Source: Populus alba
Taxonomy: Eukaryota; Streptophyta; Magnoliopsida; Malpighiales; Salicaceae
Reading direction: 5' to 3'
Assembly: GCF_005239225.2 (NCBI RefSeq)
Contig: NC_133291.1
Coordinates: 1,798,001-1,862,000, forward strand
Length of the DNA stretch: 64,000 bases
Part shown: positions 1 to 64,000 of the stretch, in pieces
Position numbering within the stretch: position 1 is the stretch's first letter
Layout of the letters: each line of letters begins with the position of its first letter
Made by a program: the position numbers and the translations under genes
Notes under the pieces: model-generated
The model's input: the letters and a program-made list of their open reading frames with translations, nothing else
Database searches by the model: none
Told to the model about the DNA's origin: nothing

Positions 1-2048
1 ATATATATTATCTTTTTAATTACTACCATTATTTTAATATATGATGAAGTATTTATATTATCTTTTAACTTTTTATATGTATGTACAAAGATCATAATTT
101 CCAAACTCATTTTTCATTATATATTAAAAAATAATTTATTTTCTCGAAATATTTTTCATGGCACTACTAAATATTATAAAAACAATTAATTTTTTAGAAA
201 TTTATTTTTAATGGAACCCCTTCTAACAAATAAACAAGGCCCTAAAGAAATCATTTATTTTGAATTGATATACTTTATTTCAACCATAAAAAGTATTTTT
301 GAACGAATACGTATGTTAATATTTGAGATTAGTGTTTTTAGACATTCTTAATATTTTATTTTCATACATTATCGATTTGCCGTATTTAAAAATAAATAAA
401 TTCTTGAATGATGATATACTAACATTCAAACTCAAAAAATGGAAGAGGGTTTTAGCCACTTAATTTGACCATCGATCCTATACATCTACCCTTTGAAGTC
501 AGTACTTTTAATTTATCTATGTTTGATGATAGCATAGAAAAGCATTGACTTAATTGCATGCCCTCCCTCTTAAACCAAGAAAAGAGGCCACGAGCATCAC
601 TGGTGCGCAAGCAATCTGGCTCACTCACCTCTAACCTCACAACTTGTGTCTATTTATGTACGTATACCTCAAAGAATTGACCTAACTCCTAAATTAGCTC
701 TAATTCACTATACACAACTAGACTCCCTCATTGGCGACCTCACAATCACACATCTCTCGCTCGCTCTCTCTGAGGTAGACCGACAGCTGCTCTGATCCTA
801 TCTGGACAGCCACTCTTACTTAAGAACAGCTAATTATTTAATGATGCTTAAAAAACGTCATACCTGGACAAGGTTTTGGTACAAGGCTCATTGTCTTCAT
901 TAATACCTTGATGGAAATCATCGCCAACTTTTTGTGCTTAACACATGCATGCTTATGACACAAGTTTTTTGTATGGGTCGATCGGCCTGCTTTTATTAAT
1001 AGATGTGACAATTCGGTACTTAACAATTCAGATTGTTATATTCGCTAAAAACTTCTCTCATGACACCTCTGTCGATGGTTAAGTAAGGTGGTAGTGATTC
1101 ATTGTCCAGGGGTTGGTAAATTACTGTTGCTTCTCGCTCAGGACTTTGATCCTAACTGCTGAGTTTATTGATCAGATCTGATGTAAATGCAGTGTTAATA
1201 CATTAATTTGCATAAATGCAGCGAGAGAGCACATAGAGTGGAGAAGTAGAAGAGGAATCCAAAGGTTTAGAGCCCCATTTCAACATGTTAAATCCTAGGC
1301 CTTGAAGCAGTTGATAATTAATGGCATATACTGCTGAGGTAGATTGAGTAGGGTTGTAGCTAACAAGAAGGTGGACCAAGCCAAGAAAAGAACAAAGAGT
1401 AGATAAGTAGAGAGGGCATTTTTTAAAGGCAAATTGTTATTTTAAGAGAGAAAAAGGGCAAGAGGTTGATTATTTATATGGGAAATGCGGTTCCTTACTG
1501 GCTCTTCTTATGTTATCATGCTTCGTTTTTATTCTATTTTTTGTCACCAGAACTGGAGAAGGAAAGAGAAGCTAGCGCAGAGAGGCATTCTTGTAAATGA
1601 AACTAAGAAAATCAACCAAAGCAACAAACTTTTTGGCTTTGGTGAGGTGACCAACACAAGCTAAACACTCTCTCTCAAGTGTGCAACACATTCCTTCCCA
1701 CTCAAAAAGAACAAAAAGTGGTGATAAAGAGAAAGAAAAAGATGCCTGTATATCATGCACTTCTCATGGATTAGAGTCTTTTTTTACAGCAGAAATTGCT
1801 AGCTCATACAAGCAATTCAAGTCCACTACATAGCAATATTAATTTGATCAGGCTAAATAATTGAAAGAATTAAAAGAATGTTATATTATGATCTTTTCAA
1901 TACAAGGATAATTTTTTTTTTTAAAAAAAACATTATCTGGTTAATCAATAATAAATGGCCATGCCTGATCAAATAGAAGAAAACAAAATAAACTTCTCAA
2001 CAACTTAAGAAGAAAAAAAGAAAAAGAAAAAGAAAAATACAACCTTCT
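1..2048. other. Intergenic, no gene recognised
   Basis: AT-rich DNA downstream of the zinc-finger gene. Only short open frames of about 60 codons occur, without conserved motifs or plausible splice structure. The part next to the zinc-finger stop (about 1900-2048) probably contains its 3' UTR and polyadenylation region. Nothing else can be supported. Confidence 0.6.
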
Positions 2049-2957
2049 TCAGTAATGACAATCCACCAGAGCCGGGCTGGTGAAGACAAGAGATGTGTTT
2101 TGTTGCTTCTGCTGCTGCTGTTTTTGTTGTTGCTTGGAAGCAAAGGCAAATTTATCATCTTCTGGGGCTGGAAGATTGAGATCCAAATCCAAAGAAAGTA
2201 CGTTTCTTGCTCGCTTGGGTTCCTCAGATTCTATAGTCATTGGTGTTAATGACAAGGTTGTGGTACTAGACACAAGAGGACCCCGGTGCCGCCTCATATG
2301 ACCACCCAAGGCCTGTCCTGATGTAAACACCGCACCGCAAACTGAGCACTCATGAATCTTGCCTTTATTGTGATTGCTGTACGTACCTCTATTAGTGTTG
2401 TTTTCACTCAATTGAAGAGAAAGAGATGAAACATTCTTGTAGTGTCCATCTTCTTCATCAGAAGATATCGAAAGATTTTGCTTCTTCTCATCATTGTGGA
2501 TTGCCTTGGGCTTCTTATGACTAGCCCTATGTCCACCTAATGCTTGAAAAGATGGAAATGTTCGGCTACATGTTTTGCACTCATAAACATAGTAACCAAC
2601 CCTGCCAGAACCTGTGGAATTAGCGGTTTCTAGGAATTTCCTACTATTGAATTTGGCGTTTTCAGCCCCTCCTCTTGAATCATGATCATGATCTTGATCT
2701 TGATGATGATGATCTTGTTGTTTTGGGAAATCTCTTGAATGGCCTGTGGCAAGTAGGATAAGACAATTGGCCATGTCTTCTTCTTCTTCAGTGCTATCTT
2801 GAAATTCATCGATGGAAGTTGTTGGTGACCAATTGGTACCTCCACCTCCGCTTGATGAATCAGTTGTTAAGCCAAAAGGGATTGGGGATTGAACCCTCAA
2901 CCGCTTTGTTCTCTTCCCTTTCGCAACACGGGTCGTGACTTCCTCTGAGGCCTCCAT
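2049..2957 (-). CDS. C2H2 zinc-finger repressor, ZAT5-like
   Basis: A complete single-exon gene of 302 aa, typical of plant C1-2i zinc-finger transcription factors, which are nuclear DNA-binding repressors of stress and growth genes. A basic KGKRTKR stretch (residues 13-19) is a likely nuclear signal. Two fingers, C127-H147 and C204-H224, each carry the plant-specific QALGGH helix and are separated by a long linker. A DLNLP-type EAR repression motif (LDLDLNLP, residues 256-263) lies near the C-terminus and would recruit TOPLESS-type corepressors. The protein ends ALVDCHY, the ending I remember for Arabidopsis ZAT5 (At2g28200); the At5g04390 group is the other close relative. A glutamine-rich tract (about 276-286) and a His/Asp/Gln-rich tract (81-94) are lineage-style low-complexity inserts. 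The start is the first ATG after a TATA box about 90 bp upstream. The family assignment is firm; the exact orthologue is not. Confidence 0.95.
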   Translation of the reverse strand: MEASEEVTTRVAKGKRTKRLRVQSPIPFGLTTDSSSGGGGTNWSPTTSIDEFQDSTEEEEDMANCLILLATGHSRDFPKQQDHHHQDQDHDHDSRGGAENAKFNSRKFLETANSTGSGRVGYYVYECKTCSRTFPSFQALGGHRASHKKPKAIHNDEKKQNLSISSDEEDGHYKNVSSLSLQLSENNTNRGTYSNHNKGKIHECSVCGAVFTSGQALGGHMRRHRGPLVSSTTTLSLTPMTIESEEPKRARNVLSLDLDLNLPAPEDDKFAFASKQQQKQQQQKQQNTSLVFTSPALVDCHY

Positions 2958-3043
2958 TTTTCTCCACCGCCTGAGAGAAAGAAAGGGAGAATTGATGGGA
3001 TGTTGTAGAAGGAAGCAAGGGGGTGATCAAGGGAGTGGGCTTT

Positions 3044-3051
3044 CTATATAT
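3044..3051 (-). promoter_or_regulatory. Probable TATA box of the zinc-finger gene
   Basis: Read on the minus strand this is TATATAG, about 90 bp upstream of the ATG at 2957, a normal plant spacing for a short 5' UTR. A second TATATA run at 3079-3085 is an alternative. Position and sequence only. Confidence 0.4.
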
Positions 3052-5075
3052 GAAATAGTGAAGGGGAGAGGAGAGGGATATATAAAGAATGTCATGTAAG
3101 AGAAAAGTCTGTTTTAGGTGACAGTTTTTAGAGTCAAGATCAGGACACCCAATGGAACAGTCAAGTGTGAATTAGTATGTAGGAAAATATAACCTTTGTT
3201 GAGTTCGCAAGGTATATATATCAACTTAGTTATAAATAGGCCAAGAGTTTCAAGATTTAGACAAAAAAAATTAAAAAAAAAAAAAAAAAGAGTGGGAGAG
3301 AGAGCTATGAAACGGAGACTACAGCCAAAAACAAGCAGAAAACATGACATAATTAGAGACAAGAAGGGGAGGGAGTAAAACAGTTGGAAGGGAGGGAGAG
3401 GGTGTTTGTTAATGTCAAGCCCGTTTCACACTCTCTTTCTCACACTTTGCCAACTCACTTCAACATGTATATATATATAAAAAATAAAAAAAAGATAAAC
3501 AATAAATAATTAACAACTAAAACCTTGATTAATTACCCATAATTGCTCGGCAGCACAATGTTATTAGCTAATATTGCTCTCATCCACCCTTTCTTTGGCC
3601 AGTAAATCGCACCTCCACTCATGTGTATACAGTGAGTTGTAATTAACACACTGCTCCTGGTTTATAGCATCACAATACTAATCTCTATCCGTGTGTACGT
3701 ACGTACTAGGTGTTAATTTAATTACTAGTTTATTAGCTAATTTTATTTTATTTTATGGTTAATTAAGATATATATTCTCAGATTATTTTTCGAAAACCGA
3801 AGTTAAATTCAATCTCATTAAAAAAATTTCTTCTTCTAATGATCTTTTCTGAAGAATATTCGGTTATATATATATGCGTGTGTGTGTGTGTGTAAAATGC
3901 TTATTCATTAATGATGTTACATATATATATATATATAAACCCCATTTATAATTTATTACGGTAAAAATAGATATATTTCTATATTTTTATATGTGGTTAG
4001 TATACGTTTGTTTTGTCGAAGGAAAACACACTAAGCATATATTTAACTAGATAAAAGCTTAAGATAAAAAAAATTTTTTTATATGGTTTTAAATTTAAAT
4101 TTTATAATTGTTAATATAATAATTACCAGAAATTTTTATGATCGTAAACTTTAAAATTCATAAAATTAATCCAAGCTTATGTAAGCATACATACCGCAAA
4201 AAACAGGCAATCACATATGGTGCGTAAAAATATGAATAAAGAGAGTGTGTGTTAGAGAAAGCGAAGCGAAGAAAGGCCGTTACTTTGCCTCGAAGATTCT
4301 CCAAGAATTAGAGATGGATGATTGGAGTGCAAGCCTGGAACCCACGGAATCTGCGGTGCTCCTCTTTCCTGTAATTTCCATGTCTGCATGACCTGCCATT
4401 CATGGATTTCTTGTGCCTTTTCTTTGCCATCACTACTTGCATAGTAACTAACACCTTACTAGTGCTCCATTATTTCACTATTTCTTTGGTGGGTGGATAG
4501 GGTGGGAGCTTTCACTAGAATAAAAGGGCATAATCAAGATCTCGATTTAATTTAGTGGGTTTACAAAATTTTCTCCTAAATATCCAATCCTCGAGTGGAA
4601 AACTAGATTAAATAAAAAGAAAAAATAAAAAAAATAATCTCAGTATAATGTCTAAACGGTATTCCATTGATACCATGCCATCCACGAGAACAGCATACGT
4701 CTGGAATTGCGGTACAAATAGAGGGTGGTTAAGATTTATTTATTTTTTCATTTTTTTATGGGAGGAATATCTTAAATGTTAAAAACTTGGATAAGTATCG
4801 TAGTGATCAGTGTTTAAATGATGCATTATTAAGTACATAATTTATTTCTAATTAATCATTCAATCCATGTGCTGCTGGCTCTTCCATTTTATCTAATCAC
4901 TAAACTCCTTATGTCTCATGTTATTTATTTAATTTTTTTTTAATTTGAAGTATACATCCATTAATCATTCAATAACAAACCTATATTCCTCAAGCTGACT
5001 GCCGACTTACTCTTTCTAATCTTTGGGTTCAACTAATTGGATAACATAGAGTTACACAAAGAATATGGAAGAATT
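3052..5075. other. Intergenic; upstream region of the zinc-finger gene
   Basis: AT-rich spacer with simple repeats: an A-run at 3277-3288, a (TG)n tract near 3878-3893 and a (TA)n tract near 3920-3938. A 25-codon open frame at 4313-4390 has no recognisable features. The first kilobase is likely promoter of the zinc-finger gene. No gene is seen. Confidence 0.5.
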
Positions 5076-5350
5076 GATAAAGAATAATATAAATTATATT
5101 TTGAAATTTTACCTAATAGTTTAAGTTATTGAATTAAGATGATTATTTGACATGGTATTAAAATTTTGATAATCAAATAATTACGAATTCAAATCTCGTC
5201 ATCCTCATTTATTTGATAAAAATCAAGTATAAAATAGTTTGGGCTTATGTAAAGAATTTTTACTTAATGAGGTGTATTAGAAAATAATATAAATCTTATA
5301 TTGAAATTTTATCTAACAACTTAAATTTTTAAATTAAATTGGTTATTTTT
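5076..5350 (+). mobile_element. TRIM retrotransposon (decayed copy)
   Basis: Two direct repeats of about 75 bp (roughly 5077-5152 and 5273-5347) share the core GAATAATATAAATTATAT-like start and the TAAGTTATTGAATT middle. Right after the first repeat comes TGGTATTAAAAT, a mutated form of the TGGTATCAGAGC primer-binding site for initiator tRNA-Met. The inner part is only about 120 bp and non-coding. This is the structure of a terminal-repeat retrotransposon in miniature, and the same family occurs in two better copies at 25.34-25.98 kb. Confidence 0.7.
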
Positions 5351-5685
5351 ACTAGTTTTATATTTTACAAAGCAAAACGGGTGGATTAATATTACCAACA
5401 ATTTGAAGGTGCATAAATTCAATATTGAGGACACTAAGATACTAGAGATGTGGGATCCATTTCTGGGATTTGATGGTAACCAATTGGTGGTTATCGACGC
5501 AAAACAAATTCTATAGCATTTCTGTGCCATAAGTAACCAATTCTTGACGATAACTGCCAGTCATAGATGGCCACTGCATATATCTTATTTAAATCAACCT
5601 GAGTGTCCAGATTTTCCAATCATGTGAAGTAATATTCTTTGCATTTAAGAAACACCAAGAAGTCAAATTTTCGGAATTAGGAGGC

Positions 5686-5716
<31 letters not shown>

Positions 5717-8129
5717 ATTTTTTATTTTGGGGGGGGGGGGACACATGCACCATGGTTATAATTTTGCTAATTTAATGATTTTTTTTTATGGGAATTGTGG
5801 GTCAGATAATTGATATTTAGCAGAGTGAACTCACAAAATCAACCTATTTTCATTTGAACCAGAAAATAAAAAAAATAAAGTGATAACTTTTTTTTACAAC
5901 GCGATAAATGCAAGAGTGCTACTGGTTTTTCAACTCCTAGATGATTAATTAAGCATGTTACAAACCTCACTTTATTCCACTATGGAACCTGGAAATCAAG
6001 TGGAAACTTCTACTGATAAATCTCAAAATTGATATGGGCAATTATTTTATTCCTAAAGGATCACAAAATTTTCTACAAATGAGATATTATCTACAATATC
6101 GTACACAAGTGACCGTGCCATACATGTCATGCGTAAGTGGTCGTAATTATTTTTCTTTTTCAATGATATTCTTTAAGTATGTAGCAAGTCAGTCAATGCA
6201 TAATGGGTGGATTAAGGCCGGCAACTTCTATGCGTGAAGAGGCATTATGGATTGGTTGTGTGAGGCACGTAAGGAGCCAAAACCAACCCAAGAAACTATG
6301 ATTTAGGCAAGCAAAGGATCTCTTAATCATGGGTTCCTCTCTTACCCTCAATATCTTCTAGCTAGGCGGCCACATGATCTCTCTCTTTCCTTTTGTTTTT
6401 ATGTTTATGCTTCTACAAAAAGCGTGGGCGCAGAAGAGAGCTAGCTTGGAAGAGATCGCTGCTAACAAGTGTGCCATTGAATGTATAACCGACTTTTTAA
6501 TAGTATACTATTATAAAGTATACTATTATACTATTTGTAATTCACAAGTCATCCATGGAAGAGAGGTATACAGTAGCTTCTGAGCCACTCAAATGGAATA
6601 TGTTACGTTGACACTTAAGCAACCGGAAATTCCCAAATAATTTAATCAGGGAAGGAATTAATATATGAGTAAAATATTAATGCAAGAAACAATTGATCCA
6701 CCTTCTTAGATCTAATGAATGGGCTATTTATTGTGAAGCATAAACTGGCTAGTATGGTTTGGCATGCCTAATTATCCCACCACACTAATTAAAATTTAGG
6801 TTGAATGGCATCTCTATCTCTCTCGATGAAATAATATTTAAGAATTCCTACACTCTAGTTCACTGTACAGGCTTCATTTCACCTAAAGAGCTGTCAACTT
6901 CTGACCCTCTAATGAAACTCTATTGGTCAGCAGTTACTCTGAAACTAATCGAGTACGGTTAACGATGATACAGGACAGAAACCATGGCCTTCGATTAAAG
7001 AGATCATTAATGAGACTGAGACATGCTTCTATTTTAACTTTCTTACGGCCTGTTTAAGACACCATGATCAAGTGGAGTTAAGGGTCAATAAGCCAAGTCT
7101 TTTCTTTAACACTACACTCCTACACCCATAAATAGATGTACTCTAGGGCTCAACTCAGCTCTGTTGACTTGTGAATAAAATCAACAGAAAAAAAAGAGAT
7201 CTGTGTCACAAATATGAAAAATGCTAGATTGATCACCTATAAAGTGAGGACTCCAATATTGCACACCACATGTTCTTTCTTTTTTCTTCCCTGGATAAAT
7301 CAACTCTCAACCTGCAATTGCTCTCGTGGTGTTACTTTACTAACATCCTAGCATTGAACCAAATCATTTCCCATTAGTGTTCAGCATGAATTTGATGACG
7401 AAAAATACCAACATCTACAAGGTGTTACTTTATCAGATTTTATGTTAGTATGGATTGGCTCTATATTTTAGTTCTCTAGGCTGAGTGTGAGGTACTAGTA
7501 CTACTTGAAACAGATGTGGGTTTTACAAAAATTAAAATGCTTAATTTTTCTTTTAATTGATACTGACTTGAACGCTACTCTACCAAGTTAGGTCCACACC
7601 TCTTATAGTTGGGCTTCTTTGGTCTCTTCTGCACTCACACTTGTCTTAGGAAATAACTAGTCAACTAACTCTAGTTCACCGGAAGAAAAAAAAAAAACTA
7701 GAAAAATCAACGTGGAGGTTTTACTGTCGCATTCTTAAAATAAGAGAACAGAAGTCTCCATCTGCTTCTGTTAAGTAACCTAAAATCATTCAATGATATC
7801 AACAGCCTAGGACTCTTCCCGAGGAAAATACTCGAGCAATCCCAATGATCAATTAAGAGTACACTGAGACATGCAATACAGAGTTATTTTATGAAATTCT
7901 ATTGTTCAACCCCGTTGAGTTCTTATTTCGTTCCATACCCACAAGTTTCTGCATGCCCTTGATAAAAGTTGAACGTTTCAGAGTACATTTCAAGTTCCGT
8001 GGTTTTCAATTTGCTATTTCTACGATGTCTATTTCTAGCGTGGGAAACCAGCAAATCAATTCTAATTATTATGCTCAACTTATGAAATAAAATATTCATA
8101 TTCACCACGTACGATGGTGGATGGAGAAA
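5351..8129. other. Intergenic, no gene recognised
   Basis: Mostly AT-rich, with (ATTTT)n repeats near 5690-5725 and an 11-base G run near 5729-5739. Short open frames are present, including one at 6374-6583 whose first 20 residues look like a signal peptide, but nothing supports it as a gene. Downstream end of the limit dextrinase remnant. Confidence 0.5.
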
Positions 8130-8234
8130 ATTTACCGACACTCCACAAGCACAAGTATTCCTTGAGGGCACAGTAAAGCATCCTGTGGATGTTTCATAGA
8201 ATGAGTTCTCCACAGCTTCATCAGCTGACATAAC
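8130..8234 (-). pseudogene. Last exon of a broken limit dextrinase (pullulanase-type)
   Basis: After a good minus-strand acceptor (CTGCAG at 8235-8240) the sequence reads VMSADEAVENSFYETSTGCF, then TVPSRNT. This matches the C-terminal end of plant limit dextrinases, the debranching enzymes that cut alpha-1,6 links in starch in plastids. As remembered, those end with a similar 'Q-V-x-S-x-D-E-V-V-x-N-S-x-Y-E' stretch followed by FTVP-R-TT-VFV. Here the usual TTSVFVE ending is replaced by TCACGVSVNF and the frame runs on into AT-rich sequence, so the original stop is lost. Together with the remnants at 8622-8737 and 12291-12374 it marks a dead gene. In Arabidopsis the intact gene (At5g04360) sits in the same neighbourhood. 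Confidence 0.7.
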
Positions 8235-8465
8235 CTGCAGCAGGATTCCCATAAAAAATATAAATAAATAAATAGGTAGGAAACAACATTTTCCAATGGG
8301 GTTTTTAACAGCCAAAGGAATGAATCATGAGAGCAAAATTAGCATGAACCAAAACATTTAGGGGCATCATTCCACTCGTAGTCGTCGATGTTTGTGCAAG
8401 TTAAACTTCCATATTGTCTATAACCTCAAACAGCTACCCTAAACTTATCCCAACTAGTCCACGAA

Positions 8466-8491
8466 GAGAGAGAGAGAGAGAGAGAGAGAGC
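8466..8491. repeat. (GA)n microsatellite
   Basis: About 13 uninterrupted GA units between the two limit dextrinase exon remnants. Confidence 0.9.
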
Positions 8492-8621
8492 AGGAACTCC
8501 ATGCGTCCGTTAGAAGTATTATTTAGAGTTCCATAGAAAAATAGATCAGCAGTGTTCTACTTATCAAAGAAATTTCAGAAGCCAGTCTTCTACTTAACCA
8601 AGAAATAACTCTTCCTATTTG

Positions 8622-8737
8622 GAAGGTTGCAACTTCTTAACCGCCACAGTTTCTGCTCATGCTTACTGTATACCTCAGATCCACTAGCATTGAAGATCAC
8701 CACAAAGTATGTGTAGCTGTAGACCCACATGGGCTCC
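8622..8737 (-). pseudogene. Penultimate exon remnant of limit dextrinase
   Basis: The minus strand encodes VYSYTYFVVIFNASGSEVYS, which matches the YSYIVVIFNA-x-P-x-EV segment that closes the C-terminal beta domain in plant limit dextrinases. After it the frame drifts to an unrelated ending (KHEQKLWRLRSC) where the family has a T-L-Q-L-HPVQ stretch. The exon begins exactly at the left LTR of the gag-only retrotransposon (8738), so the insertion sits at or inside the exon border. Order relative to the last exon (8130-8234) is correct for one gene on the minus strand. Confidence 0.65.
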
Positions 8738-9112
8738 TGACATAGCGAAATGCGAACGCAAATTAAAAAAAAAAAAAGGACACCACACCACCTCTTTTGA
8801 TATGGCCTGCTCAAATCCATGAGCAAAATTAACATCCAAATCCATAAGTACTGTTTCCCAAAGAAATTCTTATTCAAATTCAAAGTGTTCTGCTAAGTGA
8901 ATGGCTGCTTGTATTTATAAGCTTGCCATCCCTAATCCTGCTCAAATAATGACTTACGGAATTAAATAGGAAAAATAAGGGGTAACAAGAAAATCCCCCA
9001 CAAAACAGGACATAATGTCCTTAATTCACGTTCTAAGCAATAACAGAAATAATAGAGGCACCACGAGCCCCAACTAAAAATCTAGGTTTAATAAGGAAAG
9101 TGCAGCTTACAA
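8738..9112 (-). repeat. 3' LTR of the gag-only element
   Basis: This copy lies downstream in the element's own orientation. It is clearly homologous along its length to the LTR at 10973-11358, with point changes and a few small indels; its start TGACATAGC differs from TGACGTAGC. The divergence implies an old insertion. The exact inner end is uncertain by about 10 bp. Confidence 0.8.
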
Positions 9113-9379
9113 TTCTGTTATAAATGTCCCTCAATCAACTAGTAATATAGGCTTCCCCTACACCTTCGGTTTTACTATAGAGAAATCTTCTTTTAGAGGA
9201 CCTAATACTACCTGTCTTCCTCTCATGATGCATATATATTATCCCTCCACATCATATTGTCATGGCCTGCCTAGGATCATATAACAGGCATCCATTTTGA
9301 CAACATCATAAGTAATCTCATCCACGTAATTTTTCCTAATGGAGAATTAAATGCGGCAAGTTTCAGTAACCTTTATCTC

Positions 9380-9865
9380 TGCACCCCACTTGATCCAACC
9401 AATCTTATAAGGTGAGGGATGTTTCTCTATCTTTAAGCCTAGTTTGGTCAACATGGTTCTGGTTCTCCGTCTTTAAACCTAGTTTTGTCACCATGGTTCT
9501 GGAACATCTGTAATTTCTTCTTCTTAGGTGTACTCAGTCTCGTCCTCTATCATTTCTGCCTCTAGGTTTGTTCCCTCTCCTAGCTCAATCAGGTTCACTA
9601 CTCCGCATTTTGGACACTGGTTAGAGCGATGTCCTGGGGTCTTTGCACCCCGTTTGATCCAGCCAATCTTATAAGGTGAGGGATGTTTCTCTGTCTTTAA
9701 GCCTAGTTTGGTCACCATGGTTCTGGAACATCTGTAATTTCTTCTTCTTCGTAGGTGTACTCAGTCTTGTCCTCTATCCTTTCTGCCTCTAGGTCTGTTC
9801 CCTCTCCTGGCTTAATCAGATTCACTACTCCCCGTTTTGGACACTGATTAGAGCGATGTCCTGGT
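9380..9865 (-). repeat. Tandem duplication of the gag zinc-knuckle region
   Basis: About 260 bp is present twice in a row inside the retrotransposon. Both copies contain CTTATAAGGTGAGGGATGTT, then the block translating to VVNLI-x-x-GEGT-x-LEAE and the RSNQCPK knuckle part. The right copy (about 9640-9865) keeps the full CCHC knuckle CYRCGQPGHRSNQC. The left copy (about 9380-9638) has only the RSNQCPKCG half, then runs into the repeat junction. This is rearrangement after or during replication of the element, not a functional double knuckle. Confidence 0.75.
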
Positions 9866-10980
9866 TGTCCACACCTGTAGCATTTATCTAAAGTTGGTTT
9901 GGAATATGGATTCCTTGGTGCTTCTGGAGGCACTACTCTTGTAGTCGTCATTTGCATCTTACTGCTACTTAGTCCTTTTGAAAAGTTGGATATGGAGGGT
10001 GAAGGGTTTAGTGGGAACTTTCCTTTGTGTGATGCAACATGCATAGATTCAACAGGGATCCTTGCTACGCTAGTTGCTCTTGTATTGTCCAATAGTGTTT
10101 ATGCTTTTGTAGCCAAATTAATAGCTTCTGTTAAGAAATATATGGTGTACATTGAAACTCGGTCTTGTATATTTAAGCGGAATCCTCCAATACACCTAGT
10201 GACTTGTTGTGCGTCTATTTCCAACAAATTATTATGATAAGATAATATGTGGAATTTCTCCACATATGCTTGAACTGTTCGACTCCTTTGTCTGCAATCC
10301 TGATACTATTGAAACAATATCTGCTCATAATCTGGTGGTAAATACCTGTAATGCAACAGTCGTCTCATCTTGGACCAGGTCTGAACCATCCCTTTTCTCT
10401 GCCTCATTAGTGTGAGTTGTAATTGTTCCCACCAAGCGGAGGCTCCTCCCATGAGTCTGTAGACGACTAGCTTCACCTTTTTATCTTCAGGGATTCTATA
10501 TAGTCAAAGAACCTCTCCACTTCTGCTAACCAATCGAGCAACCCCTTAATTTGAAGCTGATCATTAAAGGTGGGTAAATCCATCTTCATCTGAAACGACT
10601 GAGGCTCTCACTCTCCCATGTTATGATAGCCCTGTCGATTAGGCCTTAATATGCATTTGGCATATTCTTCATCACTACTTAATTCTTCCTCATAGGCTAG
10701 CTATTTACGTGGAATTGGATTGTTTTAATGAGCAGGGTTAATTCTTTCCCTGTAATTCTCGCGAGCCCTCTCATCTTCATGCTGATGATTATTTCCATTT
10801 GTTAATCTAATAAGAGTTGCTTGTATTGCTTGCAAGGTTTGTTGGGACGCTGGAAAGTTCTAAATTTGGCCTGTGTGATTACGTTGTCTTCACAAATTCT
10901 TCCATCAAGAGCTTCTCGTTCGTTCAGTATATTTTCCATCTGAACAATGATTAGACCAGCTTTGATACCAACTGACGTAG
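9712..10980 (-). pseudogene. Degenerate retrotransposon gag
   Basis: Frame-broken gag gene of the Ty3/gypsy-like element. The longest intact piece (9712-10092, 126 aa) has a Ser/Pro-rich linker, then the CCHC zinc knuckle CYRCGQPGHRSNQC (C-x2-C-x4-H-x4-C) that binds RNA in functional Gag, and an acidic tail. Upstream, the capsid-like core is visible only in short frames (WLAEVERFFD, GGASAWWEQLQ). Stop codons and frame changes separate them. It cannot make a complete Gag. Confidence 0.8.
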
Positions 10981-11358
10981 CAGAATGCAAACGCAAATAA
11001 AAAAAAAAAGAAAAAAAGAAAGGGCACCGCCTCTTTTGATATGGCCTGCTCGAATCCACGAGCAAAATTAACACCTGAATCCACGAGTAACAAGTAACGT
11101 TTTTGAAAGAAAATTCTTATTCAAATTCAAAGTGTTCTGCTAAGTGAATGGCTACTTGTATTTATAAGCTTGCCATCCCTAATCCTACTCAAATAATGTC
11201 TTACAAAAATAAATAGGAAAAATAAGGGGTAACAGGAAAATCCCCCACAAAACAGGACTTAATGTCCTTAATTCACGTCCAAAGCAATAACAGAAATAAT
11301 AGAGACACCAAGGGCCCCAACTAAGAATCTAGGTTTAATAAGGAAAGTGCAGCTGTCA
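10973..11358 (-). repeat. 5' LTR of the gag-only element, with adjacent primer site
   Basis: This is the upstream LTR in the element's orientation. The minus-strand end CTACGTCA is followed two bases later by TGGTATCAAAGC (about 10959-10970), the primer-binding site complementary to initiator tRNA-Met. The outer end is either the CA at 11350-11351 or the CA at 11357-11358; the two LTR copies stop matching in this interval. Confidence 0.8.
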
Positions 11359-11464
11359 ATTCGTGTATGGTAGTAATTCCAGCAAGCTGTAATTCAGTTC
11401 ATGGCAACTTCTTTGTCTGCATCCTTGAGTTGTCCTGTAACAGCAACAAACTGTCCTGCATCAG

Positions 11465-12001
11465 ATCCAGTTGAGTTAATCCTGGAACACCTCCATGGCA
11501 ATCTTCAACACTAATCACTATAATACCAGGGGCCCATGAAATGGGCATCTTCAACACTCATCACTATAATAACAGGGGGGCCATGACGGGCAAGTGTTGT
11601 AGAATCGTACCCATTCCTAAACGCCAATTATTGTCACAACAATATACTCCCTACTCAACTAATATGTATAAAAAGATATGAAAAGAAAGGGAGAAACCCA
11701 GAAGAAAGTATTATGATAGTTCAAGAGGGAGAAATCCAGTTGAGTTAATCCTGGAACACCTTCATGGCAATCTTCAACACTAATCACTATAATACCAGGG
11801 GCTCATGAAGTGGGCATCTTCAACACTCATTATTATAATAGCAGGGGGGGCCATGACGGGCCAATGTTGTAGAATCGTACCCGTTCCTAAACACCAATTA
11901 TTGTCACAACAATATACTCCCTACTCGACTAATATGTATAAAAAGACACGAAAAGAAAGGGAGAAACCCAGAAGAAAGTATTATGATAGTTCAGGAGGTA
12001 G
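11465..12001. repeat. Two tandem copies of a 269-bp unit
   Basis: Both units start ATCCAGTTGAGTTAATCCTG, at 11465 and 11734, and run through GTTGTAGAATCGTACCC and CCCAGAAGAAAGTATTATGA. The copies are well over 90% identical by eye, so the duplication is recent compared with the LTR pair next to it. The unit has no clear coding content. It lies in what would be an intron of the dead limit dextrinase gene. Confidence 0.85.
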
Positions 12002-12290
12002 ATGCGGCTGCAATTTCAACTCAAGGTCCTTGGAGAAAAATTAGATATTGCTTTTAGTTTGAGAATAAATAGAAGTTATAAGCACTAAAAAAGATGGAAA
12101 AAAAGGATGATGAAAATACCATGACAGAATAACATTCAAGTATGAGAGTAATTATTTGAAGGATTGTACTAGAATTTGTGGAATGATCAAGGAATAGCAT
12201 CACCTGGCAAAGTTTTCGAGATTATGCAGGCCACAAGTACTGTGAGGAAAGCGTGGTTTGACTGGATATCAAAAGAACAATAATTATAAG

Positions 12291-12374
12291 AAAATTGTCA
12301 AGAACATAATTCTCATCAAAGGGCCCATTTCCATGCAAATGATTGTAGACAGCGCCCAGCACAACATGAAGGCC
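12291..12374 (-). pseudogene. Limit dextrinase exon remnant with conserved region I
   Basis: The minus strand reads GLHVVLGAVYNHLHGNGPFD and then ENYVLDNF. This is the alpha-amylase family (GH13) conserved region I as found in plant limit dextrinase/pullulanase, where I remember G-L-x-VVLDVVYNHL followed by an SVLDK-type stretch. The key region-I aspartate is replaced (LGAVYNH instead of LDVVYNH), and the sequence leaves the family pattern right after VLDN and meets stops. This is strong evidence for a decayed gene. It lies upstream (5') of the two C-terminal remnants at 8.1-8.7 kb, as expected for one minus-strand gene. No other catalytic exons (regions II-IV) were found. Confidence 0.7.
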
Positions 12375-12986
12375 AATAAAATATCTGAATCAAGATTCAC
12401 AAATGATGTCCTCTGGCTATCTGGTGAGAGCCTGTTCTAATTAAAGTAACAGCATAAAATCAGAGGTATTTTACACATTTGTATGGACAAAATACAAATA
12501 CAAACATATTGAGATGATCAGCAGCATAATTTCAGAGCAAGGAAACAATTGAACTATTTCACAGAATTGTTGGCAAACTGAGACACCCAACAAGCGTTGT
12601 AGCATATGGATCATCTGCATAGCATTTTTCAACGTGTAAGATGCTAGGATGGTAGACAGACACTTCATACACAAAATAACAACCTTCCCAATAACCTCCT
12701 TCACAATACTCCACGCTCCATTAACCTCCTTCAACTGAATAACTTATATGGCATCCCTGCTATCCACATTCTTATAAATGCAGGCACGCACTGTCTTTTT
12801 GGAAGCAATAAAAAAAAATTACCTATCGCATAGAAGAAGACAACTTCATAGAAAACAAACAAAACAAGAGAATATGTTTCAAAATGTCATATACTCGAGC
12901 AGTATGAGCCCATCGATAAAGCAAACCCAGCATGTTCTTAATAATGCACACCCGATGGACCATTATTCGCAGACAATACCAGTAGC

Positions 12987-13773
12987 TTAGCTGCATTTCC
13001 CATCAGCTGCCAAAGATGGAGAGAACACGGCAGCATGAAAATAACTGTGTGACCATAAAGCATTAAATCAATTCAAAAAAGAATCCCTAAATGCCTTCAT
13101 AACAAACAACTTGATGCCCATTCCGTTTCGCAAATTACAAATACAGTGACAAAATGCGTAACAAAATGAACATAACACAACACGATATCACACGCGATTA
13201 AAAGTGCTAAGCTCACATTTGTTCATCAAATTTACGTCCATATTTATAGTAATCTTCAGGGTTAGGCCAACAACACTAACGCATTAAGCATTGAACAAAA
13301 CACTTACAGCTGAATGCCACGGTGGCTAATTGGCATTCCATGAGAGATTTAGCATCCACAATTGAAGGCACTTCGAAAGTTTTGTTCACAATTACCTCAA
13401 ATTCCAAAAAGAAACCGTTCAATTTTCACCCTAATAACTAACCACTACTCTTCAAAAATACCAAAACAAAACAAAAAAACACTTACATGTCATGGAAGGC
13501 CGCCGCTGTTTTCTTCAATCTTGATTTTCTTCCACTTCAGAATCCTTAACGATTAATGCAGCGGTTTGGCTAGCGTATAAAAAACAATAACCGTCTCTAA
13601 CAGCATCCGCATTCCACGCGATTATAGATTGAGTTACCTAAAATGCCCTTGAATATAGCAAACTGTCCAGAACTGAATCAGCATTTTCAAACAAAATCAC
13701 AATCGTAATATCAAGTCTCAAATAAATAAATAGAGAGGGGAACCTGAGAGGAGGAAGAGACTTCTGGAGGCAT
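12987..13773 (-). other. Possible small spliced gene of unknown function
   Basis: Several exon-like pieces line up on the minus strand with strong splice signals. Piece 1 (13744-13773) begins ATG and reads MPPEVSSSSQ. Piece 2 ends at 13487 with the donor AT|GTAAGTG and can read SRLKKTAAAFHDM. Piece 3 (about 13308-13395) reads VPSIVDAKSLMECQLATVAF, with donor GTAAGTG at its end. Piece 4 starts after TTTGGCAG at 13006 and gives SDGKCS-stop at 12987. Pieces 3 and 4 join in phase; pieces 1 and 2 do not join cleanly, since the in-phase reading of piece 2 stops early (DSEVEENQD). So this may be a real short gene with an exon I misplace, a non-coding transcript, or a remnant. I recognise no family. 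Confidence 0.25.
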
Positions 13774-13944
13774 CGATGAAGAGGAAGAGGAGCCAGTGAA
13801 TGTTGAGAGCAAATAAAGAGAGAGACGATGACGGTGGTGGCGTGGCGGTGGTTTGATTTTGGAATGAGACGGTGTCGAGGAGAAGGTGGTGAAGGAGAAA
13901 AGTGAGCGTTGGGATTTGAAGGAGACGCAGAAGAGGGAAGTGGA

Positions 13945-14131
13945 AAAAAAAAAAAGGCGAGGAGAAAGAAGCAGGCATTATCGTTGGCTCTGCTTCTCCT
14001 TTTGGGAAACGGAAAATAGAGTTAGGAACCGTGTTTATAAAGAAAAGGCGAGGAGAGCGAAGCAGACATTACAGTTGGCTGCTTCTCCTTACGGGAAACG
14101 GAAAGTAGAGTTAGGAACTGTATTTACAGTA
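13945..14131. repeat. Tandem duplication of about 94 bp
   Basis: Two units share GGCGAGGAGA, CATTA(T/C)(C/A)GTTGGCT, GCTTCTCCTT and GGAAACGGAAAAT(or GT)AGAGTTAGGAAC. The first is about 13955-14037 and the second about 14046-14131. It lies just upstream of the possible small gene and could therefore duplicate promoter or 5' UTR sequence. No coding role is evident. Confidence 0.75.
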
Positions 14132-17100
14132 TATTATACCATCAGATATTTTTCTCCTTTTTTTTTTCATTTATCTATATTTTTAATATAAAAAAATGGA
14201 AAGATATTTATAGCCCGGAAAAATTTGTGGAAAGTAGGGCCCAAGCCCAAAATCTCCACTCATTTGTTGGAAAAGAGAAAACCCCAAAAGGTTTCACTAG
14301 ATGGTTTATGGCCCATAGGCCTGATTTTCTGGCCTTTCTAAACTTTTCAATTTACAGAAATTATCAATTACAAAATTAATCCAAGGTCTGATATTATTCC
14401 GCACGTGAGTAAAACTACAAATCTCTTTTCACGAGAAATGAAGAAAATGGGATATATGGAAGATTTTATCACGGATCTCATTATTTTCATGTGAAAGAAA
14501 TAGTGGAGAAAAGTATGAAATTCGACAACCAAATCAAATCAAATAAAATAAAATGAGTTTTTATTTTCCTAATTTGGGCCCATTTTTTAGTTTTTATGAC
14601 CTAATTTCAAGCACTTTGAGAAGATGATCAGGTGATATCAATTGTTTTTTTAAAATATATTAAAATAATAATTTTTGAAAATTTTTTATAAATTAATTTT
14701 AATATTAACACATTAAAACTATTAAAAAATAAAAAAAAATCTAAAAATAACACTAACATTACTCAGAAATAAAACACATGGATTTTTTTTTTCACGATAA
14801 GACCACGGATCAACCCTAATCCATGTGATTAGAAAGAAACTAGGAACCTAAATTCGCTTCACACGACAAAAACACGTGGGAAGAACTGGCCAAAAAGTTG
14901 AATTGTCTCTGTTGATGCATTTCTTTTTCATATGTGCCGTGTAGATCGTTCATTATTACAAGGGAGGGCATGCGGTTTCCTTGTGTTTGTTCAAAAAGGG
15001 GGACAGATTTAGCAGACAAAGAACACAGTGGAAGCAGGCTAGATCCCAAGGGATTCTGCCATGAGAGAGTTTCTTGACGAACCCAAGATGATAAAATCTG
15101 AAAATATAGCAATTTGTCATCTTCAAGCCGTAAGTAATGCTTACGACCTAAGCCAGTGCCGAAATCCAGAATCTGGTTCGAGGTTAGTTTGGTCTAGTTG
15201 TGAAGAGACCAGGTGTGGATTGTTTTTAAAACCATGTTGTTTTTTGTTAGTCTCAGGTAGCTGTAAAGACTATAGATTTGTCCGGTACTGACAGGTCTTG
15301 CCCAGTAATTTGCTGCTTAAGTTGATCCCCCGCAGCGTGTGGGGCCATGATTGTGAAACACACAATCCCATGCATGTGCAAATGCATCATGATGGTGATT
15401 ATGATCATGAAAAATCAACATCCGTGAAATTTCTTTAGCTCCTAGATTTTTCGTTGACTTTATGCATTGGTGGTCTAAAGAAAAACAATGACCACGACCT
15501 CTCTTTACATGTGAAGGCATGCTGTTCTGGTTTGGAGGAATTCATGCTTAAATTTTAAATCTTGTACAACTCTAGTGGGTTTAGGTTTGATGTATTTCTT
15601 TAAAAATAATTTAGGTTGATTAACTAAAAATTAACACTTAACTTACATTTAAAAAACGGGTTTGGAATCAAGATTTTGATTTAAACCCTGTTTATTTACT
15701 GTAAGGTATTTTTTAAAAAAAGTTATTTACTTGGAAAATAAATTTTTAAAAAGTGAATTATTTTTCAATATTTAGTTGTATCATGAAAAATAAGTTAGAA
15801 AATAATTTTTAGTGTTTGGATATATCATGTAAAATTAGCTGGAAAATAACTTATTAATATTTTTTTTCAAGTTAATTAAAATAATAAGGAAAAATCTTAC
15901 AAAATAAAAAGTTGAAAGATGATGAAATTAAAAAAAATACAATTTCATAAATTATTTTAAATAAAATAAATACCAATCAAAAGAATAAGAACCAAATCTG
16001 ATAGGTAAAAAAATTTCAATTAAGAAAATAATAAAAGAAAAATAAATAACAATTATAAAAATAAAAATCAAAGTTGATATAAAAATCAAATTAAATCAAA
16101 TTTTAAAGGAAGAAATTGAAAAAAAAAATATTCAAAACAGAATATATAACAATCAAAAGTTTGATGTTCAAATTTGATATAATCAGCAAATAATATGATA
16201 TTTCTTATTTTTTCACAACTTCTGAAAAATATTTTCCGTCCAAAATAAAAAGAAAATACTTTCTTGTAAACCAAGTCAAATTTTTCATTGACTAGAAAAT
16301 GTTTTTTATTGATCAATTTTTTTAATAGCAAAGAAATACAAGAAATTTTGGATAATAATTTTCAAAAAATCAATTTTCATGAAATAAACAAGGTCCTAGT
16401 TATTTTTTAATGACTAGCACTTTTATTTTTATGAATCAACGAGTTATTTTTATTAAATACATTTTTAATTCAACTCGTTTTTGTTATAAATTAGTAAGAA
16501 AAAAACAATTTTTAAATCATAATTAAGAGTTGAAAATTATTTTTCACGAGTAAGGCCTAACGAATCTAAAATACAGGGAACTTAGCTTAATGAGGTGAAT
16601 GATTTCTTAACTAATGTAAAGTTATGATATGACGAGCCTTGTTGATATCATTGTGTTCTTTAATTGGTCTAGCTCAAAGGGTTGGTCATGATAATTGGTC
16701 TAATTAGATGCACTTTCAATGGCGGACACTCACCATGAATGGTAGGTGTGCTTCATGGAAAGGGAAAATATACGAGGAGATTTATTTATATGATTACTTG
16801 TCATGGTCAGACTTAACATCATTTCTTTACTTTTAACATTTAACCCATAAGGCAAAAGCATGAGGAAATAACATGTGCACCACTCAAAATCTGGCTTCAT
16901 GGAGCAAGGATTATTACAACATCTGTGTGAAATAAAGGAAATATATTGATATAAAATTTCCCAGCTGACATGGAGAATTCAGTGCCCATTTTCACATTAT
17001 ACATAACTCAAGTCTCTATCTGACTTTCTAGAGAAGTTAGAATCATTAATTCTAAGACAAAAGTAGTTTACAGTTCCAAACTGATGCAGGATAGCTATGT

Positions 17101-17190
17101 CATCCATTTCATGGTGATTTCCTTGTCATGTTTAACAGCATGAAGGGGATGGGTGTACTAGAGAATTGTGTGTAAGAACTAAGGTTTTGG
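14132..17190. other. Intergenic, AT-rich
   Basis: No gene recognised. Stretches near 14640-14750 and 15690-16400 are very AT-rich and resemble the decayed mini-repeats seen elsewhere in the window. The right part (about 16900-17190) probably includes the 3' UTR of the DUF1635 gene. Confidence 0.5.
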
Positions 17191-18068
17191 TCAATGGGGG
17201 ACAACTTTCTGGTACTTGTTGGCAGGGGAAGAAGAATTGGGACCTTCACAGAGCTCAAGATCCCTCTTCTTGCTCAAACAAGAACTGAAACTGTTGAAAG
17301 AGTCTTGGGGTATTAGCCGAGCTGTTGGTGAAGAAATGGTTACTGGTGGGATCTCAATGGAGTCTAATTGGGGAGGCGGGTGCTGCCATTGAGGGAGTGG
17401 TCCAGCCAGGAGAAGGGTCTGCAGAAGGGGACCGGCTTCCTTCACTGCCTGCAAGAGTTTCCCTTTCTCTGGCAGTGGCCTGTCAGCTGCTAACTTGAGG
17501 ATCACTTCTGGGAGAGATGACTGCAGTGTTTCCTGGGGAATTGGATCAGTAAACTGCGAGGGAACAGTGACTTTGCTTGAATCCGGAGAGCTGCTGTGAT
17601 TGTTGGAGTCGCTAGCCTTGGATTCATCTTCACTGCTGTAAGTTCTTGTGAGTGAAGCAGATTCTTGCTTCAAGTGCTGCATTTCTTGCTGCAGCTGATT
17701 TTCCTGCTGTTTTTGTAGCAGTTGTTGTTGGAGGGCTAGTTTGTCAGAAACCAGTTCCTGGCATTGTATCTGCGCCTCATTCCTCTCCTCAATTGCCCTG
17801 CTTATAAGATCTTTGAGATGGAATATCTCAAGTTCTCTTCTCGTGATCTCCTCCTTCGCTGATACAATTGCTGTTTCTAGTTCTGTAGTGTACAAGAGAT
17901 AATGCCTCAACTCTTCGATCCCCTGTCAGTAGTTAACAACATCTACATCAGTCTCAAAACAAGCACAAGAAATAGAATTGGACACAGCAAGAATGCATGT
18001 TGATATATATAGCTCACCTCATCTTGGTAGAAGCATGACCAGTTCAGAGGGCTAGAGTGATCTTCCAT
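17191..18068 (-). CDS. DUF1635 family protein
   Basis: A two-exon gene: exon 1 is 18018-18068 (17 codons) and exon 2 is 17191-17922, with clean GT/AG borders and phase 0, giving 260 aa. The N-terminal domain carries the family signature E-E-L-R-x-x-LLYTT-x-E-LE, followed by about 100 residues rich in Glu/Gln/Leu that should form a coiled coil (about residues 20-115), then a Ser-rich linker. The C-terminal half has a conserved stretch LPEKGKLLQAVKEAGPLLQT, typical of DUF1635 (PF07795) plant proteins, and ends with a basic Lys/Arg-rich patch. The family's biochemical role is unknown to me; the coiled coil suggests protein-protein contacts. Exon 1 (MEDHSSPLNWSCFYQDE) is short but has a good start and donor. 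Closest remembered Arabidopsis relatives include At2g28140. Confidence 0.9.
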
Positions 18069-18142
18069 TTATCTTTCTTGTCTAAATCAATCGACCGGAA
18101 GTCTTGAGAGAATTAAGAAAAGAATGGGAGGGGTGGCGACTT

Positions 18143-18149
18143 CTTATAG
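18143..18149 (-). promoter_or_regulatory. Possible TATA box of the DUF1635 gene
   Basis: CTATAAG on the minus strand, about 75 bp upstream of the ATG at 18068. Position and sequence only. Confidence 0.35.
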
Positions 18150-20732
18150 GAACTGAATCTGCTAGCTAGAGTTCTGTTTACTTTCCTTTCATTCTCTCTT
18201 TTGCTTTATTTTCTATCATGGGACAAGCGGTTGGATAAAAATACTCACTACAGGCCAAAACCATGGAAAGTGCCAAAAGACAAGGCGGGTAAAAATCTTC
18301 GTGGCATTAGATTTCATGTCCACAGAGGGCCACTACTGCTACCTTGGAGGGAATGTGAATTGCAGTGAAAGTGGCTGCTAGGATTTTTCCTTGTATAGCC
18401 CCTCTCTTTTAGCCACAAAAGAGCTGCAGGGGGTATGCACAGTGAACACACGTGTGGAAGGGAAAGTAAAATTTAAGATATTGCTGAAATAAGTGCTTGA
18501 TCTGTCCCCTTAAATAGAACAAATCATCAAAATACAGTTCAAGAAAGCAGTAAATCATTTACAAATTATTTTACAACCATTTTAGAAAAAAACATATCCT
18601 CCCCTTTACCCTCATTTTTAATTTTTTGAAGTTAAAAGGGCATCATTCGTCTCATTTTATCTAGAATTTAAAAATCTCTGCCACCAGTTAATTCGGTGCT
18701 AACTGAGTTTGTTCTGAGACTTGAGCTGTATGATATTCTCCAGATAAGACAGAACTGTATGGTGTCTTCGATCATATGTAAAAGGGAACTCCAACATGAA
18801 TGATTAAAGCCATCTGATCTTAAACCTCTTTCTTTGAAAGTATATACCCCTACATTGCCCTTTTTGACTCTTACAGGAGTACAAGTACATGGATTAATAG
18901 TTATTATACTTTTCTAACAACGTTTATGGGATCTTGCGAAAGAGATCCACAAAAAGATAATGGGAATGATCCCATTCCATCAACGATAATTAAGCAAAAT
19001 CACAGATTAAAAAACTGGGGATCAGTGTTTGGAAACATATCCACTTTCTTCTTCTTTTTTTCGCCTAATCAAACAACAACGAAGCATAGTAACTAGTTTT
19101 TTGTTGTTGCGGTTTGAGAGCACTGTAAATAATGGATTTAGCCATCCTTCTTTCTTTCTTGTCCCACTCGAAATCATGTCTGCATGCATATCTCTCTTTC
19201 TCACTCACACGCACACACATATCAGTCAGAAAAAGAAGCTGAACCGAAAATTTGTTGTTGGCAAAGGAGATAATGGTAGGGCCCTCAAACTCTTTCATGC
19301 AATGTCCCAGCAATAACAAAGTTATCCTTGAAACGAAAAAAGTATAAGCGGATCCCGATTTGACCGATCCAAAGGGAGGCGCTATTTGAGAGCAAAAATC
19401 CAATTTGTGCCTTATTTTAGAGTGTCCCTCTTGCACGTTATGTTGGGTTTCGCTCACATGTATACATACATGCATGCGACTTATTCATTTTCAGTATACA
19501 GGATTTTTCACTAAGGCTTGTGGGGTCTCCTCAAGTGGTGCAATTGCCACCAGACACATCATAACATGCCTTTTATTTCTTGAGTTAATTTGAAGCAAAC
19601 TGCTGCAAGAAAACGATCTTTAGGGTTCAAAAAAAGACAATCTGCAGCTTCAGCATTGAAATGATGGGAATTTGCCAGTTGCTATCTTAGGGTTCTTGGA
19701 GTCTTGCATGGTGGAAGTAGAACAACTAATTGCATGTTACCTAAAGAATTGTATGGACGGAGAGGAAGTCAAGTCCACTATAGCGTGGAAAAGGGCATTA
19801 CAAATCCATCTAAACCCATGTTTGATATGAAATCAAAGTTCAATGGATGTGGTGGTTTAGGCCTGACTTGAGGCTCGAGAAGTTCCATATGGATGATATG
19901 AACACATAAGGTCGCAGTTCCTGTATTGTGAGCAGTCGATAAGATGTCCAGATATCCTTTTCTATTCTGTGCTGGGGCATGCATATACTCATCATCAACT
20001 ACAAAATTTAAAAAAAAAAAAAAAAACAAGATCGATCATCCATAAATATCTAATAATCAATTTAAAGATCAAGAAAAAGGAGTGAATTTAAAGTTCCCTC
20101 TCCCTCCCTCTATGTTATAATACTTTTTTGAAATTTATATTAGCAACCTTTTTTAATCGAATTTTATATTTTTTTTTTTCCCTCTTCGTGCACAAACGCG
20201 GTTTGGAGCTGAGGAAAAATGATGTGAAAAACAGCTCTTTTTTGTCACCTTGCTTTTTTCTATTTGCATGTGAGACGGTGATAGTTGCTGGACCCATATG
20301 TCACGCTTTTTCCTTTTTCCCTTTCTGTGCTTAGATTTCCTGTATTTAACCTATCTTTTACTCCACCTAAGCATGGTAATTGGATAAATAATAAAGATTG
20401 AAAATTTTTACTAAAAACTGTCTCCCAGTAGCCTAACATAATACAACCATAACAAAGCAAATCTTCAATTACAGTCAAATTTTGCCAATCAATGGTTAGA
20501 AATTTAGGATCCTTCATTCAAGTTCTAAAATCAAATCTGATCACAAGAAATCTAAGTTGTTCATCAGTTTAGATACACTAAGCCGCATCTTACTGACTAA
20601 TTGCTAGTCTAATCAGTCTCCATTTTCCAAATTGCTTTTCCTCCTCAACGCCCGTATCCACCACTTTCCATTTCACGATTTTTTAATTCCTGACCTCTCT
20701 AAGTGTCAAATGGTATAATGATAGCTTAAGAG
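18150..20732. other. Intergenic between DUF1635 and shugoshin genes
   Basis: No gene recognised. It contains a T/C-rich stretch near 20085-20110 and A-runs near 20009-20026. Short open frames on both strands lack conserved features. The first kilobase is probably DUF1635 promoter. Confidence 0.5.
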
Positions 20733-20937
20733 CGTGTTTGGTTGTGATTGTTTTTCAAAGTGTTTTTTATTTAAAAAAATATGTCAATAATGTTATTTTA
20801 TTTTTTAAAAATTATTTTTGAGATCAATACATCAAAATGATTTGAAAACATCAAAAACATATTAATTCCGAGTAAAAAAAAAAAATTAAATTTTGTGAAA
20901 AACGTTTTTCAAACGCAATCCAAAACATGTCCGAAGT
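20733..20937. mobile_element. MITE-like element, best-preserved copy
   Basis: About 200 bp. The left end reads GTGTTTGGTTGTGATTG, then TTTTTCAAAGTG. The right end reads CGTTTTTCAAACGCAATCC, then AAAACATG. These ends are imperfect inverted repeats of each other (CAAACNCAATC against GATTGTGATTG). The centre is AT-rich with TCAAAATGATTTGAAAACAT. No coding capacity. Non-autonomous DNA transposon structure, hAT-like by end sequence, though the superfamily is a guess. Many decayed relatives occur in this window. Confidence 0.6.
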
Positions 20938-21797
20938 GTCAAATGGTACCAGTTTGTACCCCGATAGTGATCGAATAACATGAGATACATAGGTCATATG
21001 AATCCGTGGACACCAGGAAAGAAAGAAACTACAGAAATATGATTTCTCTACAGCCCATATAACATACTGGTATGATTATATCTTAACCTGTCCAGAACGC
21101 CAATCATAACTAGTTATTCTGATTAAAATATGCTTTTCAACTTCGCAAAATAAACCTATACTCGAGCCAATAAGAAAACTAGATAACGTGTGTTAATGTC
21201 TGCAAAAAAGCAAAAAATCAGGGGGGAGAATGAGAACTGAAGAACTGAACCAGGTCTTACTCTCATTAACCACGACTGTTGTACAAACATAGCACCAGCA
21301 ATTTATAATTTCTGGTAAATGCATCATTTAACATCAACATTCTGCTTTCTCGGATTAAAATCAGGATCACAACGATATAAATGTTAGCCATGGATAGCTG
21401 TTGGCAAATGATGTTCTTCCGTATCTGCAATTTAAATGATATGTAGCTAAAATAATGCAGGACAAATACAGCACATCCATTTAGAAGCAAGTTCGATATG
21501 ATCTCTTTTTCCTAAAGGGAAAGAAATGTAAAATTGCACACAAGTGCGTTGCTTATGTTCAACTACAACTCAAATACTTGAACTAAACCTAGATTGATTT
21601 TTTGCACTTCCTAATCATCAACAGGGAATCATTATAAATAAAGTACAGTAGCTAGAAAATTTACAGGGTCGGCGAGAATCTGAATGAGATTTCTTTCAGA
21701 CCACAACATACAGAAGACCCAAAAAGGGACAGGATGTAGAAAATTTGCGTACACATAGATTAGATGGTACAGATAGATTAGATGAGAGAATTTCAAC

Positions 21798-24270
21798 TCA
21801 CTCACTTCTTCGCATTTTCACATTGAGTGGAATTTCCTTGTAGGACTGGACTTTCTCAGCTGCTCGACGCGATGGCCGAAGGGATGTCCTTCGTGGTTCT
21901 TGAGTTTCAAATCTGAGAGCACTGTTCCCTGTTTCAGATTCGATTTTTACAGATGGAGCTGATAATGTTGGACAGCTTTCATGAACTGGATCACCATGTA
22001 TTGCAGGAACATGAAATTTAGCATCATCAGTCTGACACAAATCTTCAGTTGGTTCTTCTATCTGTGCCTCAAACTTAATCCTAATGGATTGCTTTCTTCT
22101 ACAGATCCTGCTGAGACACGCATAAAAGAGTGTACAAATCCTTGATTTCTCCCAGGTTCTTTCCAGAGTGCTGAAGTCAAAAGACCTTTGTGAACTGAAA
22201 TTATACAGGATTCTGAACCATGTCAGAACTAACCTCTTTTTGTCATCATTCTTTTCATTGAGTTGTTCTTCAGACTTGAACCTAGCAGAGTGCCATCCCA
22301 AACAAAAGCTGTCAGGAGAACTGGAGAAAGAAATACTAAGCAAACTAAAAACTTTAGAGAAAAGCTAATATCATTCATATGGACATTTGTGAACTGAAAC
22401 TATACAGGATTCTGGACCATGTCAGAACAAACCTCTTTGTATCAACGTTGTTTTCAGTAGGCTCTTCTTCTCCAGACTTAAACCTAGCAGATTGCCTTCT
22501 CAAACAAACACTGTCATGAGAAATACGAAGCAACTAAAACTTCAGAGAGAAGATAAAACAACTCATATAAAGTCAGATTCCAAGCAGCAATATGGCATTT
22601 GAAATACAAACCTCTTTTTGTCAGCATTCTCTTTAGTTTGTGGTTGAACAGGACGAGTTTCCAAAGCTGCATGAAACCAAAAGAGAAAATGCTGGCTTCA
22701 TGAAAAGGTTTCTATGATTTTGAATACATGTCTTGGGGGGGGGGGGGGAACTGGTTACATTGAACATTTGATTGGCGTTTCCTGTTTGGGTTACATGGTT
22801 TATTCTCCTCCTCTGGTTGAGAGAGTTGTGCAGCCCCATCACCTTTGATGGTTTCAACCTACAAGAGATGGCAAAATAGGATGAAAACTATGTGGGCTAC
22901 TCTGAAAAAGACCCTTTTCCCATAAATTATGTTGAGTTGAGTTCCCGAAATACCTCATTTCTCTTAATCCGGCATCTAACTTTCTTTGCTTTCTCCTAAA
23001 ACAGAGAGAGTTTTAGAAGTCAGTCACCAATATTACTAACAACAAAACTTATTCAACACTGAGGCAAAAAGGGCAGCAGCTAAGCATACCTTCAGCTCCA
23101 AATTTATGGCATCAAGCAAGCCATTCTTACATCCCAGCTCATGTTGAAATACCTTAAGCTGAACAGTAACAGAAGCAAGTAGTTAACACAGAAATGTCAC
23201 AACACAGAACAGCACATATTGAGCAGGACAATCCACGCTTGCATATATAAAGACTTACCTTATCTTTGCCTGCATTTAGTTCCTGCAATTTTAAGAGAAT
23301 AATTTAGTCTCATCAAGGGCCCAAAATTTTATGCAATTTATACGTGATGAAGAAATTGATTTGCGAATGACATCACCGCCAACATCTGGCTGTTTGTTTG
23401 TGCAAGTTGCTGATTCTGTTGCTGCAACTGCTGAAATCCGATTCTCAGCTTCTGCAACTCAATAGCACTCAACTCGATAATTTTACTGTTGACCAAAGTT
23501 AAGAAAAATGACACAATAAATCGCCAACATGAGAACAGAACTTCAGGAGAAAGAAAAATCAAACAAAAAGGTTACTTCCTATCCACGACAATCTTTGTCA
23601 ATGTCATGATTTCCTGGACAAAAACATTCAAAAAGCAACCCATTAAGCCAAATTCTACTCCATACTCAAAAAAAATATCAACACGTGTACATCTAGATAT
23701 TGAAAAATTCGACGTATACCCGTTGGAGCTTCTCAATGTAATCTTTACCGACTAGAACAGATTGTGATTTCCCATCTTGGTTTCGCTGCGACAAACTGCT
23801 AACTTCAGCGAGCGTTTTCCTTGATACAGGAAAATTGCTAATGTCAGCAAGCGTTCCTCTTGGCGCAATTCCAATCATGGACCCTTTTCCCAGTTTCTCT
23901 CCCTTTATTTTGTTACCTGACACATCCCAATTTCCTCAATCACGCGATTTCAGCAAATTCACAGAAATTGGTAACTCTGATTTGAATCTTTACAGTTTTT
24001 CTCAGAAATCAAACCGAGACGCACACTTCCTTCAACTTTTTAACCCTAAAAACCCTAATCAGCGGCAGATTTCGAAATTCTAACATCGATTAAACCCCTA
24101 AATTAAACACATTCAAGCAATTTTACGAAGTGAATATAAATAAACAAGCATCGACTGTAAATAAATAATGGAGATTTTGCAAAATTTCATATTAAGAAAA
24201 ATACATAGAGAGGTAGAGTACCTGCGACGTTGATGTTTTCTGAATCAAAAACCAGAATACCCTCCTCCAT
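21798..24270 (-). CDS. SGO: Shugoshin (centromeric cohesion protector)
   Basis: A twelve-exon gene, 381 aa: 24222-24270, 23720-23916, 23576-23613, 23377-23485, 23259-23282, 23090-23158, 22954-22995, 22759-22858, 22612-22666, 22433-22510, 22234-22308, 21798-22107. All introns are GT-AG and the phase is kept throughout. Shugoshins bind PP2A at meiotic and mitotic centromeres and shield cohesin from separase. The N-terminal part contains RGTLADISNFP, a plant shugoshin signature, then a coiled coil of about 55 residues (VVDRNKIIELSAIELQKLR followed by a Q-rich stretch) that should dimerise and hold PP2A. The C-terminus has the shugoshin C-motif (PF07557): RRTSLRPSRRAAEKVQSYKE, then IPLNVKMRR. Three consecutive exons (22433-22510, 22234-22308, start of 22107) encode related repeats (CLRRQSARFKSGEEE, CLGWHSARFKSEEQ, CRRKQSIRIKFEAQ), a local exon duplication. 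AAACCCTA motifs lie just upstream and in intron 1. Remembered Arabidopsis counterpart: SGO2 (At5g04320). Confidence 0.93.
22734..22749. repeat. G homopolymer in a shugoshin intron
   Basis: About 14 consecutive G on the plus strand, in the 92-bp intron between exons 8 and 9. On the transcribed strand it is a C-run close to the donor of exon 8; it may serve as polypyrimidine sequence, or its length may be a sequencing uncertainty. Confidence 0.7.
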
Positions 24271-24320
24271 GACCTAAAACCCTAGAATTTTTCTTTCCTT
24301 TTATCTTTCTAGAAACCCTA
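24040..24320 (-). promoter_or_regulatory. Telo-box motifs around the shugoshin start
   Basis: Copies of the AAACCCTA type occur at about 24042-24058 (two, in intron 1), 24277-24284 and 24310-24318 (upstream of the ATG). Such telo-boxes are known from promoters of genes active in dividing cells, which fits a cohesion protector. Motif observation only. Confidence 0.45.
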
Positions 24321-25343
24321 ATCTTGTGTTTCTCTCTTAAGAAAAATTGAATTTGTGCAAGAAGGAGGGAAATGATCCAAATGAAGGAGAGTATGAAAAT
24401 ACGGGGGATTATGAAGGGTGTAGATGGAAATATGTGTTTGGCGATTTGGAGGGAGCCTGATATGTTTTTGAATTCACTGCCAGAACCCTCCTGGCTCCTG
24501 AGGTAGAAGCGATGGACCGTCGTTTAATGGAATAGAATTGGCTGCATCGACTAGGCCATGTGGCGTGTTGTTATTTGTTGGTGAAGAAGAGGAAGCAGGT
24601 GCAATGACAATACTACGGATGTGCCCGAGCCCAACTGATCCAATGATTATTGGTACGGGCTGGGTTTAGCCCATGATTTAGATTTCTGGGAGTATAAGAT
24701 ATAGTTAGTTTTTTAAGCTTTCTTATTGTTTTCGTGTTGGAATTTATTTCATTTAATGCACGAGACAGAGAGGGTGTACTTTTGAGATAATTTGATATAT
24801 ATAAAAACCTTAGAATTCATTGATGTATAAATTGATTTTAGTATATTCTTTAAACTTAGGGTAAAAAGAAAAACTATTTTGGCGTTTGAAATTGTTTGAA
24901 ATGTTGATTACATTGAGAAGCTACCAAGATGTGAAGCTATTGACTAACCTTAGTTCTCATGGGTCCCAATTATCCTAATCTAAACTTTACTTTCTTGAAA
25001 GGTTTGATTCTTTCCTGTGATCAAAAGCTAGGGCTACAGAACAAGAGAGGGCCTCCCCATGAGGACACGACATCAGCTATACCAGTCTTCCTCCTTTCCT
25101 CCATTTACATGCCCTCTTTTCTTTTTCCTTTACTTTTTTACTCGGATCGTCTTCCACTTAATTTTACTTTTTGCATTATTAAAGTTTTTCTATGTTTATA
25201 GTCCTGTCTCTCTCTGCTTTTACTCTCTTGCTTTTCTTTCTTTACAAGTGATCTATATTATATTTTTTTTAAATTTGTTGGCTTCATTCAAAACGAATCC
25301 AAACTTGTCATGTTACAAGACACAATTACATAATGTTAATTTT
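24321..25343. other. Intergenic; shugoshin upstream region
   Basis: Contains the shugoshin promoter side (GGCCATGTGG and GCCCAACTGATCC-like motifs near 24555-24640) and no recognisable gene. Open frames at 24959-25355 are low-complexity Phe/Leu/Ser-rich translations of T/C-rich DNA. Confidence 0.5.
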
Positions 25344-25634
25344 ATCATAGAATAATATAAATCATATCATAAAACATTACTTAACAGCTTAAGCTATTGG
25401 GTTCAGATAGTTCTTTGATATAGTATTAGAGCTTTGATGACCAAGGGATCACGAGTTCGAATCTCACTATCCCTCATTTATTTGATAAAAATTAAGCACA
25501 AGATAATGTGAGTTTGTGTAAATTTCACGCCCAAAAAGCTTTCACTTGAGGTGGTATGTTAGAGAATAATATAAATCATATTCTAAAACCTCACATAACA
25601 ACTTAAGCTGTTGGGTTCAGATGGTTCTTTGATA
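25344..25634 (+). mobile_element. TRIM retrotransposon copy 1 of a tandem pair
   Basis: Two direct repeats (about 25344-25420 and 25557-25634) share GAATAATATAAATCATAT, TTAAGCTATTGGGTTCAGAT and TTCTTTGATA. The first is followed by TAGTATTAGAGC, a mutated initiator tRNA-Met primer site. The inner part of about 135 bp contains CACGAGTTCGAATCTCACTA and a purine-rich CACTTGAGGTGG just before the second repeat, acting as the polypurine tract. No coding sequence: a miniature non-autonomous LTR element. Confidence 0.8.
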
Positions 25635-25681
25635 AACCTCAATAACAAAACGTTACTGGAAGAAATTTGCCATGTTAGAAA

Positions 25682-25982
25682 TGTTAGAAAATAATATAAA
25701 TCATATCTTGGAATCTCATCTAACAGTTTAAGCTATAGGGTTGAAATAATTATTTGACATGGTATCAAAGCCTTAATGACTTAGTGGTCACGAGTTCGAA
25801 TTTTATCATCCTCATTTAATTGATAAAAATTAAACACAAGATAATGTGGGTCTGTACAAGTTTCAAGTTCAAAGGGCTTTCACTTGAGAGGATGTGTTAG
25901 AGAATAATATAAATTATATCATGGGATCTCACCTAACAACTTAAGCTATTGGATTGAGATGGTTTTTTGATAAAAAAAATCA
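25682..25982 (+). mobile_element. TRIM retrotransposon copy 2 of a tandem pair
   Basis: This is the better-preserved copy. Terminal repeats lie at 25682-25759 and 25895-25982, both starting TGTTAGA(A/G)AATAATATAAAT. The primer site TGGTATCAAAGC is directly after the first repeat, at 25760-25771. The inner part carries GTCACGAGTTCGAAT and a purine-rich TCACTTGAGAGGATG before the second repeat. It sits only about 50 bp right of copy 1 in the same orientation. Confidence 0.85.
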
Positions 25983-27000
25983 ATAAATCCATTTCTCACT
26001 TGAGGTATCATTATCCTTGCAGGTGACCTATGTCGCACGATGTTATTGAAGCACCGTGAAGCTCGCAAGAATTTGCTATATTTTCTTAATTTTTTGGATT
26101 ATTTGTTCAACATAAATTATAAGGCACTTTTTTTTGTTGTATGATTATAATATTTATTGAATATATATTAATATTTAAAATCTTTATATTAACTCATCAA
26201 AACTAGCATGCAATTTACATGTAAATTTAAATATGTACTTGAAAATAAATTATTTGTGTTTTTTTTTCATACAAATTATATAATTAATTTTAATAAATTG
26301 GTGTACAAATGATAAATTAAAAACTAAACTTATATATTTGTAGATAAAATTAATATAAAAAGATAGATTAAATAATATTATACAATTACATGTCAACTAA
26401 AGTTGTTAATTTCATTTCGTTTAGTATTCTATTTTTCTTGATGGATTTATAAGTTTTAATTTCAAAATATTTTAGTCAAATCATTAATATATGTATAATT
26501 CAAAATATTAATTATAACATAACATGTTTATAGATTTTTAAAAAGTACGTACATTTGTTGTACAAGAACGTGTCCAATGCTATAAAAAAGAACCGAGGAA
26601 AATACAACACTTCTCCTTCCATAAGACATTAAAGGTTTTCCAATATAAAAACCAAACAATTACAGCTCCTCGACAAAAACTTATGACACGAGCTAATGTC
26701 TTCTTCCTCTAATTGTTTGTGTAAAATAGAGCAGGGAAATAAAGCACGACAGCGATTTAGAAGGGGAGATTCGAACTTTGTGAATTTAGAACTAGAAGCT
26801 TAGCATAGGCGACTCCGAACGAGACACCGAGGAAATAGCGACTTGTTGATCGTGCAGGTGTACTAGAAGCGCCCTGGAAAGTTGGAACACAAGTTATCCC
26901 TAGCAACCCCCATGTTTTTTTTTATTAATTGGCACTGCAAAACCACAATGAAAAGAGACTCAATAGATCACAAGGAATGATAAAAAAAAAAAAAAACATG
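25983..27000. other. AT-rich intergenic DNA
   Basis: Nothing recognisable except a block of lower AT content at about 26700-26900, which has no long open frame. Confidence 0.5.
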
Positions 27001-27190
27001 TTAGGAAATATGATTGTGATTGTTTTTTTAAAAAAAAATTATTTGAAAATATATTGAAATAATATATTTTTTTATTTTTTTAAAATTATTTTTGACATTA
27101 ACGTATCAAAATTAATCTGATTTAAAAAAATTAATTAAAATTAAAAAATAAAAAACAAAAATTAATTTTTTTTCAAAAACACTTTATGCA
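27001..27190. mobile_element. MITE-like mini-repeat
   Basis: Starts GATTGTGATTGTTTTTTTAAA and ends AATTTTTTTTCAAAAACACTTTATGC, with the internal TATTGAAATAATATAT and TTATTTTTGACATTAACG blocks shared with other copies in the window. Non-coding. Confidence 0.5.
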
Positions 27191-27321
27191 TTGGAAGACA
27201 ATCTTGAGGTCAGAATTACGTGTCAAGTTTTGGTTCCAAACCTCCAATAACGGTCACGAAGATACAATGATCACCAGCAAAATATGCGATTGAAGTTATA
27301 TTCGCTTCAAAGACCGAAAGA

Positions 27322-27640
27322 GAAACGAGGAGAGAAAAAAAAAGAAGAAAGAAAGAAATATAATTCAGGATAAAATTTACTAAGTAATTTCTAAACATTT
27401 CAGCTGAGAGCGAAATAAAATTTATTTCATGTTATCTTATTTTTTAAAATACTATGAGGTATACCGTTAGTTTTAAAAAGAAATGAGGGGAGAAAAAAAA
27501 TAATTCAAAATAAAATATATTAAATAAATTCTAAACATTTCAGCCGAGATTTAGATGAAATATCTAAAATAATTTAAGATTCAGAATAAAATAAAATTTA
27601 TTTTATTTTATTTTATAAAATAGAGGTATACGAAATGAAA
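27322..27640. repeat. Imperfect tandem duplication, period about 158 bp
   Basis: GAAACGAGGAGAG at 27322 and GAAATGAGGGGAG at 27480 start two related units that also share TTCTAAACATTTCAGC and GAGGTATAC. Non-coding. Confidence 0.65.
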
Positions 27641-28360
27641 TTAAACATCCTATGTTAAACCATTAATTCTAATATTTTTATTTATTGATTTTTTTATAAA
27701 CGCAAAGCATATGATCTCCAATAGTTACGCTTAAAATGAGAACTCTTTTTCTTGGAATATGGTCTTTAGTTGCCGTATAACTTTGTCTCCTTCCTCTACC
27801 TCGAGGCAACGTTTTGAAGCTTTTTCTTGCCATCGAGACAAAATACATGTAGATACCTGCATTCCTTTTTATCTGAAATAAACAAAATCAAGTTCCTATT
27901 ATTTTATTCACTTGACTTTAATTATAAAATATAGAAAGTAATGACAGTAAAAAAATAAAAAGCTCAAAATGAATGGATCATGACAGTGTTTGAGTAACAT
28001 GCAAGCTTTGGTATCTTACTAGAGGTAATGCGGCGTGCTTAAAAATTAATCAATTGTGCAAAATCCTAAATGATAATATCTTGACAATTGCAGGCTTAAT
28101 TGCCTGTATATTTTATCACTCTTTCCAGGGTTCTTCTCTATGGTTTGTGCAGTGTACTTGAAAATTAATCGATTGTGAAAATTAAATTCTAGATGAAATA
28201 TCTTAAAAATCCAGGCTTAATTCATGAAAATTAAATTAAATTGTTATTTTTTCTTAATTATCCTAAAGATTGCTCGCGTAGAACTTTGATAGAAAAAAAA
28301 AAACACTCAGAAAAAAAATTACAAATAAAATTGGTGATTTATAGCTTTTTTATTTTAATT

Positions 28361-28510
28361 AACGTGGGTGTCCGAACCAGCTTGTGCGCAATTTAATTAA
28401 TCTTACAGGTTCTAAAATTAACGACCATATAAATTTTTAATGACCCTAAAATAGCCTGAACTTGTGACCATTGAAAAGCAAATCCTAACCAGTTAAATTA
28501 ACCTTATGAT
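28361..28510 (-). mobile_element. SINE-like repeat fragment
   Basis: GTGTCCGAACCAGCTTGTGCGCAATTT, TTACAGGTTCTAAAATTAACGACC and AATGACCCTAAAATAGCC match, with changes, the repeat at 63620-63790. In that better copy the minus strand carries tRNA-like A and B box sequences. Here the B box is eroded. Confidence 0.45.
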
Positions 28511-28746
28511 TGATTTATAGCTTTTCTTCTACTGGCCAGTTGAAACAAAAGTACTTATCCCAGAATTATCGTGATAATAGCGTAATGATCAAAAATAAAC
28601 TTTGCCAAGTGAATATGCTAATCAGTTTTCTTTCAATGAAGTTAACAATTTGCCCTAGAGATATAAGGTGTTCTTGTGTATGGAGGGTGGGAGGCAAATT
28701 GAAGTCTGAGTCTAGTTTCATCAGAGCTGTGAAGTGAAAATTCACC

Positions 28747-29345
28747 TTGTATTATTTGCAGAAGTCGGGTAGAGAAGATCACAGAAAAATTATGGTTGTG
28801 TGCTTCTCAAGTCATCATCAAGAAATTTTTTCAACCTATAAATCAATTACTTTGTTAGTTTTGTTTACTATAGAGCTTCCAGGCATAATTACTTGCTTTT
28901 GGCCTCTTTTTTGGGGTGGTGGAGCACCGAGTAATCACCTACCTGGACATGGCTCGGAAAAAGGGTATAAACCAAAACAAAAAATGCAAGTGGAGCGATT
29001 TTCAATTGTAATGGCGACTTTCCTACTCTATATTCGATTTTTCTTGCTGGGTTCGATGCCTAATTTTGACTTTTTTTCTGTAAAAAGAGAGGCAGAGGCT
29101 GTGTTTAGACCTGCTTTTCATTATTATGACATTTTTTTATGTTTTTCCCGGCTTACATGCCACGAAGGAGAACTGCTTTGGGCTGGGAAATAGCTCAAAA
29201 TTGTTCTGCCATGTGATTCTCGTGAAGCTACAAAGGTAGCCCATCAGCTCATTGAGAGACACAGGCCTAGGCAGAACATGTATATCAGGCGAAGAAAAGA
29301 TGTCATCTTTACTCCCTTTGATTCTTCAAAAACAAGAAAGGTAGT
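28747..29345 (+). pseudogene. Unidentified coding fragment
   Basis: A 148-codon open frame (28747-29193) is followed, in another frame, by a stretch at about 29201-29341 with protein-like composition: VLPCDSREATKVAHQLIERH, then a basic IRRRKDVIFTPFDSS. It ends at an AAAG|GTAGTTT donor-like site. The composition is less AT-biased than the surroundings, so I suspect a decayed exon or captured gene fragment. I do not recognise the family, and no partner exons were found. Confidence 0.25.
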
Positions 29346-31235
29346 TTCGTCTTCCTATTTTTTTTTATTGATAATAGCATCTTTGATCAATCTCCGCACA
29401 CCAAGATTTCTATGATTAAGTTTTCGATTAATTGTCTCGTTAGTGTATGATGCATGTTCACGATAAGTTTTTCTCCCTCTCACACAACTATTGTTTTAGG
29501 TTAGTGTTAGAATGAAGTTCTGGATATACAGTATTTCAGAATTTATATGTATATCTCAGTATTTTTTTGTTTTGAAAATACATTAAATTATTTTTTAAAA
29601 ATATTATTTAAAAAATTAATACGTCGATATTAAAAATAAAAAAAAAAACTAGAAAAAATATTTTAATATATTTTTAAATAAAAAAATACTTTACATCACA
29701 ATCCAGAATATATACAGTGTAGGGCTAAAAATAAATAAAATTAAAACAATCTCCTTGTGGCATATTAAAGTTGTGAAAACATCTCTCACCAACCGCACGA
29801 AAAGCACTTATACCTTGCAAATGAGGTTGGTTTTGCACATCCCTTGATATAATTTTCTTTTCTTTTTATCTATAACACTATTTGTTTTATACATCCGGAC
29901 GAGCATGCCACTCCCCAGTAATTAAAGGAGCTGCAAGGACCCAAAGACAGTGTGTTTTTTAAAATTAATATTTTTTTCAAGTTTTTTATAATTTTCACGT
30001 CGCATCAAAATTATTTAAATAATTTTATTCTTTTCAGGGAAAAACAAATTGAAAACGTCCCTCAGAAGCGATCAGAAAATGATGTGTCTGAAAGTTACTT
30101 CTTCTAATTCCACCAAAAATTAAAAGCAGCCATTTTGTTTTATACACCTCTTTTCTTCTCTTCCGAGTAGATTTCAATGGAAAAGGTATCGAATTCCGTC
30201 ATTGGCTTGTTTTTTGTGACTCATTGTGTAAAGAAAAGTAGAATATCCTTGTCATATCTAGTCAGAGGGTTATCATTCGTTGATTCTCCTCCTAATCAAA
30301 GATATGAATATTGATTTTCATCTTTCTTTATTTTTATATTTCAAAAACATTTTTAAAAAAATATTTTTTTTTATTTTTTCTTTAAATTAATATATTTTTT
30401 GTATTTTCAGATCATTTTATATGTTTGATGTGAAAATAATTTTAAAAAAATAAAAAAAATATTTTAATATATTTTAAAATAAAAAATATTTTAAAAAAAT
30501 AACTGTTATTGTTATTTCAAATACTCTAATTATCTGGAGAGGCAGGCATGAATTAAGCCTCTGTGTTTTTACCTTCTTTCTGGTTTTTCTCTGCGGGGGG
30601 CATGGAAAAACTACTGTGTTGGTCATTATATATACAATGCTGGTTCTATTTCTTTGAATACTTCTCTCAGTAAATCATCTTTCCAGAATCGCCCTAGCAG
30701 ATTGTGCTGTTCGTCATATATTCAGTTGGTGGATGCCATAAATTCAACGGTCCAAATTTCTCAAGTGGAAGAGTTTATATATATATAAAAGAGATTAGAA
30801 TCACTTTGTTTTTCCATTTGACTAATAATATTATGGCCTGCTTTCGGTATAAGAGCCAACCCGACCCGACCAGTAAACCAACAAAGATATTAGATCATCA
30901 GTTCAGCAATTAAAAAGATCTTAATGAATTATTTTTTATCTATGTATTGAGAAACCACCAAACAAGATTATAATTAATAAAAAGTTTGTATGAGGTTAAT
31001 TTAAAGTTAATGTAATTTGAAATACCACCTTATATCATTTGGTTTTCGATACACCAATTGATATTTTATTTTTTAATAGTAGTTTTTATTTTCAAAACTA
31101 ATATCTGAAAATACAATTGCATCCAAACTATTCTTCATGTGTTATTTTTTTTTTCAAATTTTTTACTAAACTATATTATAATGGTAAAAGACCTTGCTTT
31201 TACTACATATAATTGTTTTTTAAAGAAGTGTTGTG
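29346..31235. other. AT-rich intergenic DNA with decayed mini-repeats
   Basis: No gene. Two AT-rich units at about 29560-29710 and 30330-30540 have the pattern of the MITE-like family (long T/A runs, ATTATTTTAATATATTTT blocks). The rest shows no structure I can name. Confidence 0.5.
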
Positions 31236-31380
31236 TAATAATGGTTGTTTTTTAAAGTGTTTTTTGCTCGAAAATATATTAAAATAATGATTTTTTAAAA
31301 TAAATTATTTTTAATATAAAAAATTAAAATAATATGAAAATAAAATAAAATAAAAAATTTTCAAAGACACTTTTAATTAT
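31236..31380. mobile_element. MITE-like mini-repeat
   Basis: Starts TAATGGTTGTTTTTTAAAGTGTTTTTTGCTCG, continues ATATATTAAAATAATGATTTTTT and ends in a Lys/Asn-rich AT tract, CAAAGACACTTTTAA. Same family as 20733-20937. Confidence 0.5.
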
Positions 31381-32317
31381 ATATATATAAAAAAGAAAGA
31401 TACTTCAAGGTCACGTGTTCTATTGCGAGACGACAGCATGCTTTTTTCCTCATTCTCAATTCATGGTGGCAGCATGTGAGTTTTGGTTTTTTTTTTTTTT
31501 TTTCAATCGATGACATGGTGTTTGAGTGATTCAGGGCGATTTTAATAGATTGGGCAAAGTAGAATATTGTAGAGTAATATAAAATCTAAACCATTATCCG
31601 TACCGGATTCTTCGCCGATATACGATCCAGTTTTGATAGCTATCCTGGGAGGTATAATCCTTATGCTAATCATTACACCCCGAACAAATCTCCCTTCCCT
31701 CAGCTAATGGCAATGAACATAATTATTGTTAATCGAGTAATTGACATTAGTGGCCCGAAGAAACTTTCAACATAGAATTTGAGGTCAAATACCATTGATG
31801 GTTATGTTCGGATCGAAATTGCATGCACCGAGATAAAGTTAGGCTGCAACATGACAACGATAGGAGTGAGACAGAGATACAGTATCGAGAGCGTTGTTTG
31901 TTAAAGATCGTTGGGCTCCGTATAGAAGGCATTTTAACTTTACCCTCGATCTCTCCGATCTTTATCAACCATCAACGGAAAGTATTGCCCGAAAAAAAAT
32001 GGAACGTATTCGATCTCGATTGACATTCAAATCGGTCAAAGATTTTCTTTCGCAGACCATCAATGGATCTCAACTCAAAGTGAGATGCCACCGAAGTGTC
32101 AGACACTGAAAAATGATGGAAAGGTTTGATCATCCTCTTAAGTTTTCGGAAGTACGATGTCTCGAAAGCAGCAGAGAAGTTCGAGAGAACTTACAGCCTT
32201 ACATTTCCAATAACGTCAATGATTATTTATGTGCTCACCCTTGCTTTGCATTTTCAGAGAGTAGTTTAAAATCTCAAGCTTGTTTTCAACATCAATCGCC
32301 CTTTCAAGTAAAATATA
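31381..32317. other. Low-AT island of unknown origin
   Basis: From about 31560 to 32240 the base composition is clearly less AT-rich than the flanks and short open frames overlap in several phases on the plus strand (31823-32023, 31894-32109, 32113-32331). None looks like a known protein; stops break every frame. It could be an old gene or transposon fragment. Confidence 0.3.
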
Positions 32318-32390
32318 TTATTAGAGAATAATATTATGAAATTTTACTTCAAAGATTAAGTTATTGAATTAAAATAATTCATTAATATAT
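32318..32390 (+). mobile_element. Solo LTR or fragment of the TRIM family
   Basis: TTATTAGAGAATAATATTATGAAATTT, followed by AAGATTAAGTTATTGAATTAAAATAATT, matches the TRIM terminal repeat at 5077-5152. No second repeat or primer site follows. Confidence 0.5.
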
Positions 32391-34440
32391 TTTAAAAAAA
32401 TTTAAAAATAACTTTTTGATGAAGTGAATCTAGTCTCTAGGTGTCATCCAAAGTTAGAATTACAAGAGATTCTAAGAAAATAACTTTTTTTTTTGTTTTT
32501 AGAATTTAGATGAATGATTAAGGAAAAAAAAAAGATTTATTTAGGAAAAATGCAGCCTTGATCGGATGGGAAAGTCGGAAAAAGGTCTCAATCTTTTAGG
32601 TCTGTGCAAGTAAACTTATCCCAACATCATACACGAATTTTGTTGTCATTATTAATAATAATAATGTGCTTGAGAGCCATCAGTCTATCACATACAGTTT
32701 AATGCATAGTGATGACTATGCAGACATTTACCTGTCTTGTTTGCTGAGGTGTAGCTATGATGTTAGAAAAATATTTTTTGTTTTTGTATTTTAAAATTGT
32801 TTTTTATTAAATTAAATTTTAATTTTATAATTTTTATTTTAAATTATTTTTTGATATTTTCAAATCATCCTAATGAGTTGATGTAAACAATAAATTTTTT
32901 TAAAATAAAAAATATATTATTTATATATATTTTTAAACAAAAAAATACTTTAAAAAATAATTCTTACTATAATATCAAGTAGGCTCAAAGTGCTTAGAAG
33001 TGCAGGTGAAATTCTATATATTTTAAATTTGAATTTTTTTAATTTTTTTGAATACTTAAATTTTTTAATATATTAATATTAAACAATCACTATTATAATA
33101 TTAACCAGATTTGAAGTGTTTAGCAATGCGGCTAGAACTCTGTTTACTTTAAATTTGAATTTTTCTGTTTAAATTTTTATTTTTAATACTTAATTTTTTT
33201 TGATATATTAATATAAAAAATAAATTTTAAAATGTAAAAAGTATTATTTTAATATATTATAAAAAAAAAACATTTTAAAACATAATGTTTACTGGACTTG
33301 CAAACATTCCCCTTCTCCTACGTGCCGAGCCGCCGCTACTCTTTCTTGTGCAAGAATTGTCCAACGCTTCTCGCAGTCCCTGAACCCCTCCCTATTCGTT
33401 GTAAGGATGCCACTTGACATGCAAATCTCCCCAGGGCCCAGCAGTTCAAATAATCTTGCAAGTTACAGGGACTGATGCTAAAGGTTTCCAGTTCCTCCAC
33501 TTTTTTCTCCTCCTCGGAAAATGAGAACTTAATAGTTAATAATAAACCAAAGTCTCTTTAGTTTTTAACTTGCACAGAGAAAATCACTGAAAGCTGCAAC
33601 CTTGATTAGCATATTTAATCTGATCTCCATTTTAGAGTTGTCTGATTTTGCGTTGTAGTGTATTTAAAAGAAAATTAAAATTTTTTAATTTAAAATTATT
33701 TTTTTATATTTTTAGATAAATATAATATAACGATATTAAAAATAATTTTTTTAAAAATCAATTAAGTTATGTTTAAGAATTTATTTGAAATTATGGTAGC
33801 AGGTTATTTTTCAAAATATTTTTTATTTAAAAATATATTAAAATTAAAAACAAATTTAAAAATTATTTTTAATATTAATATATAAAAACATAAAAATAAA
33901 AATTTGAAACAAAGATAAAAATAAAAAATTTTAAAATGAAAAACCAAACACCCCTAACCAAGCAAAAGCAAAAAAGGAGGAGGGTTTTGTCTCCGCCTCA
34001 GAATAGACCTGTGATCAGAGCAGAACATGAATTACTTGCAGGCATTCCACCAAGAATCCTTACCATGAGACAAAAGCAAAAAAAAAAAAAAACTAGATTT
34101 CGAATGAGAACAAAGAAAAGAAAGAACTTTCTTAAATATTTCGGATAAGCTCCCTCACACTCAAAAAATAACCTTTTTGTAATAATTTGTTTTATCCTAG
34201 AATAATTAACAAGCAAGGTACGAATTTGACTGAGAGGATTTCAGAGAACCAGAGAGAAAAGGAGATAGCAATTCTCTGTGCTTCTCATAACATCACAGCC
34301 ACCATAGTCCATACCCCTCCATTCTGTTCTTCCTTTCTTCTTCGTCAAAATAATTACAAAGAAAAGGAAGAAAGCCCTCCCAAGCAAGTAACACTTTTTT
34401 TAAGGAACATTATAGCCATGTCATATATAATAATCTTGTT
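32391..34440. other. Intergenic with MITE-like repeats; pectate lyase upstream side
   Basis: Decayed AT-rich mini-repeats lie at about 32758-32965, 33050-33290 and 33655-33950 (the latter ends AAAATGAAAAACCAAACACCCC, a good terminal motif). A lower-AT block at about 33295-33600 has no long open frame. The last few hundred bases are presumably promoter of the pectate lyase gene. Confidence 0.5.
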
Positions 34441-34444
34441 TTAT

Positions 34445-34452
34445 TATATAAA
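34445..34452 (+). promoter_or_regulatory. Probable TATA box of the pectate lyase gene
   Basis: TATATAAA, 166 bp upstream of the ATG at 34618. This suggests a 5' UTR of about 130 bases. Confidence 0.5.
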
Positions 34453-34617
34453 CCACTGCAAACACCTCACATATTCCCCGAAATTTTCAGCTTCCTACGT
34501 ACTTTTTCTTTGTCGTTGTTCATTCACTCTTCTTTAAAATTCTCATTCTTCTATAGATAAGCGAAAGGGTAAACCACAAAATATCTAAGAGCCTAACCCA
34601 TTTCAATTCCTACTTCG

Positions 34618-37600
34618 ATGAAGCTTTCTAATGTCTGCATTCTCCTAATTTGCCACTTTGCTTCATTCATTCCTTTCATTATTGAAACTACTGCCTTCAA
34701 TCTCACCCTTCCACATCAACATCCAGACCCTGAGGCTGTTGCTGAAGATGTAAAACGGCAAGACCTTTACATCCATCTGGTTTTAGCTCATTTTATGGTT
34801 TTGCATCATGGGTTTTTTGTAGTTTCCGAGACTTTGCCTTTTGGCTAGAGAAAAATGCTACCTTGGGTTTTTGCTTTCGGGGTTTATGATGGTTTCTATT
34901 TTCTTGATTTTGAACGAAATTCCTACCTGTTTTTTGCTTACCCCACAAGGTTTTAGCATTATAGGATCTCTCTTCTGCAGTAATTTTTGATCCAGCAATG
35001 GAGAATATAACCGCATTTTCTTGATTTACCAATGTTTTCTCAGCAACCAAACAGGGGGCGACTCGAACAAAACCCCATCTGGGTTCTGTTCATCGAAGGC
35101 TTCTTTCTCATGGTCGTCTCTCATTTTCAACTATTAACTCATCCACAATACCAAAACAAAACAAAAGTTGTCATTGCATTTTCCCAGAAAATAAACAGAG
35201 CACGCTCTGTTTCCCGTGTTTCTTTTAACCTTTTTTTTTTTTTTTACCAAATTCTTGCTGTAGCTGCTTGGCTTATATTATATTCCCACATCTTACATTT
35301 TCTTTAAGACAACCAAATATTCTTTCCTTTCTTTTGTATCTCATTATTAATGTTTTTATATTTTACCTTGCAGGAGAGTCAATGCATCTCTATCAAGAAG
35401 AAACCTTTTGTCCATTCAAGAAAAGGACCAATGCCAAACCGGAAACCCCATCGACGATTGCTGGAGATGCGATCCCAATTGGGCTAGCAACCGCCAACGT
35501 TTGGCTGACTGCTCCATTGGGTTTGGTCAGGGCTCATTAGGCGGTAGAGGTGGCCAGATCTATGTGGTCACTGATTCCTCGGACCATAACCCAGCCAACC
35601 CCACACCAGGCACCTTACGTTATGCTGTTATCCAAGACCAACCTCTTTGGATCATCTTTTCTTCGGACATGGTCATTAAGCTCAAACATGAACTTATTTT
35701 CAACAGTTACAAAACTATTGATGGCCGTGGCGCAAATGTGCACGTTACAGGAAATGGGTGCATAACACTTCAATATGTGACACATATTATTATCCACAAC
35801 ATCCACGTTCACCATTGCAAGCCTTCTGGTAACACTAATATAGCATCATCACCGACACATGTTGGACGGAGAGGGGAATCGGATGGTGATGGTATTTCCA
35901 TCTCTGGGTCCCAGAAGATTTGGATTGATCATTGCTCATTATCGTATTGTACTGATGGTTTGATTGATGCTATACTGGGGTCTACTGCGATTACCATATC
36001 AAACAGCCATTTTACGCACCATAATGAAGTGATGCTATTGGGGCACAATGATAAGTATTTATTGGACTCAGGAATGCAAGTTACTATAGCTTTTAATCAC
36101 TTCGGGGTAGGGCTGGTCCAGCGAATGCCAAGGTGTAGAAGAGGGTATATACATGTGGTGAACAATGATTTTACAGCTTGGGAGATGTATGCTATCGGTG
36201 GTAGTGCAAACCCTACCATAAATAGTCAAGGGAATCGATATACCGCACCAGCCGATGATAATGCCAAAGAGGTTAGTCTACTTTGAATTATTTTGCTTTA
36301 TTTAAGGGAGGTAGAATATGATTGATTAATGATGTTTGCATGGGAGCCTAATGTGAACCTCTTGACTCTTGTTTCGAGGTTAGACGGCGCCACCCCCCCC
36401 CCACACAATGGTTGTGGCGCGTGTTTGCACGCGCCTTCATTGTGGGGATGCCGGTTGCCATCGCTAGAAATGGCAGGCTGGTTGTGAAATGGTACTCGAG
36501 TAAAACTGGACTGGGACTTGGGGGTCTAAGAAAATATTTCCCCATCCTTCAGCCATACGAGCCCTTCCTGCCTCCAAAGCACCCTCCCTATGTTTTGTGA
36601 ATTCCTGTGGCTCGATGGAGTTACTGGTGTAAACAGAATGGAAACAGAACTAAGGCAGGGGGCAACATCCAAGAAAAGCAAGCTGTTACCCCGTTATAGT
36701 TTAATTTAAACCACCGTCAGCTTGAGACCTGAGAGTGATGTCTTTAGCGCCTCCGCCGGCCATTAGATACATTACAAAATTCTCTGCCTATATTACAATC
36801 TCTGACGGTGATTTTTTTTTAAAAAAATTATAGGTAACAAAGAGGGTGGACACAAACGAGGTAGAGTGGGCAGATTGGAATTGGAGAACAGACGAGGACA
36901 TCTTGGTAAATGGAGCCTTCTTTGTGCCCTCAGGAGCTGGTTTGAGTGCGCAATATAGCAAAGCCTCCAGCGTGGAACCCAGGTCTGCTAGGTTAATTAC
37001 AGAACTCACCATGAATGCTGGTGTCTTTGGTGACCCCAGGTAAGCTATTCTTGACCCCGCATGTTCTCTGTTTCAGCTTTTTGGACACTTTTGTCCATCT
37101 CAGATCCATGCTATTAACTGAATTACCGACCATCATGAATTTTTTTTTTTTTTTTTTTTTTTTTTTTGAGATGCTACCCTTTGCCATTACCATGTGTATT
37201 TAAAGCTGTCCACGGAGGCTTTATGTGCCTGTGCAAATTTTTATTGGCGAAGAAAAATGTGCATGTGTGCAAATTCCCTAGAGATCATTTTAAGGAGACC
37301 CACGTAGGACTGGTTAGGTGTATTTATGAGTGTCGATACCTTTTGTTTTTGGAATGTCTGTTTTTTTTTTTTTTCCCAATGTTTTTACATGGTTTTGATA
37401 TATTATTTTTTAAAATTAATATATTTTTTAAAAGCACTATATATTATAATAACAAATAGTGGGTGTTATTTTTTATGTTACAATTTATTTTTAAAATATT
37501 TTTTATTTTAAAAAATATAATTTTAGATAATTTTAAATTAATATTTTTTTCAAATATTTTTGAATAATTTCAACGTTTCAATATAAAAGATCTAATAAAT

Positions 37601-39199
37601 ATATTTTAAAAAAAAAACATATTTACTATACATATACTTATGTTTTGGAGTCTAGTTAAACTGTCATTCTAAAAAAATTTTAATTTTTTTTAGTTGATGT
37701 AGAAAGTAAATTGAAAAAGAAAAAATATTATTTTAATATTTTTTTAAATAAAAAAAAATTTAAAAAAGCGATTCCTATACTTTTCTTTCCTTTATCAGTT
37801 ATCTGCTGCTTTCCATCGAATACGTGGGGGCCAATTCAATTGTTCTTCTTATCACATTGTGGGTCCCGTTTATGAAAGTAGGTGTGACATCAGTATTGTA
37901 AAAGGGGCTTTCCATGTGACCTGGTTTGATGTGCTATGATATCTCATGCTTGACTTTCGCTTGTTACACCCTTTTAGCTTTTCCACTGCCTCTCTTAGAT
38001 CCATGTGGTCAGCAGCTTAGGCAAATGTACACTTTGCTGACTGGCAATCAATGTAGTCACGTCAATGATCACGCTGCTAAACTAAAAGTAGAGTCCCAAG
38101 AGGTTGCCTCTTCTTTATAATAATAACAATAAATAAATAAATAATCAATATAGTTAATATATTTATAACAACGGGATATCAGGTCAATTTACACGTATCA
38201 TGATTAATTTCTAGATTCACTGGACAAGCTCAATAAAAAGGTAAAACACTAAAAAAATAACAAGCATGCATAAAAAAAAAAAAAAAAAATCCCTTTCTCC
38301 ACTGAGCCACAAACTCACGTGGAATATGTTAATTAACTACTAGATAGCAGAACTCAGTCTGCAAAGATAGTCTATGCCTGTGTTCCTGAAAAATGCAGAA
38401 ACTGCAATTCGAAGATTGTGAAGATGAATTCTAGTCGTAAGGGCATAGCTAAGCCCCGCAGTCTGCCCTTAACAATATAATGCGAGACCCATTGCAGCTA
38501 TAATCTTTTCTTCTCCATAGGTGGTCACTCGGATTTGCTAACTTTGTTTTCCTGAAAAGTGAAAGGCAAATTAGCATGTTTTCCAGAAGGGTTTAAGCCA
38601 TGGTTACTCCTCTGGGTTGCGTCATTGTTCTGTGACTGTTTCATTTGGACCGCCCATGACCCAGATGCTGACACAGCTGGACCATGGGCGAGACTAGATA
38701 GGTCATCTGCACCATATGCGGCTTCCCCCACCACCTATCCTTTAAGCCATTAGGTATTTGAGCCAGCTAGCGTTATACAGAATTGTGGATCATTGTCCTT
38801 ACGGAGCTTGTTACGTCTATTTTATAATAGTGTATCTGCTGTTAGATTCATTATTAAGCATGATTTTCTGTTGAATCAAATGTCATCATTTGGTCTTTAC
38901 GATAATATATTGTCTGGTTGGTTTTCAATCATTGACACAGAGATGATAGCGGGGGCATTTCTAATCCTGGATTCAGCGGTGCTGGGACCAGTACTGTCAC
39001 GCCCACCACCGGCACTCAAGGGACGGGGGCCAGTGGCGGTGATGGCGACTACTTTGGAATGATATTCGGCAGCGGCTCTTCACTACCCCGACCTCCCACT
39101 TCTATTAGCTTAATCTTTTTGTCTCTTCTAATTATTATAGCTTTGAGCACCATCACCAACAATGGTGCCTTGTTATCTTTCCCCTTATTATCATTATAG
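34618..39199 (+). CDS. Pectate lyase-like protein, probably GPI-anchored
   Basis: Four exons: 34618-34757, 35374-36271, 36834-37039, 38941-39199; 500 aa, phase kept. Pectate lyases (PL1) cut homogalacturonan by beta-elimination in the cell wall. An N-terminal signal peptide (about residues 1-27) is followed by the fold. Family motifs are the N-terminal [18 protein letters not shown], the DGDGISI acidic site (about 218-224), IWIDHCSLS (229-237) and [19 protein letters not shown] (295-313) with the catalytic Arg. The last exon adds a Gly/Ser/Thr-rich linker and a hydrophobic tail ([17 protein letters not shown] plus a short end), the form of a GPI-attachment signal, as in PMR6-type pectate lyases. 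Remembered Arabidopsis match: At5g04310 (PLL12). Intron 1 needs a GC donor (ACG|GCAAGA at 34758) to join residues EDVKR-RVNAS, the family sequence; no GT donor gives the right phase. Intron 3 (1.9 kb) holds a 28-base T run and AT-rich repeat DNA. Confidence 0.93.
37470..37775. mobile_element. MITE-like AT-rich insertions in pectate lyase intron 3
   Basis: Two adjacent AT-rich units with the TTACAATTTATTTTTAAAATATTTTTT and TATTATTTTAATATTTTTTTAAATAAAA signatures of the window's mini-repeat family. They account for part of the unusual length of this intron. The 28-base T run at about 37140-37167 is separate. Confidence 0.45.
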
Positions 39200-39723
39200 A
39201 AGTGAGGAGAAAATTTATCATCAATCTTAAGATGTAAAGAAGAGAGGGAAAAATTCATCACAAGCAGTTTGATTCCATTGCAAGCCCCACCGATTATCAC
39301 AATTGTATATAATAACATCAAAAGATCACTGATTTGAGCCCCGTTATGTAAGGTCAAGAAAGAGAACATAAATTATGTCTGGTCATCTGTCCATTCTATG
39401 CTCAGCTAAAGCACCAAGTCTTTAAAAAAAAGTTTTGGTAGGGGATAGGGCAAGGACGGTCGAGGTGGCTTTTCGGATTCATTGTCAATTTCAGAATATT
39501 TCTGTTTTCCTTTTCGTTCGTCTTGTTCTACTTGTCCTTTGGTCCGTGTTCTTTCCATGAATTAATACAGTACAAATTTTGAAGTGGGGTATACTTGTTG
39601 TCGGAGAAAATGGCCAAAATCGACCTCAGTAGATTTTAGTTTTATATTTTGCTATGAGAATCTCCATGTCAGACACAGAAAGAGGACCCAAAAAGAACAC
39701 CAAAATTATTGGCAGCTAAGAGT
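39200..39723. other. Pectate lyase 3' region and spacer
   Basis: Likely holds the 3' UTR of the pectate lyase (first 200-300 bases). No further gene is seen before the tRNA. Confidence 0.5.
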
Positions 39724-39796
39724 CGCCGTCTGTGGGAATCGAACCCACGACCACATGGTTAAAAGCCATGCGCTCTACCAGCTGAGCTAAGACGGC
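39724..39796 (-). tRNA. tRNA-Lys (anticodon UUU)
   Basis: The minus strand folds into a complete cloverleaf: acceptor GCCGTCT paired with AGACGGC, D arm GCTC-AGCTGGTA-GAGC, anticodon arm CATGG-CTTTTAA-CCATG with anticodon TTT, variable loop TGGTC, and T arm GTGGG-TTCGATT-CCCAC. Length is 72 nt plus a discriminator G. The internal promoters are normal (A box TAGCTCAGCTGG, B box GGTTCGATTCC). A TTTT stretch shortly downstream can stop RNA polymerase III. No intron. It decodes lysine AAA/AAG in the cytosol. Confidence 0.97.
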
Positions 39797-41284
39797 TGGT
39801 TGATCTTTATTGCAGAACAATATTACTTGTTCTAATAACAAGAATTTCCTGAACAAGAACGCTTGCCCTTTTCATTTGGCAAGCATCAAATATACTCGGA
39901 GCGATATTGATTTTGCATCCGAGATAATTTTTACTAATTAAAAAATTTGTTGTAATCACTTAATAAAAATCATTAAGTTTTTTTTTATATATATAATTTA
40001 ATATGTAATTTAGATGAAAATATGGATATCAGTTTTTAATTGAGAATTTCTAATAATTTAGGATTAAAATCGAGATAAAGAATTATTTTATGATAAAATT
40101 TAGATTGAGTATATAGTTTACGCCGGTTTTGCCTTTTCATTTTCTGGATAACATATCTAAGGGTACTTTTCAGGATACATTTACTGGTTTTCTAGCTGAA
40201 AGCGAGCCCATCAAAATGAGATTTTCCAAGTTAATAAAGGGCCCATGAAGTTTATTGGACAAAGCCCATACCTAATGGCCCATGAGGAATTGTAACGACA
40301 AATCACCCAAGGGGCTATCCTATCCAACTCCGAGGGGGAGCATCGAACCTGGATAGGCCCGCCCCGACATCATCCCCTCATGGGTTAAGGCACTGTTGAG
40401 CAGTAGGGCTCATCTTCCTGCCTGAACCCTGTCTTCTTTGGAGTTTGTTAACAAAATCAAACTAAACTTTCGAACATCATAAACAATGTTTCTGTTAAGT
40501 TTATGAGATATGAACCACCGGCAAAATCTGAAATATGCACGTGCCAATTATGGATACCAGTGTCGTGGTTTTACTTTAAAACCTAGAAGGCAGATTCTGC
40601 CATTGCTTCAGATCAATACATGCAGGTTAAGCTCACTAAGTTTCTCTGAGAACGAAGCTCGCCATGTTAATGCAATATATGTCTCTCAGGTAGCCAAGCT
40701 CAGGCACGAGAAAACCAAGCGACAAAGAAAATTAACAGGTACGTGCACTGTTTGCAGGGCGAAGCTTTAAACAGTAGGTGCTCCATCTTCCTAGTTGAAG
40801 CCTGCCTAGGTAATTTCTTGCTTGGCCATATTCTTCTGTAAACTGTTTTATCGTCTGTTTAACCTAATTGAGCACTCAAAAAATCGTTTCCAATGTCATC
40901 TGTTGAGCCGATAAAGCTGGACAAGCAAAAGTCTAAAGACAACCATGAATATCAAAGCAATTTTATGATAGTAACCTAGAAGGCATATTTCTGGCAATAG
41001 GGAACTATTATAAATATTGCACAAGTACGGGCTTAAATAACCATGTACATACAAAATACTGTCATAAACTAGAAACCGTCTCCATGATCAATGCTCCAAG
41101 AGCAACTCCTTTTGGGAGTACCGGAATTCAAAATGTCAAGGAAACAGAAATTTGAGTCTAGGGCAGAGTTTCAAAAGAAATACCACTGTTAGAACCTTCC
41201 TAACCGTGAATAAGACAACAAGCTAATATATACAGCTCCTTTAAACTTCAAAAACTAGATACCATGGCTTCTTTTGCAAAGCAA
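39797..41284. other. Spacer between tRNA-Lys and SPT5-like gene
   Basis: Contains a less AT-rich block (about 40230-40460) with GGGCCCATGAAG and TGGCCCATGAGG promoter-like motifs and a perfect 8-bp stem (CCTATCCA/TGGATAGG, 40319-40357), reported under findings. An 86-codon open frame at 40510-40770 ends TCTVCRAKL but has no other support. The right end is the SPT5-like 3' UTR. Confidence 0.4.
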
Positions 41285-44200
41285 TTACCACCCCCCTTTG
41301 CTACTTCCATCGTTCCCTTCGTTTCCCCAAGAGCTTGTTGATGCTTTATTACCCCATGGATCAGTCGGCTTACCACTTTCATTTGCTCCTTTCACCTCTG
41401 TAGATTGACCCCAGCCAGATGATTGCCCTCCACCAAAAGCACTAGATTGATTCCAGGTCTCAGCATCGCCTCCATCTCCCGAACCTGCTCCTTTGTCCCC
41501 CCAGACACCAGCTTGAGCATTAGAACTGGGTCCTTTGTTCCAGCCACTGCCTTGGTCATCAGAACCTTCAATGTCTTTGCTTGATTGATTCCAAAAACTT
41601 GTTGATGATGCTTTACCACACGGATCAGTTAGTTCCCTGCCTGTATTAATTCCTTCTTTGCCCTCTGTTGATCCATTCCAACCAGATGATTGGCCTCCGC
41701 CAGAAGCACCAGATTGATTCCAGGTCATAGCATCACCTCCAGTCATCCCTGCTTCTCCTGAGCCTGCTCCTTTTGTCCCCCAGCCACCACCTTGAGCACC
41801 GGAACCAGGTCCTTTGTTCCAGACACCCCATTGATCTTCTGAACCTTTAATTTCTTTGCTTGATTGACTCCAGCCCTCATCGGAAGGATTTGATGACTTC
41901 CAGCTGTTTCCTTGACCCCAGGCAGTGTCGCTGTTTGCACCAGAAGGTCCTTTGTTCCAGCCACCCCCTTGATCTTCTGAACCTTTAATTTCTTTGCTTG
42001 ATTTACTCCAGCCCTCACCAGAAGGATTTGATGACTTCCAGCTGTTTCCTTGACGCCAGGCAGCATCGCTGTTTGCACAGGTTCCCTTGTTCCAACCACC
42101 AGCAAGGTCACTGCCACCACTATCTTTGGCCGTTCTTGACTGGTTCCAGCCTGAACCTTGGCTACTCCAACCACCACCTTCATTGCTTGTTCCGCCACTT
42201 CCAGAATTCCAGCTATTCTGTTGGCCCCTATCACCACCTCCTCGGTTCCAACTGCTTCCACCACCATTATTTTTCCATCCTCCACCACTGTTGTTTGCCC
42301 CATTCTTCCAGTCAAAGGTCTTATCTTCAGCAGAATTGTTGTCACTCCAACCACCATTATAATCCCTCCTTCCTCTGGCTCTACCACCAAAGCCTCCTCT
42401 GTCCCCTCTACCCCTAAAGCCCCCTCTGTCTGGACCACCTCTGCCTCCAAATCCACCTCTGTCGGATCTGCCTCTACCTCCATAACCCCCCCTGTCTGAG
42501 CCATTTCTACCTCCAAAGCCTTCTATGTCACCTCTACCTCTAAAACCCCCTCTGTCTGAACCATCCCTACCACCAAAACCACCTCTCCAACTCCCACCAC
42601 CTCCCCTATTACCACAGGTCCCAGTTTGGCCTTCATCATCACAGGCTACAGAAGCATCCTGATTACCATCACCATATCTAGAGCTCCAACTGCTTTTCTT
42701 GTCCCAACCAGATTCTTGGTTCACATCACTAGATCCAGAGTTCCAATTACTTTTCTTGGCCCAACTAGAACCTTGGTTTGCATCTTTGGACCCAGAGTTC
42801 CAGTTGCTTTTGTTGGCCCAACCAGAATCTTGATTTCCATCCGCATTATTGGATTCGGAGTTCCAATTGCCCTTCTTGCCCCAGTCAGAGCCAGCATTTC
42901 CACTTGCATCACTTGATTCAGATTTTAAATTACTTTTCTTAGCCCAGCTAGAATTCCGGTTTCCATCTACCTCGCTGTCCTTTTCAAGTTCAGGAGATTT
43001 CTGATTCCAACAGCTTTTACTACCCCAACCAGATGACTGGTTGGCATCTACATGACTAGTTTTATTATCCCAGCTTGATGACTGGTCTCCCTTAGAAGCT
43101 TTTGGAGCACCCCAGTCAGACGGCTGGGTGCCAGCCCCACTCGTTCCAGTTTTCCATCCAGTTGTATTGTCACCAGTAGAAGCTTTCCCTGAGTTCCACT
43201 TGCTGCCTCCACCCCAACTTCCACCTGGTACTTCATCCACAGCAGAAGCACTGTTCCATCCAGAAGACGAGTTCATGCCACTTGATTTGGGTGCTTTCCA
43301 ACTAGCACCATCATTTTGCCCTTCTGAAGACAGATTAGAAACAAACCCTTTGCTCCCATTGTGACCTTGAGTTTGATCATTGTTCCAACTCGATTTGTTA
43401 CCACTGTTCCATTTGTCCACGCTCCCACCGGTCTCTTTATCTGCTCCCCCACTTTTGTTCCAACCTGATCCACTATCACCCCCAGAAGAAACAGACTTCC
43501 ATCCACCCTCTCTACTTCCCTCAAACCCCTTGGATTTCCCCCAGCCACCTCCTTGATCATTGCCAGTTGAATTGTTTTCTCCACCTTTCCAACCTGAAGA
43601 TTGACCATCACTAAAGGATCTTCCTCGGCCAAACTGATCTCTACCACCACGACCACCTCCTCTTCCCCTGCTCCCACCTGAACCATGACCCCCATCAGAT
43701 GTCTTGTTCCAGCCACCAAACTCTTGATCTCCATCTGGTCTATTCCCATTACCCCGAGATCCCCCTTCTTGTTTACCCCAAGAGGATTCTCCCTGTTTAT
43801 TCCAAGATCCCCTATCAGAACCAAAGGCCTTTGGCTTATTCCAGCTATCAGTCTGATTCTGGTTATTAGATCCATCTTTATTCCACTCAGTTGCATCTTC
43901 ACTAAAAATTTTCCCTTTGCCCCAACTTGAAGTTTGACCTGCACTATCAGCTTTGTCTTTCAACCAGCCACTTCCTTTATCAGCTTCTGGTTGAGCGCTG
44001 CTCCTGCCTGCCTTACCCCAACCCTCAGTTGGCTTTTCAGCACCATTTTGGCTTTCCCGCTTCTCTGCAGCTTTACCCCAAGAATCATTTTGTGCAGCAC
44101 CCTTATCTTGTTCTTCTGCAGCTTTACCCCAAGGGTCTCCTCCATCTTGTGATTTGTGTTGATTCCACCCGGTAGTCTTGTTACTCAAGCAGTCCTCTCC

Positions 44201-47200
44201 TGTGCCAGAGCTTTTATTCTTCTCCCAGGATCCTGTTTCAACTGCATCATTACATTTTCCCCACGAACCCACTTGATTCTTCGCGGTAGCTGCCTCACCC
44301 CAACTGCCATTTTGGTTTCCAATAACAGTCTTTCCTTTGTCCCAAGCAGATGCTGCAGCATCAAAAGAAGATTTTTCATCTCTTGGGATTCCTTGACCCC
44401 AGTTATCTCCTGAACCTCTTGAAGAGCCTGGCAGATCTTCATTGGATAAAGTTGCTTTACCCCAGCCAACAGATGCACCACTGCTAGAACCAATGTTAGA
44501 AGCAGCTTTGTTCCAAGAGTCAGCTGCAGCTGCACCCCAAGATGAAGTCTGTTTTGCTTTAGCTTGACTCCCCCAAGTATCATCTACACATTCCAAAACA
44601 TGCAGTTAGCCACTTTGGCGCCTGTGATACATTCATTACAAAAGATATTGCATAATGTATACGTTCATCATGTACTTTGATGCTTCTAACACACTACAAT
44701 GGCATGGCTGAACTGCCAACATGAGGAATAATTACACACCTTTATTTGGTTCATTATCTACAGAACTTGATGGATTTACAGGGTTGGTTTCAGGTTGAAG
44801 CTGCAGAAAACAGAAAGCTCAGGAGTTATCACTTTATGCTGTTGTTTGGGGTGGGGTACAGAGAGAGAGAGAGAGTTCATCACTAACCGTGAAGCCCGGA
44901 CTAGACCAAGAAGTTCTGCAAGAAAATGCATATCAGATTATAGACAAAGTACAAATAAAAAAGAAAAGTAGTGTAGAAACAATTCAATAAAAAAGCTACA
45001 AGTAAAGAAACAAGAAGATGCTGGTAATTTCCAAATCGACCAGCATGTGGTACTGAACCACTGCTTCATTTGATAATTTAATTCAATAAATTCAGTTCAA
45101 ACACAAATTCCATTAAATCAACACAATTAGATCTTCAAAAGCTTAGCTTTACATTTCCTTTTTGCATCAACAATAATCATACACACAAACATCGTGGCCA
45201 TAATCAAATCAGACGGATTCACCACTGCCATATCCATTCCCATCACAAAACATACAGAATTTCACTTGCACAAATGTCAACAAAAAAACAGGTTTATATC
45301 TAAAATACAGTAAATCCACATTGTCAAGAAAACTTAAAGCCCTGAACAAGCTTTGCTCGTGACTCTGTTTTAATGAGCCTCTTCAGCAAGCACTCGTCTG
45401 TTGGTGCTAAATTGCATGGTAACTGGGAAGTTCTTTAGAGATGAATTCTGTTTTCTTACTCAAAACAACTGCATGTTAGCATTATTTCACTGAACACCAT
45501 GTCATCCAGTGACAATGCATAGCAAACTTATACTGCCATGCATCAAGCAAGAAAAGGCAAAAGTTTACTAAATACTACAAACTAATATCAAACCTTAAAA
45601 TTATTAAGTGCAAATATAACAGCTATAGTTTCAGCCCATGACTAGGACCCCCATTTACAGTTTCGGCCCGTAGGAATTATGATGACACAACCGATAGCTA
45701 CTTTAAAGCATACATCACCAGCAAGTGCATGAACAGAACTTTGACAATAAAAAGAAAAGGAAAACCTTTCAGTGGAGAGGCCACCAGCGTTCCAGCCATC
45801 ACCTTCAGTTGATGTCCCAGCTCCACCCGTCCATCCTTCAAGAATACAAAGTTAAAAGCCAAATTAATTATGTCAGATATCAACTCAAGAAAAGAAAAAC
45901 CACTTAATATCATCAGAAATTTTTTATATTCCCAGAGTAATCGAATTCCCACCTCCAGAGCCACCTTCATTTCCAAGTAAATCAAATGGTTTGAAAGAAC
46001 TGGATCGTGGATCATCACTTTCATAAATAGAAAAAGTACCATGTCAGTGCACCTTCAAAAGGCAATCTAGACCATACTCGTGAAAAAAGCTGAGACAAAT
46101 GGGATTTAGCTATAAAACATGCACCTTACAGACATGGCGGAGCTCTTTGCACGGAGCTCAGAAAGATGCTCACTTTTAACTTCGGAAACATAAACCAAAA
46201 AAATTAGAAAATAGGTAAACTGAAAATCAAACAGAACCAAAGGTAACCTTTTTGTAAAGAACCTGTAAGAACTTTCTGCTGAGAACCAAGCTTCACAGTA
46301 ACATCAGAATAGCGCATGGCCAAGACCTGGCATAGATACCCCTTCAAAGGTCCTACTCGGATTCTCAAGGTTTGACCAATGGAGAACAATCCATCCTTGT
46401 CGCCTTGGTTGACTGCAAAGAATAACAAAGCCAGTACAAGAAACTTTACATCAGAGTCAAAACTGAAAAAAGAAGAAAACTACAAAAGGCACAATTACAA
46501 CGCATACAGCCACGGCTATTTTCTTTCGCTTGCCACGGTTTTTTAGGTGATAAGGGGGATTTGGGAGATGATGGGAAATCTTCAAACCCTAAAGAGGCTG
46601 ATTCACTATCCTGAAATGAGAGCAAAGAGATAGTCATTTAAAGCACCAGAAACAATTCAGGGTAAGAGAATGGTGTAGACAAAATGATGTGATTGCTCTT
46701 TTCAAAAGGCACAACCTTTCCATAGCAAGCATCAAAAGAAAGCTTGATTTTTTCACACATTTGAGCTTTCGAACAGAAATAACCACAATCTTCTGTTTCA
46801 TTCTGATCATATATAAATATGATGCCCCTGTAGATTTGCTTAACAATTCCTTGCCTATCCTGCAAAGAGCAACTTGATGATAGTCTCAAGCCTAGTGTGG
46901 CAATTTGCTTCAGAATCACATTAAAAAGGAAAAAAAAAAAAACAGAAGAAAAATGTGAAATTAGTGTCAAACCTTCAATGGACCTTCCAAAACCTTAACA
47001 GTATCGTTAACTGACATGGTTTTCTTGTGATGATCTAAAGCAGTAAACTTCATATCAGTGGGCCCATTCTTTAGATCACGTAATGCAACAGTAACCACAT
47101 CAGGTTTTTCAGGTCCATGTTTTAGAATCTGGAGCAGCGGAAAAAATATGAAGAATTCTAATCCTCACATTGAACATTAAAAAAAGTTAAATAGCCAGCA

Positions 47201-49937
47201 GCAAAGCCACAAAGCAAGTAAACTAGATTCCATACCTTGTAAGATTCATCTTTCTCCATACCAACAATAAGACCAAAATCTTTGCGGCTGCAAGCCGGTA
47301 ATGCAAAATCAAAGATTATAATTTACATATTATCAGATCACAGAAAACCACTAATTGGAGTGGAACTTACCCGAAACACACAAGATCATACAGTTCAAAT
47401 TTATTCTGCCCAGATGCTGATGAGCCCTCTCCTTTCTCACCACCTTTCTCATTTCCAATTATCCGTTTTTTCTTCTGTCCAACATATATCTGTGCAAGCC
47501 ATTCCAAATTCTCTGACTCATTATTCTCAGAAGACTTGAACTTCAACAATTCCTCTTCTGAAGGCAAAACGCTCAAGCAGCTTAAAGAATCTATAGATAC
47601 TCTTTTATATAAATATCCATCCTTGAGCATCAGGCCATCAAGAACCTCAAACATCTTGCCGGTATCACGGTCACGTCTATATTGAATAAGAGGCCGGAAC
47701 TCCCTACACAAGTCAAATATAATTGCATATAAGAAGTCATGACATTAGAAGTCAAATGAACTATATGTGGGCTATGGATATTACTCAAGTTCACTTGAGC
47801 TGATTAGTCTCGGAGCTGGTATGGCAGCTTTCTTCTTTGCAAGTCCCCCTCCCTGTGAAGCAAATTGGTTAAGAAATGCTTGTCATGTAAATCACAAATA
47901 AAGCATCAAACTTGCCACCATGTGCATGTTATAATCTGCAAATAATGTCCTCGGAATAGAAGGAACAAGATTTTAATAGATAGATACATGTGTGTGTTAA
48001 CTGTTAATAGTCTTCTTATAAATTTGAAGCAGTGGAATCCACTTTGAACTAACATATAATCAAGGTATACCTACAGTATTGGCACCCAAAATTCATGAAA
48101 GCACCATTAAACTTGAAGACCCGTAACAAAATAAACATAATTCAAAACTATATTAGAAGTAGAGCATGCTAGTTCCACTCTTCAAAGTCTCACAAATTTT
48201 TGCGCCAATGCTTGCAAATCAATTCTTGGAATCAGCTTCACTGTTGCTTTTTTCCGCACGTCATTCACAGCCACAATCTACAGAAAAAAAATTAGTTCAG
48301 AGTAAAGACAGATTAGTTTTTGCAACAAAGCAAGAAACAGCCAACAAGCTCACTGGCACTCCACCTGTGCCAAGTCCCCCTTATAGTTCCCATTCTTTAC
48401 ACGAGCCCACATGCCCTCAGAAACTTGATTACAACTTTTTCGGATGGAGAGCAGATGAGACACTTCATTTTTAGGAACTGGAGCCATCCTGCTAGAATAT
48501 ATGCTACAAAGCCCTTTACATGCCTAAAATAAGAATTATAGAAGATAAATAGGAAAATATTAGTTTACTAATAAAAATAACCTGAAAAGGAGCAAATTCC
48601 CCAGCACAGAAAATAATAAATTCCTTATTCAGTGATAAAAATATGTTACCTCAATAATATCAATTTGCTTGTCAGCTTCAATATAAATATAACCCTTAAC
48701 ATGATCAATGGAAAATGCAGATATTATCTGCAGTTTGGTACCCAGAGACTTCAGGTCAACAAACTTTTGCATGAGGCAAAAAGCTGAATGCCTCTCACGT
48801 CCAACCTACAACCAAGAAGTTCCAGTTGACGACTGTAAACACATGCGAAGGCAATGGTGGTAGATGTTAAGGAATGCAATAGAAACAACAATGCCAGGGG
48901 TGGGGCTATTTGCCTATATAATGAACAGCCTACCATGCATTTCACTTTCCAGATAGTTGGATCCTTTGCAGAAGGTTCAAGATAATTTCTTTCCATGGAT
49001 CTTTTAGCCTCATCAGCATCTTCAGCAAAACGAAATCTGGGATTATTCTTGAAACGCTCTTCCATCATCTTATCAAACTCTTCCCCGTCCATCTCCTCCT
49101 CTTTGGGAACAATTGGAACATTTTGGGTTTTTGGTGGATCATTCTTTACTTTCAGCTCTACATCATATTCTTCATCCATAAAATCTGTTCTCCACAATTA
49201 GGAGAGGAATTAAGATTAGTAAAAATAAGCTTTCCTGATCCAGGGCAGAGAGGAAAGGGAACCCAGATAATACTGTACTGTTGAAAAAAGAAAAGGAACA
49301 TGGTATGAGCATGACCTGAAAAAAAGATCCTATACAAAGGCATTCCATTTAGGTCAAAACCCAAACTATATAACAAAAGACAAAAAAGAACCTCCACAAT
49401 GCAAAACAAATCCTAATTGCTTCAACATTTCTTTTAAATCTGCCATAACATCAATTTCCTAAATACTAATTCTATAAAATCTCCAGTGAATCCACCGCAA
49501 AATTAACCTCAGTTACAACAAGTAAATGCACTCAAATACCCTCAATGATCAGTTTTACAGCACAACAAGCTCAAAAACAACTTCACAGATCCACTTGCAC
49601 AGACAGAATTTTTGAAAACACAGGGCCTTGCCACTTGCTGTGAGCATGTAAAAAACCTCCACTAACAAAACCTCACAGACAACAAATGTAATAACCCAAA
49701 ATTTCTTTAAAACTCCATAACTAAAAATACCTCACAGAAAACCCTACACAAAAGCCTCTAGTAAAACAACATGCAGCACCGATACAAGAAAAGTGGAAAA
49801 AACATAAAAGTAAAAACACACCATTTGACCATCTCAGAATCGCTGCTATATCACACAATTTCCACTAAAATAAACTTTACTTGGAAAATCAAAACTAAAA
49901 AGAAGATTTCCTAAAATCCATCAAGCACCACCAAAAC

Positions 49938-49981
<44 letters not shown>

Positions 49982-50346
49982 GACGTTAAACCACCACCAG
50001 AGTCACTGGTGTCTCTCACTTTCAGTAAAAACCCAAAAAATTCACACTTCAAAAATTCAAAAACCACAAAAAGCCATCGTTTTACCAACTCGGAGCCCTA
50101 GAAAGGTAAGAAAAACATGAATTTCAAGGGAAAAAAAAAGTAGGATTTTTTTTTACCTTCAATGTCAAAATTAAGATCACTATCATCACTCTCGTAATCA
50201 CTATGATCAGCTTCGTCTTCGAAGAACTGAAGAACCGCACGGTTCCTTTTCATCTTTCCACCACCGGTCTTGTCGTCGTCAACATCGCCACGTTTCCGTT
50301 TATCTCCGCCGCTAGCGACGGCCTTTCCCTTCCCCTTCGACGACAT
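41285..50346 (-). CDS. KTF1: SPT5-like RdDM factor (SPT5L/KTF1) with GW hook
   Basis: Eighteen exons, 1,807 aa, open throughout. Exons 1-17 lie between 50346 and 44740 (first 50157-50346, second 48934-49184); exon 18 is 41285-44583 (1,099 codons). In Arabidopsis, KTF1/SPT5L/RDM3 (At5g04290) binds Pol V transcripts and AGO4 in RNA-directed DNA methylation in the nucleus. The N-terminus is basic then acidic (KRKRGDVDDD; FFEDEADHSDYESDDSD), followed by a NusG N-terminal domain (about residues 138-230, with VKCMVGRERHSAFCLMQKFV) and several KOW segments, for example GMWARVKNGNYKGDLAQIVA (about 240-260), VNDTVKVLEGPLKDRQGIV and LRIRVGPLKGYLCQVLAMRY. The C-terminal 1,100 residues are Ser/Gly/Asn/Lys-rich with several dozen WG/GW dipeptides, the AGO-binding hook, interrupted by an RGG-rich stretch (minus strand of about 42370-42600). 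Canonical SPT5 lacks such a tail, so SPT5L is preferred. The protein appears longer than my memory of the Arabidopsis one (about 1,490 aa). Confidence 0.95.
41870..42110 (-). repeat. Tandem coding repeat in the GW hook
   Basis: A unit encoding GNSWKSSNPS-(G/D)-EGWS-(K/Q)-SSKEIKGSEDQ occurs twice with near-identical DNA (TTTGATGACTTCCAGCTGTT and CTTCTGAACCTTTAATTTC in both). A third, more diverged relative containing SSKDIEGSDDQ lies further downstream in the protein (about 41550-41600). This shows the hook grows by duplication of units of about 120-130 bp. Confidence 0.8.
42700..43000 (-). repeat. Array of short SNWNS/WAKK repeats in the GW hook
   Basis: Consecutive units of about 20 residues of the form SGWAKKSNWNS-x-S-x-D-x-N. 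Visible in DNA as repeated CCAGAGTTCCA(A/G)TT(G/A)CTTTT and TTGGCCCAACTAGA-type blocks. Confidence 0.8.
49938..49981. repeat. (ATA)n microsatellite in SPT5-like intron 1
   Basis: About 14 trinucleotide units, uninterrupted, in the 972-bp intron between exons 1 and 2. A useful length-variable marker. Confidence 0.95.
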
Positions 50347-51180
50347 TTTGCAGCGATAATGTCGGGTTTCGTTTTTCTTATTTTTTTCAAAAAAAAAAAG
50401 GAAAAGGATTTACATAAATAAATGAAAGGAAAACATATGAAAGAAAAAGAGACTGTTTGGGTTTTTTGTAGGTACAAGCGTGTTTGGTGTGTGAGTGAGT
50501 GAGTCTGTGAGCTCTGGCAGTAATAAAAAATGGAAGGAATATTTATCAATTTACATTAATGTCCTTCTTTTCAAGCATGGTATATTGGTATTCATCATTG
50601 TCATCTTTTTCGTGATGGGCAAACTAGGAATAAACATCCATGAATGTATCGGCTAGATGTCTTGAATTTTGAACCAGGCCTGTTCATGGCCGATGGGTTC
50701 ATCTAGGAATCACGATCATGATAATTTTTGTGTTTAAAAAGTTATTTTAAAGAATTTTAAATTTTTTTAATATTTTATTTTAAATTGAATTTTTTTATAT
50801 TTTCAGATTATTTTAAAATACTATATAAAAATAATTATTTAAAAATTAAAAAAAAATATTCTAATATATTTTAAAATAAAACACATTTTAAAAACAACTA
50901 CAATTTCATTTCCGAATAAATATGTAGTTTTTCAAGATAAATTTTATAATTTTTCTTAAAATTATTTTGGTTTTTTAAAAAAGAATTGGTGTAAAAAAAT
51001 ATTTTAAAAAATAACATTATTATATGTTAATTTACTAGAAATTTAATTTTTTCTATATTTTTTTAAATTTGACCTGGCCATGAAAAAATATAATAAATAT
51101 AATATTTTTTAAAACATTGAATTGAAATGAATAGTAAAATTACCTCATAATAGTAATTTAACTAGTTAGATGACTTGCGC
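50347..51180. other. SPT5-like upstream region and AT-rich repeat
   Basis: The first about 200 bp are presumed promoter and 5' UTR of the SPT5-like gene; no clear TATA box. A MITE-like AT-rich unit occupies about 50735-50905. Confidence 0.45.
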
Positions 51181-51484
51181 AATGCCGCGGGTCAATTTAT
51201 TTTTGTATAAAAATATTAAAAAAAACTAAGATCTAAAAATGTTATATCTTTATGTAAATTTATATCCAAGAGTCTCGGGTTTGGTTGTAACACCTGACCT
51301 GGGAGTAATGTATATAATAATAATAATAATAATAATAAACTTGCATGACTCAAGTTAAAGTGGGTTTGACTGCATATAATATTAAAAGATCAAACTGGAA
51401 GAAAAAAAATCTAAATTAATTAGATTAGCCTGCCAAATCAGGTTAACCCATGATATCCATTTTATGAAAGTATGATAACTAAAT

Positions 51485-51539
<55 letters not shown>

Positions 51540-51780
51540 CATGAAACCCGCGAAACCTATGATATGTGTCATGAAAGTCTAATAACTAAATAGAAAAAAA
51601 TTTAACATTAACAAACTAAAGTAAACGAAAAAAATAATTAAAAAGAAAGAAAGCAAAAACAATAATCCGTATTAGCTCGTAAAACCAAGTTAACCTATTA
51701 AACATGGGATCAGTGTAATGAAAGTTTGATAACTAAATACAAAAGTTTAATACTAACAAACTAGATTAAAAAAAAACAAA
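51181..51780. repeat. Decayed interspersed repeat with composite microsatellites
   Basis: Contains TTGCGCAATGCCGCGGGTCAA, a motif I associate with common plant interspersed repeats, a partial internal similarity (TCATGAAAGTCTAATAACTAAAT versus GTAATGAAAGTTTGATAACTAAAT), an (ATA)n tract at about 51310-51340, and a striking (TA)n(TG)n composite at 51490-51539. No coding sequence. Confidence 0.5.
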
Positions 51781-53640
51781 AAAAAAAACAAAGAGCGAAC
51801 ATATACTCCACAGTCGTCTTCTAGGCTTGTCAAGCCAGGAATATTTTGCTCGGCCCAAGAGTGTAAAATATATCTGCAACTAATAATGGGCCTTCGGTGT
51901 TTCAGCGGGCATTTCCTTTCCGATCCTCGGTACAACTCCATGGCCCATATATGACCAGTGATTTAAAGCCCACTGGGGTGATATATACTGATGGAAACGG
52001 GCTAGGTCAGGGGTGGGCTATACTTCAACCATTTCCGCCGCCTCTATATTGATCGGGTTCGAGTTCGGGAGGAAAATCCACCGCTGGCCTTGGGGCTCGT
52101 CTCGAGGATTTCTTATCGAAGAAAAATATATTTTCTGCGCTTACAATTCATATTTAATAGTTAATATCAAACGACAGAAATAATATTAATTATATATAAA
52201 TATTTAATTTTACTATAAATCCTATGTAAATTAAAATATAGATCAGATAATAAATTTATTTTAAAAGATCAATTGTTCAAAAAATATCAAAGGAAAATGG
52301 CTCTTGCCTGTCCTACCGGGTAAGGTTTTGTGGAATACCCATCAAGTCAGGTTGTGTTCCTAATAAGGTTAATTTAATTGATATTTGATTTTCCCTTTGA
52401 TATTAACCTGAGAAGGACAAATCCTTAACAAAATAACAAAGTAGTAATTGATTTTGCTTGACAAGGATATTACGACAAATGATTATAAGATGGTTATAAG
52501 TTGATAATTGACACAATCCAAAAACACACGCCAACCCTTTTATCGTTTACACTGGAAGATAAGGATTCTCCGTTCTATATACTCTATCATGACCGGTTCC
52601 CACTGTAGATTTCTAGATTCGTCTAACGATAATAGTGCATCATCATGGTCGGAGTTCATAACCTTCATGTCGTAGAATTCATACCGGGTCACAGAAAAGT
52701 GTAGTGTAAAATAACAGTGTAAAATGCTGTCGATTATTAAAATATATATTATGTATATAAAGATAATAGATCTAATTCTGAGGTTTATTGTTTAACTAAT
52801 AAAGTTATTTCAAATTACAAGTTTGAATATCATAAATTTTAGAATTATTAAAGATTTATATGATTGTTAATTTAAAGATCTTGAAAAATTAGTTAAAGTA
52901 TTCATAAATTAATCTAAACATTTATAATTAAAAAAAAAGAAGAAAAAGATAGCAGGTCTTCTTGTTTTGAGCAACCAACATGGCTTGCTCCGATGGAGGT
53001 ATCTCAAATTGCTGTTCAAAAAGAAATGGAGATGTAATTGATTGATTTGTACTTATTAAAAGAGATTAATACAAATACAATGGGACAAAAGGGGGATGTA
53101 AAATTTGGATAAGTTTTTGGAATCCTGGATAGTTCTCTTTTCTGCATCCTTCAAGTTGTCAAAAAAGAAAACACTGAAAATAAAAAAACTCATCCTTTGC
53201 TATTTGAAATTACGTTTCAAATGATATTTATAAAAAAATAATTTTTTTATAATTTTGATATGTTAATATTAAAAAAAATTAAAAATTAAAAAATATTATT
53301 TTAATATATTTTCGAGTAATTATTTTTTAAAAATCAATCACGATTATTTTTTAAATATCCTTTTATTAAACGATAAAGTCAGTAAAAAGGGGATAAATTT
53401 TGGATTATTTGGAATACTACCACACCTATTTGAAAAACAGAGGAAGCATAAAGTTAATCTTAATTTCCTCGTGACATTCGAAACCTCTATATATTCTATT
53501 TTTTTAACCAGAATGCACAGTGAAGAGAGGGAAAACACAGAACTTGTTCTTGCGTTGACTATGACTGAGAAAGAAAATCTACTTTATGCGGAAGAAAGTG
53601 AACTTTATATTTTAAACCTTTAAAAACAAATTAAAAGAAC
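51781..53640. other. Intergenic, no gene recognised
   Basis: A lower-AT block at 51790-52100 has GGCCCA-type motifs but no open frame of note. About 53205-53345 is another AT-rich mini-repeat. Nothing else can be supported. Confidence 0.5.
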
Positions 53641-53641
53641 A

Positions 53642-54161
53642 TGCATCGGTACAACCTTGAATTGTTAAATGCATCATCAGTGCAGCATCAATATTGTTTT
53701 TTTTAAATTCAATATTGATTGATGCTCTAGGATTCTGTGAGAGAGTCCTTGATCACAGATTAATTGACTGGTCGGCTGGTTAATTGGGACATCAAAAGCT
53801 GATTATTACTTATAAAAGTAACGGGCATCAATTAAGAAAAATGAAGGCAATTAGAGAGAGATATCAGAGGAAGAGCATTCATTGCTAGTACGAAGCAAAT
53901 TTAAGTGACAAGCAAGTAAATGACAGACAATCTGAAAAGACGAGGTTTTAGTGGTTGAATAATATGGTGACCCCGAGAATTTCAAGAGAGATTTCTAGGA
54001 GTAGGGAAGCTTCTTTATTTTATATAATGTTTACACGAAAGCAACTACAGTTTTCTTATAAAATAGTCGAGGCCACACAATATACTATACTTTTGTTCCT
54101 GCCACTGGCCACCACAAAAAAAACAATCACATGATCATAAATTAATGTGTTACAATTCATC
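53642..54161. repeat. Transporter 3' flank, copy A of a duplicated block
   Basis: About 520 bp immediately downstream of the MFS transporter stop (54261) recurs at 62217-62588 and 63850-64000, with AATTGTTAAATGCATCATCAG, GGTTAATTGGGACATCAAAA and CTGCCACTGGCCACCACAAAA in both. The part next to the gene is likely 3' UTR. Confidence 0.9.
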
Positions 54162-54260
54162 AATGGCACTTACCCCCGTATAAATTTTAAACTTTTCGTT
54201 TTTGCTATTGAAGCCTTTTCTTCGTAGTTGAAGCTAATAATTAAAAATCCCTAGCCATTC

Positions 54261-56084
54261 TTAATTTGTGTCCGCCCGTCCGACACCATTCCCGGATACC
54301 GCCATTTCCGTCTCTGCTTCCTCTGCCGCCTCTCGGAATTTCTTGTAGATGTCACTTTTATAGAACTTCCAAGTCCTGCACACCAAAATTAATGAAACCA
54401 AGGCACCGAACAATGTAGCAGCTGTAATGATAATGAAGGACAGCCTGAAGCACTCGGTGCCAACGCAATCTAGGGCATCGCCATGCTTTCTTATGAGACC
54501 CTTCGCTGCCAATTGCTTCCTTGCCTCTTTATCATATAAATGCCCCGCCAGTCTCACATCAAGTAGATATAGCCCAACAGGGCTAGCCACAGCCCCGAAA
54601 TTGTACAAAGTAGAGTAGTACTTGAGCCCAAATAGTTCTGAGATGATAGCAAAGAGTAATGGCCATTGAGCACCAAAACAAAAGCCGATAATGATTGACG
54701 CCACGTAGAGACCACCGGAAACATTGAAGGCAATCAGGAGGTGACCAACACACGAAAGGAGGAGGGTTAGGGTGAACAGCAAAGGGCGGGAGAATTTGTA
54801 CTTTTTCAAGACATGTTCAGACCCAAAACCTGATACAACTCGACCGAGATAATTCCAGATGCTCACCAATGACACAAAAGTGCTGATGCTCTTTTTAGGG
54901 TACCCTAATGAAGTTCCAATCTGATTCAAGTTGTCTATAGCTGTTAACGTGCCACCAACACCGCAAATTGTAGCTACGAAGAGGATGAGCATGTCAACGC
55001 TAAAAAGAGCCTGTAGTATGGTGAAATCCTCTCCTCTGTCTGGTGGCCTAAAAGCAGTTTTCCAACAAGACACGTTGTTGTTGTCTGTGGTGCCTGGTGA
55101 TGACTCTACGGTGACCAATTTTTTAGCACTAGATGTAGATGGTGGGGGAGGAGACGGGGCAGGAATTTCTTGGCTTGGTGGTGGCTTTGCAGTGACAATA
55201 TTCATTGGAGAAGGGTCATTCAAGGCTTGCTTTTTGCTATTCCAAATCTTGTATTCTTCTACAATAACAACACCAAGTGGCACAAAGAGCATGAGAATCA
55301 CCACGGCAGCACTACCACCATATTCACCTCGAGTAAAACTAAGCGTTTTCTCCAGGATGATCACGATCATCAAAAACCCGGCCAGGGCAAGAGATATATA
55401 GAGAAAATTGTAGAAAACTTTGAGCTCATTCGGTTGGCGAATTACCTTCGTGATTCGAATGGTACGCAAGAAGGCAAAAGAGATTGCAGCAGGAAGCCAT
55501 CCTATGAGCAAAATCAAAGCCTTCGAATCACCCCCATAAAAAGCAAGGTAAAATTGAGTTATAATTGCCCCACTAAGACCAAGATAACCCTTCAAGATCC
55601 CAAGCACACTCCCACGGCTTTCAGGGAAATTCTTGACACAAGTGACAAGAGAGCCAGTGTTGGCAAAAGATTGAGAATTAGCGCCTATAAATATGTATAA
55701 GCACATATGCCACACTTGAACACCAGTAATTTTTTTGGTCACGGCAAGCCATATCATGAAGTAACCAAAAAAATTCAAGACTGCCCCCATTGACAGAACC
55801 ACCCATGGAGGAGTGACCTCATTGATTAGGCCCGAGAGGACACCAACATTGGAACCTACATCTTTGAAGAAGCTAAGCAAAGTTAGGGTGGTTTGATCAT
55901 AACCCAGGGCACTTTTGATATCAGGGGAGTAGAGTGCAAATATATAGGTTGCACCAGCAGCCGACATGATTAGAAGTGATGCGAACACCATGAACCACCG
56001 GCCGGTGACGATCTGGGTGGTCAGACTCTTCATGTCAGCCACACCACCAATACCTCCACCACCACCTGGACCAGCAACCACCAT
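54261..56084 (-). CDS. Nodulin-like MFS transporter
   Basis: Intronless, 607 aa from the chosen ATG at 56084. An in-frame ATG at 56138 would add 18 basic residues, but it lies very close to the expected transcript start. The N-terminal half is the plant nodulin-like domain (PF06813): [39 protein letters not shown] and [21 protein letters not shown] are typical. About 12 hydrophobic segments give the MFS fold. A central hydrophilic loop (about residues 290-340, Pro/Ser/Thr-rich) separates the halves. The C-terminal half has [28 protein letters not shown] and [20 protein letters not shown], all conserved in this group. The substrate is not known to me for this subgroup; it is a membrane protein. 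Closest remembered Arabidopsis protein: At2g28120. The duplicated 3' flank at the window's right end implies a tandem sister gene. Confidence 0.93.
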
Positions 56085-56190
56085 TTTTTCCTTTCTTCTT
56101 CTTTTTTTCTTTTCTTTGGGGGTAATGTTTGGTGACACTCACCCTTAGCTTGTAGTGTGTTAACGAGGGAAGCATGGGGACTTGGGGTCC

Positions 56191-56202
56191 ATATATATAT
56201 TA
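56191..56202 (-). promoter_or_regulatory. Probable TATA box of the MFS gene
   Basis: ATATATATATTA on the plus strand (TATATATA on the minus), about 107 bp upstream of the ATG at 56084. A start about 30 bp downstream would leave only about 20 bases before the upstream ATG at 56138, which favours 56084 as the main start. Confidence 0.5.
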
Positions 56203-57308
56203 TCACAAAATATACGAGACAGGGGAGGGAGGGGAAAAAAATCCAACCAGTTGACTAACGGGGTCTTCCAGGAAAGAAATCAGAAGTACAAGAAAACATT
56301 TTAAGGATCAATAATCTTTCTGTGGTTCTGTTTTCACGTGGATGATCTTATCCCTAAGATAATGCTGAAAGATCACCCTCTCTAATATATAGCAGATTGA
56401 AAAAACAATCATTACTGATTTTTTTTTTTTTTTTTTTTGAAGCACAGGATAGAATTATTACATGGAATTTTATAGCTGTGTAAGTGTATCGATCTGACAT
56501 CGTCTTTTTCAATTTTTTTTGAGGAATATCGTTATTTACAATATTGGTGAGGAATTTAATTGATTTCCTTTTTCTTCCTTTGCCGATGTCTGTTTTATCT
56601 GCTCAACCAACTGAGGAGACATTAATTTTGATAAATAAGTTTGAGGGATGACAATTTTTGAGGAACATCATTTTTCCTCTTTTCTCTCTTTCTCTCTTTA
56701 TATTCTCAAAAAGGAATTATGCTTGTTTGCAACAATACGAGTGACTCCGGGATGCCAAACTTTGGCAAAAATCAAATAGTAGATGAGATTTGTTACTGCC
56801 GATAAAAGTTGTTTTTTAAAATATTTTTTAATTGAAAATATATTAAAATAATTTTATTTTATTTTTGATGTATTAAAATAAACTCATTAAAAAATATAAA
56901 TTTAATATATTATTATGGGAAAATATTTTAAAAAGCAGGGTAAAACGTGAACTTGAAATCATTTCAAATAAATGTGATATAATTCTATTGGGAGGTTAAT
57001 AAATGAATGAAATGAGAGTAAAAACTGAACCACAGACATGATGATAGATTTTCTTTTATGGCCATGTCAGATCAATATATTATGTATGGATATAAAATCC
57101 CTTTTCTTTTCCAAAAATACTGATTCTCCACTTCATAACTAATAAAGACAAGCAGTAGAAATTCTAACTATCAAATCAACATATTACAAAAGTAGCACTG
57201 TTGGCTAATTAGCTGCGTTGGCTGCCCTCCCGGACATGCCAGGGCATCGTCACAAGGTCAATTTCATTGACTGTGATGTACCATTTTATGACTCTTACTT
57301 TATACAGA
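56203..57308. other. Intergenic; MFS upstream region
   Basis: A T-run at about 56419-56438 and an AT-rich mini-repeat at about 56805-56940. No gene. Confidence 0.5.
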
Positions 57309-57625
57309 CACTACCGAATAATAAGTGAAAACCAACATAATTACTGATTGAGTTTTTTTATCAGTAAAATTATTAGTAATATTTACCACTAAAAATAATT
57401 CTATCTCAAATTTTATTAGTATGTATTGACCGTATTAACAACATATTATCTAGATTTTTTAAAAAGTTGCAATAATATGATGATGTGAATTTTTTTCAAA
57501 CGATTTTATCGATAAAATAATTTACGGATTCAAACCGAGATCTCCATACAGTAACATGTCACAATCACTAGCAGACACACCGACGAGTATACTGACGGAA
57601 CATTTCCGTCAATGATTTCATCGGT
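57309..57625. mobile_element. Possible CACTA-type transposon terminus
   Basis: Begins CACTACCGAATAATAAGTG and contains ACTGACGGAACATTTCCGTCA (an inverted TGACGGAA/TTCCGTCA pair at about 57591-57612) and CATCGGTAAAA. These CACTA starts and short subterminal GACGGA-type repeats are typical of plant En/Spm elements. No transposase and no second end were found, so this may be a truncated end. Confidence 0.35.
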
Positions 57626-58071
57626 AAAAGCTTATATATATTCACTTGCCGATACTCTATTTCTCATTCTTTTTTCTTTTTTCCCCCATCCCACCTCTCT
57701 CCTCCCAAACTACAGCAAACCACCCATCACAACTCTCCCCCTCTTCTCAAAACAAGTACTCAAGTTTCTTATATTTTTGTACATGATCACAACATTCGTT
57801 CTTGTGGATTTTATTATTTTTTGTAAGTAAATCTATTCTTTTTAGTTTTAACATTTAAATGTGAATTTTATTGTTTTTTTAGTACATGTTTTTTTGTTAA
57901 CGTATGTACTTGTTTGATTGTTATTTGTCTAAGAAACTTGTAGTATGAATATATAACTTTGTAGTTGTTATAGTTTGTTTTAGATTTTATCAAATTATAT
58001 TTGTTTGTAAAGTGTTGAAACTTTGTTTGAATTACATCAAATTAGATGTGTTGTGATGAAATAAATAATAG

Positions 58072-58520
58072 CTAGTTTAACGGGTCCGTGTTAATTTTGA
58101 TCAATTCTTAATACCTTGCTTGTGAAATGGTTAATCTATATATATGTCAAGGTGAAAAAGTTTCACTGATGGTGTTAGAATACATATAATATAAACTCAA
58201 CATGAACTTTAATGTTTATATCTAAAAAAGTTTGTTATTAACATGTCTTATCCTTTTTCTCTTATTAATTTTAAATACCTTGTTAAAGGTTTCACCTGTG
58301 CTAGTTTAACGGGTCCATTTTATTTTTTTTTTTATCAATTATTAATACTTTGCTTGTTAAATGATTAATCTATATATATGTTAAGGTGAAAAGCTTCACT
58401 AATGGTGTTATAATATATATAATATAAACTCAATATGGACTTCAATATTTATATCTAAGAAAGTTTGTTATTAACATGTCTTATCTTTTTCTCTTATTAA
58501 TTCTAAATACCTTGTTAAGT
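58072..58520. repeat. Tandem duplication, period 229 bp
   Basis: CTAGTTTAACGGGTCC at 58072 and at 58301 start two units that share ATGATTAATCTATATATATGT-like, AATATAAACTCAA and GTTTGTTATTAACATGTCTTAT blocks. Non-coding. Confidence 0.85.
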
Positions 58521-58788
58521 GGTTAATCTAAATTCGTGTTGTATAACACTTGGTACAATAAATACTTGGCACTTTCATAACCAACCGTATAGTATAACCT
58601 ACACTTGTGCTATGAAAGGAACAGAAGTCCTAATTTGTCCTGTAGTCTAGATACTGTTCAACGTTCAGCCCATATCTCGAGTTTTAGAAGTCCAAATGAC
58701 CTCATTCTTGTTTTGTTGGAAAGCTGAGACAATTTCACAAGCAAAAGCAAAAGTATTAAGAATTAATATATATATATATATATATCCT

Positions 58789-58993
58789 TGACTCTTAAAG
58801 ATAAAGATGACACTGGACCAACTTGAACATCGCAAAGCCCTACACATAAAGGAAGTCGACAACAATGTGTATGTCTTCTTTAGATTTGCAAGTTTGACTC
58901 TCGAAGATAAAGATGACACTTGACCAACTTAAACATCGCAAAGCCCTATACATGAAGGAAGTCGACAACGATGTGTATGACTTTTTTAGATTC
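58789..58993. repeat. Tandem duplication, period 107 bp
   Basis: GACTCTTAAAGATAAAGATG at 58789 and GACTCTCGAAGATAAAGATG at 58896. Both continue ACTTGAACATCGCAAAGCCC-like and GGAAGTCGACAAC. Just left are CCATATCTCGAGTTTTAGAA and AAATGACCTCATTCTTG, which recall LTR sequence of plant retroelements; a second end was not found. Confidence 0.8.
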
Positions 58994-58999
58994 GCATGC

Positions 59000-60255
59000 T
59001 GCTGATAAAAAAAAATATTAAATTTTGACTTTTATAATAAAAAAAAATAAATAATAATTACATGTTAATTATTTATTAGTCCATCTATACCTTGAAAACA
59101 AAAGAGAACCTCACACAGGCAAAATTCCTTCATTCTCCGGAAGAACCCATATGTCCCTTTTTATACCTTCTCCAAAAACCTAATTAACCCACATCTCCTT
59201 TTCTATTCCTTCTCCAAAAACCAAACCCATATGTCCCTTTCCATAAATCTATCTCTATCAGGTGTTATTTTTTAAAAACATAATTTGTCACTTTCTTAAC
59301 TTCTTATCCAGTTAATTTACGCTTCCAAGAATTCCATCTTGTAAGGAACAAACATGGTGTGAAAAATTAAGATAGCAGGTATAATAAAAAAACCCATATT
59401 TAAGAGATTATGTTTGTTAAATATGTTAGAGAGAATATATATTGTTTTATTAACTAATTTTATAGAATAATTCTGTAGATCTATTGAAATTATTTGTTAA
59501 ATATGACTGTCATCACATGCTAATGTTTCTAATTTTTAATGTAGTGTTCTTGATCTTCATGGTTCTGTGATGATTCCATTGTTGTTTGGTTAAGTAGTGA
59601 GACCTTTTCTAGGGTTTCATTTTTTTTTTGTTTTGCTAGGTGCATGTGTGTTGTTTTTCGGAGGAGAAATATGGGCAATGTGTCATAGGAAGGATGACAG
59701 AGTTTGTGCATAATTCATGGTAAAAACTATGACAGACAACTTTCCAGCAAAGCTTCCTAACTTTTTTCCATGCAAAGTTTAGAATGTTTACTTTTGCATG
59801 CCAAACTTCTTCTATACAAGTAGTTGAGAGATATACAAGAGAGAGAGAGAGAGAGAGATTGGGGAAGTTTTTGGCTTTGATTTGGATTATAATAGAATCG
59901 ACGAGAGATAAGGACAAAGTTTTCCTAGGGCAGATTGTAGGAATGTGGGTTTGATTTTCGGTTAATAAAAATTTTAATTTTTTAATTTTTTTATATTAGA
60001 TTTAATTTTGGATGAATCAATTTCAAAATTTTGGAATTGAAATTGAACTGGATAAGAATTTTTTTGGATTTTATAATCAGTTAATTTGATTTTTTTTCCG
60101 GTTTAATTAATTTTGAAAGGTTTTTTTTTAACCGGTACATAGTTATGTTGATTTTCATTATTTGAAACAAATGAAAACAAGAATGATGCATTTTAATATT
60201 TTGTTTCTTCATGATGCATTATCTGAACAATTTTACCAATTATAAAGGCACACGT
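59000..60255. other. Intergenic, no gene recognised
   Basis: Includes a (GA)n tract at about 59838-59859 and a local repeat of the phrase AACCCATATGTCCCTTT (about 59146 and 59224). AT-rich otherwise. Confidence 0.5.
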
Positions 60256-62041
60256 GATTCTTCTCAATTAAACTCAAATTAAGCTCCCAAACTTAATTTT
60301 TTACCAATTAAGCTTCAAATAAAATTAATTTGACCCATTTAAAGTATAATTAAGTCATTGCACTTAGTTAAATCCTTTAATTGGACCCAAATTAATTCTT
60401 AAAAATAATTAAAAATTCAAATTGATCCATGATTAAATCAAATTGGCCTATTAAAAATTTAATTATGTCCTTGGACTTAATTTTTCACTGATTAAACCCA
60501 TAATAAAATTAATTTGACCCATTTAAAGTATAATTAAGTCCTTGCACTTAATTAAATCCTCTAATTAGATCCAAATTAATTCTTAAACATAATTAAAAAT
60601 TCAATTTGGCCCACGATTAAATCAGATTGGCCTATTAAAAATTTAATTTTATCCTTGGACTTAATTTTTATGCAAATTCATCTAATAATTATTTAATTTG
60701 ACCTTTAATTTGCATTGTTTTCTTTTTTTTGGGTATAATGAGGTACAAAAAATTACAGCTTAATTCCTCGTCCGATAAAAAATTGAATGCACACGTGATT
60801 CATTCACGTGTGCACGACCGCCCAAACACTGGTGAAGGTAATTAAATTACCTTCACACAGTGTTCTTGTAACACTGATCACTTATTTTTTTAAAATGAAG
60901 CTACAAGGAGGATAAAGCTATACCTGCTTTTGGAGGCCGAAGATGCTTGCAGCGTTGGTGATTCTCGTCTACTGCTTCCTCTGGTCTTCCTTCTATGATT
61001 ACTGGTCTGTGCCTTCTTTCTTGATTTCTCCGTAGTTTTTTAACTACAAAGAAGACGCCGGTTTGCAGTGAGTGTTTTTTTTATTTTACTGAATCTGTTT
61101 TTTTTTTTTTTGCAGGTACAAGGACAGTATCAAGGATAGTTTTTTCCCTGTGTGATGCCCTCTTGTTCTCTCTTTCTCTCTGTATTTGGGATTTGCGCTC
61201 TGTGTTTTTTTGTTTTCTGGGTTAATTTTTTTTGTCGCCTTCAATCTGTATTTTTTGGGTTGTGTTTCGTTTGCTCTGTTTTTCTGGGTTAATTGCTCTG
61301 TTTTTCTGGAGTTTTTCTCGGTTTCCTCCTCTCCCGTGTGTTGATTTCTGCCTCTCTTTTATAGGCATTCAACCGATTGCCTCTAAAGGCAGGACTCTTA
61401 TCTTCCATGCCATGATCTGGGGCGAGAGACTTGGTCCATGGCGATCAAATCTGTTGCAGATCTTCAGCCTGTTGAATCGGGATGGAGAAGACGAACACGG
61501 CTGTTCCACCAGCCACGGCAGCGTTTTGGCAGCAACGGATTCCACCAGGAACGGCGACGTTTTCAAGCAACCGGTGGACAGTTTCAGTTTGACCCCCGAA
61601 CATTGGAAATTTTGCAATTGGACCCCTAAACAAATTAAAAATTTCTTTTAATTTTGTCCTTTTTTGGATAAATTTCAGTTAAATCCCTAAATCGGTGCAC
61701 TGTTTACGAAACAGTCCTTAATTCTTGGATATTCAATTTGATCCTTAATTAATTCTGTCCCTTTTAAATAAATTTCAATTAAGTTCCTGAATTTATTTAA
61801 TTAATTAAATCAAAGTTTAATTAAGTCCACAAACTTATTAATTCTTTTAATTTCATTAATTAAACTAATCAAAATTTTAAGTAAATTTTCAAATTCATTA
61901 ATTCCTCAATTTCTGATCAATTTATTCTCAAATCTGATAATTTCATCCTTGAACTTTGAATTTGTGTTATTTTAACCCTATTTTAAATATATTTTTAATC
62001 ATTGATTTTGTATTATTTATTCAAAAAATTGGGTTATGACA
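60256..62041. mobile_element. Probable solo LTR or decayed LTR-retroelement
   Basis: Long stretch with the monotonous 'AATTAAGTCC-TTGGACTTAATT' style common in plant Ty3/gypsy LTRs, containing a 184-bp tandem duplication (60302-60485 and 60486-60669). It also has a coding-like but frame-broken GC-richer part (61370-61600) and a GGGTTATGACA ending at 62031-62041 that could be an LTR end (CA). The matching TG start is not certain. No reverse transcriptase or integrase was seen. Confidence 0.45.
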
Positions 62042-62216
62042 ATTTTTATTTTTAATTTTCTAATTTCATATTGTTGAAACCATCATCATCACATTATTTA
62101 TTTGCATTTGAAGTTGTCAAGTTTTTAGATTTGTGTATATTGGTCCTTCAAGTTTCTCAATATATCTTAATTGTTTTTATTAATTTTAGAAGATAATTTG
62201 ATTTGTAGAAAAATTG

Positions 62217-62588
62217 CATCGGTGCCACCTTGAATTGTTAAATGCATCATCAGTGCAACGTCAGTATTGTTTTTTTATAATTCAATTTTGATTGATACTC
62301 GAGGATTGTATGAGAGAGTCCTTAATCACAGATTAAATGACTGGTCGACTGGTTAATTGGGACATCAAAAGCTGATATTATGACTTGTAAAAGTAACGGC
62401 CATCAATTAAGAAAAATGAAGGCAAGTAGAGAGAGATATTAGAGGAAAAACACTCATTGCTAGCAAGAAGCAAATTTAAGTGACATGCAAGCAAATGACA
62501 TACAATCTAAAAAGACGAGGTTTTAGTGGTTGAATAATATTGTGACCACGAGAATTCCAAGAGAGATTTCTAGGAGCAGGGAAGCTTT
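62217..62588. repeat. Transporter 3' flank, copy B (left part)
   Basis: Same sequence as 53642-54012 with about 5-8% scattered changes and small indels, same orientation. Ends at GGGAAGCTTTTCTTT, where copy A continues CTTCTTTATTTTATATAATG; the continuation is found at 63850 after an insertion. Confidence 0.9.
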
Positions 62589-63176
62589 TCTTTTACAAAT
62601 AGTGTAATGTTATATCTATAATGAAAGATCCGTCTTATCATCTTTGATTAAGTAATGAAATTCAATTGAAGAGAAAATTTGGCCCTTTTATTTTGCTAGA
62701 CTACCTTCCCTCAGATTGTTAGCAAGGATGAAAATAAATAAATCCTGATAAATATAATTTAACTAGTTAAATTTTAAATTTATTTTTTAAAGATTATCGA
62801 TTCGAGTTTCAGAAATCTCAGGATCACTAAGAAGATATGGTTTTTAGTTTTTTAAATTATAAAATTAATTGAGATACATATAAGCTGATCCGGATATTCA
62901 TATTAATAAATAATAATAATAATTCCAGGGCCATAAAGCCATACTTCCAGGCGAAACAGGGACTAATAGCCTAAACGATCACATTTCTTCCGTTTAGGGA
63001 TCAACCGAAGAGAAATTATCTTGGAAATTAAAGTCCCTGTCAATAATTATATATAAAAAACCCCAATAAATTCGAAGTCAATCATGGATCCAAAGAAGCA
63101 ATTGGTTCCACACAAGAACGAGAGAAAGAAATGGGAACTATGAAAATTAAAAATAGAGAGAAATGGGGCTTTTTTT

Positions 63177-63370
63177 TTTTTTTTGATAACCAGGGTGTTC
63201 GGGCCAGCTTGCGCGCACCACAACTAATCCCTGGGCCCACTGAACATCCTGCAAGCCCAGTGAGCAGGTAAGACACCACGGGGTTGACAGGGATACTCTT
63301 TGAGGTTTGAACCCGTAACGTTCGCAAGGATTGAACTTGCAGTTTACCACAACAACTAAGCCCTCAAGTG
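63177..63370 (-). repeat. Interspersed repeat with T-rich end
   Basis: An 18-base T run, then GATAACCAGGGTGTTCGGGCC, CTTGCGCGCACCACAACTAAT, GAGGTTTGAACCCGTAACGTT and ACAACTAAGCCCTCAAG. On the minus strand this reads GGTTCAAACC-like B-box sequence followed by a terminal A run, which fits a SINE. Such sequence is widespread in woody rosid genomes from memory. Confidence 0.55.
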
Positions 63371-63619
63371 TGAAATGGGGCTTTCTTTTGCTCACAGAGT
63401 TGCGGTCCCAATTGAGAGCCATAAAAAAAGGGGCAAAGACTTTGTTTTAGTTGTTGTTTGGTTCCTATTAAACTTATTTTTTATTAAAAAAAATATTTTT
63501 TTAAATTATTGTTTTACTGTTTTTGCATCTATTGTAAAAAGTAATATAAAAATATTATTTTAATATATTTTTAATAAAAATACTCTAAAAATAATCAGTA
63601 TCACACTTTTAATTTTTTT

Positions 63620-63790
63620 TTATTATTAAAATAAATGTTCGATTCAGCTTACGCATATCTTGATTAATCCTATAAGATCTGAAATTAATAACCATGTAAG
63701 TCTTCAATGACCCTAAAATTTATGAGACTCGAACCGGTGACATCTAAAAAAACAAACTCAAGATTTAAACAATTAAGCTATTCCCTTTCA
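63620..63790 (-). mobile_element. SINE-like element with pol III boxes
   Basis: The minus strand has TAGCTTAATTGTTTAAAT (A-box-like, about 63765-63782), then ACCGGTTCGAGTCTC (B box, about 63729-63743), the spacing and order of a tRNA-derived promoter. It then has GGGTCATTGAAGACTTACAT and AATCGAACATTTA, and ends near an AATAAAAAAAA run. A diverged relative is at 28361-28510. Confidence 0.6.
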
Positions 63791-63849
63791 TAATTTTTTA
63801 AATATTTTTTTTTAGTAAAATCAGGAGGCACACACTAACCAAGTAAACG

Positions 63850-64000
63850 AGTTTCTTTATTTTATACAATGTTTACAAGAAAGCACCTCCATTTTTCTTA
63901 TAAAATAGTCAAGGCCACACAATATATTATATTTTTGCTCCTGCCACTGGCCACCACAAAAAATACAATCACATGATCATAAATTAATGTGTTACGATTC
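63850..64000. repeat. Transporter 3' flank, copy B (right part), runs off the window
   Basis: Matches 54010-54160 with few changes (TTTCTTTATTTTATACAATG; GGCCACACAATATATTATA; TTAATGTGTTACGATTC). In copy A the transporter stop codon is only about 100 bp further, so a sister MFS gene in the same orientation is expected just past base 64,000. Confidence 0.85.

Follow-up and report, generated by a model that had tools for sequence, protein, structure and literature searches.

The closest described counterpart of the locus studied here is plant limit dextrinase (LDA), or pullulanase 1, represented in Arabidopsis by AT5G04360, which we take to be the LDA gene of that species. The catalytic residues of the plant enzyme are carried by the motifs GFRFDLMGH, YGEGWDF and SAHDNE, and the barley limit dextrinase structures 2y4s, 4aio and 4j3s are available for comparison. 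Remnants of its N2 domain, CBM48 domain, GH13 region I and C-terminal domain are all found, with their order kept, on the minus strand of a 64,000-nucleotide stretch of Populus alba DNA (hereafter the window). However, unlike plant LDA, the P. alba locus lacks the catalytic core and is interrupted by stops and frameshifts: from 8132 to ~13922 it is a broken LDA gene. We consider it highly probable that this gene is the copy whose function was lost shortly after the salicoid genome duplication, and that its partner on the other duplicated chromosome is likely still active.

A similar loss has been described for MIR1444a, one copy of a chromosome 8/10 block pair, which disappeared from Salix chromosome 8 with a deletion of ~8 kb (available part of PMC5223194). 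The window probably belongs to a block pair of this kind as well, but its LDA remnant is still readable. Among the papers listed for limit dextrinase in Populus or Salix and for pullulanase pseudogenes in Populus, we found no report of this pseudogene.

Identity and anatomy of the broken limit dextrinase gene

The window was compared with barley limit dextrinase, Arabidopsis LDA and the LDAs of Populus euphratica (P0055), Salix viminalis (P0105) and Salix dunnii (P0037); residue numbering throughout follows P0055. Translated search revealed significant similarity, with tblastn matches to P0055 at 13922-13312, 12976-12592, 12430-12288, 11967-11438, 8715-8671 and 8240-8154 and a best E-value of 5e-28. 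Arabidopsis LDA reached E-values down to 3e-14. By contrast, 42 control sequences made by shuffling or reversing the barley and Arabidopsis proteins together gave 240 hits at E≤10 and none at E≤0.01 (best 0.029). In an alignment tolerant of frameshifts and gaps, minus strand 8132-~13922 scored 1165 with P0055 and 1225 with P0105; the opposite strand reached 334 and 338, and 16 shuffled proteins ranged from 291 to 335. A looser setting with a gap cost of 9 placed tiny matches throughout the missing core, and the gap cost was then raised; at a cost of 9, shuffled proteins had scored 686-741 versus 1419 and 1488 for the real ones. Short segments at 12216-11846 were dismissed as noise; shuffled proteins gather comparable weak segments in total.

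The remnant consists of 14 pieces covering 303 residues, with five stops in addition to frameshifts. Its closest proteins are the Populus- and Salix-type LDAs, and over the 303 aligned positions it is identical to P0055 at 228 of 298, versus 189 of 296 for Turnera. At the 5' end, a frameshifted exon remnant (13747-13922, residues 23-84) probably encoded the plastid transit peptide; here PSNPNAHFSPSPPSPRHR aligns to PSNSNVCFSSSLPSPRRR, after which the frame shifts. Pieces of the pullulanase N2 domain (Pfam boundaries 93-206 on P0055) follow at 13312-13667, matching residues 88-186 in the segments 13530-13667, 13484-13528 and 13312-13383, with two in-frame stops and one frameshift. The end of N2 and the CBM48 domain (213-298) are found at 12601-13010 (residues 187-298), where five segments (12978-13010, 12929-12976, 12898-12921, 12705-12797 and 12601-12690) carry three stops and frameshifts.

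Between these two groups lies a likely retained intron (13219-13311), which resembles a stretch that is absent from P0055 and read through, likely as an intron, in P0105. This resemblance, together with the gaps between the pieces, points to retained intron sequence and hence to a genomic duplicate rather than a retrocopy; the intron retention expected of such a pseudogene is represented by one intron, itself probable. In favour of the alternative, that an LDA transcript was reverse transcribed, inserted here and left to decay, the pieces are short and out of frame, as they would be in any old pseudogene. Non-coding gaps separate them, however, 13219-13311 matches the stretch of P0105 just described, and the ZAT gene next door is the neighbour expected of LDA in many, although not all, of the species compared. 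We therefore regard retrotransposition as extremely improbable and continue with the genomic duplicate.

A short piece at 12383-12430 (residues 301-316) is followed almost directly by residue 477, with 160 residues gone. The piece that resumes the alignment, at 12297-12377 (residues 477-503, 23/27 identical), contains GH13 region I, in which DVVYNH has become GAVYNH; the aspartate-to-glycine change confirms the altered region-I aspartate reported by the initial annotation. The next recognizable exon remnant (11465-12002) is C-terminal and holds a tandem duplication of ~270 bp, with residues ~858-900 in each copy. Two further C-terminal pieces lie beyond a retroelement: VVIFNASGSEV within 8671-8715 (residues 903-917, 11/15 identical) and VMSADEAVENSFYETSTGCFTVP at 8154-8240 (residues 934-962, 22/29 identical). 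The former is weak by itself (tblastn E 0.47 with P0055) and was accepted as an LDA piece because of its position and order; the C-terminal pieces alone match barley limit dextrinase weakly, at E 0.084. Finally, the original C-terminus and TAA stop persist at 8132-8158 in a shifted frame (ILVLVECR-stop). There, LVLVECR-TAA matches SVFVEYR-stop, and the codon at 8134-8132 has been moved out of frame by a frameshift, so the stop region that was initially thought lost is still present.

The initial annotation had recognized three minus-strand pieces in the order of LDA, and all three are real, at 12297-12377, 8671-8715 and 8154-8240. Of the middle one, proposed as 8622-8737, the match to LDA is confined to 8671-8715 and the remainder falls away; the other 11 of the 14 pieces (13667-11465) and the retroelement that separates the C-terminal parts had been missed.

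A functional LDA would have an open, spliceable frame through the N2, CBM48, GH13 and C-terminal parts, and in the remnant two long stretches of that frame are missing. With P0055 against the window, residues 507-839 gave no tblastn match at E≤1, and the tolerant alignment placed only short weak segments there. The three catalytic motifs start at 554, 593 and 724 in P0055, that is, within the missing core, and the catalytic residues they carry are likewise absent. No recognizable piece codes for them, as read from the sequence, and a working enzyme would not be expected from this locus. Similarity beyond chance is accordingly combined with disabling lesions, as in a pseudogene.

Phylogenetic placement and chromosomal neighbourhood

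The best tree places the remnant as sister to five Populus- and Salix-type LDAs, which group together with a support of 92. The remnant and these five Salicaceae-type proteins are separated from 12 other species with a support of 100, inside the split from Turnera. The AU test rejects the remnant as sister to P0055 (0.004), as sister to P0055 plus P0036 (0.011) and as a lineage outside the family (0.0005), and leaves a Salix-sister position (0.218) and two other in-family placements (0.094 each) unrejected. The SH test rejects only the outside-family placement, and the KH test rejects that placement and the one sister to P0055.

These results bear on the possibility that a later local or segmental duplication, and not the genome duplication, made the copy. 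The remnant is indeed closest to the Populus- and Salix-type LDAs, and its placement as sister to Salix survives the AU test, as a later origin would allow. However, the best tree puts the remnant outside the Populus plus Salix clade, the sister-to-Populus position is rejected by the AU test, and the neighbouring ZAT gene sits in a separate clade of the chromosome-8 type, both ZAT types being present in S. viminalis. A later duplication is therefore unlikely, and origin in the salicoid duplication is the reading we carry forward.

The ZAT-type C2H2 gene serves as the marker of synteny. It is open, lies on the minus strand at 2049-2957 and is 99% identical to P0145. In the tree it falls into a clade (support 94) with P0145, P0147, P0151 of S. 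viminalis and Sadunf08G0022200, a Salix dunnii gene numbered on chromosome 8. The second ZAT type, to which P0150 and P0152 (the latter from S. viminalis) belong, lies apart. Relatives of the ZAT gene and of LDA were compared in other plants: among the 41 species common to both lists of relatives, the longest contig listed for the two is equally long in 21, while in the 20 species where it differs some contigs come from different assemblies. Locus tags place the two genes 1-3 positions from each other in Phaseolus, Ulmus and Dipteronia, compared with 109 in Liquidambar and 197 in Erythroxylum, so the conserved neighbour expected of a pseudogene in its ancestral position is seen in 21 of 41 species by contig and in three of five by tags. 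Two ZAT proteins of Hibiscus trionum carry the name 'like AT5G04390'. The C-terminus of a shugoshin is also in the window (21798-22343), and we take the Arabidopsis shugoshin gene to lie near At5g04360. The proposal of a dead LDA in its conserved chromosomal position is thus supported by the comparison of ZAT neighbours.

In P. trichocarpa, chromosomes 8 and 10 are described as carrying homologous blocks that date from the salicoid event 60-65 million years ago, a statement that concerns the surroundings of MIR1444 (available part of PMC5223194). The window probably lies on the chromosome-8 side of such an 8/10 block, and by its ZAT type it likely represents the chromosome-8 block itself. The LDA of S. 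dunnii, in turn, is Sadunf10G0178400, numbered on chromosome 10. Because the ZAT gene is of the chromosome-8 type, the S. dunnii LDA is numbered on chromosome 10 and the two chromosomes are known to hold paired blocks, the partner chromosome likely holds the working copy.

The probable partner copy

Judging from relatives, a working LDA copy on the partner chromosome is likely. P0055, P0105, P0036 and P0045 contain all four motifs checked. P0037, the S. dunnii chromosome-10 gene model, is without the HDNE motif, for which an exon skipped in the model is a possible reason. Among the best 120 of 1122 matches, P. euphratica, S. dunnii and S. viminalis each have one LDA cluster (at 90% identity).

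It could be argued that the window holds the only LDA locus, that the enzyme has been lost and that isoamylases have taken over, as the initial annotation offered for an alternative. In that event P. alba would be a plant without any working limit dextrinase, its partner gene gone as well, and a starch-storing tree would debranch by isoamylases alone; we judge such a plant very unlikely. Against total loss, the LDAs of Populus euphratica and Salix viminalis have all four motifs, and the ZAT neighbour likely places the window on the other duplicated block. We hold the loss of the whole enzyme to be just as doubtful, and the isoamylase-only alternative is not needed. The other idea offered initially, a partner from genome duplication, gains from the tree, the ZAT neighbour and the S. 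dunnii chromosome numbers alike.

Loss of constraint and probable later damage

Of the 98 positions at which 17 LDAs do not vary, the remnant differs at 25; of the 205 variable positions, it differs at 46. Control proteins changed at far fewer invariant sites: Salix viminalis at 0/98 (variable sites 10/205), Turnera at 2/99 (72/202), Mercurialis at 6/103 (73/197) and Vitis at 3/100 (76/202). Equal change at invariant and variable sites fits free drift since soon after the salicoid duplication, and the remnant shows the lack of selective constraint expected of a pseudogene. In relative-rate counts with five outgroups, it has 41-45 changes to 7-10 in P0055.

The distribution of changes is also relevant to the suggestion that the locus retains a role as a transcribed pseudogene, giving rise, for instance, to small RNAs directed against the intact gene. 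The LDA-like stretches do persist, and nothing beyond that speaks for such a role. In contrast, the changes are distributed as in free drift and there is no Rfam match at the locus, and we give the suggestion hardly any credence. Free decay of a dead copy remains our reading in what follows.

Simulations of free drift reproduce the 71 changes observed at 303 sites when a single lineage accumulates ~0.10-0.15 changes per site. Published Ks values for salicoid pairs are 0.283 in P. trichocarpa and 0.365 in S. suchowensis, and the value between Populus and Salix is 0.158 (available part of PMC7109076). In poplar terms, the halves per lineage come to ~0.14 for the salicoid duplication (0.283/2) and ~0.08 for the Populus-Salix split (0.158/2). 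Drift of 0.10-0.15 set against 0.14 and 0.08 indicates that the loss was likely nearer to the duplication than to the split, a dating that relies on these published rates and on pieces selected for similarity.

Two further events altered the locus. A retroelement with long terminal repeats (LTRs) occupies 8737-11362 on the minus strand and separates the piece ending at 11465 from that at 8715. Similar to LTR retroelements with gag, it has two LTRs (~10972-11362 and 8737-9115, 341/379 identical, K2P 0.109), gag-like pieces and a zinc knuckle; unlike them, it has only ~1.9 kb between the LTRs. The gag pieces found with Pfam span 9712-10503 on the minus strand: Retrotrans_gag scores 24.0 bits at 10309-10503, just below the Pfam cut-off of 24.1, the piece at 10102-10299 scores 14.4 bits, and the zinc knuckle in 9712-10092 scores 31.4 bits, above its cut-off. 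By eye, the element has what we take to be a tRNA-like primer site, and we presume it to be of the Ty3 type. No polymerase part was seen by eye, the Pfam search having covered three gag-side pieces, and inspection by eye found no clear target-site duplication around the element. The second event is the tandem duplication, whose copies at 11735-12002 and 11466-11732 are identical at 252 of 267 positions (K2P 0.059). Because the divergence of the LTRs (0.109) and of the tandem copies (0.059) is smaller, both events likely struck a dead gene.

Taken together, the salicoid genome duplication would have left the poplar and willow family with two LDA copies. In the one in the window, loss of function likely preceded the other two events and probably also the divergence of Populus and Salix. 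The retroelement would then have inserted into the already dead gene, followed by the tandem duplication, an order suggested by the two divergences, while the partner on the other duplicated chromosome presumably keeps making the enzyme. The remnant is likely an ordinary case of gene loss after genome duplication. It offers a readable example of how one of a pair of starch-enzyme genes was likely lost following the salicoid duplication, and the order in which the damage arose can be dated. If true, this would account for the finding of one LDA cluster in each Populus or Salix species despite the duplication, leaving the understanding of starch metabolism otherwise unchanged.

A second duplication is present 5' of the remnant, at 13948-14126.

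Neighbouring genes in the window

The protein-coding neighbours of the broken limit dextrinase (LDA) gene include a DUF1635 protein (window 17191-17910), a shugoshin C-terminus (21798-22343), a pectate lyase (35408-36286) and a nodulin-like transporter (54261-56138), and a tRNA-Lys (TTT) gene lies on the minus strand at 39724-39796. A long WG/GW-rich open frame of 1103 aa was also found on the minus strand at 41285-44596. It contains 23 WG and 27 GW pairs, returned no matches in a Pfam search at E ≤ 0.001, and resembles a KTF1/SPT5-like WG-repeat protein. In Arabidopsis, the gene for this protein lies near LDA, as do the shugoshin and pectate lyase genes.

Related LDA and ZAT proteins

The SAHDNET motif is absent from the Salix dunnii LDA model (P0037) and present in all four of the other Salicaceae-type LDAs compared. 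Its absence may reflect either an exon skipped in the model or a true lesion. P0171, a ZAT protein from a hybrid of Populus alba, is only 198 aa long and is nearest to P0150, which represents the other ZAT type.

Small duplications at the LDA remnant

Immediately upstream of the remnant's first exon is a tandem duplication of ~90 bp (window 13948-14126; repeat families D10 and D11). The retroelement between the last exon remnants carries internal direct duplications at 9376-9864, spaced about 224-264 bp apart (repeat families D3, D4 and D6).
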